Positions 1 to 64,000 of a stretch of DNA of 64,000 nt are shown here, piece by piece. The notes under the pieces were generated by a model. That model saw only the letters and a list, made by a program, of their open reading frames with translations. It was not told the DNA's origin and searched no databases. Source of the DNA: Acidovorax sp. DW039 (GTDB lineage: Bacteria > Pseudomonadota > Gammaproteobacteria > Burkholderiales > Burkholderiaceae_C); contig NZ_AP029019.1 in NCBI RefSeq assembly GCF_037101375.1, forward strand, positions 1,116,001 to 1,180,000, read 5' to 3'. The position numbers and the translations under genes were made by a program. How positions within the stretch are numbered: the stretch's first letter is position 1; the number at the start of each line of letters is the position of its first letter.

Positions 1-442
1 TCACGCCCGCCACGCACTGCACGGTCTGGGTAATGGCCAGAATGTTGCGCGTGCCCACCGAGCCATCGGCGTTGCGGTAGCCCTCAAAGGTGTAGCCCTC
101 CAGCGGGGGCAAGGCCTGGCCGCGCGTGGTGGCCATGGGCAGGGCGTCCAGCTCGCGGGCCTCGGGCATGGACAGCAGCCGCTCATGTACCCAGCTGCCT
201 GCCGGAATGTCGCTGATGGCATAGCCAATCGGAATGCCGTAGCGCAGCACCGCGCCCCCGGCGGGCAGATCAACCAGCGCCACCTTGTGGCCCTGCGGCA
301 CCTTGTCGCGCAGCACCAGGCCCGAGGGCAGGGTGGTGCCTGTGGGCAGGCCTCCATCGTTGGCCACGATGGCCACATTGTCACTGTCGTGCATGCGGAT
401 GGTGAGGGGTTTCAGAGGCTCATCGGTGGGGGTTTCGGACAT
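1..442 (-). CDS. garD: Galactarate dehydratase, N-terminal part (runs off window)
   Basis: The minus strand is open from an ATG at 442 to the window edge, giving about 147 residues ([19 protein letters not shown]...). The segments [28 protein letters not shown] and [18 protein letters not shown] are characteristic of the galactarate dehydratase branch of the UxaA/GarD family: an N-terminal SAF domain followed by the start of the catalytic domain. The family dehydrates galactarate to 5-dehydro-4-deoxyglucarate, the same intermediate that glucarate dehydratase makes, and kdgD downstream consumes it. The gene is divergent from the LacI-type regulator, whose operator lies about 80 bp upstream of this start. 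The rest of the gene, and probably the semialdehyde dehydrogenase of the pathway, lie outside the window. Confidence 0.9.
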
Positions 443-520
443 GCATGTCTCCTATGATCGGCCACTTTGCGCGCAGCCGTTACGGATGTTTCAGCGGCTG
501 CGCCGGCTTGTGTATTGCAG

Positions 521-536
521 ATGGTACCGGTACCAT
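521..536. promoter_or_regulatory. Perfect 16-bp palindromic operator, LacI-type
   Basis: ATGGTACCGGTACCAT reads the same on both strands. The central CG and the TGGTACC half-sites resemble LacI/GalR-family operators. It ends 12 bp before the regulator ATG at 549 and sits about 80 bp upstream of garD, so one bound dimer could repress both directions. Related half-sites recur at 1680-1724 before kdgD. Confidence 0.8.
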
Positions 537-548
537 TTTAAACCATCG

Positions 549-1577
549 ATGACAGAAAAAGACAACCCCAAGCGCTCGCGCCGCAGCAGTGGTGCTATCA
601 CTTTGCGTGATGTGGCCAAACTCGCGGGTGTGGCACCCATCACCGCTTCGCGCGTGATGAACACCCCGGACCAGGTATCGCCCGAGGTGCGCCAGCGTGT
701 GCTCGATGCCGTGCAGCGCACGGGTTACGTGCCCAACCGCATGGCGGGCGGGCTGGCCTCGGCACGCAGCCGGTTGATTGCGGCGGTGGTGCCCAGCACC
801 GTGATGTCGGTGTTCATGGAAACCATCGAGAGCCTGAACAGCACCTTGTTCGATGCGGGCTACCAGCTCATGCTCGGTCAGTCGGGCTACTCGGCGGCCC
901 GTGAGGAATTGCTGCTGGAGGCCATCATTGGCCGCCGACCTGACGGCATCTTCCTGACCGGCATCATGGGCGCGGGCAAGGGGCGCACCCGGCTGCTGGC
1001 CTCGGGTATCCCGGTGGTAGAGACCTGGGATCTGACCCCCACGCCGATTGACATGCTGGTGGGCTTCTCCCACCTGGACATTGGCCGCGCCGTCGCGCAG
1101 TTCTTCATGGGCAAGGGGCGCAAGCGCCTGGCGCTGATCACCGCCGAGGACGAGCGGGCGGGGCGAAGGGCGGCCGCCTTTGCCGAGGCAGCCCTGCAAG
1201 CAGGTTTGCCGCCGGTGCATGTGGTGAATGTGGGGGCGCAGCGATCCCTGCGCAGCGGACGCGAGGCGCTGGGCCGCCTGCTGCACGAATGCCCCGGCGC
1301 AGACGCCGTGTTCTGCAGCTCCGACCTGCTGGCCGTAGGGGTGGCGACCGAAGCCCGGTCCCGGCAGATTCCGGTGCCCGATCGGCTCGCCATCATGGGT
1401 TTTGGCGATGTGCCCTTTGTGGCCGACATGCTGCCCGCCCTGAGCACGGTGCATATCAATGGCGCACATATCGGGCAGCTGGCCGCCCGCTACCTGATGG
1501 ACCGCGCCGAGGGTCGTGAGGTGGACCCACCCGTGGTGCAGGTGGACTTTTCCATTGTGGAGCGCGATACGACCTGA
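549..1577 (+). CDS. LacI-family transcriptional regulator of hexarate catabolism
   Basis: This 342-residue protein has the LacI/GalR layout. An N-terminal helix-turn-helix (TLRDVAKLAGVAPITASRVMN, about residues 17-36) with the hinge YVPNRMAGGLAS is followed by a periplasmic-binding-protein-like effector domain. I chose the ATG at 549 because the HTH follows at the normal distance and upstream in-frame sequence looks non-coding; the ribosome site is weak. A perfect palindrome ends 12 bp before this start, which suggests autoregulation. A mirrored pair of similar sites precedes kdgD. The effector is probably an aldarate or a pathway intermediate, by context only. It is close in type to the gluconate repressor GntR subgroup. 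Confidence 0.88.
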   Translation: MTEKDNPKRSRRSSGAITLRDVAKLAGVAPITASRVMNTPDQVSPEVRQRVLDAVQRTGYVPNRMAGGLASARSRLIAAVVPSTVMSVFMETIESLNSTLFDAGYQLMLGQSGYSAAREELLLEAIIGRRPDGIFLTGIMGAGKGRTRLLASGIPVVETWDLTPTPIDMLVGFSHLDIGRAVAQFFMGKGRKRLALITAEDERAGRRAAAFAEAALQAGLPPVHVVNVGAQRSLRSGREALGRLLHECPGADAVFCSSDLLAVGVATEARSRQIPVPDRLAIMGFGDVPFVADMLPALSTVHINGAHIGQLAARYLMDRAEGREVDPPVVQVDFSIVERDTT

Positions 1578-1679
1578 GCGGCCTTGGTGAAGGTGGGGGA
1601 GCTGCTGCGTGGAGATGCAGCCCTGAGTTGTTGAGATTTTCGGGAAAACCCTGAGTTGTACGACATTGACGCCTGATTT

Positions 1680-1724
1680 TGGTACCGCTACCATTTGTGC
1701 ATTCGATATTTGGTAGCGGTACCA
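1680..1724. promoter_or_regulatory. Two mirrored LacI-type operators before kdgD
   Basis: TGGTACCGCTACCA at 1680-1693 and TGGTAGCGGTACCA at 1711-1724 are exact reverse complements of each other, and each is itself a near-palindrome matching the site at 521-536. Their centres are 31 bp apart, about three helical turns, so two dimers would sit on the same DNA face. The second site ends 16 bp before the kdgD ATG, so the promoter must lie between, under or just upstream of the sites. Confidence 0.82.
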
Positions 1725-1740
1725 GCAAGAAAGGCCACCG

Positions 1741-2652
1741 ATGAATCCGCAAGAACTCAAGTCCATCATGTCCCAGGGGCTGCTGTCCTTCCCCCTGACC
1801 GATTTCGATGCCCAGGGTGACTTCAATGCCAAGGGGTATGCCGAGCGGCTGGAGTGGCTGATGCCTTACGGAGCCAGCGCCCTGTTTGTGGCAGGCGGCA
1901 CCGGTGAATACTTCTCGCTGACGGCGGATGAGTACCCCGCCATCATTCGCACGGCAGTGCAGACCTGCAAAGGGCGTGTCCCCATCATTGCGGGCGCGGG
2001 CGGCCCCACCCGCTTTGCCATCCAGTGCGCGCAGGAGGCCGAACGCCAGGGTGCCCACGGCATCCTGCTGCTGCCCCACTACCTGACCGAAGCGGGCCAG
2101 GAAGGTCTGATTGCCCATGTGGAAGCGGTCTGCAAGAGCGTGAAATTTGGCGTCATCGTCTACAACCGCAACGTGTGCAAGCTCACACCCCAGTCGCTGG
2201 CCATCCTGGCCGAGCGTTGCCCGAACCTGATCGGCTTCAAGGACGGTGTGGGCGATATCGAACTCATGTCCTCCATCTACATGAAGATGGGTGACCGCTT
2301 CTCGTACCTGGGCGGCCTGCCCACGGCCGAGGTCTATGCCGCAGCCTACAAGGCGCTGGGCACCCCGGTGTATTCGTCGGCGGTCTTCAACTTCATTCCC
2401 AAGACAGCGATGGACTTCTACCACGCTGTCGCCCGTGATGACATGGCCACGCAGCACCGCCTGCTGCGGGAGTTCTTCATGCCTTACCTCGACATCCGCA
2501 ATCGCATGCCGGGTTATGCCGTCAGCATCGTCAAGGCAGGTGCCGCGCTGGTGGGGCACTCCGCAGGCCCGGTGCGCGCGCCGCTGGTGGATCTCAAGCC
2601 CGACGAGATGGATGCCCTCAAGGCGCTGATCGAGCGCGTGGGGCCGCAGTAA
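1741..2652 (+). CDS. kdgD: 5-dehydro-4-deoxyglucarate dehydratase
   Basis: This is a 303-residue class I aldolase of the DapA/NAL superfamily. Visible motifs are [10 protein letters not shown] near residue 53, the YNRN motif near residue 140 that holds the catalytic tyrosine, and GFKDGVGD around residue 165 with the Schiff-base lysine. The KDGDH branch decarboxylates and dehydrates 5-dehydro-4-deoxyglucarate to 2-oxoglutarate semialdehyde, joining the products of garD and gudD. It is the first gene of the plus-strand set and sits behind the paired operators. The semialdehyde dehydrogenase that would complete the pathway is not in the window. Confidence 0.93.
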
Positions 2653-2729
2653 TTTCTCGCCCCGATTGCAAAGGTTCTCAGGCCAGGCATCAGAAACCGG
2701 CCATTCCCTATCAACCCAAGGAGACAAAC

Positions 2730-3683
2730 ATGAAGAAACTGTTGTGCGCCGTTGCTGCCGCATTGACCATGACATCGGCACTGGCCTGGCCTGACAAGCC
2801 AGTCACGATGGTGGTGCCGTTCCCACCCGGGGGCTCCACCGATCTCATTGCCCGCACCCTCATTCCCAAGCTGCAGGACAAGCTCGGCGGCACCTTCATC
2901 GTGGACAACAAGGCCGGTGCCACCGGCACGATTGGTGCCGGTGCTGTGGCACGGTCGGCTCCTGACGGCTACACGCTGCTGGTGTCGTCGCTGGGTCCCT
3001 ACGTGATCGCGCCGCATCTGCTGGCCAAGGTACCGTACGACGCGACCAAGGACTTCGACTACCTCACCGTGGCCGTGCAGGCCCCCAACGTGCTGGTGGT
3101 GCCTGCTTCGTCGCCACACAAGTCGCTGGCCGACGTGATTGCCTTCCAGAAGGCCAACCCCGGCAAGATGACTTTTGCCTCTTCGGGTAACGGAAGCAGC
3201 GACCACCTCACGGCCGAACTCTTCTGGCAGCAAACCCGCACCAGCGGCGTGCATGTGCCTTACCGCGGCGGTGGCCCGGTGATGACGGACTTGCTGGGGG
3301 CTCAGGTCGATGCGTCCTTCATGAACATCAACACCGCCATGCCGCAAATCCAGGCGGGCAAGCTCAAGGCACTGGCCATCACCAGCGCCAAACGCTCGCC
3401 GCTGCTGCCCAACGTGCAGACGCTGGAAGAGGGCGGCATCAAGGATGCCAACGTGTACTCATGGCAAGCCTTCGCAGCCCCTCGTGGCCTGCCTGCCGAT
3501 ATCAAAGCCAAGCTGCATGCCGCCATCGTGGCGGGCCTGAACGACCCCCAGGTCAAACCCAAGCTGCTGGAGCTGGGCTTTGAAATTGTGGCCAACACGC
3601 CCGAGCAGTTCACCGCCTACCAGGCCGCCGAGTTCTCGCGCTGGAAGAAGCTGATCACCGACCGCAACATCAAGGCCGACTGA
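2730..3683 (+). CDS. Bug-type (TTT family) solute-binding protein
   Basis: This is a 317-residue periplasmic receptor of the tripartite tricarboxylate transporter (Bug) family. It has a cleavable signal peptide (MKKLLCAVAAALTMTSALA) and the typical start of the mature protein, WPDKPVTMVVPFPPGGSTD. FIVDNKAGATGTIGAG and VPYRGGGPVMTDLLGAQVD are family signatures. A good ribosome site (AAGGAGA) precedes the ATG. Standing between kdgD and gudD it most likely binds glucarate or galactarate. No TctA/TctB membrane partners are encoded nearby, which is usual for Bug proteins, so it would borrow a permease or act as a sensor. Confidence 0.9.
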   Translation: MKKLLCAVAAALTMTSALAWPDKPVTMVVPFPPGGSTDLIARTLIPKLQDKLGGTFIVDNKAGATGTIGAGAVARSAPDGYTLLVSSLGPYVIAPHLLAKVPYDATKDFDYLTVAVQAPNVLVVPASSPHKSLADVIAFQKANPGKMTFASSGNGSSDHLTAELFWQQTRTSGVHVPYRGGGPVMTDLLGAQVDASFMNINTAMPQIQAGKLKALAITSAKRSPLLPNVQTLEEGGIKDANVYSWQAFAAPRGLPADIKAKLHAAIVAGLNDPQVKPKLLELGFEIVANTPEQFTAYQAAEFSRWKKLITDRNIKAD

Positions 3684-3690
3684 TGTTGAA

Positions 3691-3732
3691 CCCTCATGGC
3701 CTTCCCGTGTGAGAAGGCCATGGGCATGAGGG
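3691..3732 (+). promoter_or_regulatory. Intercistronic hairpin between receptor and gudD
   Basis: CATGGCCTTC (3695-3704) and GAAGGCCATG (3713-3722) form a perfect 10-bp stem with an 8-nt loop. An alternative pairing joins CCCTCATG (3691-3698) with CATGAGGG (3725-3732). There is no U-run, so it is more likely an mRNA processing, stabilising or attenuation element than a simple terminator. Confidence 0.6.
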
Positions 3733-3778
3733 TGGGCGCATCGCGCTCTTCCTTTCTTTCTCTCTACCTTCTCTGACC

Positions 3779-5113
3779 ATGACCCAGTCCTCCACCCCTG
3801 TCGTTACCGAGTTGCGTGCTATCCCCGTGGCGGGACGTGACAGCATGCTCATGAACCTGAGCGGTGCCCACGCGCCCTTCTTCACACGCAATCTGGTCAT
3901 CCTCAAGGACAGCTCCGGCAACACCGGCGTGGGCGAAGTGCCGGGTGGAGAGAAGATTCGCCAGACGCTGGAAGATGCGCGCGAGCTGGTGGTGGGTCAG
4001 CCCATTGGCACTTACCAGCGGGTGCTGCAGCGCATGCAGCAGCAGTTTGCCGACCGCGATACGGGAGGCCGTGGCCTGCAGACGTTTGACCTGCGCACCG
4101 CCATCCACGCCGTGACTGCGGTGGAGTCTGCCTTGCTGGACCTGCTGGGCCAGCACCTGAACGTGCCCGTGGCGGCCTTGCTGGGCGAAGGCCAGCAGCG
4201 CGACGCAGTGGAGATGCTGGGTTACCTCTTCTACATTGGCGACCGTACCCAGACCGACCTGCCTTACGTCACCGACCCCGATGCCGACAACGCCTGGTTC
4301 CGCCTGCGCCATGAAAAAGCCATGACGGCAGATTCCATCGTGCGTCTGGCAGAGGCCGCACGCGAGCGTTATGGCTTCAACGACTTCAAGCTCAAGGGCG
4401 GTGTGCTGCGTGGTGACGAAGAGGTCGAGGCCGTAGTGGCCCTGCACGAGCGCTTCCCCGAAGCCCGCGTCACCCTGGACCCCAATGGCGGCTGGATGCT
4501 CAAGGACGCCATTCGCCTGGGCCAGAAAATGCGCGGTGTGGTGGCTTATGCCGAAGACCCCTGCGGTGCCGAAGACGGCTTTAGCGGGCGCGAGGTGATG
4601 GCCGAGTTCCGCCGCGCCACCGGCCTGCCCACGGCCACCAACATGATTGCCACCGACTGGCGCCAGTTCACCCACGCGCTGTCGCTGCAAAGCGTCGATA
4701 TTCCGCTGGCCGATCCGCATTTCTGGACCATGGCGGGTTCGGTGCGCGTGGCCCAGACCTGCCGCGACTGGGGTCTGACCTGGGGCTCGCATTCCAACAA
4801 CCACTTCGACGTGTCCCTGGCCATGTTCACCCATGTGGGCGCAGCAGCGCCGGGCCGCGTCACGGCCATCGACACCCACTGGATCTGGCAGGACGGTCAG
4901 CGCCTGACCAAGGACCCGCTGCAGATCGTGAACGGCCATGTACAGGTGCCGCAGAAGCCCGGCCTGGGGGTGGAGCTGGACATGGTGGAAGTCGAGAAGG
5001 CCCACCAGCTCTACCTGCAGCATGGGCTGGGCGCGCGCGACGATGCCATTGCCATGCAGTACCTGATTCCCGGCTGGAAGTTCAACCACAAGATGCCTTG
5101 CATGGTGCGCTGA
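3779..5113 (+). CDS. gudD: Glucarate dehydratase
   Basis: This is a 444-residue enolase-superfamily protein of the glucarate dehydratase subgroup and of family length. The KLKGG motif near residue 206 carries the catalytic lysine. DPNGGW, AEDPCG and ATNM follow the metal-ligand order of the family, and [14 protein letters not shown] near residue 339 contains the catalytic histidine. It dehydrates D-glucarate (and often L-idarate) to 5-dehydro-4-deoxyglucarate, feeding kdgD. It lies 95 bp after the receptor gene, behind an intercistronic hairpin, and is probably part of the same operon. Confidence 0.95.
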
Positions 5114-5288
5114 GCCGCACTGCAACCCTGCACCGTCGGCTGCCCCGTGGCAGCGGGTGGGGTGAAGCTGCCTGCGGACTGGTAGAACCTGTTCACAGTC
5201 ATCGCAGGCGCAGCGGGCCTGGCCGGCGCCTCTGCTCCACGTTTCACCGCACCTGGCATGCCAGAAGAAACCAAGAATGGAGACAAGC

Positions 5289-6392
5289 ATGCAACCTATC
5301 GACCACACGCCGCGCCGTCAGTTTTTCAAGGCCGCGGCGGGCACCGGGCTGGCCCTCGCAGGCTCGGGGGCCATGGCCCAGGCGTTTGATTTCAAGCCCA
5401 ACCAGCGGTACCCGGACCCGGCCATCCAGATTCTGGACCCGAGCTTTGCCAAATACCGCATCTACAGCAGCACGGTAGAGCAGGTGGCCACAGGCATGCG
5501 CTGGGCCGAGGGGCCGGTGTACTTTCCGGAAGACGGCGGCTATGTGCTGGTCAGCGACATTCCCAACAACCGCATCATGAAGTACAGCGAGCGGGACGGC
5601 AGCTTTACCGAGTTCCGCAAACCTGCCAACTGGGCCAACGGCAACGCCCGCGACCGGCAAGGCCGCCTGGTGACATGCGAGCACTCCGTCACCCGCCGCA
5701 TCGTGCGTACCGAAAAGAACGGCAACCTGACGGTGCTGGCAGACAGCTACCAGGGCAAGAAGCTTAACGCGCCCAATGACATCGTCGTCAAGTCTGACGA
5801 CACCATCTGGTTCACCGACCCGCTGTTTGGCATCAATGGCGAGTGGGAAGGCTTCCGCGCCCAGCCCGAGCAGGCCACTACCAACGTGTACCGCCTCACG
5901 CCGGATGGCAAGCTCCATGCCGTCATCACAGACATCGTCAATCCCAATGGCCTGGCGTTCTCGCCCGATGAGAAGAAGCTCTACGTGGTGGAGTGGAAGG
6001 GCACGCCCAACCGCAGCATCTGGAGCTATGACGTGCAGCCCGATGGTTCGGTGGCGAACAAGACCAAGCTGATTGATGCTGCGGACCAGGGAGCGCTGGA
6101 CGGATTCCGTGTGGACCGCGACGGCAACCTGTGGTGCGGTTGGGGCAGCAACGGTGCACTGCACACCGAGCCGGTGGAGCAGGGTGGCCGCAAGGTCTAC
6201 CCCCTCAAGGGCAAGCCCGAGGATCTGGACGGAGTGATGGTCTTCAGCCCCCAGGGCAAGCCCCTGGCACATATTCGTCTGCCCGAGCGCTGTGCCAACC
6301 TGTGCTTTGGTGGCCCCAAGAAAAACCGTCTCTACATGGCGAGTTCGCACTCGCTGTACGCGCTGTATGTGGAAGCGCATGGCGCTGTCTGA
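5289..6392 (+). CDS. Exported SMP-30/gluconolactonase-family lactonase
   Basis: This is a 367-residue six-bladed beta-propeller lactonase. The ATG at 5289 is preferred over an in-frame ATG at 5277 because GGAGA lies just upstream of the second one. The N-terminus has a Tat-like signal (RRQFFKAAAGTGLALAGSG). WAEGPVYF, VLVSDIPNNRI, NGNARDRQGRLVTCEH, NAPNDIVVKSD and NPNGLAFSPDEKKLYVVEW are SMP-30 signatures, including the metal-binding Glu and Asn positions. At the end of the aldarate operon it most likely opens periplasmic glucarolactone, galactarolactone or uronolactones. The exact substrate cannot be read from sequence. A strong terminator follows. Confidence 0.85.
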   Translation: MQPIDHTPRRQFFKAAAGTGLALAGSGAMAQAFDFKPNQRYPDPAIQILDPSFAKYRIYSSTVEQVATGMRWAEGPVYFPEDGGYVLVSDIPNNRIMKYSERDGSFTEFRKPANWANGNARDRQGRLVTCEHSVTRRIVRTEKNGNLTVLADSYQGKKLNAPNDIVVKSDDTIWFTDPLFGINGEWEGFRAQPEQATTNVYRLTPDGKLHAVITDIVNPNGLAFSPDEKKLYVVEWKGTPNRSIWSYDVQPDGSVANKTKLIDAADQGALDGFRVDRDGNLWCGWGSNGALHTEPVEQGGRKVYPLKGKPEDLDGVMVFSPQGKPLAHIRLPERCANLCFGGPKKNRLYMASSHSLYALYVEAHGAV

Positions 6393-6410
6393 GTGGCTGG
6401 GATGTAGCTG

Positions 6411-6436
6411 AAAAAGGGGGCGGTGCCCCCTTTTTT
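6411..6436. terminator. Rho-independent terminator after the aldarate operon
   Basis: AAAAAGGGGGC (6411-6421) pairs with GCCCCCTTTTT (6425-6435) around a GGT loop and is followed by T residues. The A-run/T-run symmetry lets it work in both directions. It closes the hexarate operon. Confidence 0.9.
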
Positions 6437-6571
6437 CCTTTGTACTTCCACCTTTGGCATGGCGGTGGACGTTTTGTCCACCGCAGGGCTGTGCACAGGT
6501 GACAAGTTGGCAGGCCGGTGTGTGCCAGAAGCGGGCAACAATCAGACCCAGCAACTGCCCCGCTCCTGCCC

Positions 6572-7366
6572 ATGTCTCAAAACACCCATACCCTGCACTT
6601 GCTCTTCAAGGAGCCCATCGCCCTGCGCTGCTGCCAGCTGGTTCTTCAATACCAACAGGCGGGCGATGCGCCAGAGGCCGCCCGCTGGGCAGAGAAGCTG
6701 GGCGGCGCAGACCCTGAAAAGCTCTGGAGCGCAGACTGGTTCAATCACAGCATGGAAGTCACGGGTGGCTGCCTGCAAGTGCAGTTTGATTCCAGCTCAA
6801 GCGAGGGCATTCCCTTGTCCATGCTGGAAGAGTTGTTTGCCCACGGCTTGCAGGCCGCCGTGGCCGAGGTGTTTTATGACCAGGTGGGCGAGATCGAACG
6901 CATGCACTTTGATCAGGGCATGTGGGTGGCACGCAAGACCTTGCTTGAGCGCTACCCCGCACTGAAAGCTCTTGCAGAGGCTGAAACGCCAGAGCAGGAC
7001 CCCGCCGAAGACACGGAGAGTGCGGGCGCGGAGGAAGAAGACCGTCAACGCCCGCGCAAACCTGTCCACATCGCAGCCCTGCGCGCCGAGCAGGATGAGA
7101 GGGAGCGGCAGGGGCAAGAAGCGGCACAGGCCATGCTCAACCTTTTCAAAGACATGCGCGAAAGCGGTGTCCCGCCGGTGCAAGGCCTCATGGGTGTCTT
7201 TTTGCTGCGTGCAGGCTTCAAGGGCCTCGTGCATGCAGCACTGTTCACGGTGGTTACCGCCCTGCTGTTCAAGGGGCTGTGGCTTTGGATTGGGCTGGGC
7301 GTGGTGCTGGCGGTGGTGCTGCCGCTGTACTACATGCAGCAGGAGCGCAAGTCCCTGTTTTCATGA
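6572..7366 (+). CDS. Uncharacterised protein with C-terminal membrane hairpin
   Basis: I do not recognise this 264-residue protein. The likely start is the ATG at 6572 (MSQNTHTLHLLFKEPIALR). Residues 1-130 look globular. Residues about 130-175 are strongly charged (many E, D, R, K) and may be coiled or disordered. The last 70 residues contain two or three hydrophobic segments (GLVHAALFTVVTALLFKG, LWIGLGVVLAVVLPLYYM), so the protein is probably anchored with its N-terminal body in the cytoplasm. It is the first of nine co-directional unknown genes after the aldarate terminator. The next gene begins 157 bp later, across a structured repeat. Confidence 0.6.
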   Translation: MSQNTHTLHLLFKEPIALRCCQLVLQYQQAGDAPEAARWAEKLGGADPEKLWSADWFNHSMEVTGGCLQVQFDSSSSEGIPLSMLEELFAHGLQAAVAEVFYDQVGEIERMHFDQGMWVARKTLLERYPALKALAEAETPEQDPAEDTESAGAEEEDRQRPRKPVHIAALRAEQDERERQGQEAAQAMLNLFKDMRESGVPPVQGLMGVFLLRAGFKGLVHAALFTVVTALLFKGLWLWIGLGVVLAVVLPLYYMQQERKSLFS

Positions 7367-7412
7367 GAGAGCCGCGCCAGAAACGTGACGAATATGAGCG
7401 GCTCACACGACC

Positions 7413-7506
7413 CAGCGAAGCGGCCCTGGCTAGGCGTTCCGTCGCAGGCAGTACATCAGGTACGACAAGACGGAACAACAACGCCAGGGGGGGCGTGTTA
7501 GTCGCT
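7413..7506 (+). repeat. Structured dispersed repeat, copy 1
   Basis: About 94 bp here match 40054-40147 (CAGCGAAGCGG, CCTGGCTAGGCG, GCAGGCAGTACA, GTACGACAAG and a trailing AGTCGCT are shared). GTTCCGTC (7436-7443) pairs with GACGGAAC (7469-7476). The second copy has different bases but still pairs, which supports a conserved hairpin. No open reading frame spans it. It lies between two genes on the same strand. Confidence 0.8.
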
Positions 7507-7523
7507 AAAGAGGGAGGGTTTTT

Positions 7524-8003
7524 ATGCTGACCGAGATTGAATGGTGGGGTGGGCTGATCTTTGTGGTGGGTGCGTGGGTGTACCGCTCCGCCATCGGGGC
7601 CTTGGACCAGGATGCCCCCTGGGATGCCAACCGCCTGCTGTCGCATGTGTTCTTTCTGGCCCCTGCAGCGGTGCTGGCGGGCTACTTCTATCCGTTGAAC
7701 GCGCCTGCGCTGCGCTATGCGTACCTGGGGGCGTTGGGGGTTGCCCTTTTTGCCATGGTGACCACATTTGCCATGGAGTTGAAGGATCAGGCCCAGGCTG
7801 CATCAAACTCGACACCTGACGATGGGGCCACCCGCATGCTGGAGCCCGATGCACCTGCGGCCACTGGTGAGGCCGCCGATGAGGAAGTCGGCACCTTCTA
7901 CACCGTGCTGGGCATGCTGGTGCTGTACAGCCCGGTGTTGGTGGCCTGCGGTCTGGGGTGCGTCAAGGCCTGGCGTTGGTGGTCTTCGGGGGCGTTGGGG
8001 TGA
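7524..8003 (+). CDS. Small multi-pass membrane protein, unknown function
   Basis: This 159-residue protein begins at an ATG with a strong ribosome site (AGGGAGGG, 7511-7518). Hydrophobic segments lie near residues 8-25, 40-58, 65-85 (AYLGALGVALFAMVTTFAM) and 125-150 (VLGMLVLYSPVLVACGLGC), separated by a polar, acidic stretch at about 90-120. I recognise no enzymatic motif. Its position before the HTH/ATPase pair and its membrane nature suggest it may belong with them, but this is inference from co-orientation only. Confidence 0.55.
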   Translation: MLTEIEWWGGLIFVVGAWVYRSAIGALDQDAPWDANRLLSHVFFLAPAAVLAGYFYPLNAPALRYAYLGALGVALFAMVTTFAMELKDQAQAASNSTPDDGATRMLEPDAPAATGEAADEEVGTFYTVLGMLVLYSPVLVACGLGCVKAWRWWSSGALG

Positions 8004-8122
8004 ATGGATGCGAGCCTCTGAGCTGGTGAGCCATTGCGGTTCGATGGCTCAAGGGGGCGTGCTCCAGCGGATACTCCTGCCTCTCCCCCCTTTTTTTGCA
8101 CACGCTTTCTTCCTCTGCATCC

Positions 8123-9352
8123 ATGGCCAGCGATTCCTTTTCGGTGCTTCTTTCGCTTTACATGCGCCGCATCCGCGCCAGCGCCTCCGGGGTCGCCACC
8201 GAGATTGGCCTCAGCCGCGAAGCCGTCAACAACTGGCGCAATGGCGTGTCGGTGCCCAACCCGCGTTCGCGCGACAAAGTGGTGGCCTGCACACGCTACC
8301 TGCGGCTGACCGAAACCGAAGCCAACCGGCTGCTGAGCGCCGCCGGGTTTGAGCCCGAGTTTCCCCTGCAGGCAGAGTCTTCGGGGCCCCAGCCTTTCGC
8401 GGCGTTTCAGGATCGCTTGTTTGCCCAGCTGGCCCAGGCTGCGCCCTATCCCATCTCGCTGCTGCTGTCGCCCGCGCACTGGGGTCAGCCGCCGTTTCGG
8501 CAAGAGTTGCTGGCCCGGGCCCGCGCGCAGTATGGCGAGCAGGCTGTGCTGCACATCCAGCCGCCCTACAGCGTGAGCACGGCCGCCGATGAGTACTTTG
8601 CGGCACTGGGGCGGCAATGCGGTTTAGGGGATGTCGCATCGGATTACGAATTTGAAGCCGCGCTGGAGCGCCGCCTGCTGGCAGGCGAGCGCCTGTTCTG
8701 CCTTGTCAGCCGGTTTGAGCAGGGCACCCCCGCCCTGCGTGAGACGCTGGCGGGCATTTTGCGCAGCCTGAGCGAAATGCACAGCGGCCGCCTGCACCTG
8801 CTGCTGTGCGGTGGCGAGGCGCTGGCCGACCTCAAGTACCGCAGCGGTGACCTGTCACTGCTCAACATTGCCCAGGTCAACCACTGGCCGGAGCCCACGC
8901 TGGAAGACCTGGTGGTGCTGGCCCGCCACCGCTGGCCCGAGCAGACCTGGACGGTGCCCGTGCTGGCAGGCCTGCAAGACCTCACGGGCTCGCACCCCGC
9001 GTTGTTTGAAGAGGGGCTGCAGTGGCTGGTAGACCATGGCACCCTGGCGCTGGAGGGCGATGCCACGGCGGCGCGGGCCTTGCACTCCCACCTGGCGGGC
9101 AGCGCGCGGCTTTGGCAAACCTATCTGCCGCTGGCGCAGGAGCCTCATGCCCGTGAGCGGCTAAGCCAGCTGTTGCAGGCACAAGACCTGGGGCGCGCGC
9201 GCCCCTACCTGCAAGACGATGACCTGCGCCGACTGTTCTGGGGCAACCTCATCCATGTGCGTGGCCAGGGGGATGCTGCCCGCCTGCACTGGCGCAGCCC
9301 CATCGTGCGCGAGGCCGGGCTGGCGGTGCTGGACACCTGCGCCGCGCCATGA
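8123..9352 (+). CDS. HTH protein with ATPase-like body lacking a P-loop
   Basis: This is a 409-residue protein. I place the start at ATG 8123 rather than a TTG at 8096. Residues about 5-60 form a helix-turn-helix (IRASASGVATEIGLSREAV, then WRNGVSVPNP), so it probably binds DNA. The remainder has the rhythm of an AAA/STAND ATPase: a strand plus loop ISLLLSPAHWGQPPF where a Walker A would be, LFCLVSRFEQG at the Walker B place, and RLHLLLCGGEALADL resembling a sensor strand. The key Gly-Lys-Ser and acidic residues are missing, so it is likely non-hydrolysing. Its stop overlaps the next start (ATGA), tying it to the membrane ATPase that follows. I know no characterised homologue. Confidence 0.6.
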   Translation: MASDSFSVLLSLYMRRIRASASGVATEIGLSREAVNNWRNGVSVPNPRSRDKVVACTRYLRLTETEANRLLSAAGFEPEFPLQAESSGPQPFAAFQDRLFAQLAQAAPYPISLLLSPAHWGQPPFRQELLARARAQYGEQAVLHIQPPYSVSTAADEYFAALGRQCGLGDVASDYEFEAALERRLLAGERLFCLVSRFEQGTPALRETLAGILRSLSEMHSGRLHLLLCGGEALADLKYRSGDLSLLNIAQVNHWPEPTLEDLVVLARHRWPEQTWTVPVLAGLQDLTGSHPALFEEGLQWLVDHGTLALEGDATAARALHSHLAGSARLWQTYLPLAQEPHARERLSQLLQAQDLGRARPYLQDDDLRRLFWGNLIHVRGQGDAARLHWRSPIVREAGLAVLDTCAAP

Positions 9353-11529
9353 TGGCCATGCCCTCCCGCACGGTGGTGCGTGCCGTGGTGATTGCGCTGG
9401 TCACGCTGTTTGTGGCCAGTGCGGTGCTCACGCCCAAGCTCAACCCCGCCACCCGCGGCCGGGTCACGGCGGTAGAAGCGGCGGGCCCCGTGTGGGGAGA
9501 GATTGCGCAATGGCGTGTGGCCCTGGGACAGGCCACCCATGAACAAGGCGGCTGGCCCGCAGACATCCAGCACTACGCGCCCCCCGGCACAGGCCGCTTC
9601 GTGCGTGCTTCGTCTCCTGAACCCTATGTGTTGCAGGTCGAGGTGGTGCGTGACTCCGAAATGGGCATCCTCGCAGGTGCGCAGGCGGTGATGCGATGGA
9701 ACCCGCAGAAATTCACCTGGTCGTGCAGGGCAGGCAAGCCGCCGTTCCCCCCGGGCTTCTTGCCCCTGAATTGCCAGGACGGGGTGGGAGACGACCGCCC
9801 GGAAGGGGCGGGGCCTTCCACCGCTCCCGATCCATTTGGCTGGCTGCGCAATTTGATGCTGTGGTGCGGCATGGCCTTTGTGGGCGCAGGGGTGATGTGG
9901 GTGGTGCGCCACCCGCTGCTGGGGCCTGCACGCGTGCGACCTGCCCGGCTACGGCGCACTCCGCTGGCCTTGTTGCCCAGGCTGGACAAGGTGCTGCGCC
10001 TCACCGGTCGTCTGCCCGCCACCCTGCAGGCCGCAGGTATCCGGCAGGCTGACTGGCAGCGTGCCGTGCAATGCGCTAGCGCAGATGGCGCGGTGCTGGC
10101 CCAGGCGCTGGCCGCCAAGGTGGCCGCAACCCAGCAGGCCAGTGCAGACTGGGCCTTGCCTGGCGTGGTGCTGCAGTGGCAACTGCCTGCAGACTGGCCC
10201 GCATCGCTGGACCGCTGCCTGGTACTGGTGCCCGAGTCCGGTGTGGACGAGGCCGCACTGGTGCAAAGCCTGCGGGCCGCCGGCACTGCCAGTGATGTGT
10301 TGCTGGTGCTGGGTTCGGATAGCGAAGAAACCGCCCAGCCCTTGCTCCAAAAGCACTGTGCTGACCACGCCAACCTGCATGTGCTGGTCGATAGCGCTAC
10401 GCAGACGGAGTGGTTGCTGGGCAGTGCATCAGAGCAGGTGCTGCTGCGCCTGTTGGCTGCGCAACTGCGCATCACGCGCATATCGCCCTACCAGACGCGC
10501 GGTGGCGTCACGCGTGAAGGTGCCTTTTTTGGACGTGCGCAATTGCTGGCCCGGGTATTGACCCGTGAGCCCGCCAACTACCTGGTGGTGGGTGGGCGGC
10601 AACTGGGCAAGAGCAGCCTGCTCAAAGCCGTGCAGCGGCGCCTGCAGGGGCATCCGCATATCGTGTGCCACTACGTGTCCCTGCGCGATCATCGCTTGGC
10701 CCCTCGCCTGGCTTTGCAATTGGGGTTGCCTGCCGCTACGCCCCTGGAGGGCATCGTGGATCACCTCCAGGCGCAATACGTGGGCAAGCGCCTGTACCTG
10801 CTGGTGGACGAGGCAGACCTGTTCTTTCGCGACGAATCCTCCCGGGGGTACGAGCAGCTCTCGACCCTGCGCGCCCTCAGCGATGAGGGGCGGTGCTGGT
10901 TCATGCTGGCGGGCTTTTGGGACCTGTACGCCACCGCAGTGCTGGATTACCAAAGCCCCCTGCGCAACTTTGGCGAAGTGCTGACCATCGGCGGCCTGGA
11001 GCGCCAGGCCTGCCGCGAACTGGCCACCGAACCGCTGCGCCGCCTGCGCCTGGGCTTTGCCAGCGATGCGCTCGTAGAGCGCCTGATCGACGCCAGCGGC
11101 CAGCGTGCCAACCTGGTGGCCATCCTGTGCCAGGAATGTCTGGAAGCCCTGCAACCCGGCGAGCGGGCCATCGAGACTCACCACCTCAACCAGGCCCTCG
11201 CTTCGCAGGCCGTGCAGGACGCATTGGCCGGCTGGGGCCGCCTGAGCCAGGACGAAGCCGCCTGCAGGCTGGACCGCGTGCTGGTCTACCACACCGCACA
11301 GGCAGGGCAGACCAGTCTGGTGGCATTGATTGAATTGCTGCAAACGCACGGCATTGCGGCCGATGCGCAGGCGCTGCGCGAATCGCTGGCGCGCCTGCAA
11401 CTGGCCTATGTACTGCGCAAGCAGGATGCCGAGTACCGCTTTGCCATTCCTTTGCTGCAATCCCAGTTTGAGACCAGCGAGGTGGAGCAGCTGCTGCGGC
11501 AGGAAATGTCTGCCCTCGCAAGGAGCTGA
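9349..11529 (+). CDS. Membrane-spanning P-loop ATPase with pilin-like outer domain
   Basis: This 726-residue protein has four parts. (1) A hydrophobic helix at about residues 8-30. (2) An extracytoplasmic segment at about 31-157, holding WNPQKFTWSC (C126) and FLPLNC (C142), which resembles the disulfide-closed end of type IV pilins. (3) A second membrane helix at about 160-182. (4) A cytoplasmic ATPase: FFGRAQLLARVL, Walker A GGRQLGKSS (415-423, K421) and Walker B LYLLVDEAD (482-490, D487/E488), then helical and winged-helix-like sequence. It is translationally coupled to the HTH protein. The pair could sense something outside the membrane and signal to DNA. The function is unknown, and the AAA/STAND-type assignment is by motif. 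Confidence 0.68.
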   Translation: MMAMPSRTVVRAVVIALVTLFVASAVLTPKLNPATRGRVTAVEAAGPVWGEIAQWRVALGQATHEQGGWPADIQHYAPPGTGRFVRASSPEPYVLQVEVVRDSEMGILAGAQAVMRWNPQKFTWSCRAGKPPFPPGFLPLNCQDGVGDDRPEGAGPSTAPDPFGWLRNLMLWCGMAFVGAGVMWVVRHPLLGPARVRPARLRRTPLALLPRLDKVLRLTGRLPATLQAAGIRQADWQRAVQCASADGAVLAQALAAKVAATQQASADWALPGVVLQWQLPADWPASLDRCLVLVPESGVDEAALVQSLRAAGTASDVLLVLGSDSEETAQPLLQKHCADHANLHVLVDSATQTEWLLGSASEQVLLRLLAAQLRITRISPYQTRGGVTREGAFFGRAQLLARVLTREPANYLVVGGRQLGKSSLLKAVQRRLQGHPHIVCHYVSLRDHRLAPRLALQLGLPAATPLEGIVDHLQAQYVGKRLYLLVDEADLFFRDESSRGYEQLSTLRALSDEGRCWFMLAGFWDLYATAVLDYQSPLRNFGEVLTIGGLERQACRELATEPLRRLRLGFASDALVERLIDASGQRANLVAILCQECLEALQPGERAIETHHLNQALASQAVQDALAGWGRLSQDEAACRLDRVLVYHTAQAGQTSLVALIELLQTHGIAADAQALRESLARLQLAYVLRKQDAEYRFAIPLLQSQFETSEVEQLLRQEMSALARS

Positions 11530-11644
11530 TGCGATGAGAAGCGGTTCAAGAGCACACCTCACTCGAACGGTGCGAGAAGGCTCTGACGCATCGGCCGTGC
11601 CATTTTTTCAGGGAATGCTTTTTTTTGATCTCAGGAGAACTCAT

Positions 11645-12049
11645 ATGACCCACCCGACCCCATCGTCCCCTTCCATCACGCCTGCGCTGCAGCCAGAGTC
11701 CCGCTATGCCTCGGTGGTCCAAGACCACAAAGCCCTCTGGGGTGCCGTGCAAGAGCGGGCGCATGAGGGAGAGGGCGAAGGGCTGGTCGCAGCCATCGCT
11801 GTGCATGCCTCGCGGGCCTTGGTCGCCTACATCGAGTACGGCGAGGACATGGATTACCCCGAGCTGCGTTTGCTGGATTTGCGTACCGATGAAGTGACCG
11901 CCGTCGACAGCGAGGACCTGGCCGACGCCCCCATGATTGATGGTCTGGCCTTTACAGATGAAGACGCGGGACTGCTGGAGCTTCAGTTTCGCGACGGCGA
12001 CAAGCATGTGGTGACGCTGGACTTCGACGGCCCATCGGTCCGCTGGTAG
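11645..12049 (+). CDS. Small acidic protein, unknown function
   Basis: This 134-residue protein is preceded by a clear ribosome site (AGGAG, 11633-11637). It is rich in Asp and Glu (EYGEDMDYPELRLLDLRTDE, VDSEDLADAPMIDGLAFTDE) with alternating beta-type hydrophobics and no signal peptide or membrane segment. I do not recognise the family. It begins a run of five genes encoding interaction-type or repeat proteins. The ankyrin gene starts 20 bp after its stop, suggesting one transcript. Confidence 0.6.
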   Translation: MTHPTPSSPSITPALQPESRYASVVQDHKALWGAVQERAHEGEGEGLVAAIAVHASRALVAYIEYGEDMDYPELRLLDLRTDEVTAVDSEDLADAPMIDGLAFTDEDAGLLELQFRDGDKHVVTLDFDGPSVRW

Positions 12050-12069
12050 GCGGCTGGAGTCCCCCCGCC

Positions 12070-13497
12070 ATGGCAAGCTCGTCCGCTGTTGTCCTTGAGC
12101 ACGACTCAGGGTTTGATCACATCCTGTCCTCCCTGGAACGCCTGGTGCGCTCCGGTGTTCACCCAGACCGCATCAGCGTATCCCAGTACCCTGCATTGCA
12201 GTGGGCATGTGACGCGCGCTGGGCGTATTACGACCGTGAGGATGATGAATCCGTGCGCGGGCGGGTAGACGCGCAGTTCGAGTTGCTGTGCCTGCTCTTG
12301 GCGCATGGCGCCGATCCCAACAGGCGCGTGAACCGCGGGACTACCCCGCTGGCAGTGTGCTGTGAACAGTTTGCCAATCATTCCCGGGATCGTGCCCTGG
12401 AGCGGCTGGACCAGGTGCTGACTGCGGGAGGCGATCCCCGTCAGACCAAGGACTCTGCCGTCTGCATGGTGCTCGGCCTGAGAGATATGCGGGGCGAAAT
12501 CTTCAGCATGCCGTTTCGCGAAGACGCACCGCCAGAGCAAGCTGATGCCGCTTACCAGGCGGTGGACAGGTTGCTGGCCGCCGGAGCCGATATCGACGCC
12601 ATGGACCACCGTGAGATCTACAACCCGCTACTCATGGCTGCATCCATGGGCAGTGTGCCGTTGTTGCGCTTTTTGAAGGACCGCGGCGCCAATGTGCAAT
12701 TCACCACCCCCGCAGGCAGCAATGCGCTGATGCACTGCGCAGGTGACGTCAACGGTTTGAATCAGAGCCGCGCCGGCATCTCGGTGGCGTGGCAGCGAGA
12801 GGGCGACCCGGTGGCGACAACCCGCCAACTGCTGGACTGGGGCCTGGACCCCGCGGCCGCCAACGCCCGCGGTCGCACCCCGCTGCGCCTGGCCGTCAGC
12901 GCAGGCAACCTGGATGTAGCGGCTGTGCTGGCCGAGGCCCTGACGGCCCAAGGCAAGCTGGTGGCTGCCGATGTGCGCCTGTTCCGGGGCACGGAATACG
13001 AGGCACCCGTGGCGGCGCTGACCACCTCGGCATCACTCCAAAAGCCCGCCAAGCCCAAGGCGGCTGCGGGTGGCGCTGCCCAGCGCGCCACCTGGACGCG
13101 CGCCTGCGCGCGGATCGAAGGCCCTACCGACTGGAAGCCCGTGCAGTACCCCCAGTGGCTGCGCACTTGCCTCAAGGACGTAGTGGCACGACTGGGGGCG
13201 GGCGCCGACCCGCGAGTACCGCCCGATCTGTTGTACCTGGAGTACGACGATCACTCCCGCAGCCTGCACCTGTCTCGCACCAAGTCCTATCTCAGCCGCA
13301 GCGGCGCTGTGGAGTTGGTGGCCCAGGTGACTGACTGGAGGAAGATGACGGTCCGCTTCTCGCAGATCGAAGGTGACAACTGGGTGCTGCGTGAGGCCAT
13401 CGAGTGGCCGATGGAGCCGGGCATGCCCCCTGCGACCGATGTGCTGTGCGATGCCATCGGCCAGCTGTGCCACCGCTACCTCAATATCCACAACTGA
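12070..13497 (+). CDS. Ankyrin-repeat protein
   Basis: This is a 475-residue cytoplasmic protein. Ankyrin-type units are visible: FELLCLLLAHGADPNRRVNRGTTPLAV near residue 70, AVDRLLAAGADIDAMDHREIYNPLLMAASMGS near 165, and TTRQLLDWGLDPAAANARGRTPLRLAVSAGNLDVAAVL near 255. The last 140 residues (WKPVQYPQWLRTCLKDV ... SQIEGDNWVLREAIEWP) are a separate globular region I cannot name. Ankyrin repeats bind proteins, so the role is probably regulatory or protective, with the partner unknown. It lies between the small acidic protein and the LRR protein. Confidence 0.75.
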   Translation: MASSSAVVLEHDSGFDHILSSLERLVRSGVHPDRISVSQYPALQWACDARWAYYDREDDESVRGRVDAQFELLCLLLAHGADPNRRVNRGTTPLAVCCEQFANHSRDRALERLDQVLTAGGDPRQTKDSAVCMVLGLRDMRGEIFSMPFREDAPPEQADAAYQAVDRLLAAGADIDAMDHREIYNPLLMAASMGSVPLLRFLKDRGANVQFTTPAGSNALMHCAGDVNGLNQSRAGISVAWQREGDPVATTRQLLDWGLDPAAANARGRTPLRLAVSAGNLDVAAVLAEALTAQGKLVAADVRLFRGTEYEAPVAALTTSASLQKPAKPKAAAGGAAQRATWTRACARIEGPTDWKPVQYPQWLRTCLKDVVARLGAGADPRVPPDLLYLEYDDHSRSLHLSRTKSYLSRSGAVELVAQVTDWRKMTVRFSQIEGDNWVLREAIEWPMEPGMPPATDVLCDAIGQLCHRYLNIHN

Positions 13498-13552
13498 TGG
13501 CGTGTGTACGCGCCGTTTGCCATCCATTTCCTTCCCTAGCACGCTCGATTGC

Positions 13553-14155
13553 ATGACTACCAAGCCAAAGTGGACCGACCGCATCTATCGCCCCATTCGC
13601 GTGCTGAATCACGCCGATGGCCTGCACCTGGAGAAATTCACTGATGCTGATCTGGACCAGATTGCAGAGTGCGATGACATTCTGGACATTCACCTGCGCA
13701 GTAACCGCACTCCGCAGGCGATTGATCTGTCTCGTTTGGCACACATTCAGGGGCTTCGGCGCTTGAGTCTTGACCGCGTAACGTTCACCAACCTGCAGGC
13801 CCTCAAAGCTCTAACGCACCTGAAATCGCTGACCATTGAGAACTGCGATTTCAATGACTTCGAGGCACTCAACGGCCTGAATGTTGACACTCTGTTCCTG
13901 TGGCACAACAAGCTCACCCACTTCCCGTTGCGGTTGAGCTTGCCCAGGCTGGAGAGTCTGTACCTCTCCAGCAATCGGATCACAGACCTTTCATTCGTCA
14001 AAAGCTATCCCACACTCAAGCAGCTGGATGTAGACCGCAACCGCATCACAGACCTGTCGCCGCTCGCAGACTGCACACATCTGGAGGATTTGGGAATCAA
14101 CGACAACCCGCTGACCACGTTGGCTCCCTTGGCAGGCGGCGCTATAGAAGGCTGA
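13553..14155 (+). CDS. Leucine-rich-repeat protein
   Basis: This 200-residue protein starts at ATG 13553. From residue 45 onward it is built of 20-23-residue leucine-rich repeats: LRRLSLDRVTFTNLQALKAL, LKSLTIENCDFNDFEALNGL, LESLYLSSNRITDLSFVK, LKQLDVDRNRITDLSPLA and LEDLGINDNPLTTLAPLA. The SxNxITDL pattern is the SDS22/internalin-like class. No signal peptide is visible, so it is probably cytoplasmic. The next gene begins two bases after its stop, so the two are likely co-translated. Confidence 0.8.
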   Translation: MTTKPKWTDRIYRPIRVLNHADGLHLEKFTDADLDQIAECDDILDIHLRSNRTPQAIDLSRLAHIQGLRRLSLDRVTFTNLQALKALTHLKSLTIENCDFNDFEALNGLNVDTLFLWHNKLTHFPLRLSLPRLESLYLSSNRITDLSFVKSYPTLKQLDVDRNRITDLSPLADCTHLEDLGINDNPLTTLAPLAGGAIEG

Positions 14156-14157
14156 GC

Positions 14158-14958
14158 GTGAGCAGTGAACTGAGTGCTGAGAAACAAGGATTGCAGCTGG
14201 AGCTGCCCGAAGAGCCTTACGAGCCGGAGGCAGACGCCATCGAAGCCCAGCGCATTGCCGGATGGATGAAGTCAAAGAACTGGCCTTCGCTTTATGCGGT
14301 GACTGATTTGAATTTGCTGGGCGCAGCCTTCTCCAGCTTTGTGCACGGCCACTTTGACGAAGAGATGGTGCGCGGAGCTCTGGCGCATCCGGCTCCCGGA
14401 GCGTTCGATGCGATGGTGAGCCACGGGCTGCGTCCGCATTACTCCATAGAGGCCGAGTTGCTCGTCAAAATCCTCAGTACCTACGGCGACCGCCTGCTGC
14501 CGCCACTGATGCAGAGCTTTCACACCTATCTGGCGTTTTTCCCGGAGTACGAACCCTTCTACGCAGGCAAGCTCAAACACGAGCACGCCACCATCGCTCG
14601 CATTCTGGTGGAGGCGCCCATCCCCGCGTTTGCCGACCTGTTCCTGGCGTTTTTCGACTTGCGGGGCAGCTTCTCAGAAGCCCACCTGTACCACTACAAG
14701 CGTCTGCTCGACGTGGTGGGCAAAGTGCAGTCTGCGCAGCTGGTTGCGCCCATCATCGACTTGCTGGGGTTTGAAAAACACATCCTGGGCGGCGATGCCG
14801 CCTTCATGAAAAAAGTCTTCAAGGCCATTGGCCAGCTGGGTGCCAAAGCCGATGCGGCGGTGCTGGCCAGCCGCTTTGATGTGTCTGCCGAAACCCGCAC
14901 CGATGTGGCCGAGGCGTACGAGGCCACCCTCAAAAAACTCGAAAAGAAAAAGAGCTGA
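14158..14958 (+). CDS. Helical (HEAT-like) protein of unknown function
   Basis: This is a 266-residue protein. I choose the GTG at 14158: it follows the LRR stop directly, has AGAAGG upstream, and the in-frame sequence before it is the LRR gene in another frame. After an acidic N-terminal tail the protein is almost entirely amphipathic helices (FDEEMVRGALAHPAPGAFDAMVSHG, LVAPIIDLLGFEKHILGGDAAFMKKVFKAIGQLG, AKADAAVLASRFD), which recalls HEAT-type arrays. It ends in a lysine cluster (LKKLEKKKS). No catalytic motif is visible. Confidence 0.6.
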   Translation: MSSELSAEKQGLQLELPEEPYEPEADAIEAQRIAGWMKSKNWPSLYAVTDLNLLGAAFSSFVHGHFDEEMVRGALAHPAPGAFDAMVSHGLRPHYSIEAELLVKILSTYGDRLLPPLMQSFHTYLAFFPEYEPFYAGKLKHEHATIARILVEAPIPAFADLFLAFFDLRGSFSEAHLYHYKRLLDVVGKVQSAQLVAPIIDLLGFEKHILGGDAAFMKKVFKAIGQLGAKADAAVLASRFDVSAETRTDVAEAYEATLKKLEKKKS

Positions 14959-15017
14959 TGCGCTGCAGGCCGCCGCTGCATACCACTGTGTTTTGTCTTT
15001 GCTGTTGAACCCGCCCC

Positions 15018-16664
15018 ATGTCTGAATCTCACCTGCGCTACACCGTTTACTTTGAGTCCCGCGCCCAGGCGGCCGCCTGGGCTGCTGAGGCCGAGGCCAC
15101 AGCCGACATGCCGCTGAACGAGCAAGCCCGCGTGCTGGGCACGATGCTCGGCTTGGGTGAAGACTCCGGGGTCTCTTTTGAGTTTGCGGGGGCTGCGCAG
15201 TTGTGTGCAGAGCTGGCCGTGCTGGGGCCATGGAACCTGCTGCCTGCCGAAGAATGGCCACCTGGTTTGATGGAGCGGGGGGCCAAGCTGCTGAGCTGTG
15301 AATGGCACGATGGCCCCAAGGCGCAAGGCTTTTTTCTCAACGGTGCAAAATCCGTCACGCGCAAGCAGTTTGAAGCCGCGGTGCGCAAGCTGGACCCGCT
15401 GGAAGAAGTGCACCAGTTGCTCTCCAAAGAACAATATGGCGAGGTCTTGAACCTGGTGCACCACCACGGCCTGGACCCCAACACGGTGCTGTACCACCGG
15501 CCGCTCATCGTGCATTTGCTCACGCCGCAGGCGGGCAAGGCCAGCGGCGTGTTGCCCACCGACGCCATCATTGCCCTGCTGCAAGCCGGGGCGCGGCCCG
15601 ACCCGCTGGCGCTGGTCACCCGCATGCCCAGCTTCACCTTACCCGTGTTTCCGCTGCATTGCGCGGCCTACGCGTTTGACATTGCCCTGATGCAGGCGCT
15701 GGTGGATGCGGGCTTGGATGTGAACGCGGTGGACGACGAGGGGAACACGCCTTTGATGCAACTGGCCGATGCAACGCACTATTTGGGCAAGCCCGTTTCC
15801 ATGGCCGTGCAGGCAGCACAGTGGTTGCTGGAGCGGGGCGCAGAGGTCAACGCCGTAAGCCAGCACGGGGATTCGGCCCTGGCCGGGGGCGTGCACCAGG
15901 CATTGCGCGACCTGCTGGTGGCACACGGTGGTCGGGTGATCTGGCCGCAATACGCGCTGGAGTACGACATCCCGCAGCAGCAACGCAGCGCGATCTGGTA
16001 CCACGACCATGCGCGCCTCGATGAGCTGCTGGCGCATGCCCCGCCAGACGAGGCCTACCGGCATCAGCTGCTGAGCAGTGCGGTGGATGCTGGGAATTTC
16101 CATGCGTTGGACCGCCTGTGGCGGCCACAAGACCATGCACTGATGTGCATCGACAAAATCCCGGAGCCTCGTTTGCTGGTGGAGGGCATCACGAAGCACG
16201 AAGGTACGGACGTGGCCACGTTGCGAAACCTGGTGCTGCGCAGCGCCCCCGAGGTATTCCCCACGCGCGACGCTGTCTGGCTGAATGCTGCCAACAGCTG
16301 CCTGCTGGATTTCACCAGCCGCATCGTGGACCGGCCTGTGGAGCTGCTGAAGATGGTGCTTCAACTCGGTCTGCCCGCCGATCCATCCTCCGATGCGCAG
16401 CGCAGCCCCTTGGAGGGCGCGATTGATGCCAGGTCTGGAGCCAAGGTGACGCTGCTGTTGGCCCATGGTGCCGACCCCAACCGGGCGCTGTACTACGGTG
16501 GCAATGCCTTGCATGGGGCAGTGCTATGCAAGGCGACCGATTGCATCCCATTGCTGTTGCAGGCGGGGGCGGACCGTACCTTCTGCGACAGCCAAGGCCG
16601 CACGCCGCTGCAGCTGGCGGTAGTCAAACGCAACAAGGCGGCGCAGAAGCTTTTGGCGAGCTGA
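15018..16664 (+). CDS. Second ankyrin-repeat protein
   Basis: This is a 548-residue cytoplasmic protein. Residues 1-125 form a non-repeat domain (YTVYFESRAQAAAWAAEAEA...). Ankyrin units follow: FPLHCAAYAFDIALMQALVDAGLDVNAVDDEGNTPLMQL near residue 215, AAQWLLERGAEVNAVSQHGDSALAGG near 265, and at the C-terminus KVTLLLAHGADPNRALYYGGNALHGAV and CIPLLLQAGADRTFCDSQGRTPLQLAVVKRNK. It closes the unknown cluster and is followed by a dispersed palindromic repeat. It differs from the first ankyrin protein outside the repeats, so the two are not simple duplicates. Confidence 0.78.
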   Translation: MSESHLRYTVYFESRAQAAAWAAEAEATADMPLNEQARVLGTMLGLGEDSGVSFEFAGAAQLCAELAVLGPWNLLPAEEWPPGLMERGAKLLSCEWHDGPKAQGFFLNGAKSVTRKQFEAAVRKLDPLEEVHQLLSKEQYGEVLNLVHHHGLDPNTVLYHRPLIVHLLTPQAGKASGVLPTDAIIALLQAGARPDPLALVTRMPSFTLPVFPLHCAAYAFDIALMQALVDAGLDVNAVDDEGNTPLMQLADATHYLGKPVSMAVQAAQWLLERGAEVNAVSQHGDSALAGGVHQALRDLLVAHGGRVIWPQYALEYDIPQQQRSAIWYHDHARLDELLAHAPPDEAYRHQLLSSAVDAGNFHALDRLWRPQDHALMCIDKIPEPRLLVEGITKHEGTDVATLRNLVLRSAPEVFPTRDAVWLNAANSCLLDFTSRIVDRPVELLKMVLQLGLPADPSSDAQRSPLEGAIDARSGAKVTLLLAHGADPNRALYYGGNALHGAVLCKATDCIPLLLQAGADRTFCDSQGRTPLQLAVVKRNKAAQKLLAS

Positions 16665-17060
16665 CTGCACACCGGCCCGTCAGGGGTTTCAATAAAAATG
16701 GGCTCTAGCGCTTATTAGATAAGCACTAGTAGCTATCATTTTTGATGATTTGATGTCCTTGCCCTGGCGATGGCTGTGAAGGCTCGCCCACCGTCCCTCA
16801 TAGCCCTGGGGCATGAGCTCACGCCGAAAAGAGCTGAGTCCTAGCTTATTGCGAATGACCATTTATCGATATGCGCGCAGCATCCTAAAGTGAGGGCATG
16901 GCGCGTGTCAGTCCTTGGCACTTGCCACGCGAAGGGGCTGCACGGTATGCATGCCTGAGGCTTGCAGTGGCTGGTTGTAGCTGGTGTAGCTGGTCGTAGC
17001 CACGGCCGCCACCTGTGGCTCCTTTCGCTTCCCCATCGCTTGCGAGAGAACCACATAACA
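16665..17060. other. Gap between the ankyrin gene and cysB
   Basis: No gene is supported in this 396-bp gap. It contains a copy of the dispersed palindromic repeat (16691-16745) and a short tandem of the type CTGGTTGTAG/CTGGTGTAG/CTGGTCGTAG at 16971-17000. The rest is presumably the promoter region of the regulator gene. ORFs on the opposite strand here are extensions of shadows of the regulator gene. Confidence 0.6.
16691..16745 (-). repeat. Dispersed palindromic repeat, copy 1
   Basis: GGCTCTAGCGCTTATTAG and AAGCACTAGTAGCTATC form an imperfect hairpin flanked by A- and T-runs. It is one of seven related copies in the window and is placed after the last ankyrin gene. Confidence 0.8.
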
Positions 17061-17999
17061 ATGAATTTCCAACAACTGCGTTCCGTTCGCGAGGCCGTGC
17101 GCTGCGGCTTCAATCTCACCGAAGTGGCGGCCTTGCTCTACACCTCCCAGCCCGGCGTGAGCCGCCAGATCCGGGAGCTGGAGGAAGAGCTGGGCATCGA
17201 GATTTTTGTGCGCGCGGGCAAGCGGCTCACTGGCCTCACGCCGCCCGGTCAAGCCGTGCTGCCGATTGTGGAGCGCCTGCTGCAGGATGCCGACAACCTC
17301 AAGCGCGCCGGTGCCGAGTACCGCTCCAGCCATGAAGGGCGCTTGTCCATCGCTGCCACCCACTCGCAGGCACGCTATGCCTTGCCCCATGTGGTGCGCG
17401 ACTTCCGGGCCATGTTTCCGCAGGTGTCTCTGCACCTGCACCAGGGCTCGCCCAAGCAGGTGGCCGAGATGCTGCTCAGCGGCGAGGCCGACATTGGCGT
17501 GGCGACCGAGGCACTGTCGCACTACGACGCTCTGGTCACCCTGCCTTGCTACCGCTGGACGCACAGCATCGTGGTGCCTCCAGGCCACCCACTGCTCGAT
17601 CTGCAGGAGCCCGTGACGCTGCAGCAGCTGCAGGCCTTCCCCATCATCACTTACGAGCTGGGCTACACCGGCCGCTCGCACATCGACGAAGCCTTTGCCC
17701 GCGAGGGGCTCAAGCCGGAGGTGGTGCTGTCTGCTATGGACGCTGATGTGATCAAGACCTACGTGGAGCTGGGCATGGGCGTGGGCATCGTGGCCTCCAT
17801 CGCGGTAGACCCCGAGCGTGACCGACACCTGCGCATGCTCGATGCGCGCCACCTGTTCGAAGTCAACGTCACCCGCCTGGGCGTGCGCCGTGGCACCTGG
17901 CTGCGCGGCTACGCCTACAGCTTCATCGAGACCTTTGCCCCCACGCTGACCCGTGAAGCGGTGGAGCGTGCCGTGCGGGATGTGCCTTCGCCAGAGTGA
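17061..17999 (+). CDS. cysB: CysB-type LysR regulator of sulfur assimilation
   Basis: This is a 312-residue LysR protein of the CysB/Cbl branch. The N-terminal [45 protein letters not shown] is the distinctive CysB helix-turn-helix region. The effector domain keeps the TTHTQARY-like [25 protein letters not shown] and [12 protein letters not shown], which in this family contact the sulfur effector (O-acetylserine, N-acetylserine or APS/sulfate). It stands at the head of the 30-kb sulfur region and is the obvious candidate to bind the shared motif seen before several of its operons. CysB and Cbl/SsuR cannot be told apart from sequence alone. Confidence 0.9.
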
Positions 18000-18035
18000 C
18001 GGGGCGTGCGCGGCGTCTTGGGCAGGTGGGGCGCC

Positions 18036-18062
18036 GCATATCCATATCTGTTTTGATTCCTT
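18036..18062 (+). promoter_or_regulatory. Sulfur-gene motif GCATAT-N15-TTCCTT
   Basis: GCATAT (18036-18041) and TTCCTT (18057-18062) are separated by exactly 15 bp, 92 bp before the monooxygenase start. The same arrangement recurs before other sulfur genes. It is probably a regulator or activator site. Confidence 0.6.
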
Positions 18063-18154
18063 CGCTGAGCGATCGGGCCTTCCTAAGCTGCATGCACGAC
18101 CAGCGAAGGGCTTCCTGTGCTGGATGTCATTCACCACTGCCCCCAGGCCGCACC

Positions 18155-19573
18155 ATGACCCAAACCCCATCGTCCCCCGCTTCCAACCCTTCATCCCATC
18201 CCCGTCAACTGGTCTTCGGCTTCGTCTTGCATGGCGTGGGCGCAGGCTGGGGTGATTGGCGCCATCCCAACGCAGTAGTCGATGCCAGCGTGAACTTCGG
18301 CTTCTACAAAGAGCAGGCGCAACTGGCCGAGAAGGCGCGGTTTGATTTTCTGTTCGTGGCCGACAGCGTGCACATCACCGAGCGCTCCAGCCCGCATTAC
18401 CTCAACCGCTTTGAGCCGCTCACCATCCTGTCGGCCCTGGCCGGGGCCACCTCGCACATTGGCCTGGTGGCCACGGTGACGGCCAGCTACAGCGAGCCCT
18501 TCACGGTAGCGCGCCAGTTTGCGTCGCTAGACCACATCAGCGGCGGCCGTGCAGGCTGGAACGTGGTCACCTCGTGGCTGGACGGCAGCGCCCGCAACTA
18601 CAGCCGCAAAGAGCACTACGACCACGATGTGCGCTACCGCCTGGCGCAAGAGCACTTGGATGTGGTCCAGGGCCTGTGGGATTCGTGGGAGGACGACGCC
18701 CTGGTGCGCGACAAGGCCACGGGTCAGTTCCTCGACCCCGCCAAGCTGCACCGGCTGGACCACCAGGGCGAGTTCTTTTCGGTGGAGGGGCCGCTGAACA
18801 TCAGCCGTTCGCGCCAGGGGCAGCCGGTGATCTTTCAGGCCGGTGCGTCAGAAGACGGCAAGCGCTTTGCCGCGCAGCGCGCCGATGCCATCTTCTTCCA
18901 TGCCGATACGCTGGAAGAAGCCCAGGCCTACTACCGCGATGTGAAGGCCCGTGTGGCGGCCGAGGGGCGCGACCCGGCCAAGGTGTTCCTGCTGCCCGGC
19001 ATTCGCCCCATCGTGGGCCGCACGGCAGAGGAGGCAGAGCGCAAGTACCAGGAACTGGCGGCGCTGGTGCCCATCGAGAACGCCATCGCGGCACTGGCCC
19101 GGCCGTTCAACGACCACGACTTTTCCCAATACCCGCTGGACGCGCCTTTCCCCGAACTGGGTGACCTCGGCCGCAACAGCCAGCAAAGCGCCAGCGACAA
19201 GATCAAGCAGCACGCCAAGGCCCACGGCCTGACGCTGCGCGAAGTGGCCCTGTGGCACGCACGCCCCAAGCGCACCTTCGTGGGCACGGCAGAGCAGGTG
19301 GCGGACGAGATCCAGCGCTGGTTTGAGCAGGGCGGGGCGGATGGTTTCAACTTCTTTGAAGCCCTGCCCAACACCTCGCTCAAGGACTTTGCCGAACTGG
19401 TGGTGCCCGTGCTGCAAGCGCGCGGCATCTACCGCAAGGAGTACACGGCCCCGACCTTCCGTGGCAACCTGGGCTTGCCTGTGCCTGCCAACCGCTACAC
19501 CGTTGCGCGTGCAAAGCCGGGCACAGTGGCGGGCAAGCTGGCAGAGCGTTTGCCCGAAGCAGTGGCTGCATAG
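18155..19573 (+). CDS. FMN-dependent monooxygenase, NtaA/SnaA/DszA family
   Basis: This is a 472-residue bacterial-luciferase-like flavin monooxygenase. [47 protein letters not shown] and [20 protein letters not shown] are signatures of the NtaA/SnaA/SoxA(DszA) subfamily, which uses FMNH2 from a separate reductase. In a sulfur region it most likely attacks an organosulfur compound, such as a sulfone or a thioether product. No reductase lies next to it. It follows the cysB-type gene on the same strand and ends at a strong bidirectional terminator. Confidence 0.88.
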
Positions 19574-19611
19574 TTCGCATGGGGCAACGTCCTCAAGCCC
19601 GGCTGAAACGC

Positions 19612-19644
19612 AAAAGGCCCGGAGTGAAAGCTCCGGGCCTTTTT
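19612..19644. terminator. Bidirectional terminator
   Basis: AAAAGGCCCGGAG (19612-19624) and CTCCGGGCCTTTT (19631-19643) form a long GC stem with a TGAAAG loop and a T-run. It lies between the convergent monooxygenase and rhodanese genes and can serve both. Confidence 0.92.
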
Positions 19645-19692
19645 GTCTTGATGCCCCAGCGGTGCAGGGCATACGGCCATCCTGGCGATCGT

Positions 19693-21333
19693 TCAGATCA
19701 CCCGAAAGCCGTGCGTGCCGTCGCGCCCCAGTTGTTCCACCAGTCCAAACTCCCAATCCAGATACGCCTGCATCGCCTCAAGCGGGCTGTCCGTGCCTTC
19801 GTAGGGGCGGCGGTAGCGATCAATGCGGGGTGAGGCCAGGCGGGTTTCGCCTTGCTCCAGCGGCAGGCCCTGGGCAATCCAGGCCAGGGTGCCACCCTCC
19901 AGCACCTGCACCGTGGCACCGGTGATGCGGGCCACATCCACCGCCGCATAGCGGGCCAGCAGGCTGCTGCCGCAGGTCAGCACATAGTGCGGCGCTTTGG
20001 GAATGGCTTGCAGCGCCTGCGCCAGTTGCGACCGCAGCACAAACCACGCGCCGGGGATGTGGCGTAGCGTGTAGTTGGCGCTGGTGGTCATGTCCAGCAC
20101 CGCCGTCTGGCCCGGGGCCTCGCGCTGCAGGCGTGCGGCCAGGTCGGCGGGGGTGATCCACTGGGCGGGCTCCAGCAGTTCGGGCACGGGCTGTGGGGCC
20201 GGGCGGGTGTCGTGAAAGTCCGCGCTCTGCAGACCGTCCAGCACCCACACATCCCAGCCCATCTGGGCCAGCCACGATGCACTCATGTTGGCGCGCACAC
20301 CGTCGTCGTCCACCAGCACCAGGCGGGCGCCGCGCACGGGGGCGGTGTGGTCGGTCTCTTGCACCAGTTGGCCGCCGGGCGCGTTGCGAAAGCCCGGCAC
20401 ATGGCCACGGGCAAACTCCTCGGGCGTGCGCACATCCAGCAAATAGGTGGTGCGCTCGGCCTGCAGGGCAAAGGCGTGCAGGTGCTCGGTGCGGGCGCGC
20501 TTCGCCCCGGCGCGGTCGGCCACGCGGCGGGCCGCCTGGGCGGCGGCGGCGCGCTGCTCGGGCGTGTCGTGTGTTTGGTACGTAGGCTGGGTGTCAAAGC
20601 GGCGGCTGGCGCCGCGCTCCAGTTCCTGTCCAGCCAGCAGCCAGCCAATCGTGCCGTTGCGCAAGGCCGCGATGGGGTTGGGCAACCCGGCGTTGATGAG
20701 CGACTGCGTGCCAATGATGCTGCGTGTGCGGCCCGCGCAGTTGACGATGATCTGCGTCTCGGGCCGGGGGGCCAGCGCCTTGGCGCGCAGCACCAGCTCG
20801 GCCCCCGGCACGCTCACGCCGGTGGGGATGTTCATGGTCTGGTACTCGTCAAACCGACGCGCGTCCAGCACCACCACGTCGGCCTTTTGGTCGATGAGGG
20901 CCTTCACTTCTTCTGCGGGCAGCGAGGGCGTGTGGCGCTCGGCCTCCACCAGTTCGCCAAACGATTTGCTGGGCACGTTCACGTCGATGAAGATCTCACC
21001 CCCTGCATCGCGCCAGCCCTGCAGGCCCCCGGTCAGCAAGGCCACATCGGTGTAGCCCAGGCGCTGCAGGGTGCGTGCTGCGGGCTCGGCCAGGCCCTCG
21101 CCATCGTCGTACACCACGATGGCGGTGCTGCGCCGGGGGATGCGGGTGTAGACCTCGATCTCTAGCTTGCCTGCGGGGAAGTTTGCGGCAAACAGCGGGT
21201 GGGCCTGGGCAAAGGGATGTTCTTCGCGCACGTCGATCAGCGCAATCTCCTGCTGGGCGAGCAGGGCGTTGCGGACATCGGCATAGCTTTTTTGCGGCAA
21301 GGGGTTCAGGCCTGGTGATGGTGCTTGGGTCAT
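19693..21333 (-). CDS. Four-domain rhodanese-like sulfurtransferase
   Basis: This is a 546-residue protein with four rhodanese domains in tandem, at about residues 15-120, 130-240, 280-375 and 390-500. Active-loop cysteines are present in domain 2 (NCAGRTR, C199) and domain 4 (TCGSSLLAR, C454). Domains 1 (YDDGEG) and 3 (VDDDGV) have Asp-rich loops with no cysteine and must be structural or binding domains. It would move sulfane sulfur between thiols and an acceptor. It lies 35 bp downstream of the thiol dioxygenase gene on the same strand, suggesting joint handling of cysteine or mercaptopropionate sulfur. Confidence 0.88.
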   Translation of the reverse strand: MTQAPSPGLNPLPQKSYADVRNALLAQQEIALIDVREEHPFAQAHPLFAANFPAGKLEIEVYTRIPRRSTAIVVYDDGEGLAEPAARTLQRLGYTDVALLTGGLQGWRDAGGEIFIDVNVPSKSFGELVEAERHTPSLPAEEVKALIDQKADVVVLDARRFDEYQTMNIPTGVSVPGAELVLRAKALAPRPETQIIVNCAGRTRSIIGTQSLINAGLPNPIAALRNGTIGWLLAGQELERGASRRFDTQPTYQTHDTPEQRAAAAQAARRVADRAGAKRARTEHLHAFALQAERTTYLLDVRTPEEFARGHVPGFRNAPGGQLVQETDHTAPVRGARLVLVDDDGVRANMSASWLAQMGWDVWVLDGLQSADFHDTRPAPQPVPELLEPAQWITPADLAARLQREAPGQTAVLDMTTSANYTLRHIPGAWFVLRSQLAQALQAIPKAPHYVLTCGSSLLARYAAVDVARITGATVQVLEGGTLAWIAQGLPLEQGETRLASPRIDRYRRPYEGTDSPLEAMQAYLDWEFGLVEQLGRDGTHGFRVI

Positions 21334-21368
21334 GGATGGCGTCGATGAAAAATGGGGAACGGGTGGCT

Positions 21369-21989
21369 TCACTGCGCACGCAGCGCAGCATTGCGCTCGG
21401 CTGACAGATCCCACAGGTTGGGCAGCTCGGTATTGCTGTAGCCCGAGACAAAGGGCTTGCGCGTGCCGTCTTCGAGGTACACCGAGCGCTCCACCGCGCC
21501 GATGTTGGCGCCATACACATGGATGCTGATGGACGTCTGGTTGGCCAGCGCGTTGCTCACGCGGTGCACGTCGCCAATGCGGGGCGACACCGCTTCGACC
21601 TGCCCCGGCATCAGGCGGCTGGGATCACCGTGTGGCGCCCATCGGCCCTCCGCAGTTTTGGCAAAGTGCTGGGCCGTCTCGGCGCCGCGCAGCATCCCAA
21701 TCAGGCCCCACACCGTGTGGTCGTGGATGGGGGTGGACTGGCCCGGCCCCCACACAAAGCTCACCACCGAAAACTGCCCCAGCGCATCGGCGTGCAGCAG
21801 GTACTGCTGGTAGCGGTCGGGGTGGGGCTTGGCATAGGCGGCAGGCAGCCAGTCGTCGTGTGCCACCAGGCGGCCCAGCAGGGCGCCACCGCGCTCCAGC
21901 ACCTCAGGCTCGGTCGGGTTGCGCTGCAGCAGCGCGGCCAGTTCCTGCACAAATTCGCGCAGGCGGGCGATGGATGGGGATGTACTCAT
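21369..21989 (-). CDS. Cysteine dioxygenase-type thiol dioxygenase
   Basis: This is a 206-residue cupin of the bacterial cysteine dioxygenase/3-mercaptopropionate dioxygenase family. STPIHDHTVWGLIGMLRGAE carries the first two iron-binding histidines, and GDVHRVSNA the third. ISIHVYGANIGAV follows as in the family. It oxidises a thiol (cysteine or 3-mercaptopropionate) to a sulfinate. ATG 21989 fits the family start. Upstream it is divergent from a sulfonate receptor gene, and downstream it is paired with the rhodanese, which could take up released sulfur. The choice between CDO and MDO substrates is not resolvable here. Confidence 0.88.
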   Translation of the reverse strand: MSTSPSIARLREFVQELAALLQRNPTEPEVLERGGALLGRLVAHDDWLPAAYAKPHPDRYQQYLLHADALGQFSVVSFVWGPGQSTPIHDHTVWGLIGMLRGAETAQHFAKTAEGRWAPHGDPSRLMPGQVEAVSPRIGDVHRVSNALANQTSISIHVYGANIGAVERSVYLEDGTRKPFVSGYSNTELPNLWDLSAERNAALRAQ

Positions 21990-22035
21990 GTTCGCATTGC
22001 ACCGCAATTGGGCTTTTTGCGCTGCTGAAACTTTT

Positions 22036-22062
22036 GCATATCGATGCGTGATTTTGTTCGTT
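22036..22062 (+). promoter_or_regulatory. Sulfur-gene motif GCATAT-N15-TTCGTT
   Basis: GCATAT (22036-22041) and TTCGTT (22057-22062) are 15 bp apart in the 182-bp divergent region between the thiol dioxygenase and the sulfonate transporter genes. This is the cleanest example of the shared motif. Confidence 0.68.
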
Positions 22063-22171
22063 CTCTGCGGCGCGTGTTGGCTTTGCAATAGCGCCACGGT
22101 CGGCAGGCACGGGTTCATCCCTGCCCTGGCGCGCCACAGGCTTCGTTTCACCGCATACACAGGAGGTTCGC

Positions 22172-23200
22172 ATGGGCAAGGATCAAGGGGCAGCAGCATC
22201 GGGTGTTTGGTCGCGCCGGCGGGTGCTGCGCACGGCAGCAGGGGCTGGCGTTGCTGGTGCTGCCGCCGTGGTGGGTAGCAGCAGTGTGTTGGCCCAGGGC
22301 AGCAAGCTGCGCCCCGTCACGCTGGCCTGGAACGCCAACGCGGTGTGTCTGTCGGCCGTGCCCGTGGCCATTGAGCGCGGCTTTTTTGAAAAGCAGGGCC
22401 TCAAGGTTGAGCTGGTGAACTTTGCGGGCTCGACCGACCAGTTGCTCGAAACCATTGCCACCGGCAAGGCCGATGCCGCGGTGGGCATGGTGCACCGCTG
22501 GATCAAACCGCTGGAGTCGGGCCTGGACGTGAAGCTGGTGGGCAGCAGCCACGGGGGCTGCTCGCGCCTGGTGGGCTATAGCCCGGCGGGCATCACCAGC
22601 ATTGCCAAGCTCAAGGGCAAGACGATTGCGGTGTCTGACCTCAACAGCCCTGGCAAGAACTTTTTCTCTGTGCTGCTGACCAAGGCCGGGCTGGACCCGG
22701 AAAAAGACGTGAGCTGGCGCCAGTTTCCTGGCGACATGCTGGGCCTGGCGGTAGAAAAGGGCGAGGCCCACGCCATTGCCGATGGTGACCCCAACCTGTT
22801 CCTGATTGAGCGGCGCACCAAGGGCTTGGTCGAGCTGGCCACGAACCTCTCGGGCGAATACGCGGCCAAAACCTGCTGCGTGGTGGGCGTGGGCGGCAAG
22901 CTCATCCGCTCGGACAAACCCCTGGTGGCCTCGCTGGTACGCGCCATCAACCAGGGTTCTGAGTTTGTGGCCGACTACCCCAACGAAACAGCCCGCATCT
23001 ACAGCCCCTATTCCAAGGTGCCGGTGGAAGACCTGCGTGCCGTGCTGGGCACCCTCACGCACCGCAACCACCCCAGCGGCGTGGCGCTGCAAAAAGAGGT
23101 GGAGTTCTACGCCCGCGACTTCAAGCTGGTGGGCGTGCTCAAGCCCAGCACCGATGCCGCGCGCTTTGCGCAGCATGTGACGGTGGACGTGCTGGCCTGA
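22172..23200 (+). CDS. ABC transporter substrate-binding protein (sulfonate/taurine type)
   Basis: This is a 342-residue periplasmic receptor of the SsuA/TauA/NMT1-like family with a Tat signal (SRRRVLRTAAGAGVAGAAA). VAIERGFFEKQGLKVELVNF, GKADAAVGM and LKGKTIAVSD are typical. The permease and ATPase genes follow, making a complete SsuACB-type importer. Sulfonate-like substrates are inferred from the sulfur context. A bipartite sulfur motif lies about 110 bp upstream. Confidence 0.88.
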   Translation: MGKDQGAAASGVWSRRRVLRTAAGAGVAGAAAVVGSSSVLAQGSKLRPVTLAWNANAVCLSAVPVAIERGFFEKQGLKVELVNFAGSTDQLLETIATGKADAAVGMVHRWIKPLESGLDVKLVGSSHGGCSRLVGYSPAGITSIAKLKGKTIAVSDLNSPGKNFFSVLLTKAGLDPEKDVSWRQFPGDMLGLAVEKGEAHAIADGDPNLFLIERRTKGLVELATNLSGEYAAKTCCVVGVGGKLIRSDKPLVASLVRAINQGSEFVADYPNETARIYSPYSKVPVEDLRAVLGTLTHRNHPSGVALQKEVEFYARDFKLVGVLKPSTDAARFAQHVTVDVLA

Positions 23201-23220
23201 GGGCCCGCAGGAGTCGCACC

Positions 23221-24321
23221 ATGGCACACAGCACCACCCTCACACCCACGGGCTTGCCCGTGGCAGTTCCTTCTACGTCCTCCTCGTCTGCCTCTTCTCG
23301 GTCATCTCTTCCTGCACCAGCGCGCGCAGCGCCCAAGGCCGCGCCCGTGGCCAAGGCACCCCCAGCCCGCCTGGGCTGGACGGGCTGGTTTGCCGCACTG
23401 GCCTGGACTGTGTTGGGCGCCATCACCTGGTTCTGGCCCAACCTGCCGGTAGGTTTTAGCGACTGGGCCTACACGCAGGAATTTGCCGTGGCGGCTTGGG
23501 GCGTTGCCGCCGTGCTGTGGCTGGCGGTGGCTTGGCCCCGATGGCTGGGGAGCCAAGCTGCACGCTTGCGCAGCGCAGGTCCCTGGCTTGGTGCCATTGC
23601 CGTCGGCCTGGCGGTGTGGGAGGTCTACACCGCCAAACTGGGCACGCTGCCACCGCCCTTCTTTGCCCCGCCGCAAAGCCTGGCCGAGGTGTATGTGACC
23701 GACTGGGCGCGGCTGCTCGACAGCGCGTGGAACTCGCTCAAGCTGCTGGCGCTGGGCATTGCGATTGGCGCCAGCGTGGGCTTTGTCGTGGGCGTGCTCA
23801 TGGGCTGGTCCCGCCGCGCCAATTACTGGATTCACCCCGTGCTGCGGGTGCTGGGCCCTGTGCCCACCACGGCGCTGCTGCCCATCTCGTTTTACTTTTT
23901 CCCATCGAGCTGGTCCACGGCCATCTTTCTGATTGCGCTGGGCACCGCCTTCCCGGTGGCCATCCTCACCTGGTCGGGTGTGGCGGGCGTGCACAAGAAC
24001 TACTACGACGTGGCGCGCACCATGGGCGCATCGCAGTGGTTTCTGGTGCTGCGCGTGGCGATTCCGGCGTCGCTGCCGCAGGTGTTTGTGGGCCTGTTCA
24101 TGGGGCTGGGCGCGGCGTTTTCCACCCTGGTGGTGGCCGAGATGCTGGGCGTCAAATCGGGCCTGGGCTGGTATCTCACCTGGGCGCAGGGCTGGGCCAG
24201 TTACCCCAATATGTACGGTGCGCTCATCATCATGGCGCTGCTGTTTTCGGGCGTGATCTCGCTGCTGTTTGTGCTGCGTGACCGGGTGCTGTCCTGGCAG
24301 AAGGGGATTGTGAAATGGTGA
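23221..24321 (+). CDS. ABC transporter permease, SsuC/TauC type
   Basis: This is a 366-residue inner-membrane permease, longer than usual because of a Ser/Ala/Pro-rich N-terminal tail of about 55 residues and extra N-terminal membrane helices (FAALAWTVLGAITWFWPNL, FAVAAWGVAAVLWLAVAW). The EAA-type loop region (ARTMGASQWFLVLRVAIPASLPQVFVGLFMGLG) that contacts the ATPase is intact. It starts 20 bp after the receptor gene, and its end overlaps the ATPase gene by 7 bp. Confidence 0.88.
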   Translation: MAHSTTLTPTGLPVAVPSTSSSSASSRSSLPAPARAAPKAAPVAKAPPARLGWTGWFAALAWTVLGAITWFWPNLPVGFSDWAYTQEFAVAAWGVAAVLWLAVAWPRWLGSQAARLRSAGPWLGAIAVGLAVWEVYTAKLGTLPPPFFAPPQSLAEVYVTDWARLLDSAWNSLKLLALGIAIGASVGFVVGVLMGWSRRANYWIHPVLRVLGPVPTTALLPISFYFFPSSWSTAIFLIALGTAFPVAILTWSGVAGVHKNYYDVARTMGASQWFLVLRVAIPASLPQVFVGLFMGLGAAFSTLVVAEMLGVKSGLGWYLTWAQGWASYPNMYGALIIMALLFSGVISLLFVLRDRVLSWQKGIVKW

Positions 24322-25130
24322 CTTCCACCCAGGCCCCAGCGGCCCCCACAGCGTCACCGCCCCCGGTATCTGCGGCGGGTGCACGCATCGATGTGCGCAA
24401 TGTGAGCCACTGGTTTGACCTGCCCGGCGGCGCCCTGCAGGTGATTGACGAGCTGGACCTGGCCATTGAGCCCGGCGAGTTCGTGGCTCTGCTGGGCCCC
24501 AGCGGCTGCGGCAAATCGACCCTGCTGCGGCTGGTGGCGGGGCTGGAGCCCGCCACGGCGGGCGAGCTGCTGCAAGACGGTGCGCCCATCACCCAGCCTG
24601 ACCCATCGCGCATTGTGGTGTTTCAAGACCCCACGCTGTTCCCCTGGCGCACGGTGTGGGACAACGTGGCGCTGGGCCTGCAAGCGCGGGGCTTGCTCAA
24701 AACCCACCGCCATCGTGTAGACCAAGCCCTGCAACTGGTGGGGCTGGAGTCCTTTGGCAAGGCCTTTCCGCACCAGCTCTCGGGCGGCATGGCGCAGCGG
24801 GTGGCGCTGGCGCGGGCCTTGGTCAACGACCCCAGCCTGCTGGTACTGGACGAACCGCTGGGCAAGCTCGATTCGCTCACCCGCCTGGCCATGCAGACCG
24901 AACTGGTGGAGCTGTGGCAGCGCACAGGCTTCTCGGCCCTGCTGGTCACGCACGATGTGGAAGAGGCCCTGTTCATGGCGCAGCGCGTGGTGGTGCTGTC
25001 CGAGCGGCCTGCCACCATCCAGCAAGTGCTGGTGAACGACTTGCCGTACCCCCGCCACCGGGGCCACCCGCGCCTGGCCGAGCTACGGCACCAGGCCCTG
25101 GCACTGCTGGGGCTGGACGCCAGTTGGTGA
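24315..25130 (+). CDS. ABC transporter ATPase, SsuB/TauB type
   Basis: This is a 271-residue nucleotide-binding subunit. It has Walker A GPSGCGKST, Q-loop VVFQDPTLFPW, signature LSGGMAQR, Walker B LLVLDEP and H-loop VTHDVEEA. It overlaps the permease gene by 7 bp, indicating translational coupling. Together with the preceding two genes it forms one sulfonate-type importer. Confidence 0.92.
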   Translation: MVTSTQAPAAPTASPPPVSAAGARIDVRNVSHWFDLPGGALQVIDELDLAIEPGEFVALLGPSGCGKSTLLRLVAGLEPATAGELLQDGAPITQPDPSRIVVFQDPTLFPWRTVWDNVALGLQARGLLKTHRHRVDQALQLVGLESFGKAFPHQLSGGMAQRVALARALVNDPSLLVLDEPLGKLDSLTRLAMQTELVELWQRTGFSALLVTHDVEEALFMAQRVVVLSERPATIQQVLVNDLPYPRHRGHPRLAELRHQALALLGLDASW

Positions 25131-25176
25131 CGGCAGAGGTGGACCTTGCTGCAGCCCCCGGCGTGGGTACTGCGTG

Positions 25177-26391
25177 ATGGCCTGGACTGTGCCCGCTGAC
25201 TGGCTGGACACCGTGCTGGCCCTGGCCCAGCGCAGCCAGCAAGCCCTGCAAGCGGCACTGCACTCTGTGGGCTTGCTGACCGATGTGCATGGCCAGCCCG
25301 CGTGGCCGTGGGCGCAGCGCCTGGCGGCTGAAGTGCTGGCGCAAGAACCCCAGCTGGCCCGCCAGGCCACGGCATTGCTAGCGTGCATGCTGGGCCTGGG
25401 TGTGCTGGCCTTGCTGGCACTGCGCTGGCGGTGGGCGCGATGGGCTCTGGCCCCGGCTCTGTTGCTGGTTGCCACAGCCGCCCCGTGGTCGGCTTTGGCC
25501 TTGTTGCAAGCCCCGGCGGTGCCTACCAGCTGGCACCGCTCGCCCACCGGCTTCACGGTGCAGTCGATCACGCAGGGCGCGCACATCTACCAGCAGCAGT
25601 GCGTGCGCTGCCACGGTGCCGATGGCAAGGGCGAGGGGCCCGATGCCGCCCGCCTGCCCATGTGGCCGCCCACGTTGAACGGATCGCTGCTGTGGAAGCG
25701 GCTGGAGGGCGAACTGTTCTGGCGCGTGCGCCACGGCATGCACAGTGCAGCGGGTGTGCAAACCATGCCCGCCTTTGCCAACCTGACCGACGAGCAGGTG
25801 TGGCAGGTGCTGGATTACCTGCAGGCCTACGCGGCAGGCCAGCTGCTGCGCGACACCGGCGCGTGGGCCCAGCCCGTGCGCATGCCCCAGGCCCGGCTGC
25901 ACTGCCGCAACACGGGCGCCACCAGCGTGCGCCAGCTGCAGGGCCAGCGCTTGCGCGTGGTGCTGGGTGGCAGTGTGGATGCGCTGCCGCCAGATGACCC
26001 GCGCCTGGTCACCCTGTGGGTACCTGCCCAGGCGGTGGCGGGTGGCGCTGCTGAACTTGCAGACCCTGCCGACCAAGCGGAATGCGTGGTGCAAGACCCC
26101 CAGGCATTGCCCGTGCTCGCCTGGGTGCTGGGGCAGGCGGCGAATGATGGCAAAGGCCCGCAGGGCTCGCAAATGCTGGTGGATCGCAATGGCTGGCTGC
26201 GTGCTCGCTCCTCGCCAGGGCAGGGCGACTGGTCAGAGGACGACTTGGTCTGCCGTGCCTCCGCGCCCTCCAATGCCACCACCACCCGTTTGGCTGCTTC
26301 CGCATCGCCCGATGCTGATGGCCTGGAAGCCCTCATCCGCCGCATGGACGCCGAACCCGTGCGCCCGCGCCGGGGTGGCTTTCCGCATTGA
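25177..26391 (+). CDS. Membrane-anchored cytochrome c protein
   Basis: This is a 404-residue protein (ATG 25177; a GTG three bases earlier is possible). Two hydrophobic segments lie at about residues 64-105 (LLACMLGLGVLALLALRW, LAPALLLVATAAPWSALALL). A class I cytochrome c domain follows, with the haem motif CVRCH near residue 142 and a likely distal Met in GVQTMPAF near residue 195. The last 170 residues are unassigned. It sits 46 bp after the transporter ATPase gene on the same strand. Such a cytochrome could take electrons from oxidation of sulfite or a thiol, but no dehydrogenase partner is adjacent. Confidence 0.75.
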   Translation: MAWTVPADWLDTVLALAQRSQQALQAALHSVGLLTDVHGQPAWPWAQRLAAEVLAQEPQLARQATALLACMLGLGVLALLALRWRWARWALAPALLLVATAAPWSALALLQAPAVPTSWHRSPTGFTVQSITQGAHIYQQQCVRCHGADGKGEGPDAARLPMWPPTLNGSLLWKRLEGELFWRVRHGMHSAAGVQTMPAFANLTDEQVWQVLDYLQAYAAGQLLRDTGAWAQPVRMPQARLHCRNTGATSVRQLQGQRLRVVLGGSVDALPPDDPRLVTLWVPAQAVAGGAAELADPADQAECVVQDPQALPVLAWVLGQAANDGKGPQGSQMLVDRNGWLRARSSPGQGDWSEDDLVCRASAPSNATTTRLAASASPDADGLEALIRRMDAEPVRPRRGGFPH

Positions 26392-26411
26392 AGTGTGTGG
26401 CGCGGTAGCGC

Positions 26412-26476
26412 ACTATTTGCTCATGAATTAATAGCTGCCTGCGCTTATGGATAAAGCGATAGACCCGATTTTTGCT
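26412..26476 (+). repeat. Dispersed palindromic repeat, copy 2
   Basis: ATAGCTGCCTGCGCTTAT and ATAAAGCGATAGAC flanked by TTTGCT and TTTTTGCT match the family consensus. It lies between convergent genes. Confidence 0.78.
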
Positions 26477-26489
26477 CAATACTCAGGTG

Positions 26490-26882
26490 CTACGCCACCC
26501 CGTGCGACACCACGCACAGCTTGTTGCCGTCCGGGTCCCGAAAGTACGCGCCGTAGTAGTCCGCGTGGTACTCAGGCCGCAGGCCCGGAGGGCCTTCGCA
26601 CTGCGCGCCCAGGGTCAGCGCCAGTGCGTGTGCAGCATCGACCTGGCTGCGCTTGGTAGCCATAAAGGCCACCATCTGGCCGTTGCCTGGGCTGGGGACT
26701 TCGCCGTTGAACGGGCGGGCAATCACAAACAGCGGCCGGGGCCCTGGTGTGGATTCCCACCCCGCCCAGGGCCGTGCGGCATCGCAAAACCGCTCTTTGG
26801 CGCCCAGCGTGCCCAGCACGGGTCGGTAAAACGCCAGGGCGCGGTCAAAGTCGGAAATGCCCACAAAAACATGGGAGAGCAT
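26490..26882 (-). CDS. VOC-family (glyoxalase/bleomycin-resistance type) protein
   Basis: This is a 130-residue single vicinal-oxygen-chelate domain. MLSHVFVGISDFDRALAFYRPVLGTLG and YYGAYFRDPDGNKLCVVSH are typical of small VOC proteins, with metal-ligand His and Glu positions partly visible. The family includes glyoxalases and resistance proteins, and the substrate cannot be assigned. It lies 23 bp after the SRPBCC gene and is probably co-transcribed with it. Confidence 0.85.
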   Translation of the reverse strand: MLSHVFVGISDFDRALAFYRPVLGTLGAKERFCDAARPWAGWESTPGPRPLFVIARPFNGEVPSPGNGQMVAFMATKRSQVDAAHALALTLGAQCEGPPGLRPEYHADYYGAYFRDPDGNKLCVVSHGVA

Positions 26883-26905
26883 GGCGTGCCCCTGCTGCCT
26901 GTGGG

Positions 26906-27391
26906 TTACGCCCGTTGCGACTGGCTCAGCAGCACCACCTGCAACCGGTCCAGATTCTGTTCGTTGGCGGGCACCACCAGGTCGCGCAGCTGGGCCGCCA
27001 GCTCTGCGGTTTCAAAGGTCTGCGCCCAGGTCAGGCGCGTGTGGTTATCGCCTTGCGCGTGCAACTGCACGGTCAGGGTGAAGTGGGGTGCCACCACATG
27101 CTCAATCACCACGCCTGCGTTCGGCTCGATGGCGCGGAACACGCACTCGTTCGGGTAGCGCTTGCCGTCCGGGCCCTGCATCACAAACACCCAGCGTGCA
27201 CCGGGGGTGAAGTCAAACTGCTCAAACGTGTTGCTGAACCCGGCGGGGCCCCACCAGCGGGCCAGCAGCTCGGGTTGCTGAAAGGCCTGGAACACCTTGC
27301 GCGGGCTGGCGTGCAGCACGCGTTCGGTGGCCAGTGTGGCTGCTGAAGTGGCTGCCGATGGGGCGGCGCTGGTCTGGGGTGTGGATGACAT
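26906..27391 (-). CDS. SRPBCC/AHSA1-family protein
   Basis: This is a 161-residue protein. After a short Ser/Thr/Ala-rich N-terminal tail it has the Aha1-like START-fold pattern: RVLHASPRKVFQAFQQPELLARWWGPAGFSNTFEQFDFTPGARWVFVMQGPDG. The fold binds hydrophobic ligands; no specific role is known. It is the first gene of a two-gene unit with the VOC protein and is divergent from the alkanesulfonate monooxygenase gene. Confidence 0.88.
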   Translation of the reverse strand: MSSTPQTSAAPSAATSAATLATERVLHASPRKVFQAFQQPELLARWWGPAGFSNTFEQFDFTPGARWVFVMQGPDGKRYPNECVFRAIEPNAGVVIEHVVAPHFTLTVQLHAQGDNHTRLTWAQTFETAELAAQLRDLVVPANEQNLDRLQVVLLSQSQRA

Positions 27392-27503
27392 CGGGGGCTC
27401 CTGGCGATAAGCACGTCCTGTCCGTCGGTGGTCGCGCCGTCGGGGCGGCGCAGTCACGCTTGCATTGCATCCTGCAGTGCAACCCACATGGTATGCAAAG
27501 CCG

Positions 27504-27530
27504 GAGTTTACAAACACGTTTTTCTTCGTT
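27504..27530 (+). promoter_or_regulatory. Sulfur-gene motif, weak left half
   Basis: TTCGTT at 27525-27530 is preceded at the standard 15-bp distance by GAGTTT, a poor match to GCATAT. The sequence after it (GGCTTGG) resembles the site at 33380. It lies 62 bp before ssuD. Confidence 0.4.
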
Positions 27531-27592
27531 GGCTTGGCGTGTGCAGGTGCGGATCATGAAAGGAATCTCTCTCACACCCTCAGGAGCCCGCT

Positions 27593-28699
27593 ATGCCCGT
27601 CCAGTTCATCGGCATGATCCAGCCGCACGAAGTCTCTGAAACCATCACCCGCAAGGGCCCCGCGGTCGATCCGGCCTATGTGCGGGTGTTTGCCCAGGCG
27701 CACGAGCACGCGGGCTTTGACCGCATCCTGGTGCCCGCCAGCTCCTCCAGCCCCGACACGCTGCTCACCGTCAACTACGCCGCTTCGGTCACCGACAAAA
27801 TCAAATTCCTGCTCGCCCACCGCCCCGGCTTTGTGGCGCCCACGCTGGCCGCGCGCCAGCTCGCCACGCTCGACCACTACACCGGTGGCCGCGTGGCGGT
27901 GCACTACATCACCGGCGGGTCGGACGAAGACCAGCAGCGCGATGGCGACTTTGTGGGCCATGACGAGCGCTACGCCCGCACCGACGAATACTTGGACCTG
28001 CTGCGCCAGGTGTGGACGGCTGACAAGCCTTTTGACCACGAGGGCGCGTACTACCGCGTCAAAGGTGCGTGGTCAGAAGTCAAGCCCGTGCAGGCGCCTT
28101 ACGTTCCCATCTACTTTGGCGGTGCATCTGCCCCTGCCTTGCAGGTGGCTGGCAAGCACGCCGATGTGTACGCCCTGTGGGGCGAATCGCTGGAGCAAGC
28201 GGGCGACCTGGTGCGCCGCGTGCGCGCCGAGGCTGCGCGCCATGGCCGCACCGTGCAGTTCAGCATCTCGTTCCGCCCCATTCTGGGCGCGACGGAAGAC
28301 GAAGCCTGGACCCGCGCCTACCGCATCCTGGAAGAAACCCGCCGCCTGCGTGTAGACCAAGGCTACGCACGCGGCGGCCCGCAGCAAAGCGAGGGTGCCC
28401 GCCGCCTGCTGGCCGATGCCGCCAAGGGCGACCGCGTGGACGAACACCTGTGGACGGCCATCGCGCGTGAAACCGGCGGGCGCTCCAACACCACGTCGCT
28501 GGTGGGCACGCCTGAGCAAGTGGCTAACGCCCTGCTCAAGTACTACGACCTGGGCATCACCACCTTCCTCATCCGGGGCTTTGACCCGCTGCTGGACGCC
28601 ATTACCTACGGCCGCGATTTACTGCCCCTGGTGCGCGCCAAAGTGGCCGAGCGCGATGCAGAGCGTGCAGCCCAGCCCGCTGAACGAAAGGCGGCTTGA
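27593..28699 (+). CDS. ssuD: FMNH2-dependent alkanesulfonate monooxygenase
   Basis: This is a 368-residue luciferase-like monooxygenase of the SsuD branch, of family length. Visible signatures are FDRILVPASSSSPD, LAHRPGFVAPTLAARQLATLDHYTGGRVAVHYITGGSDEDQQRDGDF and YFGGASAPALQVAGKHADVYALWGE. SsuD releases sulfite from aliphatic sulfonates using reduced FMN. No SsuE-type flavin reductase is next to it. It is followed three bases later by a sulfonate receptor gene, forming a two-gene unit. Confidence 0.9.
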   Translation: MPVQFIGMIQPHEVSETITRKGPAVDPAYVRVFAQAHEHAGFDRILVPASSSSPDTLLTVNYAASVTDKIKFLLAHRPGFVAPTLAARQLATLDHYTGGRVAVHYITGGSDEDQQRDGDFVGHDERYARTDEYLDLLRQVWTADKPFDHEGAYYRVKGAWSEVKPVQAPYVPIYFGGASAPALQVAGKHADVYALWGESLEQAGDLVRRVRAEAARHGRTVQFSISFRPILGATEDEAWTRAYRILEETRRLRVDQGYARGGPQQSEGARRLLADAAKGDRVDEHLWTAIARETGGRSNTTSLVGTPEQVANALLKYYDLGITTFLIRGFDPLLDAITYGRDLLPLVRAKVAERDAERAAQPAERKAA

Positions 28700-28702
28700 G
28701 CG

Positions 28703-29722
28703 ATGGCACAGCGAATGTCTCTGTCGGCCCCAGTGGCTGAACGCACTCCTGCCAGCACCCGCCGCGCCTGGTTGCAAGGCGTGGGCACCACGTTGGCCGT
28801 GGCCAGCACAGGGTGGGGCAGCGCAGCCTGGGCCCAAAATGCCGCGCAGCCGTCGCTGGTGCTGGGCGACCAGGCCGGGGGGCTCAAGGCGCTGTTCGAG
28901 GCCGCTGGCACGCTGGACGGCGCGCCCTTTGCTTGGCGCTGGGCCAACTTTCAGGGCGCAGCCCCGTTGTTTGAGGCGCACCGCAGCGGTGCGGTAGACA
29001 CCGCCATGGCGGGCGACCTGCCCGTGCTGGCCGCCGCCGTGGGCAAGACCCCGCTCAAGATCGTTGCCACCCGCGTCGGCCAGCCCGACTCGCTGGGCAT
29101 CGTGGTGCAAGGCAACTCGCCCCTGCGCAGCGTGGCCGACTTGCGGGGCAAGACCGTGATCGTCTCGTCCGCACGTGGCAGCATCTCTCAATACCAGCTC
29201 TACGGCGCGCTGGAAGAGGCGGGCGTCAAGCGCGAAGAAGTCACCGTCAAGTTCGTGCTGCCCACCGATGCCGCTGCTGCGTTCGCGTCCAAGCAAATCG
29301 ACGCCTGGGCCATTTTTGACCCGTACTACACCATTGCCCTGCAGCAAGGCGGCCGCATCTTGCGCGACGGGCGCGGCATCAACACCGCGCTGGGCTTCAT
29401 CACCGCCACCGACGCCGCCCTGGCCGACCCCGCCAAGCGCGCTGCCATCGTGCAGTACCTCCATCGCCTGGCCCGCGCTGGCGAGTGGGCTCTGGCCAAT
29501 CGGGAGGCCTATGCGCAGGTCTACGCCCAACTCACCCGCCTGCCCATCGAGGCTGCGCGCACCATCACCGCCCGCGCCGCCATAGCCTCCCGGCCCGTCA
29601 CGCAGGCCGACATCACCGCCCTGCAAACCGTGGCCGACCGTTCCGCCCGCGACGGCATCCTGCCCGCGCGGGTGGATGTGGCGGCCATCACCGACACGCA
29701 GGTGTGGCGAGCCGGTGCCTGA
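28703..29722 (+). CDS. Sulfonate-type ABC substrate-binding protein, orphan
   Basis: This is a 339-residue receptor of the SsuA family with a Tat-like signal (TRRAWLQGVGTTLAVAST). VLGDQAGGLKALFEAAG, AVDTAMAGDLPVL and QIDAWAIFDPYYTIALQQGG are typical of aliphatic-sulfonate receptors. It is joined to ssuD by a 3-bp gap but has no permease or ATPase gene beside it, so it presumably uses the importer at 22172-25130 or another set. Confidence 0.87.
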   Translation: MAQRMSLSAPVAERTPASTRRAWLQGVGTTLAVASTGWGSAAWAQNAAQPSLVLGDQAGGLKALFEAAGTLDGAPFAWRWANFQGAAPLFEAHRSGAVDTAMAGDLPVLAAAVGKTPLKIVATRVGQPDSLGIVVQGNSPLRSVADLRGKTVIVSSARGSISQYQLYGALEEAGVKREEVTVKFVLPTDAAAAFASKQIDAWAIFDPYYTIALQQGGRILRDGRGINTALGFITATDAALADPAKRAAIVQYLHRLARAGEWALANREAYAQVYAQLTRLPIEAARTITARAAIASRPVTQADITALQTVADRSARDGILPARVDVAAITDTQVWRAGA

Positions 29723-29738
29723 GGTGGAGGATGATTTG

Positions 29739-29790
29739 AGAAAAAATGGCTGCAGCGCTCGTCAATAAAGCGCTGGCAGCTATCAAAAAC
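29739..29790 (-). repeat. Dispersed palindromic repeat, copy 3
   Basis: GGCTGCAGCGCTCGTCAA and AAAGCGCTGGCAGCTATC form the family hairpin flanked by A-runs, between convergent genes. Confidence 0.78.
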
Positions 29791-29825
29791 AGAGCTTTTA
29801 GGTCTGCCGCTGGATCTGCAGGCTC

Positions 29826-30425
29826 TCAGCTCTTTTGCACTTCGATGTGGTAAATGCCCCAGGGGCACAGGGCATACCGCTCTTTCAGCGACTTGCCCTG
29901 AAAGGCGGGAATGACGTCTGCGTCGTACACCGCCCACTGGGGCCCCAGGCCTCCCAGCGCCATCGCCTTGCCGTCAATGTGGGTGGCCACGATCATGCGG
30001 TAGGCCTGTGCATCAGCCAGGCTGATCTGCACGGTGTAGCCATCAATGGCGCGCAGCACCAGGTGCACATTGCTGCCCTGGGGCACACCGGCCGCCGCCA
30101 GCACAGTGGTGAGCAGGGGGCCCTGCAGCGTGTGGCGCTGGGCGTCGTACTCCAGCGTGGGCTTGATCGTGACCGAAGGCATGCGCTGCAGTGCTGCAGC
30201 ATCCAGTGCATGGGCTTCGTTGAACAGCACTCCCTGCTTGCCCATCATCTGATCGATGGTGGTGTCCAGCGCGCCCCGGTTAGGCTTGGTGATCGCACCG
30301 CTGATGGTCAGCAAGGTGGGCCCCTGCGGCAACTTGGCCGCAGCGTGGCCCACGCTGGCAGTGCCCCACAGGCTGGCCATCCCTACGCCCGCCGCCACAA
30401 AATTGCGCTTGTTCATCGTCGTCAT
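29826..30425 (-). CDS. Exported protein related to the molybdopterin-binding oxidoreductase fold
   Basis: This is a 199-residue protein with a Tat-like or Sec signal (MTTMNKRNFVAAGVGMASLWGTASVGHAA). The mature part (LLTISGAITKPNRGALDTTIDQM, VTIKPTLEYDAQRHTLQGPLLTTVLAAAGV, LVLRAIDGYTVQISLADAQAYRMIVATHIDG, GGLGPQWAVYDAD) matches the sulfite-oxidase-like fold of small periplasmic proteins. The cofactor-ligand cysteine of true molybdoenzymes is not evident, so catalytic activity is doubtful. An in-frame ATG three bases upstream is an alternative start. Confidence 0.65.
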   Translation of the reverse strand: MTTMNKRNFVAAGVGMASLWGTASVGHAAAKLPQGPTLLTISGAITKPNRGALDTTIDQMMGKQGVLFNEAHALDAAALQRMPSVTIKPTLEYDAQRHTLQGPLLTTVLAAAGVPQGSNVHLVLRAIDGYTVQISLADAQAYRMIVATHIDGKAMALGGLGPQWAVYDADVIPAFQGKSLKERYALCPWGIYHIEVQKS

Positions 30426-30610
30426 CATGGTCCCCTTCAGGTGAGGGAAGGATGGTACGCGGGGCGGGGGTTGCAGGGAAGAGTCCGGGTTTTGTGGGCG
30501 CATCTATTGCGCGTTTTGAAATGAATGAGGCGGCGCTATGGGCCCACTCGCGTCTCTCGTCGTGGGGCAGAATCCGGCCACTACCAGACATTCAACACGA
30601 CCACCTACCA

Positions 30611-31180
30611 ATGACAATTCAAGGGCGGATTGCCGCGCCGCAAGTCGAGAAGGATATGCGTGCATTTCTCAAGAAGCAGGGACTATCGCTCAAGACATTG
30701 AATCTGGGAGACGCATTGACTGCGATGAGTCAGTTTCGCGCCACGGCTGCTGCATACCCAGTGCTGAACCCCTGTGGCGACGGACTTGCATTTGATGCAC
30801 ATCTGGGAACGAAGGATCGAGGCACGCGATTTGAGATAGCAATCAATCGCCTATTGCGCTTGCCACCCGAAGACGAGGGTGCATCTCGATGGCCCGCGAT
30901 TAGGCTATGGCTCCGACTGCAATACAAGATGGACATGACCGTCATCCAATACCTCTCGCGTCATAGTACGTATGGCGTCGGTCAGTCGTTTGTCACTTGG
31001 TCGCCAAGTGACCACGAGGAGTTCGCACAGCAAATCAAGGGAAGTGATGCGTTTGTGACCTTTCGAGGCGTGGCACCTACTGAAGTCCGTCTATCGGCAG
31101 ACTTTTGGGAGTACCGACGTCACAACCCCACTCCAGACCCGCTTGCTGAGCCTTGGTGGGGCATTTTCGACGTAGTGTGA
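30611..31180 (+). CDS. Uncharacterised protein in a lower-GC island
   Basis: This 189-residue protein (MTIQGRIAAPQVEKDMRAFLKKQG...) is unrecognised. It is soluble and mixed alpha/beta, with an aromatic-rich C-terminus (DFWEYRRHNPTPDPLAEPWWGIFDVV). Codon use and base composition (many A/T third positions) differ from the neighbours, suggesting recent acquisition. The start is uncertain; the frame is open further upstream but in sequence that looks non-coding. It is followed by 424 bp without a convincing gene. Confidence 0.5.
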   Translation: MTIQGRIAAPQVEKDMRAFLKKQGLSLKTLNLGDALTAMSQFRATAAAYPVLNPCGDGLAFDAHLGTKDRGTRFEIAINRLLRLPPEDEGASRWPAIRLWLRLQYKMDMTVIQYLSRHSTYGVGQSFVTWSPSDHEEFAQQIKGSDAFVTFRGVAPTEVRLSADFWEYRRHNPTPDPLAEPWWGIFDVV

Positions 31181-31604
31181 CCGGCCCTCAAGGTGGGTTT
31201 TAGGAGTGCAAAGGCTGAAGGCGAGCAGCCACTTTCTGCTCTGAGTAATGACTGAAATTGGCAGAGTCGGAAGACTGCAGTGGGCCCTGAACTGCCCTTC
31301 AGACGACACCCACAAAGCCGCCATCTGACGATGTACTAAGCCCGCGGGGCATGGCCCAACTCCGTGCGCAGGCTATAGTATTTTTGATGAACTCGCGCAC
31401 GGACCGGATCAAGCAACGTGTAGCGCGCAACACGGGAGTGGCGGCGGGGTTCATGACTGAATTTGGTATTGGATTTACATACAGCACGCATGCCGTAAAG
31501 CTACGGCTACCAGCCACTTTCCGCGTTCTTTTCGAACCAATTTAGACCCCACACATCAGATATTGCCTGCGGCTTGGTGTGGTCCACATTACGTTAGGCT
31601 CCTC
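31181..31604. other. Low-coding stretch upstream of the integron-like cassette
   Basis: No gene is confidently supported here. A 64-codon frame at 31351-31545 and an overlapping antisense one at 31299-31517 are both plausible remnants, but neither resembles anything I know. At 31528-31593 an imperfect dyad (CGAAC...GACCCCACAC...TGGTGTGGTC...) runs to the cassette boundary. Base composition is lower in GC than the surroundings. Confidence 0.5.
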
Positions 31605-32006
31605 ATGCGTTCTTGGCACGACTATCACCTCAACGGCTATTCTGTAGAAGGCGCAAAGCGTCAAGTCAAGTTCGATGTGTCGTGGCCGTATGAATCAACC
31701 ATCGATATCAAGTGCGCTTCGGTTGTCTTCACTGAAGTCGAAGGCTATTTCTTTGAGCACGATCTAGGCGGCAACATCCTGTACTCAATATCTGAAGTAC
31801 CACTGGAAACTTTTCTTTCGCAAAACGCTGAGCGCTTCGAGCAAGAAAAAAAGTGGGGTTGGCCTTTGTTTTGGCGCGGATCGATTGGGCAAACTTTGGA
31901 GCATCTCAGCCGCAAGCAGGCCAAGTGCTTTGAAATTTCGTCTTCGTACGGTTTGAGTGGTTGGGTACTCGCGTCAAAGGTTGAGCACCGTGAAACTGTG
32001 GCCTAA
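31605..32006 (+). CDS. Cassette-encoded protein of unknown function
   Basis: This 133-residue soluble protein (MRSWHDYHLNGYSVEGAKRQVKFDVSW...) has alternating beta strands, then helices, with many aromatic residues and no signal peptide. I recognise no family. The ATG sits 11 bp inside the 5' end of the integron-like cassette and the TAA stop lies in the attC core, the compact layout of integron cassettes. It lacks its own obvious promoter and may be transcribed from outside or stay silent. Small cassette proteins of this kind are often immunity, phage-defence or resistance factors, which is only a possibility here. Confidence 0.65.
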   Translation: MRSWHDYHLNGYSVEGAKRQVKFDVSWPYESTIDIKCASVVFTEVEGYFFEHDLGGNILYSISEVPLETFLSQNAERFEQEKKWGWPLFWRGSIGQTLEHLSRKQAKCFEISSSYGLSGWVLASKVEHRETVA

Positions 32007-32057
32007 CCCTCATTCAACGGGACGCCTATAGGCACACGTGAATTCGTACGTTGAGCG
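32001..32057 (+). other. attC-like recombination site
   Basis: GCCTAAC (32001-32007) is the outer core. TCAACG (32012-32017) pairs with CGTTGA (32049-32054) as the inner stem. With the six bases of the cassette start the full site would be about 63 bp, within the known attC size range. Confidence 0.7.
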
Positions 32058-32196
32058 TTCGCTTTCATCTGCCCTCACCGGCTTCCTGGCCGGTTTCTGC
32101 CTATCACTTTACCCTCACTGCTCGCATCCTTAGCGGCCCCCTAGGGCTCGTGCTACAACGCCCGTCGCGCTGCAGGCCTTGGTAAAAAGCCGATGC

Positions 32197-33213
32197 TTAC
32201 ATCGCCTTACCCCCCAGCGCGGCCTTGAAACTCCTGTCCCACAGCGGTGCTACCTGCGCAGGCCCGTCCAGCACGCCCAGCTGCAAAAACGCATCAGCCA
32301 CAGCCTGATGGCCTTGCACCACGGTGTCGTCCACGGCGCGCAGGTCGTAGTCGGTGCTGCGGTTGTTCCACAGCTCAATCAGGTCGCCCACGGGCACGCG
32401 GGTTTCTGCGGACTGGGCCTGGGCGTAGGCCAGGTAGTTTTGGTTGGCCCACAGGTAGGCGCGGCGCAGGCGTTGCAGGTAGTCGCTGATGGCGGCGTGC
32501 CGCAGCGGGTCGTCCACCGCGCGCGGGTTGGCGTAGATGGGGAAGTTGCCTGAGAGGTAGCCCAGCCCGGTTTTGAGCACGCGTGCGCCGTAGCGCAGCC
32601 GGGCCAGCTGGCCGTTGTAGCCATAGATGGCCCAGGCATCCAGATCGCCCCGGTCAAAGGCCGATAGGCCGTCTGCGGGGCTGAGGTTGATGGCCTGGAT
32701 GTCGTTGAAGCTCAGGCCCGCCTCGGCCAATTGCTTGCTCAGGTAGTAATGCGATGTGGTGGCCCGCACATAGCCCACGCGCTTGCCTTTAAGGTCGGCA
32801 ATGCGCTGGATGGGCGCATCCTTGCGCGCCAGGGTGACCTGGTTGTTGAGGTCTTCGCGTGTGATGGCGATGAAGCGCACCTGGGCCTTTTGCCTTGCGG
32901 CAAACAGGGCGGGGATTTCGCTGCCCGAGCCCAGGTCCAGTGCATCGCCGTTCAGGGCTTCGATGTGCAGCACGCCGTTGTTCAGTTCGCGCCATTCAAT
33001 GCGGTAAGGCGTCTGGCCCTGGCCAGAAGCCGCAAGCAGCGCACGCCACAGGCCCTTGTAGGTGCCGATGCGCAAGGTCACTTTGGCAAGGTCTGTTGCA
33101 GGGGGCGACGACCCTGCCGCCAGGGCGGTGGTGTGGGCTGTAGCGGCCCAGGCGGCAGCGCCCAGGCTGGCTTGCAGAAGGTGGCGGCGGTTCAGTGGAG
33201 GTTGGTCTGGCAT
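32197..33213 (-). CDS. Sulfonate-type ABC substrate-binding protein, orphan
   Basis: This is a 338-residue SsuA-like receptor. ATG 33213 gives a Tat signal (LNRRHLLQASLGAAAWAATA). LRIGTYKGLWRALLAASGQ, NGDALDLGSGSEIPALFAA, LKGKRVGYVRATTSHYYLSKQLAEAGL and DLDAWAIYGYNGQLA are in line with the family. It stands alone, divergent from the aldolase gene, with no transporter partner adjacent. It directly follows the lower-GC island. Confidence 0.85.
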   Translation of the reverse strand: MPDQPPLNRRHLLQASLGAAAWAATAHTTALAAGSSPPATDLAKVTLRIGTYKGLWRALLAASGQGQTPYRIEWRELNNGVLHIEALNGDALDLGSGSEIPALFAARQKAQVRFIAITREDLNNQVTLARKDAPIQRIADLKGKRVGYVRATTSHYYLSKQLAEAGLSFNDIQAINLSPADGLSAFDRGDLDAWAIYGYNGQLARLRYGARVLKTGLGYLSGNFPIYANPRAVDDPLRHAAISDYLQRLRRAYLWANQNYLAYAQAQSAETRVPVGDLIELWNNRSTDYDLRAVDDTVVQGHQAVADAFLQLGVLDGPAQVAPLWDRSFKAALGGKAM

Positions 33214-33379
33214 GGCAATAGGGCAGGCGTAGCAATGGAATAGGCCGCAAGATTCAGGCAAGCGATGCCGCTGCGCAAAGACTGTTGCGTAGCATCGATA
33301 TGCGGTTGCCGCAGGTGGAGATGCGGGGGCTGCTGGGGCAGCAGACAAGGTGAAAGCAGAGACAGCTCATGCCGAAACC

Positions 33380-33406
33380 GCATGTGGTCACGCGGATTTC
33401 TTCGTT
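33380..33406 (+). promoter_or_regulatory. Sulfur-gene motif GCATGT-N15-TTCGTT
   Basis: GCATGT (33380-33385) and TTCGTT (33401-33406) lie 15 bp apart, 77 bp before the aldolase start, in the divergent region shared with the orphan receptor gene. Confidence 0.6.
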
Positions 33407-33483
33407 GGCATGGGGGTGTGGGGCTTTTATGGTGGGGTGGTCTGTTTTTCCCTCTGCAACCCTCTTTCCTGAAAGCCGCCGCC

Positions 33484-34302
33484 ATGTCCGCCGTTCTCCA
33501 GCCCGTTGCTGCCTCCACCCTTGCGTTCAACGCCCACCCCCAGCGCAAAGACTGGTTTGACCCAGCCCCCGCTCGTCCCACGCTGGAGGCCGAGCGCCGC
33601 TACCGCAAGGAGCGCCTGGCCGTGGCGTTCCGGCTGTTTGCGCAGTTTGGTTTTGACTACGGCCTGGCAGGGCACATCACTGCCCGCGACCCGGAGTGGC
33701 TGGACCACTTCTGGGTCAACCCGCTGGGCATCCACTTCTCGCAGATCAAGGTGTCAGACCTGTTGCTGGTGAATGCGCAGGGCGAGATTGTGGTGGGCGA
33801 GGGGCCGCTGAACCGCGCCGCCTTTGCCATCCACGCCGCCCTGCATGAGGTGCGCCCCGATGTGGTGGCCGCGGCCCACACCCATTCCACCTACGGCAAG
33901 GCCTGGTCTACCTTGGGCCGCAAGCTGGACCCGCTGACGCAGGACTCTTGTGTGTTCTATGGCGACCATGGCCTGTTTGATGACTTCAGCGGTGTGGTGC
34001 TGGAGACGGACGAAGGCTTTCGCATTGGCAAGGCGCTGGGCCAGCACAAGGCCGTGATTCTGAAGAACCACGGCATCCTGACGGCGGGGCCTTCGGTGGA
34101 GTCGGCCGCGTGGTGGTACATCGCGCTGGAGAACGCCTGCCAGGCCCAGTTGCTGGCCGAGGCGGCGGGCACGCCCAGCCCGATTCCGCACGATGTAGCC
34201 GCACTCACCCATTCACAAATTGGCCGTCCCGGCGGGGCCGAGCATGCGTTTCAGAGCCTGTACGACATTGTGGTGCGTCAACAGCCCGAGGTGTTGCAGT
34301 GA
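33484..34302 (+). CDS. Class II aldolase/adducin-family protein
   Basis: This is a 272-residue zinc-dependent aldolase-fold protein. FGFDYGLAGHITARDPE, HAALHEVRPDVVAAAHTHSTYGKAWS (metal-binding HTH) and LKNHGILTAG are family signatures. The class includes fuculose-phosphate aldolase and many uncharacterised sugar or hydroxy-acid lyases. It is joined to the acyl-CoA-dehydrogenase-like gene by a GTGA overlap, and a sulfur motif lies upstream, so it may process the carbon part of an organosulfur compound. Confidence 0.85.
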   Translation: MSAVLQPVAASTLAFNAHPQRKDWFDPAPARPTLEAERRYRKERLAVAFRLFAQFGFDYGLAGHITARDPEWLDHFWVNPLGIHFSQIKVSDLLLVNAQGEIVVGEGPLNRAAFAIHAALHEVRPDVVAAAHTHSTYGKAWSTLGRKLDPLTQDSCVFYGDHGLFDDFSGVVLETDEGFRIGKALGQHKAVILKNHGILTAGPSVESAAWWYIALENACQAQLLAEAAGTPSPIPHDVAALTHSQIGRPGGAEHAFQSLYDIVVRQQPEVLQ

Positions 34303-35450
34303 ACGCGCCGCTGACCTGGGAGCAGGCGGCGCGCACCCTGGCGGTGGAGTTTGCCCACCGAGCGCCCCGGCACGATGCCGAGGGCAGCTTTCCGTTTGAG
34401 AATTTTGAGGACCTGCAACGTGCAGGTCTGCTCACGCTGGCTGCGCCGCAGGCGCTGGGCGGGCAGGGGGCGACGGTGGCGCAGCTTGGGGCGGTGGTGG
34501 GGGCCGTGGGCTACGCCTGCCCCGCAACGGCCCTGGTGTTGACCATGCAGTACATCCAGCACCGCAGCATGGGGCGGTCGCATCCGGCGCGGTCCTGGCC
34601 CGAGCCATTGGCGCGCAAGCTGGTGGCAGAGGCGGCTGCCGGGGTGTCTTTGGTGAATGCCTTGCGGGTGGAGCCGGAGTTGGGGTCGCCCGCCCGCGGT
34701 GGCCTGCCCGGCACGGTGGCGCGGCGCACGCCTGAGGGCTGGCGCATCAGCGGCCACAAGGTGTATTCCACCGGCTCGCCCATCTTGCGCTGGTACAGCG
34801 TGTGGGCCCGCACTGACGAAGCCGAGCCGCGTGTGGGCAGCTTTCTGGTGCAGGCAGGGCTGCCCGGCATCCGCATTGTGGAGACCTGGGACCACCTGGG
34901 CCTGCGCGCCAGTGGCAGCCATGACGTGGTGCTGGACGATGTGCTCATCCCCCACGACCATGCGCTGGACTTGCGCGCCCCGGCCGCCTGGGCCGGTGGG
35001 GAGCCCTGGCTGCAGGTGGAGATGGCTGTGATGCTGGGCTCGCTCTACACCGGCGTGGCCCAGGCTGCCCGTGACTGGCTGGTGGGCTTTCTGCACGATC
35101 GCAAACCTGCTAGCCTGGGCGCTGCGCTGGCCACCCTGCCGCGTGCGCAAGAGGCGCTGGGCGGTATCGAGGCGCTGCTGCTCACCAACCAGCGGTTGAT
35201 TGCCAGCCTGGCACGCGACGCTGATGAAGGTGCGCCGCTGTCTGCCGTGCACAGCGGGCTCATCAAGTCCATCACCACCGGTAACGCCGTGCAGGCCGTG
35301 GAGCAGGCCCTGGCCCTGACCAGCAACCACGGCCTGGCCCGCAAGAACCCGCTGGAGCGCCACTTGCGCGATGTGCTGTGTGGCCGCATCCACACCCCGC
35401 AGGACGACAGTGCACGCGTGGCGGCGGGGCGCTGGGCGCTGGGGCTGTAG
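34299..35450 (+). CDS. Acyl-CoA-dehydrogenase-family flavoprotein (SfnB/DszC-like)
   Basis: This is a 383-residue protein starting at GTG 34299, overlapping the aldolase stop. It has the ACAD fold: ENFEDLQRAGLLTLAAPQALGGQG, the substrate/FAD region RISGHKVYSTGSPILRWYSVWA, TWDHLGLRASGSHDVVLDDVLIP and the C-terminal helical bundle. In sulfur clusters such proteins are usually SfnB-, DszC- or TdsC-like flavin-dependent oxygenases rather than true dehydrogenases. The substrate is not known. Confidence 0.83.
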   Translation: MNAPLTWEQAARTLAVEFAHRAPRHDAEGSFPFENFEDLQRAGLLTLAAPQALGGQGATVAQLGAVVGAVGYACPATALVLTMQYIQHRSMGRSHPARSWPEPLARKLVAEAAAGVSLVNALRVEPELGSPARGGLPGTVARRTPEGWRISGHKVYSTGSPILRWYSVWARTDEAEPRVGSFLVQAGLPGIRIVETWDHLGLRASGSHDVVLDDVLIPHDHALDLRAPAAWAGGEPWLQVEMAVMLGSLYTGVAQAARDWLVGFLHDRKPASLGAALATLPRAQEALGGIEALLLTNQRLIASLARDADEGAPLSAVHSGLIKSITTGNAVQAVEQALALTSNHGLARKNPLERHLRDVLCGRIHTPQDDSARVAAGRWALGL

Positions 35451-35483
35451 GGCGCGGCCTGTTCGTCAGAGTCCCGCCCCTTC

Positions 35484-35535
35484 GGGCTGAGCCTGTCGAA
35501 GTCATGCGCTGCGCTTGAGCAGGCTCAGCGTGAAC
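35484..35535. repeat. REP-like inverted repeat
   Basis: GCTGAGCCTG (35486-35495) and CAGGCTCAGC (35520-35529) are perfect inverted repeats within GGGCTGAGCCTGTCGAAG and GAGCAGGCTCAGCGTGAAC, the widespread REP-type sequence of proteobacteria. It lies after the flavoprotein gene. Confidence 0.75.
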
Positions 35536-35575
35536 AGGTGTGCTTGGTTGAATGCACCGCCCGCAGCGATTGGGC

Positions 35576-35602
35576 GCATATCCAACTGCAAATTGCTTCG
35601 TT
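35576..35602 (+). promoter_or_regulatory. Sulfur-gene motif GCATAT-N15-TTCGTT
   Basis: GCATAT (35576-35581) and TTCGTT (35597-35602) are an exact match to the motif with 15-bp spacing, 57 bp before the receptor gene start. Confidence 0.68.
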
Positions 35603-35659
35603 GGCCGCAGGCCACGCGGCTGGTGCAATGGTCGGCATACTGACTTTCAAGGTTTGACC

Positions 35660-36610
35660 ATGCAACGCCGCCACTTCCACCGCCTGCTCACCGCCTCGGT
35701 ATCTGCAGCCTCCTTCCTCTCGCCCGTGCTGGTGCACGCCCAAGCCAGGACCGTGCTGCGCGCGGGTGACCAGAAGGGCGGCCTGCGGGCTCTGCTGGAA
35801 GCGGCGGGTGAGCTGAAAGACCTGAGCTACGACATCAAATGGACCGAGTTTCCTGCCGCCGCGCCGCTGGCCGAAGCGCTCAATGCCGACGCGGTGGACT
35901 TTGGTCCCATTGGCGATGCGCCGCTGCTCTTTACCCTGGCCGCAGGCAGCCGCATCAAGGCGTTTGCCGCCAACCGGTCTGACCCGTATGGCACAGCCAT
36001 CCTGGTCACGCCCCAGTCCCCCCTCAAGGACGCGAGCAGCCTCAAGGGCAAGAGCATTGCCACCAACCGGGGCTCCATCGGGCATTACGTCACGCTCAAG
36101 GCGCTGGAATCCGTGGGGCTCACGGCCGACGATGTGCAGATCAAATTCATCCCGCCCGCAGATGCCAAGCTGGCGCTGACCCAGGGCTCGGTGGACGCCT
36201 GGGCCACCTGGGAGCCCTACACCGCGCTGGCCGAAACCAGCAAGCATGCGCGCGTGCTGGTCAATGGACGCGGTCTGTCTTCAGGCCTGAGCTTTCTGGC
36301 GGCCACCGAATCGGCTCTGCAAAACAAGCGCGCCGCACTGCAGGACTTCAAGGCGCGGGTGGAGCGGGCTCAGGTGTGGTCTTACCAGCGCCCGGCGGAG
36401 TTTGGTGCAGCGCTGGCACGCATCATCGGCATCCCCGAAGAAGCTGCACGCCTGCAGTTTGAGCGCCGGGCAACCCGCTGGCTCAGCATTGATGCGCAGG
36501 TGGTGGCCGACCAGCAGCGCACGGCAGACTTCTACCTGAAGGTGGGCCTGGTCAAACAGAAGCTGGATGTGAGCAAGACCTTTGACAGCCAGTTTTCATC
36601 CCTGGCCTGA
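35660..36610 (+). CDS. Sulfonate-type ABC substrate-binding protein, orphan
   Basis: This is a 316-residue SsuA-type receptor with a signal peptide containing a twin arginine (MQRRHFHRLLTASVSAASFL). LRAGDQKGGLRALLEAAGEL, ADAVDFGPIGDAPLLFTLAAGSRIKAF, LKGKSIATNRGSIGHYVTLKALES and GSVDAWATWEPYTALAETS are classic for aliphatic-sulfonate receptors. It has its own motif-bearing promoter region and no permease genes beside it. Confidence 0.9.
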   Translation: MQRRHFHRLLTASVSAASFLSPVLVHAQARTVLRAGDQKGGLRALLEAAGELKDLSYDIKWTEFPAAAPLAEALNADAVDFGPIGDAPLLFTLAAGSRIKAFAANRSDPYGTAILVTPQSPLKDASSLKGKSIATNRGSIGHYVTLKALESVGLTADDVQIKFIPPADAKLALTQGSVDAWATWEPYTALAETSKHARVLVNGRGLSSGLSFLAATESALQNKRAALQDFKARVERAQVWSYQRPAEFGAALARIIGIPEEAARLQFERRATRWLSIDAQVVADQQRTADFYLKVGLVKQKLDVSKTFDSQFSSLA

Positions 36611-36666
36611 GGCTGCGCCCGTGCCATCTGAGTGCGGGCGGCTGGCGGCTGGGGAGTGCGCCAGGG

Positions 36667-36693
36667 GCATAAGCACATAGCCATTCGTTCGTA
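36667..36693 (+). promoter_or_regulatory. Sulfur-gene motif GCATAA-N15-TTCGTA
   Basis: GCATAA (36667-36672) and TTCGTA (36688-36693) are 15 bp apart, about 145 bp before metY. Each half has one mismatch to the best copies. The longer distance leaves room for a leader before metY. Confidence 0.6.
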
Positions 36694-36837
36694 TCGCTTA
36701 CCTGCCCCAGGGCGCAGAATGGCCTTTGCCGCCCAGCCTGCCTGAGTGCCTTTCTTGGTGCACGGCGGGCGCACGTTGCCGGGTGGCTGTGCGCAGCCCG
36801 CTTCCTTCCAACCCTTTTGACTGAAGAGACAACACCG

Positions 36838-38121
36838 ATGCAGATCGAAACCCTTGCCGTTCATGCGGGCTACAGCCCCGACCCCACCACCAAGGCGGTG
36901 GCCGTGCCCGTCTACCAGACCGTGGCCTATGCCTTTGACAGCGCCCAGCACGGTGCAGACCTGTTCGATTTGAAGGTGCAGGGCAACATCTACACGCGCA
37001 TCATGAACCCCACCACCGATGTGCTGGAAAAGCGCGTGGCGGCGCTCGAGGGTGGCATTGCCGCGCTGGCCGTCGCATCGGGCATGGCGGCCATCACCTA
37101 TGCCATCCAGACCATTGCCGAGGCGGGCGACAACATCGTGTCGGCCAGCACGCTGTATGGCGGCACCTACAACCTGTTTGCCCACACGCTGCCGCAGCAG
37201 GGCATCACCACCCGCTTTGCCGATCCGCGCGACCCTGCCAGCTTTGCGCAGCACATCGACAGTCGCACCAAGGCCATCTTCATCGAATCCATTGGCAACC
37301 CGTTGGGCAACGTGACGGACATTGCCGCGCTGGCCAAGGTGGCTCATGACCACGGCGTGCCTCTCATCGTGGACAACACTGTGCCCAGCCCCTACCTGCT
37401 GCGCCCCATTGAGCACGGGGCCGACATCGTCGTGCACTCGCTCACCAAATACCTGGGCGGCCACGGCAACAGCGTGGGCGGCGCGATTGTGGACAGCGGC
37501 AAGTTCCCCTGGGCCGAGCACAAGGCACGCTTTCCGCGCCTGAACGAGCCCGATGTGAGCTACCACGGCGTGGTCTACACCGAAGCCCTGGGCCCTGCCG
37601 CCTACATTGGCCGCGCACGGGTGGTGCCGCTGCGCAACATGGGTGCCACGCTGGCGCCGCTCAATGCCTTCCTCATCCTGCAAGGCATTGAAACGCTGGC
37701 CCTGCGCATGGACCGTATTTGCGAAAACACGCTGGCCATTGCCCAGTATCTGCAAAGCCACCCCAAGGTGGAATGGGTGCGCTACGCAGGCCTGCCTGAC
37801 CACCCGGACCATGCGCTGGTGCAGCGCCAGCTGGGCGGCAAGGCCTCGGGCATTTTGAGCTTTGGTCTCAAGGGCAGCGATGCCGACCCGCGCGCCGCCG
37901 GTGCGCGCTTCCTGGACGCACTGCAGCTCTTTACCCGCCTGGTCAATATTGGCGATGCCAAGTCGCTGGCCACCCACCCGGCATCCACCACCCACCGCCA
38001 GCTCGACCCGCAAGAGCTGGCCAAGGCCGGGGTGAGCGAGAACATGGTGCGCCTGTCAGTGGGCATTGAGCACATCAACGACCTGCGTGCTGATTTGGCC
38101 CAGGCGCTGGAGAAGGTGTAA
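36838..38121 (+). CDS. metY: O-acetylhomoserine sulfhydrylase-type enzyme
   Basis: This is a 427-residue PLP enzyme of the Cys/Met metabolism family, O-acetylhomoserine aminocarboxypropyltransferase branch. Start ATG 36838 ([18 protein letters not shown]). [54 protein letters not shown] and [18 protein letters not shown] (the last with the PLP lysine) are diagnostic. It makes homocysteine from O-acetylhomoserine and sulfide, or takes methanethiol. It is preceded by a sulfur motif and followed by a bidirectional terminator. Confidence 0.93.
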
Positions 38122-38218
38122 GCGTAGTGCTGCATGCCTCTGCGACTGCGGCTGCATGCGGCAGTAACCATGTGAGTTGATCGCCCAGATCGCTCCGAAT
38201 CGCTGGGGCATCAACCAC

Positions 38219-38258
38219 AAAAAGCCCGCGCTCCCTTTGCAGGGGGCGCGGGCTTTTT
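38219..38258. terminator. Bidirectional terminator between metY and tauC
   Basis: AAAAAGCCCGCGC (38219-38231) pairs with GCGCGGGCTTTTT (38246-38258), with flanking A- and T-runs. It serves both convergent genes. Confidence 0.92.
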
Positions 38259-38288
38259 GCTGCTGGGTTGAATGGTGTTGGGGCAGGC

Positions 38289-39200
38289 TTACTGCTTGCC
38301 TTTCCAGGGCACCAGTACCCGCTCTGCCAGGCGCATGACGAGCGAGAAGGAGAAGGCCAGGGCTGCAATCACGCCAATGCCCACAAACACCGCGTCGGTA
38401 GCCAGGAAGTGCGAGGCCGACATGATCATGTAGCCGATGCCCCGGGTGGAGGCGATCAGCTCGGCCGCCACCAGCGTGCCCCAGCCTACGCCCAGGGCAA
38501 TGCGTATGCCGGTGAGGATCTCGGGCAGGGCCGAGGGCAACACGATGTGGGTGAACAGCTGCCTGCGGGTGGCCCCCAGGGACAGGGCTGCGTTGACCCG
38601 CTCCAGCGGCAGGGCGCGCACACCGGCCTGGGCCGACAGCACCACGGGCGCGAACATGGCCAGGGCCAGCAGGGCGATCTTGGAGGTCTCGCCAATGCCC
38701 AGCCAGATGATCATGAGCGGCAGGTAGGCCAGTGGGGGCAGGGGCCAGTAGAACTCGATGGGCGCATCGAGCACGCCCTTGGCCCAGCGGTTCAGACCCA
38801 TCAGCAGGCCCAGCGGCACACCCAGGCCGATGGCGATGACGGCGGCGCTGACGATGCGTGTGAGGCTGGCGGCCACGTGTTCCCACAGCGTGGCGTTGGC
38901 ATAGCCTTCGGTAAAGATGGTCACGCCCGTGGCCCACACCTCGGCAGGCGTGGGCATGAACAGGCTGGGCACCCAGCCGGTCTGCGCCACCAGCCACCAG
39001 GTCAGCAGCAGGGCCAGCGCGGCGCCGATGCTGATGGGTACGGTGGAGCGCTCGCCCACGCCAAAGCTCCGGGGCTTGACGGTGCGCGGGGCGGGAGGGA
39101 TGGGCGCAGGGGCCGGGGCCACTGCATCGCTGTACCCATCGCCGTAATCGTCGCCTTTTTCTGCCGTGGGCAGCAGGTAGTTCAACACCAGGTCGTTCAT
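38289..39200 (-). CDS. tauC: Taurine ABC transporter permease
   Basis: This is a 303-residue permease of the TauC/SsuC group with six predicted membrane helices after a Pro-rich N-terminal region. The EAA-type loop ([48 protein letters not shown]) and [19 protein letters not shown] are characteristic. Its start overlaps the tauB stop by 4 bp. Assignment to taurine rather than another sulfonate rests on tauA and the divergent tauD. Confidence 0.9.
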
Positions 39201-40003
39201 GCCAGGGCTCCTTGTTCCGTGGGTGCTGCGGTGTGCTCTGCGCTGTGGACGATGTCGCGGATCTGCTCGCGCAGCTGTGCAAAGCCGGGCAGGGTCTTGA
39301 TGGCCTTGGCGTTGCCTTCGCGCGCGAAGCGTTGCACATAGTCCAGATCAAACCGGGCCACGATGCGCCCTGGGCGCGGCGACATGACGATGACCTCGGT
39401 GCCAAGGAAGATGGCTTCCTCGATGGAGTGGGTGATGAAAAAGACCTGCTTGCCTGTGCGCTGCCACACGGACACGAGCAGTTCCTGCATCTGCTCGCGG
39501 GTCATGCTGTCCAGCGCGCCAAAGGGTTCGTCCATGAGCAGGATGTCAGGGTTGGGGGCCAGCGCACGGGCCAGGCCCACGCGTTGGCGCATGCCGCCAG
39601 ACAGCTCATAGGGCGCCGCATTGGCAAAGTCTTGCAGGCCCACCAGTTCGAGCAGCTCCAGCGCACGCTCGCGCCGTTGGGCGCGGCTGGCACCGGCAAA
39701 TTGCAGGCCCAGGGCGACGTTCTCGGCCACGGTCTTCCAGGGCAGCAGGGTGTCCTTTTGGAACACCACGCCCCGGTCTGCACCAGGGCCGGTGATGGGG
39801 CGGCCATGCAGCGTGATGCTGCCTTCAGACAGTGGCAGAAACCCCGCCATGGCATTGAGCAGGGTGGATTTGCCGCAGCCTGAAGTGCCCAGGGCCACCA
39901 CAAAGCCGCGTGGCGGGATGTCGAGCGAGACCCGGTCCAGCGCCTGCACCGGGTGGCCGTCGCGGCCTTCAAAGAAAACGCTGGCGTTGCGTACAGACAG
40001 CAT
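39197..40003 (-). CDS. tauB: Taurine ABC transporter ATPase
   Basis: This is a 268-residue nucleotide-binding subunit. It has Walker [10 protein letters not shown] (Thr in place of the usual Pro), Q-loop [11 protein letters not shown], signature LSGGMRQR, Walker B ILLMDEP and H-loop ITHSIEEA. It is coupled to tauC by the ATGA overlap. The 145-bp gap to tauA contains a structured dispersed repeat. Confidence 0.92.
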
Positions 40004-40053
40004 GGTGGGGCTCCGGTAGTGGTGGTTCAGGGCCTAGAGGGACTCAGAAAACT

Positions 40054-40147
40054 CAGCGAAGCGGTCCTGGCTAGGCGTTTCGCTGCAGGCAGTACAAGCA
40101 GTACGACAAGGCGAGACAACGACGCGAGGGGAGTTTTATGAGTCGCT
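40054..40147 (+). repeat. Structured dispersed repeat, copy 2
   Basis: This matches 7413-7506 over about 94 bp. GTTTCGCT (40077-40084) pairs with GGCGAGAC (40110-40117). Relative to copy 1, two base pairs changed on both sides and two became G-U. It lies in the tauA-tauB gap, ending at the tauA stop, and is antisense to the tau transcript. Confidence 0.8.
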
Positions 40148-40148
40148 C

Positions 40149-41150
40149 TTACTTCAGCGCTGTGGGCGTGACGTACTTGGCGTAGCTGCCCTGCACCTGC
40201 GAGATCTTCTTTTGCTCCTTCAGGAAGGCGGAGGTCTCCTTCAGGATCTTGGCCACGCCAGACTTTTCGCCACCGCCCAGCCAGGCGTCGGTCACCTGCT
40301 CGCTGCGGGGCACCAGGTTCAGGTTCTTCAGCGCCGAAGCGTGATCGGCCGGATTGCCACCCAGCAGCTTGGCCAGCAGCTTGGTGTTTTCGCTGTCGGG
40401 GCCCCAGGCGGCCTTGTCGGTGGCAAAAGACTGGCTGTATTTGTCGATGACGGCGGCGTAGTTCTTCAGGAACTCGGGGTGCTCTTTGGCAAATTTGCCC
40501 GTAGCCACCCAGGCGCTGAAGGTGGGGGCGCCTTTTTCAGCCACGTCTTTGGAGGTGACCAACACGGTGCCGTTCTTCTTGAGTTCGGTGAGAGCGGGGT
40601 CCCACACAAAGCCACCGTCGATGTCGCCCCGGTTGTAGGCGGCCACGATTTCGGGCTGTGGAATGGCCAGCACCGTCACGTCTTTTTCGGTCAGGCCCAG
40701 GTTTTTGATGAGGGCCAGCAACTGGTAGTGGTCGGTGGACACGGGCGCAGCGGCCAGGCGCTTGCCCTTGAGGTCGTTCACGCTTTGGATGCCCGAGCCG
40801 TTGCGCACCACCAGGGCCTCGTCTGTGCCCGAGATGGAGGCCAGGTAAAAGCCCTGAATGTCCAGCCCGCGCGAAGCGGCCGCAGCGTAGGGGCTGGAGC
40901 CCACATAGCCCACCTGCACATCGCCCGAGGCAATGGCGGCCACTACGTCAGCGCCCGAGTTGAACTTGCGAAAGTCGATCTGGTAGCCCGTGGTCTTGGC
41001 GAAGTCGCCATTGGCAATGGCCACGGCCGAGGGTAGGGCGTCGGTCTGGTAGCCCACCACCACGTTCTTGTCAGCGGCCAGGGCGCTGAAGGCGCTGGCC
41101 AGGGCGAGGGTGCCTGCGGCGGCGAGGGCAAAGGGTTTCCAGAGTTTCAT
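40149..41150 (-). CDS. tauA: Taurine ABC transporter substrate-binding protein
   Basis: This is a 333-residue receptor with a Sec signal (MKLWKPFALAAAGTLALASAFSALA). VVVGYQTDALPSAVAIANGDFAKTTGYQIDFRKFNSGADVVAAIASGDVQVGYVGSSPYAAAASRGLDIQGFY and YNRGDIDGGFVWDPALTEL are characteristic of TauA. It is the first gene of tauABC, divergent from tauD. A sulfur motif lies about 100 bp upstream. Confidence 0.93.
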   Translation of the reverse strand: MKLWKPFALAAAGTLALASAFSALAADKNVVVGYQTDALPSAVAIANGDFAKTTGYQIDFRKFNSGADVVAAIASGDVQVGYVGSSPYAAAASRGLDIQGFYLASISGTDEALVVRNGSGIQSVNDLKGKRLAAAPVSTDHYQLLALIKNLGLTEKDVTVLAIPQPEIVAAYNRGDIDGGFVWDPALTELKKNGTVLVTSKDVAEKGAPTFSAWVATGKFAKEHPEFLKNYAAVIDKYSQSFATDKAAWGPDSENTKLLAKLLGGNPADHASALKNLNLVPRSEQVTDAWLGGGEKSGVAKILKETSAFLKEQKKISQVQGSYAKYVTPTALK

Positions 41151-41224
41151 GGTGCGGTTTCCGTGTCGGTGATCGAGTGCGATCCAGGTGGGGAGCCCTG
41201 CGGTGCAGGGGTGTCACGGAAATC

Positions 41225-41275
41225 CTATGTTTAGATGAATAAGTTGATATGGAAGGAAATCAACATAGCAAATGC
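41225..41275 (-). promoter_or_regulatory. tauA-tauD divergent region with sulfur motif on the minus strand
   Basis: On the minus strand GCATTT (41275-41270) and TTCCAT (41254-41249) are 15 bp apart, the shared arrangement. The region is notably AT-rich, and CTATGTT (41225-41231) with AACATAG (41262-41268) forms a 7-bp inverted repeat. Together these mark the regulated divergent promoter region. Confidence 0.6.
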
Positions 41276-41355
41276 AAATAACGAGCTTGGTGCGCCGCCG
41301 GGTTGGCGGGATGCTTGAGGCCACTTTCAGCCGCCTTTAGCCATCTTTCGCCACC

Positions 41356-42189
41356 ATGACCTTGCACATCCAAGCCCTGGGCCCTGCCATTGGCGCCCTT
41401 GTCACCGGCATTGACCTGACCCAGCCCGTGAGCGACGCCCAGCGCGATGCGCTGCTGGCCGGGCTGCTCCAGCACCACGTGCTGTTCTTTGAGAACCAGC
41501 CCGTTACCCCCGTGCAGCAGCGCGACCTGGCGCGGCGCTTTGGCGAGCTGCACATCCACCCCGTGTACCCCACGCACCCGGATGCGGTGGAGATCATCGT
41601 GCTGGACACCGATGACAACAACCCGCCGGACAACGACAACTGGCACACCGACGTGACCTTTATCGACAAGCCGCCCATGGGCGCGCTGCTGTCGGCAAGG
41701 CATTTGCCCCCGTCGGGCGGCGACACGCTGTGGGCCAGCGGCATTGCGGCGTACGAGGCGCTGTCCGAGCCGCTGCGCAAGTTTCTCGATCCGCTGCATG
41801 CCGAGCACAGCTTTGTGCAGTCCTTCCCCGCCCGGCGCTATGCCCGCACGCCCGAGGAGCGCAAGGTGTGGGAGAGCGCTGCAGCCAAGTACCCCGACAT
41901 TCCGCACCCCGTGGTGCGCACCCACCCCGTCAGCGGCAAGCGCGGGCTGTTCGTCAACGAAGGCTTCACCAGCCGCATCGTCGAGCTGGACAAGAAGGAG
42001 AGCGACGCGATCCTGGCCTTCTTGCGGGTGCACATCGCCAAGCCCGAATTCACCGTGCGCTGGCGCTGGAAGCAGTACGACCTGGCCTTCTGGGACAACC
42101 GCCTGACCCAGCACTACGCCACGGTGGACTACCTGCCCCACCGCCGTGTGATGCACCGCGCCACCGTGCTGGGCGATGTGCCGTATTGA
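41356..42189 (+). CDS. tauD: Taurine dioxygenase
   Basis: This is a 277-residue Fe(II)/2-oxoglutarate-dependent dioxygenase. GALVTGIDLTQPVSDAQRDALLAGLLQHHVLFFENQP, NWHTDVTFIDKPPMGALLSA (first metal His and Asp) and AFWDNRLTQHYATVDYLPHRRVMHRAT (second His and the substrate/2-oxoglutarate Arg) are family motifs. It releases sulfite from taurine as aminoacetaldehyde forms. It is divergent from tauABC. Confidence 0.95.
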   Translation: MTLHIQALGPAIGALVTGIDLTQPVSDAQRDALLAGLLQHHVLFFENQPVTPVQQRDLARRFGELHIHPVYPTHPDAVEIIVLDTDDNNPPDNDNWHTDVTFIDKPPMGALLSARHLPPSGGDTLWASGIAAYEALSEPLRKFLDPLHAEHSFVQSFPARRYARTPEERKVWESAAAKYPDIPHPVVRTHPVSGKRGLFVNEGFTSRIVELDKKESDAILAFLRVHIAKPEFTVRWRWKQYDLAFWDNRLTQHYATVDYLPHRRVMHRATVLGDVPY

Positions 42190-42205
42190 AGCCCCTCTGT
42201 GTGTC

Positions 42206-42266
42206 TTTTGCTATGAAATAAATAGCTGCTTGCGCTTGATGAATAAGCGCTAGAGCCTTTTTTGAC
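42206..42266 (+). repeat. Dispersed palindromic repeat, copy 4
   Basis: ATAGCTGCTTGCGCTTGAT and GAATAAGCGCTAGAGCC with flanking TTTTGCT and TTTTTT give the cleanest family copy. It lies between tauD and the rhodanese gene. Confidence 0.82.
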
Positions 42267-42280
42267 TGAAAGCCCCTCCC

Positions 42281-42760
42281 ATGACCACCGCATTGGATAC
42301 CCAAGCCCTTGCTCCTGAACTGCAAGCCATTCACACCGCTGCCCAGGCCCAGGGCCTGACCTATGCCGGAGGCGTGCCGCCCGCACTGGCCTGGCAACTG
42401 GTGCAAGCCAGTCAGGCGGTGCTGGTGGATGTGCGCTCGACCGAAGAGCGCAAGTTTGTCGGCCATGTGCCGGGCAGCCTGCATGTGGCCTGGGCCACTG
42501 GCACATCGCTGGTGCGCAACCCGCGCTTCGTGCGCGAACTGGAAGCCAAGCTGGCCAAGGACGGCGGCAAGGACGCCGTGGTGCTGCTGCTGTGCCGCAG
42601 CGGCAAGCGCTCGGTGCTGGCGGCAGAGGCTGCAGCGGCTGCGGGGTTTGCCCATGTTTTCAATGTGCTTGAAGGCTTCGAGGGGGAGATCGACGCGCAA
42701 CAGCACCGGGGCGGCAGCGATGGCTGGCGCTTTCATGGCCTGCCCTGGGTGCAGGACTGA
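42281..42760 (+). CDS. Single-domain rhodanese of the encapsulin operon
   Basis: This is a 159-residue rhodanese. AVLVDVRSTEERKFVGHVPGSLHVAW and LLLCRSGKRSVLAAEAAAAAGF (active-site Cys loop CRSGKRS) are typical. It is the first gene of a run leading to serine acetyltransferase, an XRE regulator, the shell and the desulfurase. Rhodaneses are recurrent neighbours of family 2A encapsulins and are thought to help move persulfide sulfur. Confidence 0.9.
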   Translation: MTTALDTQALAPELQAIHTAAQAQGLTYAGGVPPALAWQLVQASQAVLVDVRSTEERKFVGHVPGSLHVAWATGTSLVRNPRFVRELEAKLAKDGGKDAVVLLLCRSGKRSVLAAEAAAAAGFAHVFNVLEGFEGEIDAQQHRGGSDGWRFHGLPWVQD

Positions 42761-42795
42761 CCCTGACTGACCAGAACTGACCAGAACTGACGGAC
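42761..42795 (+). repeat. Short tandem repeat before cysE
   Basis: CTGACTGACCAGAACTGAC followed by CAGAACTGACGG is a roughly 11-bp unit (CCAGAACTGA) repeated in the rhodanese-cysE gap. It could vary in number by slippage. Confidence 0.6.
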
Positions 42796-42813
42796 GGCAC
42801 CGAGGACCACGCC

Positions 42814-43746
42814 ATGGCCATTTTTGACATTGAACAGATCGTGCAGTCGCTGCACGGCGTGCGCCGCGAATGGCGCGATGCGCAAAAGCGATCGCAGGAG
42901 CCCGGCGGGCGCGAGTTTCCGTCGCGCGATGCGCTGGCGCATGTGGTGGAGCAGCTGAAGGGCGCGCTCTTTCCCATGCGGCTGGGCCCGCCCGACCTGC
43001 GCCAGGAGAGCGAAGATTTTTACGTGGCCCACACGCTGGATGCCGCCCTGCACACCCTGCATGCGCAGATGGTGCTGGAGCTGAAATACACCCACCGTCA
43101 CCGCCCGCGTGACCCGCAGGACGTGGAGCTTCTGGCGCTGAAGGCTGCGCAGGACCTGGCCCAGTCGCTGCCCGACATCCGCCGCCTGCTCGACAGCGAT
43201 GTGCTGGCCGCCTACCAGGGCGATCCGGCGGCGGGCAGTGTGGACGAGGTGCTGCTGTGCTACCCCGGCGTGCTGGCCATGATCCACCACCGCATTGCGC
43301 ACCGCCTGTACCTGCTGGGCCTGCCGCTGCTGGCGCGCATTGTGTCGGAGCTGGCGCACAGCCAGACGGGCATTGACATCCACCCCGGTGCGCAGATTGG
43401 TGCGGGCTTTTTCATCGACCACGGCACGGGCGTGGTGATTGGCGAGACGGCGGTGATTGGCAAGCGCGTGCGCATTTACCAGGCCGTGACGCTGGGGGCC
43501 AAGCGCTTTCCCACCGATGCCGAAGGCGTGCTGCACAAAGGCCTGCCCCGCCACCCGCTGGTGCAGGACGACGTGGTCATCTACGCGGGCGCCACCATTT
43601 TGGGCCGCGTCACGCTGGGCAAGGGCGCAGTGATTGGCGGCAACGTGTGGGTTACGCACGACGTGCCTGCGGGCGGCCATGTCACGCAGGCCAGTGCGCA
43701 GGCGTCGGGGCGCTTTCCGTCCATCCTGGCCGAGGTGTCGTTGTGA
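42814..43746 (+). CDS. cysE: Serine O-acetyltransferase, EpsC/long type
   Basis: This is a 310-residue left-handed beta-helix acetyltransferase. The C-terminal half carries the hexapeptide repeats: GIDIHPGAQIGAGFFIDHGTGVVIGETAVIGKRVRIYQAVTLGAKRF, then ATILGRVTLGKGAVIGGNVWV. The N-terminal helical domain is longer than in E. coli CysE, as in the SAT variant found with family 2A encapsulins. It supplies O-acetylserine for cysteine synthesis, the substrate of the downstream desulfurase. Its stop overlaps the XRE gene start. Confidence 0.93.
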   Translation: MAIFDIEQIVQSLHGVRREWRDAQKRSQEPGGREFPSRDALAHVVEQLKGALFPMRLGPPDLRQESEDFYVAHTLDAALHTLHAQMVLELKYTHRHRPRDPQDVELLALKAAQDLAQSLPDIRRLLDSDVLAAYQGDPAAGSVDEVLLCYPGVLAMIHHRIAHRLYLLGLPLLARIVSELAHSQTGIDIHPGAQIGAGFFIDHGTGVVIGETAVIGKRVRIYQAVTLGAKRFPTDAEGVLHKGLPRHPLVQDDVVIYAGATILGRVTLGKGAVIGGNVWVTHDVPAGGHVTQASAQASGRFPSILAEVSL

Positions 43747-44012
43747 CCACGCTCGTCAAAGGCTTTGGCATAGCAGTGCGCCAGTCGCGCGAGGCGCAGG
43801 GCTGGTCGCAAGAGCGGCTGGCCGAGCAGTCGGACCTCAATCGCTCGTACGTGGGCGAGATCGAGCGCGGCAGCGTCATCGCATCGCTGCACACCGTCGA
43901 AAAGCTGGCCAGCGCGCTGGGCGTGGCGCCCTCGGTGCTGGTCACTCGCGGCGAGGCGGTGCACCAGCGGCAATTGGTGCGCGGCCTGCAGTTGGCGGCT
44001 ATAGCCTGTTGA
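43743..44012 (+). CDS. XRE-type HTH regulator of the encapsulin operon
   Basis: This 89-residue protein starts at a GTG overlapping the cysE stop (GTGA). It is a single Cro/C1-type helix-turn-helix: GIAVRQSREAQGWSQERLAEQSDLNRSYVGEIERGSVIASLHTVEKLASALGVAPSVL. It probably controls this operon. A sulfur-related ligand domain is absent, so it may act as a simple repressor or with a partner. Translational coupling to cysE is a notable arrangement. Confidence 0.85.
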   Translation: MTTLVKGFGIAVRQSREAQGWSQERLAEQSDLNRSYVGEIERGSVIASLHTVEKLASALGVAPSVLVTRGEAVHQRQLVRGLQLAAIAC

Positions 44013-44122
44013 AGCGGGGCGCCAGAGCTTTGACACTGCATTGATCGCTGGCTGGCTGGCTATGGCGCACCCCGTTGACTGGAGGGGGACTGCGTGGGCT
44101 GGCGGGCTTTCTGATTCTTTCC

Positions 44123-44145
44123 TGTTTGTTTTCTTGTTTGTTTTC
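44123..44145 (+). repeat. Direct repeat in the encapsulin leader
   Basis: TGTTTGTTTTC occurs at 44123-44133 and again at 44135-44145, in a pyrimidine-rich leader 20-40 bp before the shell start. It may keep the leader unstructured. Confidence 0.55.
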
Positions 44146-44164
44146 AACCTGACGGAGTATTCAC

Positions 44165-45097
44165 ATGTCGGCAACAGTGGGCGGAACCACCGCACTCAGC
44201 GATAGCGGCGCACGGCAACTTGCCAACGCCACCAAAACGGCCCCGCAGCTTTCCACCATCTCGCCCCGCTGGCTCACGCACCTGCTGCAGTGGGTGCCGG
44301 TGGAGGCGGGCATCTACCGCCTCAACCAGGTCAAGAACCCCGAGGCCATCAAGGTGGCGTGCACTGCCAAGGAGAAGGAAAACCAGCTGCCCCGCACCTT
44401 CGTGGACTACGAAGAGAACCCACGCGAGTACTTCCTGAACGCGGTGAGCACGGTGCTGGACGTGCACACCCGCATCTCCGACCTGTACAGCAGCCCGCAC
44501 GATCAGGTCAAAGAGCAGCTGCGCCTGACCATCGAGACCATCAAGGAGAACCAGGAAAGCGAGCTGATCAACAACGCCGACTACGGTCTGCTGGCGCAGG
44601 TGACGGACGAGCAGCGCATCTTCCCGCTGACGGGCGCGCCCACACCCGACGACCTGGACGAGCTGCTGACCAAGGTGTGGAAGGAGCCCGCCTTCTTCCT
44701 GGCCCACCCGCTGGCGATTGCCGCCTTTGGCCGCGAAGCCACGCGCCGGGGCACGCCACCGCCCACGGTGAGCCTGTTTGGCTCGCAGTTCATCACCTGG
44801 CGCGGCGTGCCGCTGATCCCGTCGGACAAGGTGCCGGTGGCCGATGGCAAGAGCAAGATCTTGCTGCTGCGCGTGGGCGACAAGCGCCAGGGCGTGGTGG
44901 GCCTGTACCAGCCCGGCCTGCCGGGCGAGCAAAGCCCTGGCCTGTCGGTGCGCTTCATGGGCATCAACAACCATGCGATTGCGTCGTACCTGATCTCGCT
45001 GTACTGCTCGCTGGCCGTGCTCACGCCCGACGCGCTGGCCGTGCTGGACGATGTGGAGATCAACAAGTACCACGACTACCCAGACACCTACAAATAA
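44165..45097 (+). CDS. Family 2A encapsulin shell protein (SrpI-like)
   Basis: This is a 310-residue HK97-fold shell protein. STISPRWLTHLLQWVPVEAGIYRLNQVK, the long E/K-rich segment AVSTVLDVHTRISDLYSSPHDQVKEQLRLTIETIKENQESELINNADYGLL, LFGSQFITWRGVPLIPSDKVPV and the C-terminal LAVLDDVEINKYHDYPDTYK match family 2A encapsulins (SrpI group). These assemble into icosahedral compartments around a cysteine desulfurase. A good GGAG ribosome site precedes the ATG. The cargo gene follows 12 bp after the stop. No cNMP-binding insertion is visible, which separates it from family 2B. Confidence 0.92.
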   Translation: MSATVGGTTALSDSGARQLANATKTAPQLSTISPRWLTHLLQWVPVEAGIYRLNQVKNPEAIKVACTAKEKENQLPRTFVDYEENPREYFLNAVSTVLDVHTRISDLYSSPHDQVKEQLRLTIETIKENQESELINNADYGLLAQVTDEQRIFPLTGAPTPDDLDELLTKVWKEPAFFLAHPLAIAAFGREATRRGTPPPTVSLFGSQFITWRGVPLIPSDKVPVADGKSKILLLRVGDKRQGVVGLYQPGLPGEQSPGLSVRFMGINNHAIASYLISLYCSLAVLTPDALAVLDDVEINKYHDYPDTYK

Positions 45098-45109
45098 GGT
45101 GGCCGCGCG

Positions 45110-47113
45110 GTGACGAACCTTTCTCACACTTCCTCGATCCCGTCGGGGGTTGCGCCACAGTCGCCGCTGGACACGGCGGCGCTGGCCCGCATGGCATCGG
45201 CCCTGTTTGCGGCCCTGCCGGGCGAGTCGCCTGACTTGTCTGGCGCCGCCTCTGCCGTGCCGCGCCCTGCTGCGGCGGGCTTTCCACCCGGCGTGCAGGC
45301 CCCCGTGAACCTGGCCCCTGCCGGCTCGCCCCTGGCCAGCCCGGCCGGGCTGGGGCCCTCGGTGCCAGGCACGCCCATCCCGCAAGGGCAGATTCCGGGC
45401 AGCAACCTGCTGCCTGCATCGCCTACGCCGGTGCTGTCGCTGGCGCACCGCGCCCCTGCGCTGGTGCCGCATGCCTCGGCAGGCAATGGTGTGCCCGACA
45501 CCGTGCTCAGCACCTTGCCTGCCTACGAGCCGCGCCTGGGTTCGGGCGTGTTGGGTGTGGCACCGGTGGCTTCACTGCCTTCCGCGCCCGCAGCCGCTGC
45601 GCCGTACTACTTTGTGGGTGAGCGTTCTGGCAGCGCAGCGGCGCAGTCTGCCCAGGATGTGGATGGGCTCGATGCCTTGTCGCGCCTGCCCTTCCAGTCG
45701 TTCGATGCGGCCCATGTGCCCCAGGTCACATCGCCCACGGCAGGCCCTGGCGTGCCCAGCACGGTGCCATCGGTAGAGCCGCAGTTCTACTTTGCCAACG
45801 CGGTGGTGCTGCCCGGCGGCTACACCACGCCCGGCCACCCCGCGGCGCAGCGGGCGGGGGCGGTGCCTGCGGTGGCGGGCAGCGCGCACCCTGCGTTTGA
45901 TGTGCATGCCATTCGCCGCGACTTTCCGGTGCTGTCCGAGCGGGTAAACGGGCGGCCCCTGGTGTGGTTTGACAACGCGGCCACCACGCACAAGCCCAAG
46001 TTGGTCATCGACCGCATCAGCTACTTTTACGAGCACGAAAACTCCAACATCCACCGCGCAGCCCATGAACTGGCTGCCCGTGCTACGGACGCCTACGAAG
46101 GTGCCCGCCAGCGGGTGAAAAACTTCATCAACGCGCCGGATGTGAACGAGGTGATCTTTGTGCGCGGCACCACCGAGGCCATCAACCTGGTCGCCAAGAG
46201 CTGGGGCACGCAGCACATTGGTGAGGGCGACGAGATCATCGTCAGCAACCTGGAGCACCACGCCAACATCGTGCCCTGGCAGCAACTGGCCGCTGCCAAG
46301 GGGGCGAAGCTGCGGGTGATTCCGGTGGACGACTCGGGCCAGGTGCTGCTGGATGAATACCAGAAGCTGCTGAACAGCCGCACCAAAATCGTGTCCGTCA
46401 CGCAGGTGTCGAACGCGCTGGGCACGGTGGTGCCGGTCAAGGAGATCGTGGCCATGGCCCACCGGGCGGGTGCGAAGGCGCTGGTCGATGGGGCGCAGTC
46501 CATCTCGCACATGCGGGTGGACGTGCAGGACCTGGGCGCGGACTTCTTTGTCTTCTCGGGCCACAAGGTGTTTGGGCCCACGGGCATTGGCGTGGTCTGG
46601 GGCAAGCGCGAGGTGCTGGAGGACATGCCGCCCTGGCAGGGCGGCGGCAACATGATTGCCGATGTCACGTTTGAAAAGACGGTGTTCCAGCCCATCCCCA
46701 ACAAGTTCGAGGCAGGCACTGGCAATATTGCCGACGCTGTAGGCTTGGGCGCAGCCATCGACTACGTGAACCGCGTGGGCATCGAGAACATTGCCCGCTA
46801 CGAACACGAGCTGCTCGACTACGGCATGCATCACCTGGGCGCCATCCGGGGTGTGCGGCTCATTGGCACAGCGGCCCACAAGGCCAGCGTGATGTCGTTT
46901 GTGCTGGCGGGCTACACCACCGAAGAAGTGGGCAAAGCGCTGAACGAAGAGGGTATTGCCGTGCGCACCGGTCACCATTGCGCGCAGCCCATCCTGCGCC
47001 GCTTTGGGGTGGAGACCACGGTACGTCCGTCGCTGGCGTTCTACAACACCTTGGACGAGATTGACCGGCTGGTGGCCGTGGTGCAGCGCCTGGCTGCGCA
47101 GCGCCGCGTGTGA
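45110..47113 (+). CDS. Encapsulin cargo cysteine desulfurase with disordered N-terminal domain
   Basis: This is a 667-residue protein. Residues 1-260 are low-complexity (Pro, Ala, Gly, Ser, Val) with islands of order: LDTAALARMASALFAAL (20-36), PYYFVGER (165-172) and QFYFANAVVLPGG (225-237). These are candidates for the shell-binding signals known for this class. Residues 261-667 are a type II (SufS/CsdA) desulfurase, with FDNAATTHKP, the PLP lysine in FSGHKVFGPTGIG (K486) and the catalytic cysteine in RTGHHCAQP (C624). It strips sulfur from cysteine. The start is GTG 45110, supported by AAGGTGG upstream. Confidence 0.93.
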   Translation: MTNLSHTSSIPSGVAPQSPLDTAALARMASALFAALPGESPDLSGAASAVPRPAAAGFPPGVQAPVNLAPAGSPLASPAGLGPSVPGTPIPQGQIPGSNLLPASPTPVLSLAHRAPALVPHASAGNGVPDTVLSTLPAYEPRLGSGVLGVAPVASLPSAPAAAAPYYFVGERSGSAAAQSAQDVDGLDALSRLPFQSFDAAHVPQVTSPTAGPGVPSTVPSVEPQFYFANAVVLPGGYTTPGHPAAQRAGAVPAVAGSAHPAFDVHAIRRDFPVLSERVNGRPLVWFDNAATTHKPKLVIDRISYFYEHENSNIHRAAHELAARATDAYEGARQRVKNFINAPDVNEVIFVRGTTEAINLVAKSWGTQHIGEGDEIIVSNLEHHANIVPWQQLAAAKGAKLRVIPVDDSGQVLLDEYQKLLNSRTKIVSVTQVSNALGTVVPVKEIVAMAHRAGAKALVDGAQSISHMRVDVQDLGADFFVFSGHKVFGPTGIGVVWGKREVLEDMPPWQGGGNMIADVTFEKTVFQPIPNKFEAGTGNIADAVGLGAAIDYVNRVGIENIARYEHELLDYGMHHLGAIRGVRLIGTAAHKASVMSFVLAGYTTEEVGKALNEEGIAVRTGHHCAQPILRRFGVETTVRPSLAFYNTLDEIDRLVAVVQRLAAQRRV

Positions 47114-47121
47114 TGGGTTTG

Positions 47122-47178
47122 AAGTAAAAAAGCTGCCTGGCGCTTATCCTTCAAGCGCTGGCAGCTATATTTTTGCTA
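47122..47178 (-). repeat. Dispersed palindromic repeat, copy 5
   Basis: AGCTGCCTGGCGCTTATCC and CAAGCGCTGGCAGCTATA form the family hairpin with A- and T-runs on the outside. It lies between the desulfurase and the convergent acr3 gene. Confidence 0.8.
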
Positions 47179-47211
47179 GCGAATGGTACTTGGCCTGCGC
47201 TCAGACTGCCC

Positions 47212-48303
47212 TCAATCCGTGTTCAGCCCACGCTCATACCAGCCCTTGCTGCGGTTGACGATGTGCACCACCAGCAGCATCACCGGCACTTCAATCAACA
47301 CCCCCACCACCGTGGCCAGCGCCGCGCCGGAGTGAAAGCCGAACAGGCTGATGGCCGCAGCCACGGCCAGCTCGAAAAAGTTGGACGCACCAATCAGCGC
47401 CGACGGGCAGGCGACGCTGTGCTTCTCGCCCACGGCGCGGTTGAGCCAGTAGGCCAGGCCCGCGTTAAAAAACACCTGGATGAGGATGGGCACGGCCAGC
47501 AGCGCAATGACGAGGGGCTGCGCCAGGATCGCCTCGCCCTGGAAGGCAAACAGCAGCACCAGCGTGGCCAGCAGTGCGGTGATGGACCAGGGGCCAATGC
47601 GCTGCAGTGCGGCGTCGAGCGCCGCCGGGCCACGCGCCAGCAGGGCGCGGCGCAGGGCTTGTGCGATGGCCACGGGGATCACGATGTACAGCACCACCGA
47701 AGTGAGCAGTGTGGCCCACGGCACGGTGATGGCCGACACCCCGAGCAGCAGCGCCACCAGCGGCGCAAAGGCCAGCACCATGATGCTGTCGTTGAGCGCC
47801 ACTTGCGACAGGGTGAACAGCGGGTCGCCACCGGTGAGGCGGCTCCACACAAACACCATGGCCGTGCAAGGCGCGGCGGCCAGCAAAATGAGCCCGGCGA
47901 TGTAGCTGTCGATCTGGTCGGCGGGCAGCCAGGGCGCAAACCAGTGGCGGATGAACAGCCAGCCCAAGAGTGCCATCGAAAACGGCTTGACCAGCCAGTT
48001 GACGACCAGCGTGACGCCAATGCCGCGCAGGTGCTGGCGCACTTCGCCCAGTGCGCCAAAGTCCACCTTCATCAGCATGGGGATCACCATCACCCAGATC
48101 AGCAAGCCCACGGGCAGGTTGACCTGGGCGATTTCCATGCGGCCCACGGCCTGGAAGACGCCGGGCCATAGGTGACCGAGCGCCATGCCCACCACGATGC
48201 ACAGAAACACCCAGACGGTGAGATAGCGCTCAAACACGCTCATGCTGCGGGTGTCTGGAAGATGCGCCGACGGGTGGTGATGAGGGGAGGCTGTGGTGGT
48301 CAT
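47212..48303 (-). CDS. acr3: Arsenite efflux transporter, ACR3 family
   Basis: This is a 363-residue ten-helix membrane carrier. MALGHLWPGVFQAVGRMEIAQVNLPVGLLIWVMVIPMLMKVDF, LILLAAAPCTAMVFVWSRLTGG (with the conserved Cys) and ACPSALIGASNFFELAVAAAISLFG are ACR3 signatures. It expels arsenite using the membrane potential. It is the last gene of an arsR-arsC-acr3 unit on the minus strand, 23 bp after arsC. Confidence 0.93.
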   Translation of the reverse strand: MTTTASPHHHPSAHLPDTRSMSVFERYLTVWVFLCIVVGMALGHLWPGVFQAVGRMEIAQVNLPVGLLIWVMVIPMLMKVDFGALGEVRQHLRGIGVTLVVNWLVKPFSMALLGWLFIRHWFAPWLPADQIDSYIAGLILLAAAPCTAMVFVWSRLTGGDPLFTLSQVALNDSIMVLAFAPLVALLLGVSAITVPWATLLTSVVLYIVIPVAIAQALRRALLARGPAALDAALQRIGPWSITALLATLVLLFAFQGEAILAQPLVIALLAVPILIQVFFNAGLAYWLNRAVGEKHSVACPSALIGASNFFELAVAAAISLFGFHSGAALATVVGVLIEVPVMLLVVHIVNRSKGWYERGLNTD

Positions 48304-48326
48304 GGGGTGTGGGGAGCAGAGATGCG

Positions 48327-48839
48327 TCAGTGCGTGGAAGCGGACAGCTCACGCGCCGTGCTTTGCAGCATGGCGTGCTGCAATTTGTCGGCAGGCAGGC
48401 TGATCAGCAGTGACAGGCGGCGCTGGATGTCGTGCAGGGTTTTGCGGAAGGCTTCCAGCTTTTGCGCCTCGGTGCCGTCACCGGCGGAAGGGTCTGCATA
48501 ACCCCAGTGGGCTGTGGCAGGGTGGCCGGGCCAGATGGGGCAGACCTCGCCTGCGGCGTTGTCGCACACGGTGATGATGAGGTCCATGTGGGGCGCATCG
48601 GGGGCCGCAAACTCGTCCCAGCTCTTGCTGCGCAGGCCATCGGTGGCAATGCCTGCATTGCGCAGCACCTGCAAGCCCAGCGGATGGGGCTGCTGGTTGT
48701 CTCGCGGGCTGCTGCCCGCGGAATAGGCCTTGAAACGCCCCTCGCCCATGGCGTTGAGTAGGGCCTCGGCCAGGATGCTGCGCGCTGAGTTGTGCGTGCA
48801 CAGGAAGAGGACGTTCAGGGGCGGGTGGGTGTCTGTCAT
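48327..48839 (-). CDS. arsC: Arsenate reductase, low-MW-phosphatase type
   Basis: This is a 170-residue protein of the thioredoxin- or glutaredoxin-coupled low-molecular-weight phosphatase class. LFLCTHNSARSILAEALLN is the CX5R phosphate/arsenate loop, and DLIITVCDNAAGEVCPIWPG carries the second and third redox cysteines. It reduces arsenate to arsenite for export by Acr3. Start ATG 48839. Confidence 0.92.
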   Translation of the reverse strand: MTDTHPPLNVLFLCTHNSARSILAEALLNAMGEGRFKAYSAGSSPRDNQQPHPLGLQVLRNAGIATDGLRSKSWDEFAAPDAPHMDLIITVCDNAAGEVCPIWPGHPATAHWGYADPSAGDGTEAQKLEAFRKTLHDIQRRLSLLISLPADKLQHAMLQSTARELSASTH

Positions 48840-48942
48840 GCAGGGCTCCGGGTGACCAGGATGGAATGCCTGGGCCTGTGGCCGAGGCGGGGATGCAGCA
48901 TTGGGCTTGGCGAAGGTGTCGGGGCTGTGAAAGCCCCGCAGA

Positions 48943-49269
48943 TCAGCATGCGCAGCCAGTTGGACCGGAGGCAGGCATGCAAGGTTGGCCCTGGCAGCAG
49001 TTTTCTGTGAGGTAGCTGATGAGAGCATTCATGCGATCAAACTGCGCGCGATAAATCAGGTTGCGGCCCGCACGCTCTTGCGCCACCAATCCTGCGTGGC
49101 TCAGCTCTTTGAGGTGGAAGGAGAGGGTGTTGGCCGCCACGCCCAATGTCTCGCTCAGGGCGGAAGGGGTCATACCTTCGCTGCCCGCCACCACCAGTGC
49201 CCGAAAGATTTCCAGCCGGGATGCTTGTGCCAGCGCTGCCATGGCTTTGACTGCTTCATTGATTTCCAT
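48943..49269 (-). CDS. arsR: ArsR-family arsenic-responsive repressor
   Basis: This is a 108-residue winged-helix protein. LAQASRLEIFRALVVAGSEGMTPSALSETLGVAANTLSFHLKELSHAGLVAQERAGRNLIYRA is the DNA-binding core. The usual ELCVCDL site in the recognition helix is absent. Instead the C-terminus has ENCCQGQPCMPASGPTGCAC, a cysteine cluster like that used for As(III) in other ArsR variants. An inverted repeat overlaps its start codon. Confidence 0.9.
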   Translation of the reverse strand: MEINEAVKAMAALAQASRLEIFRALVVAGSEGMTPSALSETLGVAANTLSFHLKELSHAGLVAQERAGRNLIYRAQFDRMNALISYLTENCCQGQPCMPASGPTGCAC

Positions 49270-49294
49270 AATTCAATGATATTTGACTTATGGA
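49265..49294. promoter_or_regulatory. Likely ArsR operator
   Basis: TCCATAA (49265-49271) and TTATGGA (49288-49294) form a 7-bp inverted repeat separated by an AT-rich spacer. It overlaps the arsR ATG, the position expected for autorepression. Confidence 0.65.
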
Positions 49295-49317
49295 ATTGAG
49301 AGCAAGAGGTTGGCAAT

Positions 49318-49343
49318 AAAAAAGGCAGCCCGGAGACTGCCTT
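49318..49343 (-). terminator. Terminator for the DUF3334-like gene
   Basis: Read on the minus strand, AAGGCAG and CTGCCTT (49337-49343 and 49322-49328) form the stem and T residues follow at 49323-49318. It lies between the divergent arsR start and the stop of the next minus-strand gene. Confidence 0.8.
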
Positions 49344-49360
49344 GGTGGGGTTCCTGGGAA

Positions 49361-50050
49361 TTACATCCCGAGCGATTTGAGCAGGTCGTCTGTGTCGCTA
49401 TCCATGGAGGCTGCTGGAGCGGCTGCCGGGGCTGCAGGCTGGTTGGCCTGGGCGATCAGCGCGTCTGGGTCGGGTGCTTCCTGGGGTTCAAAGTCGTAGA
49501 GCTTGACGAACTCGGTGCGATCGATGGCCAGCTCCAGATAGAAGATGTTGTTGTTGCCGGTGTAGAAGGTCACGCGGCGGGCCTCGGGGTTGTCGAGGTT
49601 GGCGTCCACGCTCAACATCACCTGCTTGTTCAGCACCAGCATCTTGGGCTGGTTCTGGGTGATGTGGGTCTGCAGTTCGCGGCGGATCTTGCCGGTGAAG
49701 TCACCCACCACCTGGTTCATCAATTCGCCCATCACGTTGCTGACTTCGTCAGAGGTGTAGGAGGACACCAGATCGTCCTTGGACATGCCCATGCTCAGCA
49801 GGTAGCTCTGGTACAGCTCCATCGCAGCCTGTGCAGAGAAGTTGATGATGACCAGGCCCGAGAAGCCGCCGTCAAACAGCACAAAGCAGCCAATGTCGGG
49901 CTTCAGGCAGGTTTTGGTGATGCGCTGCACCATGCCGGAATAGTGCACCTGGCTTTGGGTGGCAACGCTCAGAACGCGCGTGACGGAGTTGCACAGGCTC
50001 ATCAGCAGGTCTTCGGTGCCGAATACGACGGGGTTGTTGGTGTGGCTCAT
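49361..50050 (-). CDS. CheX/CheC-like protein (DUF3334 type)
   Basis: This is a 229-residue protein (MSHTNNPVVFGTEDLLMSLCNSVTRVLSVAT...). DEVSNVMGELMNQVVGDFTGKIRRELQTH resembles the NxxGN/helix region of CheC- and CheX-like phosphatase folds. The overall pattern fits the DUF3334 family as I remember it. The C-terminal 35 residues are Ala/Pro-rich and end in DTDDLLKSLGM, reminiscent of short docking motifs. A role in chemotaxis or second-messenger signalling is possible. The neighbouring GGDEF-EAL gene on the same strand fits but does not prove this. Confidence 0.6.
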   Translation of the reverse strand: MSHTNNPVVFGTEDLLMSLCNSVTRVLSVATQSQVHYSGMVQRITKTCLKPDIGCFVLFDGGFSGLVIINFSAQAAMELYQSYLLSMGMSKDDLVSSYTSDEVSNVMGELMNQVVGDFTGKIRRELQTHITQNQPKMLVLNKQVMLSVDANLDNPEARRVTFYTGNNNIFYLELAIDRTEFVKLYDFEPQEAPDPDALIAQANQPAAPAAAPAASMDSDTDDLLKSLGM

Positions 50051-50225
50051 GATGGCAAGTGCAATAGGTTGAAAGGTAAATCCTGTGCCGTAGCATAGGC
50101 CAGGAAAGGGTTGGCAGCCAGATGCATTGCCCTTGTTGGGGGCTGTGCGCAACAGGTTTACAGGCCGTGCAACATTCGGGTTGCCCTTGCTGCGCTGCAA
50201 AGCTGCTGTGCGTGGGCCAACTAGA

Positions 50226-52880
50226 TCACTTGGCGGCTGCAGGTGTGGGTGATTCTTGTCGTGTCTGCTCGGGTGCTTGCGCGACTGCCGTGGTAGCCGC
50301 AGGTGCTGAAATCGCTGCAGGTGCGCCCTGCATGAGCCATTGCTCAAGCAAAAGCCCGGCAGGGATGGCTTTTGAGTACAGATACCCTTGAGCTTCATCG
50401 CATTGCAGCTGCGTCAGCAAGGTAGCCTGGGCTTCGGTCTCCACGCCTTCGGCCACGGTTTCCAGCTTCAGCGCCTTGGCCATGCCGATCACCGCGGTGA
50501 CGATGGCGCAATTGCCCGAGTGGGTGTCCATGCCTCGCACGAACGACATGTCGATCTTGAGTTTGAAGACGGGAAAGCTTTGCAGCCGCTCCAGCGACGA
50601 ATATCCGGTGCCAAAGTCGTCGATGGACAGCCTGAAGCCCGCCTGCACCAGTCGGGACGCCACATGCCGGGCTTTTTCAGGCTCGTTCATCAGCGCTGAC
50701 TCGGTCATCTCCAGCTCTACCATGCGGGGCTCGACACCTTGGGCACGCACCAGGCGCTCGGCCCGTTCGGCAAAGCTCTCGTCCATCATCTGCGAGGCAG
50801 AGACGTTCACCGCCACGCGTGGAATGACCCGCGCTCCCGACTCCTGCCAGTGGCGGATATCGCGGGCTGCCTGGGTCAGTGTCCAGTCTCCTAACTCGCC
50901 AATCAGTCCACGCTCTTCGGCCACGGGAATGAACTCGCCGGGGCTGATCCATTGGCCGTTTTCGTCACACCAGCGGGACAGGGCCTCCACCCCGCGCAAC
51001 TCGCCTGTGGCCAGATGCACCTTGGGCTGGTAGTGCAATTGCAGTTGCGACTGGGCCAGCGCCTTGGCGAGCTTGGTGCCCAGCGAAATGCGCCGCTCCA
51101 GCTTCATGCCCAGAGAGTTGGAGTAGAGATGGCTGCCGCCGCCGCGCGCCTTGATCTCGTACATGGCGATATCAGCGTGCTTGAGCAAGTCTTCCACGTT
51201 CTCTCCCTGGTCGGGGAAGGTGGCTACGCCAATGCTGGCGCCGACTTCAAAGCGCAGGCTGTCGATCAGCACAGGCCGCGTCAGCGCCTGCTGCAGCTGC
51301 TGTGCGCGCAGCAGCTTGTCTTCGTCAGGTGCCAGGGCGTAGACGCACATGAATTCGTCTCCACCCACACGCGCAAACACATCCTCCGGAGCGCATGCGG
51401 CGCGAAACCGCGTGGCCAGCTCCGCCAGCACGTTGTCGCCCACGATATGACCGTGGGTGTCGTTGATTTCCTTGAACCGGTCCAAGTCCACAAAAAGCAC
51501 CACAGCCGCCTGCCCGCGGTAGCGGGCCTGGTCGAGCATCTGCTGTGCAAGCATCATGCCGTTGGTGCGGTTGGGCAGGCCGGTGAGTGAGTCATAGAAC
51601 GCCAGACGCTCCATGGCCTGTTCGGTGGCCTTACGGTCAGAAATGTCCAGCACCGTGCCATAAGCGCGAATGGCATTGCCCTGGCTGTCTTTTTCAATCA
51701 GCCCACGCGCCTCCACCCAGCGGGCGCCGGGCGATGAATGCACCCGGCATTCAAACCGGAAGCGCCCCACCTTGAGCGCCGTGTTCCATTCACCATCCAC
51801 GCGTGCGCGGTCGTCCTCGTGCACGCATGAGAGAAAGTCTGGATAGGTGAAAGGCTTGGCCACAGGCCAGCCGAACAGACGTGCCGCCTGCGGCGTGAGG
51901 GCAAAGTGCCCGTCAAAGTGGGTCTGCCAGGTGCCGATGTTGGCCACCGCCTGGGCGTTCAGCAGGTCGCGCGTGAGCTGGGTCTGCTCGCGAAGATCTT
52001 CAAACACCAGCAGCAGGCGCTGCTCCTGTCCTGCATCCGACAGGGGCAGCATATGCGCCGTGATGCTGACGGGTACCGCCAGCGGGTTGTGGTGGGGGCG
52101 TACCTCCAGCGTCTCGCGCACGTTCTGCTGCCGCAAGGCGGCGCTGATCAGCGTGGTGATGTTGTCCACATCCATCACGTTGGAAAGCGGGCAGCCCCGC
52201 AGGCTGTTGGGCGCAAACCCGAACAGCTTTTCAAAAGCGCGGTTGGCAAACACCACCTTCAGGTCTGCAGTGGCCACCATGGTGCCGTAAGGCAGGTTGG
52301 CAAACGCAGCGCCGTAATCACGCAGGTCCGCAATCAGTTCGTCGCGATGGGCGATGTAGCTATCTATGGCCAGCCCCACGTCCAGAAACACCACCTTGAT
52401 CAGCGCCTGGAAGGTGGCAAGCAGCTCATCAGCAGGAACGCCTGCAATGCCATGGGCGATGCGCGGCATCAGATCGGTGAGGTAGTGGCTGTAGGCACCC
52501 AGATACCAGCCGGGGGAGAGGCCGACCTTGGCGTGCACCAGACCTACGCGCAGGCGGTCTTCCAGATAAGGGCGGTCGTACACACCAGCAACCAGGGATT
52601 TGAAGTAGCCGGACTGCAGCTTCTTCAGTCGGCTCAGCGTGGCTTCGTCGGGTATCAGCGCGCGGGTCTCGCTGAAGGACATCAGGTGGTCGTAGAACGC
52701 CTCAACAAATCCGGGCGCTTCGTCGCCCAGCAAACCATGCAGGCGGCGCAGGGCGCGCTCGTCTTCGGCTGTGAGCGACAAGAAATCCTTACGGCGCTGA
52801 AAGTCGCGACTGAGTTCCACAAATAGCTGCCTGTAGGTTGCTGGGGCACTGGGCCAGTGCAGGGCCTGCGCGCCCACCAT
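50226..52880 (-). CDS. Globin-coupled diguanylate cyclase/phosphodiesterase (GCS-PAS-PAS-GGDEF-EAL)
   Basis: This is an 884-residue multidomain sensor. I prefer ATG 52880 over a TTG at 52940. Domains run: globin-coupled sensor at about 25-180 (LLGDEAPGFVEAFYDHLMSF, VGLVHAKVGLSPGWYLGAYSHYL with the haem-ligand region); PAS at about 190-305; a second PAS/PAC at about 310-430; GGDEF at about 435-595 with intact VGGDEF; EAL at about 610-850 (VEALSRW, ELEMTESALM, SIDDFGTGYSSL, KIDMSFVRG, ETVAEGVET). An Ala/Pro-rich tail follows. It should bind haem and O2 or another gas and set cyclic-di-GMP levels. Both output motifs look intact. Confidence 0.9.
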   Translation of the reverse strand: MVGAQALHWPSAPATYRQLFVELSRDFQRRKDFLSLTAEDERALRRLHGLLGDEAPGFVEAFYDHLMSFSETRALIPDEATLSRLKKLQSGYFKSLVAGVYDRPYLEDRLRVGLVHAKVGLSPGWYLGAYSHYLTDLMPRIAHGIAGVPADELLATFQALIKVVFLDVGLAIDSYIAHRDELIADLRDYGAAFANLPYGTMVATADLKVVFANRAFEKLFGFAPNSLRGCPLSNVMDVDNITTLISAALRQQNVRETLEVRPHHNPLAVPVSITAHMLPLSDAGQEQRLLLVFEDLREQTQLTRDLLNAQAVANIGTWQTHFDGHFALTPQAARLFGWPVAKPFTYPDFLSCVHEDDRARVDGEWNTALKVGRFRFECRVHSSPGARWVEARGLIEKDSQGNAIRAYGTVLDISDRKATEQAMERLAFYDSLTGLPNRTNGMMLAQQMLDQARYRGQAAVVLFVDLDRFKEINDTHGHIVGDNVLAELATRFRAACAPEDVFARVGGDEFMCVYALAPDEDKLLRAQQLQQALTRPVLIDSLRFEVGASIGVATFPDQGENVEDLLKHADIAMYEIKARGGGSHLYSNSLGMKLERRISLGTKLAKALAQSQLQLHYQPKVHLATGELRGVEALSRWCDENGQWISPGEFIPVAEERGLIGELGDWTLTQAARDIRHWQESGARVIPRVAVNVSASQMMDESFAERAERLVRAQGVEPRMVELEMTESALMNEPEKARHVASRLVQAGFRLSIDDFGTGYSSLERLQSFPVFKLKIDMSFVRGMDTHSGNCAIVTAVIGMAKALKLETVAEGVETEAQATLLTQLQCDEAQGYLYSKAIPAGLLLEQWLMQGAPAAISAPAATTAVAQAPEQTRQESPTPAAAK

Positions 52881-52981
52881 CTTGCGCCAATTTACCACTC
52901 TGGTCCGAGCTTGCTTACATTTAGAAACCTTTGACGCCAATAGGCTATTGCAGATGCCCGAGGCCGACCCCCGCCGGGGGC

Positions 52982-54382
52982 TCAGCGTTCCTTGTGGAAC
53001 ACCACTGCATCCAGCTCCAGCGAACGGATGCTGGCTGCGGCGGTGTCGGCTTCGGCGCGTGTGGAATAGGGGCCTACGCGCACCCGCGTGCGGGTGCCTT
53101 TGGCGCTTTCCAGCGTTTGGCGGAATGCGGGAAGGCCTTCGTTCAACAGGCGCGACTGGGCCTTGCGTGCGTTGGCCTCATCCGCAAACAACCCCACATT
53201 GATGTAGTAGCCCGCTGCAGCGCCCACGGTGGGCGCACTGGCGGCGGACGCCGCACCTTCAGCCGCGCGGGGCGCTGCGGCAGGGGCAGAGGCCTTGGCT
53301 GCTGGCTTGGGAGTTTTGGCCTCACGCGTGTCTTTGGCTTCCCGGGCTTCCTTTGTTTTGACGGCGTTTGCAGATGCAGCCGGGGCGGCGCCAGAGGCGG
53401 CAGCAGAAGAGGACGTTGGCGAGGTCTTGGCTTTTTCCTTCTCTTTTTCCGGTGCTCGCACGGCTTCTTTTGCCGGGGCTTCCTTGGCGGCAGTTTTCGT
53501 CACCACCTCTGAAGTTTGGGCCTCGGGTTCCTTGTCTTTTTCACCGCGACGGCCAGGGGTTGTTGCCGAGGCCGGGGCAGGCGCGGGTCCTGGGGCATCT
53601 TCTGCTCCCACGGGTGCACTGGGGGGCACGTTCTTGGACGTCACTGCCGCCCCACCAGCGGCGGAGGCTGCTGTGGTAGGGGAGACGGGTGGCGATGGGG
53701 GCACTGCCTTCTCCGCTTCGCCGCTACCCGCAGCGGAGGCCACCACCGTGCCCGCTGCCGACGCAGCGCGCGCAGCCACAGGGGCCAGTGTGGGTGAAGG
53801 GGTGTTCCAGTTGGACGAGGCTGGGGCTGCAGCGGGCTCTGATTGGGTGGCAGAGCCCTGGGGCATGAAAAAGTAGGCGGCCAGGGCTGCCAGGACCAGC
53901 AGCGTATGCCCCGCAACCACCCAGGTCAGACGTTTGCGCGAGGGAGCCTGCCGGGCCAGCAGATCGCAGCCTTCGGGAATGGTGGCCGATGCGGCCAGCG
54001 CCTTGGTTACGCGCTTGCGGATGTCTGCGTGCAGCAGTGCATTGGCATACAGCCCCGGTATCACGCTGCCCGCCACGATGAATGCGCCCACCACGCCCCA
54101 TTCCACAGCCTGGGGCCATTGCAACAGGGGGCGACCCAGTCCAAACACCAGCAGGGCCACAGCCTCTGCCACTGCCACGTAAACCAGTGCCGCGCCCCAC
54201 AGTTGCCGGTACACCATCCAGCCCAGGGTGAAGACGCAAGCCGCCCAATTCCAGCTGGTCAGCGTGCGACCCATGGCGTCCAGCCGGGCAAATTCCGGGA
54301 GGTAGCGCTCTGTATTGACCGGGCCGAGTGCGGCTCGGTACAGAGAGTTGACTGCGCTGTCGGAAGGAGAATCCAGTGACAT
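52982..54382 (-). CDS. Membrane protein with DUF2628-like and SPOR domains
   Basis: This is a 466-residue protein. An N-terminal region (LDAMGRTLTSWNWAACVFTLGWMVYRQLWGAALVYVAVAEAVALLVF) resembles DUF2628 with several membrane helices. A further helix lies near residue 170 (GHTLLVLAALAAYFFM). A long Ala/Pro/Ser/Lys-rich linker spans about residues 185-385. The C-terminal 75 residues are a SPOR domain (GYYINVGLFADEANARKAQSRLLNEGLPAFRQ, TRVRVGPYSTRAEADTAAASI), which binds denuded septal peptidoglycan. It is probably a cell-division or envelope protein. Confidence 0.8.
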   Translation of the reverse strand: MSLDSPSDSAVNSLYRAALGPVNTERYLPEFARLDAMGRTLTSWNWAACVFTLGWMVYRQLWGAALVYVAVAEAVALLVFGLGRPLLQWPQAVEWGVVGAFIVAGSVIPGLYANALLHADIRKRVTKALAASATIPEGCDLLARQAPSRKRLTWVVAGHTLLVLAALAAYFFMPQGSATQSEPAAAPASSNWNTPSPTLAPVAARAASAAGTVVASAAGSGEAEKAVPPSPPVSPTTAASAAGGAAVTSKNVPPSAPVGAEDAPGPAPAPASATTPGRRGEKDKEPEAQTSEVVTKTAAKEAPAKEAVRAPEKEKEKAKTSPTSSSAAASGAAPAASANAVKTKEAREAKDTREAKTPKPAAKASAPAAAPRAAEGAASAASAPTVGAAAGYYINVGLFADEANARKAQSRLLNEGLPAFRQTLESAKGTRTRVRVGPYSTRAEADTAAASIRSLELDAVVFHKER

Positions 54383-54537
54383 CAGGGGTATGGCAGGGGC
54401 GTGGACCGGAAAAACGGGCATGTTCCATTCTGGCATGCACCGCCCGCTGCCGATCGTGCAAATTGCGCCACAGATGCCCGCCAGTCTGGTTGCCACGGGT
54501 TGCTGGCCAAGGGGGACGCCTAGCTGGACTACTTCCT

Positions 54538-54593
54538 TTCAAAAAAGCCGCTAACGCTTATTAATAAAGCGCAAGTGGCTATCAAATAAATAG
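54538..54593 (-). repeat. Dispersed palindromic repeat, copy 6
   Basis: AGCCGCTAACGCTTATTAA and AAAGCGCAAGTGGCTATC form the family hairpin, preceded by an A-run. It lies between two minus-strand genes. Confidence 0.78.
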
Positions 54594-54662
54594 CGATCTG
54601 CATTCGTTGCTTCCACGGGCTTTGCTTTGATGGGCTTCAGCGCTGTGTGGCTTACCCGCCTC

Positions 54663-55634
54663 TTACCCGCCCCTTGCCAGCCCCATGATCTGCCTGGCAT
54701 CCAGTGTGGCCGCCTTTTCGCGGATCTGGGGCAAGTACTGGTTCTGCAATTGCTTGGCCGGACCGAGCAGTTCCTGAAAAGTCTCGCGCAGCACGGCGGT
54801 GCTCATCACCCGCCCGCCTGCGTAATACCGCTTGGCCACCTGACCCAGCGCGTAGGTGGTGGCAAACGAGAAGGCCATGCCCGTGGCCGCCTGCCCTAGT
54901 CCGCCCAAGGTAGAGCCTGCCACCTTGCCCAGTAACCCCCCCAGCAGCTTGCGGCCAAATTGCTCCACGTACTGCGATGCCATGCCCACCCCGGCGGCGG
55001 CGATGAATTCCTTGATGTGCCCACGGTCCAGCTCCACGCCATGGGCCAGCCCCACGGCGTGCACCATCTTCACCTGCAAGGGGATGATGGCCATGGAGGC
55101 CCAGGACTGCGGCAAAAGCTCCAGCGCCCCATTGAGCAGGGCGTAGTTCAGGATGGTTTTGTCGAGGTCGGCGTTGGCAGCGGTTGCCGCGCCATCTGCA
55201 ATCGTGGTGGGTTGCAGGGCCGTGCGCTGGGCCACGGCAGGGGCTGGGGGCTCCATTACATCCACCAAGGTTTGCTCTTCACGGTCGAAGCTGCTGGTGT
55301 CGGCCGCTGCCATGCCCAGGGCCTGGCGCAGCTCTTGCAGGAACTGCTGTTCCGCCGCGGTCTTGCGGCCATCCACATCGCAGACACACACCGCCATTTC
55401 GTAAGCCAAGTGGCGGTGCGCGGGGTCTTGCAGCAGGGCTGTGGCTGCGGCCAGGTTGGTGCGCCGCAACAGCATGTCCTGGTACAGCCGGGGCAAGTCG
55501 GGCATGTGGCCGTCTGCCGCGAGGGACTGCGCAATGCGGCGGATTTCCTCACGTTCCGAGTCATCCTTGGCTCCATCGGCAAAAGCGGCGAGCATGGCAA
55601 TGGTGAGGACGGCTTGTTGTTGCTGAGGTGTCAT
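54663..55634 (-). CDS. TerB-like plus DUF697-like protein
   Basis: This is a 323-residue protein. ATG 55634 has GGAG 9 bp upstream. Residues 5-110 resemble the TerB helical domain (VLTIAMLAAFADGAKDDSEREEIRRIAQSLA, VCDVDGRKTAAEQQFLQELRQAL). Residues 165-300 have the DUF697 pattern (LELLPQSWASMAIIPLQVKMVHAVGLAHGVELDRGHIKEFIAAAGVGMASQYVEQFGRKLLGGLLGKVAG), with hydrophobic stretches that may associate with membrane. TerB domains occur in tellurite resistance and phage-related networks; the exact role is unknown. Confidence 0.72.
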   Translation of the reverse strand: MTPQQQQAVLTIAMLAAFADGAKDDSEREEIRRIAQSLAADGHMPDLPRLYQDMLLRRTNLAAATALLQDPAHRHLAYEMAVCVCDVDGRKTAAEQQFLQELRQALGMAAADTSSFDREEQTLVDVMEPPAPAVAQRTALQPTTIADGAATAANADLDKTILNYALLNGALELLPQSWASMAIIPLQVKMVHAVGLAHGVELDRGHIKEFIAAAGVGMASQYVEQFGRKLLGGLLGKVAGSTLGGLGQAATGMAFSFATTYALGQVAKRYYAGGRVMSTAVLRETFQELLGPAKQLQNQYLPQIREKAATLDARQIMGLARGG

Positions 55635-55941
55635 GAAGGCTTTCTCCACTGGATGACAAGGGGGTATTCAAGGGGACAGCGCTGAACCTGCGCCGCAGGC
55701 CACGTACGCCATCAGCGTGTCATATCGGGAGCGCTTTGCTTGTATCAATGGCCGGTGCCGTAGGGCTTTTCCCATAGGCCTGCCACGCAGCTCCGGGTGG
55801 GCCTGTTAGGGCCTTCCGTGCAGCCTGCTCTGTTCCAGGGGTTATGTGTGCCGTATCGGTGGCAGCTCGTGACCCGGCCTACCATCTCACACCCACCCCA
55901 TATCTCATCCCATATCCATCCACCCGGTTGCAAAGGCTCGC
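55635..55941. other. Divergent gap between the terB-like and dsbA-like genes
   Basis: This 307-bp region carries no supported gene. It should hold the promoters for both directions. No strong palindrome or repeat stands out. Confidence 0.6.
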
Positions 55942-56589
55942 ATGACCACCACGCTCAAGATCGATTTCGTTTCCGATGTTTCCTGCCCCTGGTGCATCAT
56001 CGGCCTGCAGGCCCTGGAGCAGGCCGCTACCCGCCTGCAGGGCTCGGTGGCGCTGGATATGCACTTTCAGCCCTTTGAGCTGAACCCGCAGATGGGCCCC
56101 GAAGGGCAAGACATTGGCGAGCACCTGCAGCAAAAGTACGGAGCGACCCCCGAGCAGAGCCAGAAGAACCGCGAGGCCATCGCTGCCCGCGGGGCTGAAC
56201 TGGGCTTCACCTTCAACATGGGCCAGCGCAGCCGCATCTACAACACGTTTGATGCCCACCGCCTGCTGCACTGGGCGGAGCCTTCGGGCAAGCAGCTTGC
56301 GCTCAAGAAAGCCTTGTTTGCCGCCTATTTCACCCACGGCCAGAACCCGGGTGACCACGAGGTGCTGGTGCATGCGGCGCAAGAGGTGGGGCTGGATGGC
56401 GCGCAAGCCCGCACCGTGCTGGCCAGCGACCAATACGCCGACGAAGTGCGAGAGAAGGAGCAGTTCTACCTGCAAAACGGCATCCACTCGGTGCCCGCCA
56501 TCATCGTGAACGAGCGCCATCTCATTCAGGGTGGACAGCCGGTGGAGGTGTTTGAGCAGGCCTTGCGCCAGATTGCCGCCCAGGTTTGA
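55942..56589 (+). CDS. DsbA-family oxidoreductase (FrnE-like)
   Basis: This is a 215-residue thioredoxin-fold protein of the DsbA/FrnE (2-hydroxychromene-2-carboxylate isomerase-like) branch without a signal peptide. IDFVSDVSCPWCIIGLQALE has the CPWC active site; FQPFELNPQMGPEGQDI, FNMGQRSRIYNTFDAHRLLHWA and GIHSVPAIIVNERHLIQGGQP (with the cis-Pro) follow. It is cytoplasmic and probably a disulfide reductase or isomerase. Confidence 0.9.
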   Translation: MTTTLKIDFVSDVSCPWCIIGLQALEQAATRLQGSVALDMHFQPFELNPQMGPEGQDIGEHLQQKYGATPEQSQKNREAIAARGAELGFTFNMGQRSRIYNTFDAHRLLHWAEPSGKQLALKKALFAAYFTHGQNPGDHEVLVHAAQEVGLDGAQARTVLASDQYADEVREKEQFYLQNGIHSVPAIIVNERHLIQGGQPVEVFEQALRQIAAQV

Positions 56590-56649
56590 TTTGCTATTGA
56601 ATCAATAGCTGCCTGCGCTTATCAGGCGGGCGTAATAGCCACTTTTTCC
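56588..56649 (+). repeat. Dispersed palindromic repeat, copy 7
   Basis: ATAGCTGCCTGCGCTTATC and GGCGGGCGTAATAGCC lie between TTTGCT and TTTTTCC. The element begins at the dsbA-like stop codon. Confidence 0.75.
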
Positions 56650-56660
56650 GCGATGCAAGT

Positions 56661-56691
56661 AAAAAGCCCCGCCTGCAGATGCTGGCGGGGC
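56661..56691 (-). terminator. Terminator for the creA gene
   Basis: GCCCCGCC (56691-56684 on minus) and GGCGGGGC (56673-56666) form the stem with a 10-nt loop, followed by TTTTT at 56665-56661 on the minus strand. It closes the cphA-creA unit. Confidence 0.88.
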
Positions 56692-56746
56692 CTGGGGGCG
56701 AGGGGTGCAGTGGCAGATGACCGATGGAGCCTTCTGCGACGCGCGG

Positions 56747-57283
56747 CTACTTGCGCAGTGGAATGGGCGTTGCCCGGTCTACCGGCACCGCCGTGACGCT
56801 GTTTTGCGGCGATCCGTCGATCAGCTTGTCCGAATAGGTCAGGTACACCAGCGTGTTGCGGGCGGGGTCCACCATGCGCACGATGCGCAGGCGCTTGAAG
56901 AGGATGGACATGCGTTCGCTGAACACTTCTTCCTGCTTCTTGAGGGGCTCAGGAAAGCTCACCGGCCCCACCTGACGGCAGGCAATCGAAGCCTCGGCAC
57001 GGTCTTCCGCCAGCCCCAGCGTGCCCTTGATGCCGCCCTTGCGAGCGCGGGACACGTAGCAGGTCACGCCCTGCACACCGGGGTCGTCATAGGCTTCCAC
57101 GATGATGTCGTGGTCGCGCCCGAGCAGCTGAAAGGCGGTGTCCACCGTCCCAATCTTCTCGCCAGAGGCAGCCAGAGCGACCTCCGGGGCCGCGGCCAGC
57201 AGCAGGGTTGCTGCCAGCGCGGCTGCCGCTGCTGAGCTGCCCCGCAGGCCAGGCAAAAGGCCCGTCAATCGGCGCGATGTCAT
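56747..57283 (-). CDS. creA: CreA family protein
   Basis: This is a 178-residue exported protein. ATG 57283 gives a signal peptide (LRGSSAAAAALAATLLLAAAPEVALA). GEKIGTVDTAFQLLGRDHDIIVEAYDDPGVQGVTCYVSRARKGGIKGTLGLAEDRAEASIACRQVGPV is the CreA signature, with two conserved cysteines. The function is unknown. Its start overlaps the stop of cphA (ATGA), implying translational coupling to cyanophycin synthesis. Confidence 0.9.
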   Translation of the reverse strand: MTSRRLTGLLPGLRGSSAAAAALAATLLLAAAPEVALAASGEKIGTVDTAFQLLGRDHDIIVEAYDDPGVQGVTCYVSRARKGGIKGTLGLAEDRAEASIACRQVGPVSFPEPLKKQEEVFSERMSILFKRLRIVRMVDPARNTLVYLTYSDKLIDGSPQNSVTAVPVDRATPIPLRK

Positions 57284-59859
57284 GCCGCGGCTCCGGCTTC
57301 GGTGCAGCGCTGGGCCAGGTGGGCCAGTGCCTCTTCCACCTGGTCCACCAGCACCAGGCACAGGTCGCCGGGTTGCAGGCGCGCCAGTGCAGCATCAATG
57401 GCGATGAACTCGCCGCGGATTTCCTCGACGTGTTTGGTGCGGCTGGCACCCGCCAGGCCTTCGCGCAGCAGCGCCATGACTTCGCCGTCGGCACGGCCGC
57501 GCTGGGCGGCATCCTGGTACAGGATCACGTCGTCGAAGGCAGCGCCCAAAATCACGGTTTGGGCACGAATGTCCTCGTCGCGGCGGTCGCCCGCACCGCT
57601 GATGACCACGCTGCGGCGCTTGGCGGGCAGGGCGTCCACCGCTTGCACCAGGGCGCGCATGGCGTCGGGGTTGTGGCCGTAGTCGGCGATCACGGTCGCG
57701 CCACGATAGTCCATCACATTGAAGCGGCCAGGGGCGTTGTCGCTGTCATTCACAAATCCCGACAGTCCGCGGCGAATGGTCTGCCAGGGCACGCCCGCCG
57801 CCCAGGCTGCCGCAACCGAGGCCATGACGTTTTCAACCTGGAAGCCAATGCGGCCATTGCGCGTGATGGGCACGTCGCGCAGGTGAATGGTTTCGCGCCA
57901 GGAGCCTTCTGTGGCCACAATGGTGTCGCCATCCGCATACACGGTGCGGTGGCCCTGCGCGCGGTGGGTCGCCATCACGGGGTGGTGGCGGTCGCTGGAA
58001 AAGTAGATCACCTTGCCGGGGCAGACGGCGGCCATGCCCGCCACGATGGGATCCATGGCGTTGAGCACGGCATATCCATCCGGGGCCACGTTCTGCACGA
58101 TCACGCGCTTGACCGTGGCCAGGTCTTCCACCGTGGTGATGTAGTTCATGCCCAGGTGGTCGCCTTCGCCGATGTTGGTGACTACCGCCACCTGGCAGCG
58201 GTCAAAACCCAGGCCTTCGCGCAAGATGCCGCCACGAGCGGTTTCGAACACGGCGGCATCCACTTCGGGGTGCAGCAGCACGTTGCGGGCGCTCTTGGGG
58301 CCACTGCAATCGCCGCTGTCGATCTGGCGGCCATTGACGTACACGCCGTCGGTGTTGGTCATGCCCACGCGCAGACCTTGCGCGGTGAACAGGTGGGCAA
58401 TCAGGCGCGCCGTGGTGGTCTTGCCGTTGGTACCGGTCACGGCCACGGTGGGGATGCGGCCATCGTCGCCGGGGGAGAACAGCTTGTCCACCATGGCCTG
58501 GCCCACGTTGCGGGGCTTGCCGTAGCTGGGGGCCAGGTGCATGCGCAGGCCGGGCGCGGCGTTCACTTCCACAAAGCCGCCGCCTTGCTCCTCCAGCGGG
58601 CGCAGCACGGTTTCTGCCACCATGTCCACACCGCAGATGTGCAGGCCCACCATCTGGGCGGCCGCCACAGCGCGGGCCGCCACTTCGGGGTGCACGTCGT
58701 CTGTCACATCGGTAGCGGTTCCGCCCGTGGACAGGTTGGCGTTGTTGCGCAGGATGACGCGCTGGCCCTTGGCGGGCACCGAGTCGGGCGTCAGGCCTTG
58801 CATGGCAAGGCGCGCCACGGCGATGTCATCCAGGCGGATCTTGGTGAGGGAGGTGGCGTGGCCTTCGCCACGGCGGGGGTCTTGGTTCACCACGTCCACC
58901 AGTTCGCGCACGGTGTGCTGGCCGTCGCCCAGCACCTGGGGCGGCTCGCGGCGTGCAGCCGCCACCAGCTGGTCACCCACCACCAGCAGGCGGAAGTCAT
59001 GGCCGGGCAGAAAGCGCTCGACCATCACGGTGCCGTAGTCGGCGGCATTTTTGTAGGCTTCTTCCAGCTGGGCGCGGTCGGTGATGTTGACAGTAACGCC
59101 CTTGCCCTGGTTGCCATCCTGGGGTTTGACCACCACGGGCAGACCCACCTTGAGGGCAACCTCCCAGGCTTCGTCCACTGTTTCTACAGGTTTGCCCAGC
59201 GGCACAGGTACGCCTGCGGCATGCAGCAGGCGCTTGGTCAGGTCTTTGTCTTGGCCAATGGATTCGGCCACCGCGCTGGTGGAGTCCACCTCAGCCGCCT
59301 GAATGCGGCGTTGCTTGGAACCCCAGCCAAATTGCACCAGACTGCCGCGCGTGAGGCGGCGGTAAGGAATGCCCCGCGCCACGGCAGCTTCCACAATGGC
59401 GCCGGTGCTGGGCCCCAGGCGCTCGTCTTCGTCCAGCTCGCGCAGGTCGGCAATCACCTTTTCTGCGTCAAAGCTGCCATGGCCCAGTGCGGCCTGGATG
59501 AGCTGCTGCGCATCGGCAAAAGCCTTGCGGCCCACGGCTTCTTCGCTGTATTCCACCACCACCTGGTACACGCCTGCATCAGTCGTCGCTGCGGTGCGCG
59601 CAAAGGTCACGGGGCAGCCCGCCTGGGCTTGCAGTGCCAGCGCGGCAGTCTGCAGCACATGGGCGAGGGAGATATCGCTGTCGCCACCTTCTGGGTGCAG
59701 CACCCCGATGGCCGGGAACAGTGCACGCAGGCGGTCTTCAAAACCAGCCATCTTGCCAATGGCGCGCTCTGCTTCGCTGCAGGTCACCAAGGCCTCGATG
59801 GCCATGTGGCGACTCCAGAGGTTGGGGCCACGCAGGGCCCGGGTGCGGGTTACATCCAT
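57280..59859 (-). CDS. cphA: Cyanophycin synthetase
   Basis: This is an 859-residue enzyme of family length. It has an N-terminal domain at about 1-160, an ATP-grasp domain (DKDLTKRLLHAAGVPVPLG, VVVKPQDGNQGKGVTVNI, VEVNAAPGLRMHL) and a C-terminal Mur-ligase-like domain with intact P-loop TGTNGKTTTA (K480), GDGDHLG-like GEGDHLGM and DYGHNPDA. It builds multi-L-arginyl-poly-L-aspartate from Asp and Arg with ATP, without a ribosome. It lies 83 bp after cphA' on the same strand. Confidence 0.95.
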   Translation of the reverse strand: MDVTRTRALRGPNLWSRHMAIEALVTCSEAERAIGKMAGFEDRLRALFPAIGVLHPEGGDSDISLAHVLQTAALALQAQAGCPVTFARTAATTDAGVYQVVVEYSEEAVGRKAFADAQQLIQAALGHGSFDAEKVIADLRELDEDERLGPSTGAIVEAAVARGIPYRRLTRGSLVQFGWGSKQRRIQAAEVDSTSAVAESIGQDKDLTKRLLHAAGVPVPLGKPVETVDEAWEVALKVGLPVVVKPQDGNQGKGVTVNITDRAQLEEAYKNAADYGTVMVERFLPGHDFRLLVVGDQLVAAARREPPQVLGDGQHTVRELVDVVNQDPRRGEGHATSLTKIRLDDIAVARLAMQGLTPDSVPAKGQRVILRNNANLSTGGTATDVTDDVHPEVAARAVAAAQMVGLHICGVDMVAETVLRPLEEQGGGFVEVNAAPGLRMHLAPSYGKPRNVGQAMVDKLFSPGDDGRIPTVAVTGTNGKTTTARLIAHLFTAQGLRVGMTNTDGVYVNGRQIDSGDCSGPKSARNVLLHPEVDAAVFETARGGILREGLGFDRCQVAVVTNIGEGDHLGMNYITTVEDLATVKRVIVQNVAPDGYAVLNAMDPIVAGMAAVCPGKVIYFSSDRHHPVMATHRAQGHRTVYADGDTIVATEGSWRETIHLRDVPITRNGRIGFQVENVMASVAAAWAAGVPWQTIRRGLSGFVNDSDNAPGRFNVMDYRGATVIADYGHNPDAMRALVQAVDALPAKRRSVVISGAGDRRDEDIRAQTVILGAAFDDVILYQDAAQRGRADGEVMALLREGLAGASRTKHVEEIRGEFIAIDAALARLQPGDLCLVLVDQVEEALAHLAQRCTEAGAAA

Positions 59860-59942
59860 GAAGTTCTCTCTCTCTATTCCGTCAGTGCGCCTTACGCTCT
59901 GTTCTCATCGCGTGCAACAAGTCGGTGTTCTGGGGCTTGGGC

Positions 59943-62177
59943 TCAGCGGGCTTCCAGTGCGGCAACGGCCACTGGGCGGGGGCTGGGCGGTGTCTGCAGT
60001 TCGGGCTCAAAGGTCTTGATGCCCGCACCGATCAGGTCTGGGGCAATGTTCAGTGCCCAGGCAGCGCCAATGGCAGCCAGCAGTGCATCCGTGTCAGGCA
60101 CAATGCCATTGCGGCCAAAGGTGAGTTCGCCCAGCGTGCCGAGCACATGCTCTGCAGAACCCGTGGCCAGCACAACACGTCCGTTCTTCACCAGCACGGC
60201 ACGGCCGTTGTTGTTGGCGCGGTGCTCTGCGATGACGGGCAGCGTGGCGTCTTGTGCATACAGCACCACATCGCCGTCGCACAGGGGGGCCAGGGCGGCC
60301 ACTTGCTCGATGGCGGCGTTGAGCACGGCGGCACCGTGGTCCAGCACCACATCCACCTGAGTGCGCAGCACCTTGGTCATCTGGTCCTGTTCATGCACGT
60401 CAAACTCGGCCAGCGATTCCATGCCATCCATGTCCGTCACCACGCCCACCGTGCAGCGGTCATAGGCCAGGCCGTCACGCAGAATGGTGCGGGCATCGTT
60501 TTCAATCACAGCGGCCTGCACCATTTGGTTCATTAGCAGGCGGTGTGCTGCCTCCCAGTGGGCGCAGTCGGTCGATTCGACCCGGCGGCGATCCAGGAAC
60601 AGGCCGTCACGGCATGCCAAGCCGGTGTGGTGGCCGCCCAGGTGCAGCAGCCAAGCCACCACGCGTGCAATGGTGGAGGTCTGGCGGGTGCCTGCCACGC
60701 CCACCACGGGCACGCGTCCGGCCATGCCTTCCTGCTCTTCTTCTGACGGGAACAGGTGTTCCACAATCGCCTGTCCCACCGGGCGGGGAGCGCCCACAGC
60801 GGGCTTGAGGTGCATCAACAGGCCAGGGCCTGCATTGACTTCCACGATGGCTCCACCCTGGCTTTGCAGTGGCTTGGAGATGTCCATCGCAACCATGTCG
60901 ATGCCTGCAATGTCCAGCCCCACTACCTTGGCAGCCAGGGCAGCGGTGTAGGCCACTTCGGGGTGAACATCGTCCGTGCAGTCCACCGCCACATTGCCGT
61001 TGCGCTGGATGACCACATGGCGGCCCGCCTCGGGCACGGAGTCGGGTGTCAGGTCCTGGCGCTTGAGTTCCAGTTGAACCTTGGCGTCCGTGGCCACGTC
61101 GATGATTTCGAGCGGATATTCTTCTTCGTAGCCGCGCCGTGGGTCAGAGTTGAGCTGGCTGTCAATCAACTCCTTGACCGTGGAGCGGCCATTGCCGGTG
61201 ATGCCCACCACTTCCCCGCGAGCGGCAGCAACCACCTTGCCATCGACCACGAGCAGGCGGTGTTCGTCGCCAGGGATGAAGCGCTCCACCATCACGTCGC
61301 TACCTTCGGGGTAGGCTACGTGGTAGGCGGCTTCAATGTCTTCTTTCTTGCGCAGGTCCAGGGTCACGCCCCGGCCATGGTTGCCGTCGGATGGCTTGAC
61401 CACGACGGGCAGGCCGATGTCTTGCGCTGCTTCCCAGGCTTCTTCGGGGCTGTTGACGACCTGACCTTCCGGAATCGGCACGCCGCAGGCCTTGAGCAGG
61501 CTCTTGGTCAGGTCCTTGTCGCTGGCGATGCCTTCTGCAATGGCGCTCGTGCGCTCAGTTTCCGCAGTCCAGATGCGGCGCTGGCTGGCACCGTAGCCCA
61601 GTTGCACCAGATTGCCATCGTTGAGGCGAATATGGGGAATGCCACGGTCGGTAGCCGCGGTGACGATGCAGGCTGTGCTGGGGCCAAGATATTGGTCGTC
61701 CACTTCAGTGCGCACCCGCGCCACGGCGGCCTGCACATCAAAAGGCTCGTCATTGATGGCTGCCATGATGAGGCGGTGGCCTTGGGCCAGTGCCACACGG
61801 GCGACTTGCTCGTCGCGGGCACGGAACACCATGCGGTACACCCCGCGCACCGATGTGCTGCGGGTTTGCCCAAAGCCGGTGGGCATGCCCGCCAGGTTGA
61901 GCAACTCAATCACGATGTGTTCCAGCACATGCCCGCACCAGGTGCCTTCCTGCAGGCGCTGCAGGAAACCGCCGCGCTCGCCCACGCCGCAGTGGTGCTC
62001 GATCAGTGCGGGCAACCATGCCGTCAGGCGGTCATTGAACCCGGGCAGGGTGTTGGAAGGATGGTCTTCCAGCACTCCCAGGTCCAGCCAGACTTCCAGC
62101 ACGGGGCGGTAAGTCCAGATATTGGGGCCACGCAGGTAGTTGATGCGGAGCAGTTGGATGTCGTCGATTTTTGCCAT
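59943..62177 (-). CDS. cphA': Second cyanophycin synthetase, CphA'/CphA2-like
   Basis: This is a 744-residue paralogue, about 115 residues shorter at the C-terminus than CphA. The ATP-grasp part is intact (SDKDLTKSLLKACGVPIPEG, VVVKPSDGNHGRGVTLDL, VEVNAGPGLLMHL). In the Mur-ligase part the P-loop has decayed: AGTRQTSTI (residues 495-503) has Gln-Thr where CphA has Gly-Lys, so this domain probably cannot bind ATP normally. CphA2-type enzymes with this defect repolymerise beta-Asp-Arg dipeptides using one ATP, a likely role here. It is first in the cphA'-cphA-creA unit. Confidence 0.9.
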   Translation of the reverse strand: MAKIDDIQLLRINYLRGPNIWTYRPVLEVWLDLGVLEDHPSNTLPGFNDRLTAWLPALIEHHCGVGERGGFLQRLQEGTWCGHVLEHIVIELLNLAGMPTGFGQTRSTSVRGVYRMVFRARDEQVARVALAQGHRLIMAAINDEPFDVQAAVARVRTEVDDQYLGPSTACIVTAATDRGIPHIRLNDGNLVQLGYGASQRRIWTAETERTSAIAEGIASDKDLTKSLLKACGVPIPEGQVVNSPEEAWEAAQDIGLPVVVKPSDGNHGRGVTLDLRKKEDIEAAYHVAYPEGSDVMVERFIPGDEHRLLVVDGKVVAAARGEVVGITGNGRSTVKELIDSQLNSDPRRGYEEEYPLEIIDVATDAKVQLELKRQDLTPDSVPEAGRHVVIQRNGNVAVDCTDDVHPEVAYTAALAAKVVGLDIAGIDMVAMDISKPLQSQGGAIVEVNAGPGLLMHLKPAVGAPRPVGQAIVEHLFPSEEEQEGMAGRVPVVGVAGTRQTSTIARVVAWLLHLGGHHTGLACRDGLFLDRRRVESTDCAHWEAAHRLLMNQMVQAAVIENDARTILRDGLAYDRCTVGVVTDMDGMESLAEFDVHEQDQMTKVLRTQVDVVLDHGAAVLNAAIEQVAALAPLCDGDVVLYAQDATLPVIAEHRANNNGRAVLVKNGRVVLATGSAEHVLGTLGELTFGRNGIVPDTDALLAAIGAAWALNIAPDLIGAGIKTFEPELQTPPSPRPVAVAALEAR

Positions 62178-62366
62178 GGATCGGAGCGGTTCAGAGACAC
62201 CGGACGGGCCGGACAGGGTTGCAATTGTGCGCCCGGTTGGGCATGAATTTGGCGGGATGATCGGGTGTAAGTGTCAGCTTTCGTTGGTGGACCGGGTTTC
62301 GGTCAAAATTCCGACATCTGCGCAGCTTGCGGTTTTGTACTCCAGGCTGCGGAAAACACAAAGAAT

Positions 62367-64000
62367 ATGCAACATCACCATTCTGTAGACGCCTCGGGTG
62401 TCTTTTCTGGCCCGGAAGGGGCCGATTTGCGAGCCAGACTCGCGTCCCATGAAAACGTCCTGGCCGCGTTACAGGTTGACCTGAGCGCAGATTTGCGCTT
62501 TGACAAAGGGTGGGTGGTTGTGACTTCCTCCCGCCTTTTGGCCCGTGAACCAGGGGCATCCACCTGGAAGGATTGGCCCCTGGTGCAGGGCTTGGCCCTC
62601 AAGTTGCAAGACCATGGTGGCGTGGGAACGCTGGAGTTGCACACCCCTGATGAGCGGCTGGCATTCTGGCGTTTCACCCTCAGCAATCACCCGCAGGCGC
62701 TGCGTTTGATGCAGCGCTTTGAGCAGCAACTGGAGCGTGGTGCAGGCGCTGCCGCCCCTGACGACGAGGAGCCTGCCTGCCCCGTATGCCACACCCCGTT
62801 GCCGCCGGATACGGAGGAGTGCCCTGCCTGCGCCCGCATTCAGGCACCGCAGACTTCGACTTGGGTGTTGCTGCGACTGTGGCGTTTTGCGCGTCCCTAC
62901 CGCAAGCAACTGGCTGCCGGTTTTGCGCTCACCATGGCTTCAACGGCCGCGACCCTGGTGCCTCCGTACCTCACCATTCCGTTGATGGATGACATCCTGA
63001 TTCCATACCAGAACGGTCAGAAGATTGACCCGGGCCTGGTGCTGCTTTACCTGGGCGGATTGCTGCTGGCTGCTCTGGCTGCGTGGGGGCTGTCTTGGGC
63101 GCGGACATACATCCTGGCACTGGTGTCCGAGCGCATTGGTGCGGATTTGCGCACCACGACCTATGAGCACTTGCTGCGCCTGTCACTCGACTATTTTGGC
63201 GGCAAGCGCACGGGTGACCTGATGGCGCGCATCGGCTCTGAAACGGACCGTATCAACGTTTTCCTCTCGCTGCATGCGCTGGACTTCATCACCGACGTCC
63301 TCATGATCTGCATGACCGCGGTGATTCTGTTCTCCATCAATCCCTGGCTGGCGCTGGTCACACTGGTGCCCCTGCCTTTCATCGGCTGGATGATCCACAC
63401 CGTGCGCGACCGCCTGCGCACAGGGTTTGAGAAGATTGACCGAGTCTGGTCTGAAGTGACCAACGTGCTGGCAGACACCATTCCGGGCATTCGCGTGGTG
63501 AAGGCTTTTGCGCAGGAAAAGCGCGAAGCCCAGCGCTTTCGGGACGCCAACCAGCACAACCTGGAAGTCAACGACAAGCTCAACAAGACCTGGAGCCTGT
63601 TCACCCCCACCGTGTCGCTGCTGACCGAAATCGGCTTGCTGGTGGTCTGGGCGTTTGGCATCTGGCTGGTGTCGCGCAACCAGATCACGGTGGGTGTGCT
63701 CACCGCCTTCATTGCCTATATCGGGAGGTTTTATGGCCGGCTTGATTCGATGAGCCGGATTGTTTCCGTCACGCAGAAGGCTGCCGCCGGTGCCAAGCGC
63801 ATCTTCGACATCCTGGATCACGTCAGCAACGTGCCCGATCCCGCCCAGCCTGTGAAGGTGGACAAGATTGAAGGCTCCATCACCATGCAGAACGTGGGCT
63901 TTCGCTACGGCAGCCGTGCGGTCATCAAGGGGCTGGATCTGGAAATCCGTGCGGGTGAGATGATTGGTCTGGTAGGGCACAGTGGCTCCGGCAAGAGCAC
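62367..64000 (+). CDS. ABC transporter with N-terminal zinc ribbon (cut by window end)
   Basis: At least 544 residues of a fused ABC exporter are visible. Residues 1-130 form an unusual N-terminal region (DLSADLRFDKGWVVVTSSRLLARE...). A zinc-ribbon-like segment (CPVCHTPLPPDTEECPAC) lies at about 130-150. A six-helix type IV exporter domain follows (LDYFGGKRTGDLMARIGSETDRINVFLS, IPGIRVVKAFAQEKREAQRF). The ATPase begins near residue 510 and the window ends inside Walker A, GLVGHSGSGKST. It is divergent from cphA', and a transporter of this layout is a recurrent cyanophycin neighbour in beta-proteobacteria as I recall. The substrate is unknown. Confidence 0.85.
   Translation, partial: MQHHHSVDASGVFSGPEGADLRARLASHENVLAALQVDLSADLRFDKGWVVVTSSRLLAREPGASTWKDWPLVQGLALKLQDHGGVGTLELHTPDERLAFWRFTLSNHPQALRLMQRFEQQLERGAGAAAPDDEEPACPVCHTPLPPDTEECPACARIQAPQTSTWVLLRLWRFARPYRKQLAAGFALTMASTAATLVPPYLTIPLMDDILIPYQNGQKIDPGLVLLYLGGLLLAALAAWGLSWARTYILALVSERIGADLRTTTYEHLLRLSLDYFGGKRTGDLMARIGSETDRINVFLSLHALDFITDVLMICMTAVILFSINPWLALVTLVPLPFIGWMIHTVRDRLRTGFEKIDRVWSEVTNVLADTIPGIRVVKAFAQEKREAQRFRDANQHNLEVNDKLNKTWSLFTPTVSLLTEIGLLVVWAFGIWLVSRNQITVGVLTAFIAYIGRFYGRLDSMSRIVSVTQKAAAGAKRIFDILDHVSNVPDPAQPVKVDKIEGSITMQNVGFRYGSRAVIKGLDLEIRAGEMIGLVGHSGSGKS

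Follow-up and report, generated by a model that had tools for sequence, protein, structure and literature searches.

What supplies sulfur to an encapsulin with a cysteine desulfurase partner, and what turns its genes on, when the operon stands directly behind a taurine dioxygenase gene? The question is raised by Acidovorax sp. DW039, in a 64,000-nucleotide stretch of contig NZ_AP029019.1 that was analysed as a whole and is referred to here as the window. The role of family 2A encapsulins is left open in an excerpt of the describing paper (PMC8049743).

The five-gene block and its products

A preliminary description had placed five genes on one strand within 4.8 kb, and this layout is borne out by the open reading frames, all of which lie on the + strand at 42281-47113 of the window:

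42281-42760, + strand: rhodanese (sulfur carrier); PF00581, 53.9 bits; motif CRSGKRS, whose Cys is residue 105
42814-43746, + strand: EpsC-type serine O-acetyltransferase with an N-terminal extension, 310 aa; NF041874, 160.4 bits (cut-off 150), residues 127-290 matched
43743-44012, + strand: XRE-type helix-turn-helix regulator (xre), 89 aa; PF01381; its start overlaps the acetyltransferase stop (GTGA)
44165-45097, + strand: family 2A encapsulin shell, 310 aa; NF041162, 527.8 bits (cut-off 380); PF19307, 347.3 bits
45110-47113, + strand: SufS-type cysteine desulfurase cargo with a loading domain of ∼258 residues; NF041166, 939.2 bits (cut-off 800)

Of 80 named relatives, 69 have all five genes in the same order; among the other 11, five loci are cut by contig ends, five are without an xre match and one is without an acetyltransferase match. 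The acetyltransferase scores under the cut-off of the cysE model TIGR01172 and over that of the EpsC model. The shell match to NF041162 spans 295 of 295 model positions; the 2B model NF041163 is also above its cut-off (418.7; cut-off 400), yet lower than NF041162. The protein is of the SrpI/HK97 type without a cNMP-binding domain, PF19307 being the sole Pfam match in its 310 residues, and its solved relatives include 8t6r and 6x8m (SrpI). An origin from a phage capsid or prophage was rejected: a curated family 2A model names the shell, which shares 74% identity with SrpI and belongs to a conserved operon.

The cargo carries two loading motifs, LARMASALFA at residue 25 and AAAPYYFVGE at residue 162, which resemble the LARLANEFFS and AASPYYFLDG given in an excerpt of PMC8049743. 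The identification of a family 2A shell with a cysteine desulfurase cargo is thus supported, as curated NCBI models name both proteins and both published motifs are present. Of the 79 cargo sequences taken from the loci, 56 and 53 match loose, self-made patterns for the two motifs; the set includes truncated sequences and a partial copy from the same genome (L001). The PLP-binding Lys486 (in SGHK) and the catalytic Cys624 (in HHCAQP) are invariant across 34 aligned sequences. The N-terminal domain had been described as 260 disordered residues: the ∼258 residues consist to 56% of Pro, Gly, Ala and Ser, and AlphaFold2 gives them a pLDDT mostly below 50, with the exception of a helix at 22-33. 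Disordered, however, does not mean unconstrained here, since residues 61-145 are well conserved among relatives.

A function other than storage has been proposed for such enzymes: under stress, the caged desulfurase would donate sulfur to the synthesis of iron-sulfur clusters or cofactors, the shell limiting delivery to its own rhodanese. An excerpt of PMC8346489 puts this proposal forward and names serine acetyltransferase and rhodanese as the most enriched accessory genes of family 2A cysteine desulfurase operons, and both are conserved here. The five-gene block, however, contains no iron-sulfur assembly gene, and the cargo chemistry is not decisive by itself; this function is regarded as unlikely.

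Sulfonate and sulfate genes near the operon

The organosulfur neighbourhood with tauD and metY that the preliminary description had reported is present. A sulfonate region extends over ∼18–42 kb of the window and harbours an NtaA/DmoA-type monooxygenase, an SsuD-like monooxygenase (under the SsuD cut-off) and SsuA-family proteins. The genes closest to the operon are as follows:

36817-38121, + strand: metY, O-acetylhomoserine/O-acetylserine sulfhydrylase; TIGR01326, 638.8 bits (cut-off 495.1)
38289-39200, - strand: tauC, behind tauA; best match a taurine ABC model, under its cut-off
39197-40003, - strand: tauB, behind tauA; best match a taurine ABC model, under its cut-off
40149-41150, - strand: tauA, taurine-binding protein, divergent from tauD; TIGR01729, 323.9 bits (cut-off 304.25)
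41356-42189, + strand: tauD, taurine dioxygenase; NF007104, 446.1 bits (cut-off 313); PF02668

The tauD gene is directly upstream of the encapsulin genes and co-directional with them, 91 bp from the rhodanese gene. The metY gene, whose product is a possible user of sulfide and O-acetylserine, precedes the rhodanese gene by 4.2 kb, and tauCBA lies between them on the opposite strand. The two sulfate-binding-protein genes found in the genome are both more than 1.2 Mb from the operon, and the local tie is therefore to sulfonate.

Linkage was surveyed in 39 encapsulin-positive genomes of the same bacterial family. In at least 31 of them an SsuA-, TauD-, MetY- or sulfate-binding-protein gene stands no more than 20 kb from the shell gene, where 1.92 are expected; SsuA-family matches were counted down to E ∼2e-39 among the matches listed, and SBP_bac_8 likewise among the matches listed. 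Eight genomes have no linked sulfur gene among the matches listed. By genus the linkage holds in at least 26 of 31, and outside the family it recurs in 7 of 12 genomes against at most 0.52 expected. None of 200,000 random-placement draws reached the observed counts, although these draws ignore shared ancestry and do not provide a probability. An effect of large accessory islands was considered: among the matches listed, the same linkage is seen for 6 of 150 SBP_bac_8 anchors and 1 of 39 recA anchors. Family 2B-like shells, a class set from the match start and a longer open frame, show it in one case of five. The sulfur-gene context exceeds chance, and the organosulfur link is supported as a genomic association.

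Which sulfur source the association reflects is a separate matter. SsuA- or TauD-family genes lie within 20 kb of the shell gene in at least 22 of the 39 genomes (1.2 expected). The earlier suggestion of sulfonate rather than sulfate alone stands locally, with tauD adjoining and the sulfate genes far away, but does not hold as a general rule for the family, because sulfate-binding-protein genes are equally strongly linked (16/39; 0.53 expected). Nor is tauD adjacency a family rule, a candidate that was rejected: a TauD-family gene directly precedes the rhodanese gene in only 5 of 77 relatives, at 40–42% identity to the tauD of the window.

The cage may accordingly belong to a general response to sulfur starvation, in which nearness to sulfonate genes would reflect regulation common to all sulfur scavenging and the adjacency of tauD would be incidental. 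Besides the linkage to sulfate genes, this account is favoured by the induction of SrpI upon sulfate starvation, stated in an excerpt of PMC8049743, and by the flanking regions of the 80 named relatives, which contain no match above 42% identity to the window's tauD. Against it stand the at least 12 genomes that, among the matches listed, have sulfonate-type genes and no sulfate-binding-protein gene within 20 kb, together with the five relatives that share the TauD-family gene position with this genome.

Putative control elements and their absence before the window's rhodanese gene

Two elements recur upstream of the rhodanese gene in relatives. A TTTTATTCGTTTG-like box is present in 70 of 78 regions and an operator-like palindrome in 63 of 78. 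Both hold across clades: in one set of 50, the box is found in 30 and the operator in 36, compared with 3 and 1 of the 49 control stretches; in another set of 19, the box is found in 14 and the operator in 17, compared with 1 and 0 of 19 control stretches. The palindrome is missing in 3 of 5 loci without xre compared with 12 of 73 others, a weak association (Fisher P 0.046), and one locus (L028) keeps it though it has no xre match. The core of the palindrome recurs within the last codons of xre:

43997-44006, no strand assigned: GGCTATAGCC palindrome in the last codons of xre, read in the sequence; candidate site for a regulator ahead of the shell gene

This copy is perfect in 35 of 81 regions and has at most one mismatch in 65 of 81; the scan covered 160 bases, and the copy of the window falls outside and was scored as a miss. 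In the last six xre codons, 61 of 62 Ile codons are the rare ATA, against 164 of 5285 over all five genes (the 61 included).

Matches to the box also occur outside the operon. In 403 kb of the same genome, each of the six best (≥16.8 bits) stands ahead of a gene, either in the window or in one of two stretches selected for sulfur genes (L095 and L097); of the 17 matches of at least 13 bits, six fall in arbitrary stretches and had no gene assigned. Sulfate-binding-protein, 1-Cys peroxiredoxin, tauD and monooxygenase genes are preceded by the box alike, which fits the general starvation response. Outside the operon, in the sequences flanking the 80 named loci, matches are not in excess (12, against 4–13 for ten permuted profiles). 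Seven genes lie downstream of the box in this flank scan, and the four put to Pfam comprise two luciferase-like monooxygenases, a peroxiredoxin and a serine hydrolase. The peroxiredoxin is presumably lsfA-like, and the box is one that we take to be CysB-like; literature searches on SsuR and CysB yielded no site for comparison. Consensus scans for sigma-70 promoters and terminators gave no more matches than shuffled sequences.

The control region differs in the window. The rhodanese gene is without both elements (scores of -1.6 for the box and 1.2 for the operator) and also without a Shine-Dalgarno-like 4-mer, which 70 of 75 relatives carry. The same profile detects no box at the tau promoter region of the window. 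A further element separates tauD from the rhodanese gene:

42205-42275, + strand: terminator-like dispersed repeat that forms a hairpin (RNA fold -17.6 kcal/mol, z -3.25) ahead of a T run

Within 403 kb of the genome a 12-mer of this repeat is present 11 times, this copy included, where 0.05 are expected; the hairpin was not flagged by the terminator consensus scan. Farther downstream, the gap between xre and the shell gene measures 152 bp, compared with a median of 79 bp, and contains a box-like match (16.8 bits) that lies 37 bp ahead of the shell gene start. A full supporting operon had been described: the five genes are indeed present, but the rhodanese gene lacks the box, palindrome and Shine-Dalgarno-like sequence of most relatives.

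With the usual control region missing and tauD directly ahead of the operon, read-through from tauD most likely produces the upstream genes, complemented by an internal start before the shell gene. The terminator-like hairpin and the missing Shine-Dalgarno-like site may make this read-through weak and the yield of the upstream genes low. These two features, with the absent box and operator and the long xre-shell gap and its box-like match, would also fit a decaying upstream half, in which a rearrangement stripped the rhodanese gene of its promoter, operator and ribosome site and left only shell and cargo expressed from the internal start. All five reading frames are intact, however, and the active-site motifs sought in rhodanese, acetyltransferase and cargo are all retained; decay appears rather improbable. 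The missing box also counts against the general starvation response in this genome, which on the whole is given about an even chance.

A proposed route for taurine sulfur and comparison with known systems

On the preferred, taurine-linked reading, the shell would assemble, like SrpI, into a T=1 cage with a width of ∼25 nm, and the cargo would be loaded through its proline- and glycine-rich N-terminus by way of the LARMASALFA helix and the PYYF motif. TauD would free taurine sulfur as sulfite, to be reduced to sulfide elsewhere in the cell; the sulfide would be fixed on O-acetylserine made by the operon's acetyltransferase, yielding cysteine. From this cysteine the caged desulfurase would then strip sulfur as persulfide or elemental sulfur, retained in the cage, and the rhodanese would pass it on at need. 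Storage by the cage is suggested here by analogy with published models.

In relatives, the operon is probably turned on alongside sulfur-scavenging genes through the box, and probably repressed by its own XRE protein at the palindrome near the start site. In Acidovorax sp. DW039, induction of the taurine genes would bring read-through into the upstream genes, with shell and cargo made partly from the internal start behind xre. It is tentatively proposed that sulfur cages of Burkholderiales belong to a sulfur-scavenging regulon, marked by an activator box and an XRE palindrome in the 3' end of xre, and that here the operon may have been re-wired from a starvation promoter to tauD, its store fed by sulfonate sulfur. 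The locus belongs to the family 2A encapsulin operons, a known kind of system; the combined account of cage, sulfur route and read-through from tauD is considered likely. The linkage and the two conserved elements permit concrete tests of which regulator activates the cage and whether sulfonates supply its sulfur; a natural strain without the usual upstream region provides a useful contrast to strains that keep it.

A search of the literature by titles found no paper on encapsulins with taurine or sulfonate; for encapsulins and sulfur, and for SrpI under sulfate starvation, it turned up the two papers cited here among others judged by title. The words sulfonate, ABC transporter and XRE are absent, as word beginnings, from the main text of PMC8346489. 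The locus shares acetyltransferase and rhodanese with the family 2A operons in the excerpt of that paper. A matching layout is found on plasmid 3 of Variovorax sp. PBL-E5 (NZ_LR594673.1), with the same five genes in the same order, a shell 92% identical, and TauD, LLM monooxygenase and CysB-family regulator genes within ∼9 kb. That operon differs in residing on a 553-kb plasmid and in having a CmcJ/NvfI-family oxidoreductase and a PLP-dependent enzyme directly upstream, not tauD. Among solved structures, the best match of the shell is 8t6r (555.7 bits, residues 9-310; molecule named Major membrane protein I), which we take to be the sulfur-storage encapsulin of Acinetobacter baumannii. The SrpI/CyD system of Synechococcus elongatus PCC 7942 (6x8m, 6x8t; excerpt of PMC8049743) has a shell 74% identical by tblastn, a SufS-type cargo with both N-terminal motifs and a sulfur context; unlike in that system, the rhodanese, EpsC-type acetyltransferase and XRE genes of the Acidovorax locus form one block with the shell gene and precede it, and tauD lies upstream of them.

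The five-gene operon and its cargo

The encapsulin operon is a sound find of an already known system. Its genes are closely packed, with gaps of 53 bp between the rhodanese and acetyltransferase genes and 12 bp between the shell and cargo genes, and a 4-bp overlap of acetyltransferase and xre. An arsenic-type cluster lies 3′ of the operon on the opposite strand (47212–49269).

Features of the operon and its 3′ neighbourhood (window positions)
42281–47113, + strand: rhodanese, EpsC-type serine O-acetyltransferase, XRE regulator, family 2A encapsulin shell and cysteine desulfurase cargo, in this order
within 47212–49269, opposite strand: ACR3 arsenite transporter (TIGR00832, 386.9 bits)
48327–49028, opposite strand: small phosphatase-like reading frame, by eye only; no NCBIfam match at 1e-30
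48943–49269, opposite strand: ArsR-like regulator reading frame, by eye only

Shell and cargo exceed the cut-offs of their curated NCBI models by wide margins (527.8 bits against 380 and 939.2 bits against 800, respectively); the shell also passes the family 2B model, by a smaller margin (418.7 against 400). The closest solved shell structures are 8t6r and SrpI 6x8m. The complete block, in the same order and on one strand, is found in 69 of 80 named loci recovered with the shell protein, which are mostly Comamonadaceae and Oxalobacteraceae by name and represent near relatives, as only the best 80 of a longer list were retained. Five of the remaining 11 are cut by contig ends, five lack an xre match and one lacks an acetyltransferase match. 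The operons with no xre match between acetyltransferase and shell are L028, L029, L074, L075 and L076. In one genome (G003, C1:1338647–1339575) the shell gene appears as two overlapping matches in different frames, which may reflect a frameshift or a sequencing error. Variovorax sp. PBL-E5, from linuron-contaminated soil, carries the entire operon on a 553-kb plasmid (plasmid 3, L112), near a phosphonate C-P lyase cluster.

Cargo loading via the N-terminus has been reported for a family 2A system, and two loading-domain motifs have been described (PMC8049743). Both are found in the window cargo, LARMASALFA at residue 25 and AAAPYYFVGE at residue 162. An AlphaFold2 model built with 34 sequences, of modest overall confidence (mean pLDDT 59.4), displays a single clear helix at residues 22–33 in an otherwise low-confidence N-terminus. 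Across 74 aligned sequences including the window, conservation is high over residues 61–145 and at a second FYF site (residue 226); six truncated or over-extended sequences had been removed beforehand, among them the partial copy in the window's own genome (L001).

Putative control elements in relatives and in the window

Two elements recur 5′ of the rhodanese gene in relatives. Of 78 regions, 70 have a box (ga.TTTTtATTCGTTtG) and 63 an operator-like palindrome (tTG.tGgCTATcGCCAtCaA), both above the 99% level of shuffles, with profiles fitted to the same 78 regions. Their spacing is exactly 40 bases in 33 of the 61 regions having both. Profiles trained on Oxalobacteraceae recovered the box in 30/50 Comamonadaceae-like regions versus 3/49 stretches 1 kb further upstream, and the palindrome in 36/50 versus 1/49; reverse training gave 14/19 versus 1/19 and 17/19 versus 0/19, with seeds taken across the complete set and nine loci outside these two groups excluded.

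The palindrome core GGCTATAGCC also spans the end of xre, where 65 of 81 regions match it with no more than a single mismatch. Among the last six codons of xre, isoleucine is encoded by ATA in 61 of 62 cases, against 164 of 5285 isoleucine codons over all five genes, a skew suggestive of selection acting at the DNA level. The upstream palindrome and the xre-end site are both putative binding sites of XRE. The former is absent more often from loci without an xre match (3/5 versus 12/73, P 0.046). L028 retains a near-perfect palindrome despite having no xre match. The Acidovorax locus L009 bears a different palindrome, GTGAACA-CAT-TGTTCAC (by eye), 5′ of its rhodanese gene; its XRE is only 57% identical to that of the window and the usual profile reaches only 11.7 bits, at another position, as if operator and regulator had changed together.

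The box was sought in 403 kb of the window's own genome, comprising the window, four stretches picked for sulfur genes (L095, L096, L097, L111) and 13 arbitrary ones. Seventeen matches reach 13 bits, eight of which are assignable to a downstream gene, all within the window, L095 or L097; L096 and L111 have none at this threshold. The genes concerned encode a second TauD, a 1-Cys peroxiredoxin and the adjoining sulfate-binding protein (boxes at L095:6023 and 7582), an SsuD-like monooxygenase, an NMT1-type binding protein, an NtaA/DmoA-type monooxygenase, a class II aldolase-like product and the shell itself. All six matches of at least 16.8 bits are among those assigned. Three assigned matches are weak or awkwardly located (22048 within a predicted gene; 18048 and 33392 within their own gene at its longest reading). 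Arbitrary stretches hold six of the nine matches left unassigned, the highest of these six scoring 16.2 bits, and scanning the flanks of the 80 relatives gave no excess over permuted profiles. The box is therefore a plausible candidate sulfur-starvation site.

At the window's own rhodanese gene both the box (−1.6 bits) and the palindrome (1.2 bits) are absent, as is the Shine–Dalgarno-like 4-mer present in 70 of 75 relatives; the same thresholds are missed elsewhere too, by the box in 8/78 regions and the palindrome in 15/78 (one or both). The xre-end palindrome is intact (43997–44006). The tauD gene ends 91 bp 5′ of the rhodanese gene; between the two lies a dispersed repeat that folds as a hairpin with a run of T behind it. 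The repeat, whose 12-mer occurs 11 times in the 403 kb, occupies the place of the relatives' upstream elements; weak matches exist on Polaromonas, Pseudomonas and Agrobacterium plasmids as well.

Three copies of the hairpin repeat in the window's own genome
42216–42262, window
15807, stretch L095
2277, stretch L110

A rearrangement that took away the ancestral control region and placed the operon behind tauD is the simplest explanation. Read-through from tauD would couple cage expression to taurine use, and may be weak because of the hairpin and the missing ribosome site; an internal start 5′ of the shell gene is possible. This local peculiarity is testable.

Linkage to sulfur acquisition genes

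In a sample of 200 genomes of the family, 39 carry the shell. Within 20 kb of its gene, among the matches listed, an SsuA-family sulfonate-binding-protein gene occurs in 18 of the 39 (0.76 expected), and any of SsuA, TauD, MetY and sulfate-binding protein in 31 (1.92 expected), spread over 26 of 31 genera. TauD-family genes account for 10 genomes and MetY for nine (0.56 expected for each). In the same windows, any of the four lies near the control anchor recA in 1/39 and near SBP_bac_8 genes in 6/150 among the matches listed; SBP_bac_8 genes lie near the shell in 0/39 among the matches listed. Among the matches listed, none of the four is linked in eight genomes, at least two of which have the shell on short contigs (G068, 4.0 kb; G016, 42.7 kb). 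In an additional family genome outside these counts (G744), the shell contig has no sulfonate- or sulfate-binding-protein gene among the matches listed.

By a simple composition rule, the nearest 5′ genes at 78 loci (77 relatives and the window) comprise, among the families listed (25 of 61), six TauD-family members, five luciferase-like monooxygenases, five NMT1-type binding proteins, three Cys/Met PLP enzymes and three NlpA-type lipoproteins.

Outside the family, seven of 12 genomes with a family 2A shell have a sulfonate- or sulfate-binding-protein gene within 20 kb (no more than 0.52 expected), as does one of five family 2B-like genomes. On plasmids, TauD, an LLM monooxygenase and a CysB-family regulator are annotated near the Variovorax operon, and an Azospirillum plasmid has TauD and a sulfonate transporter less than 10 kb away; on a Methylosinus plasmid, none of these gene types figures in the annotation. 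The sulfur island of the preliminary description is therefore right and recurrent, and the genomic link of the operon to sulfur scavenging is well supported. The accompanying preference for sulfonate over sulfate did not hold as a general rule, since sulfate-binding-protein genes are linked equally (16/39; 0.53 expected).

The Acinetobacter system reportedly stores elemental sulfur. A family 2A system is induced by sulfate starvation, with storage offered as one option (PMC8049743), and acetyltransferase and rhodanese are the most enriched accessory genes (PMC8346489). Literature searches, covering titles of main papers, returned none joining encapsulin with taurine or sulfonate. That family 2A adjoins sulfur metabolism genes is already stated in PMC8049743; the present counts quantify the linkage to sulfur acquisition genes.
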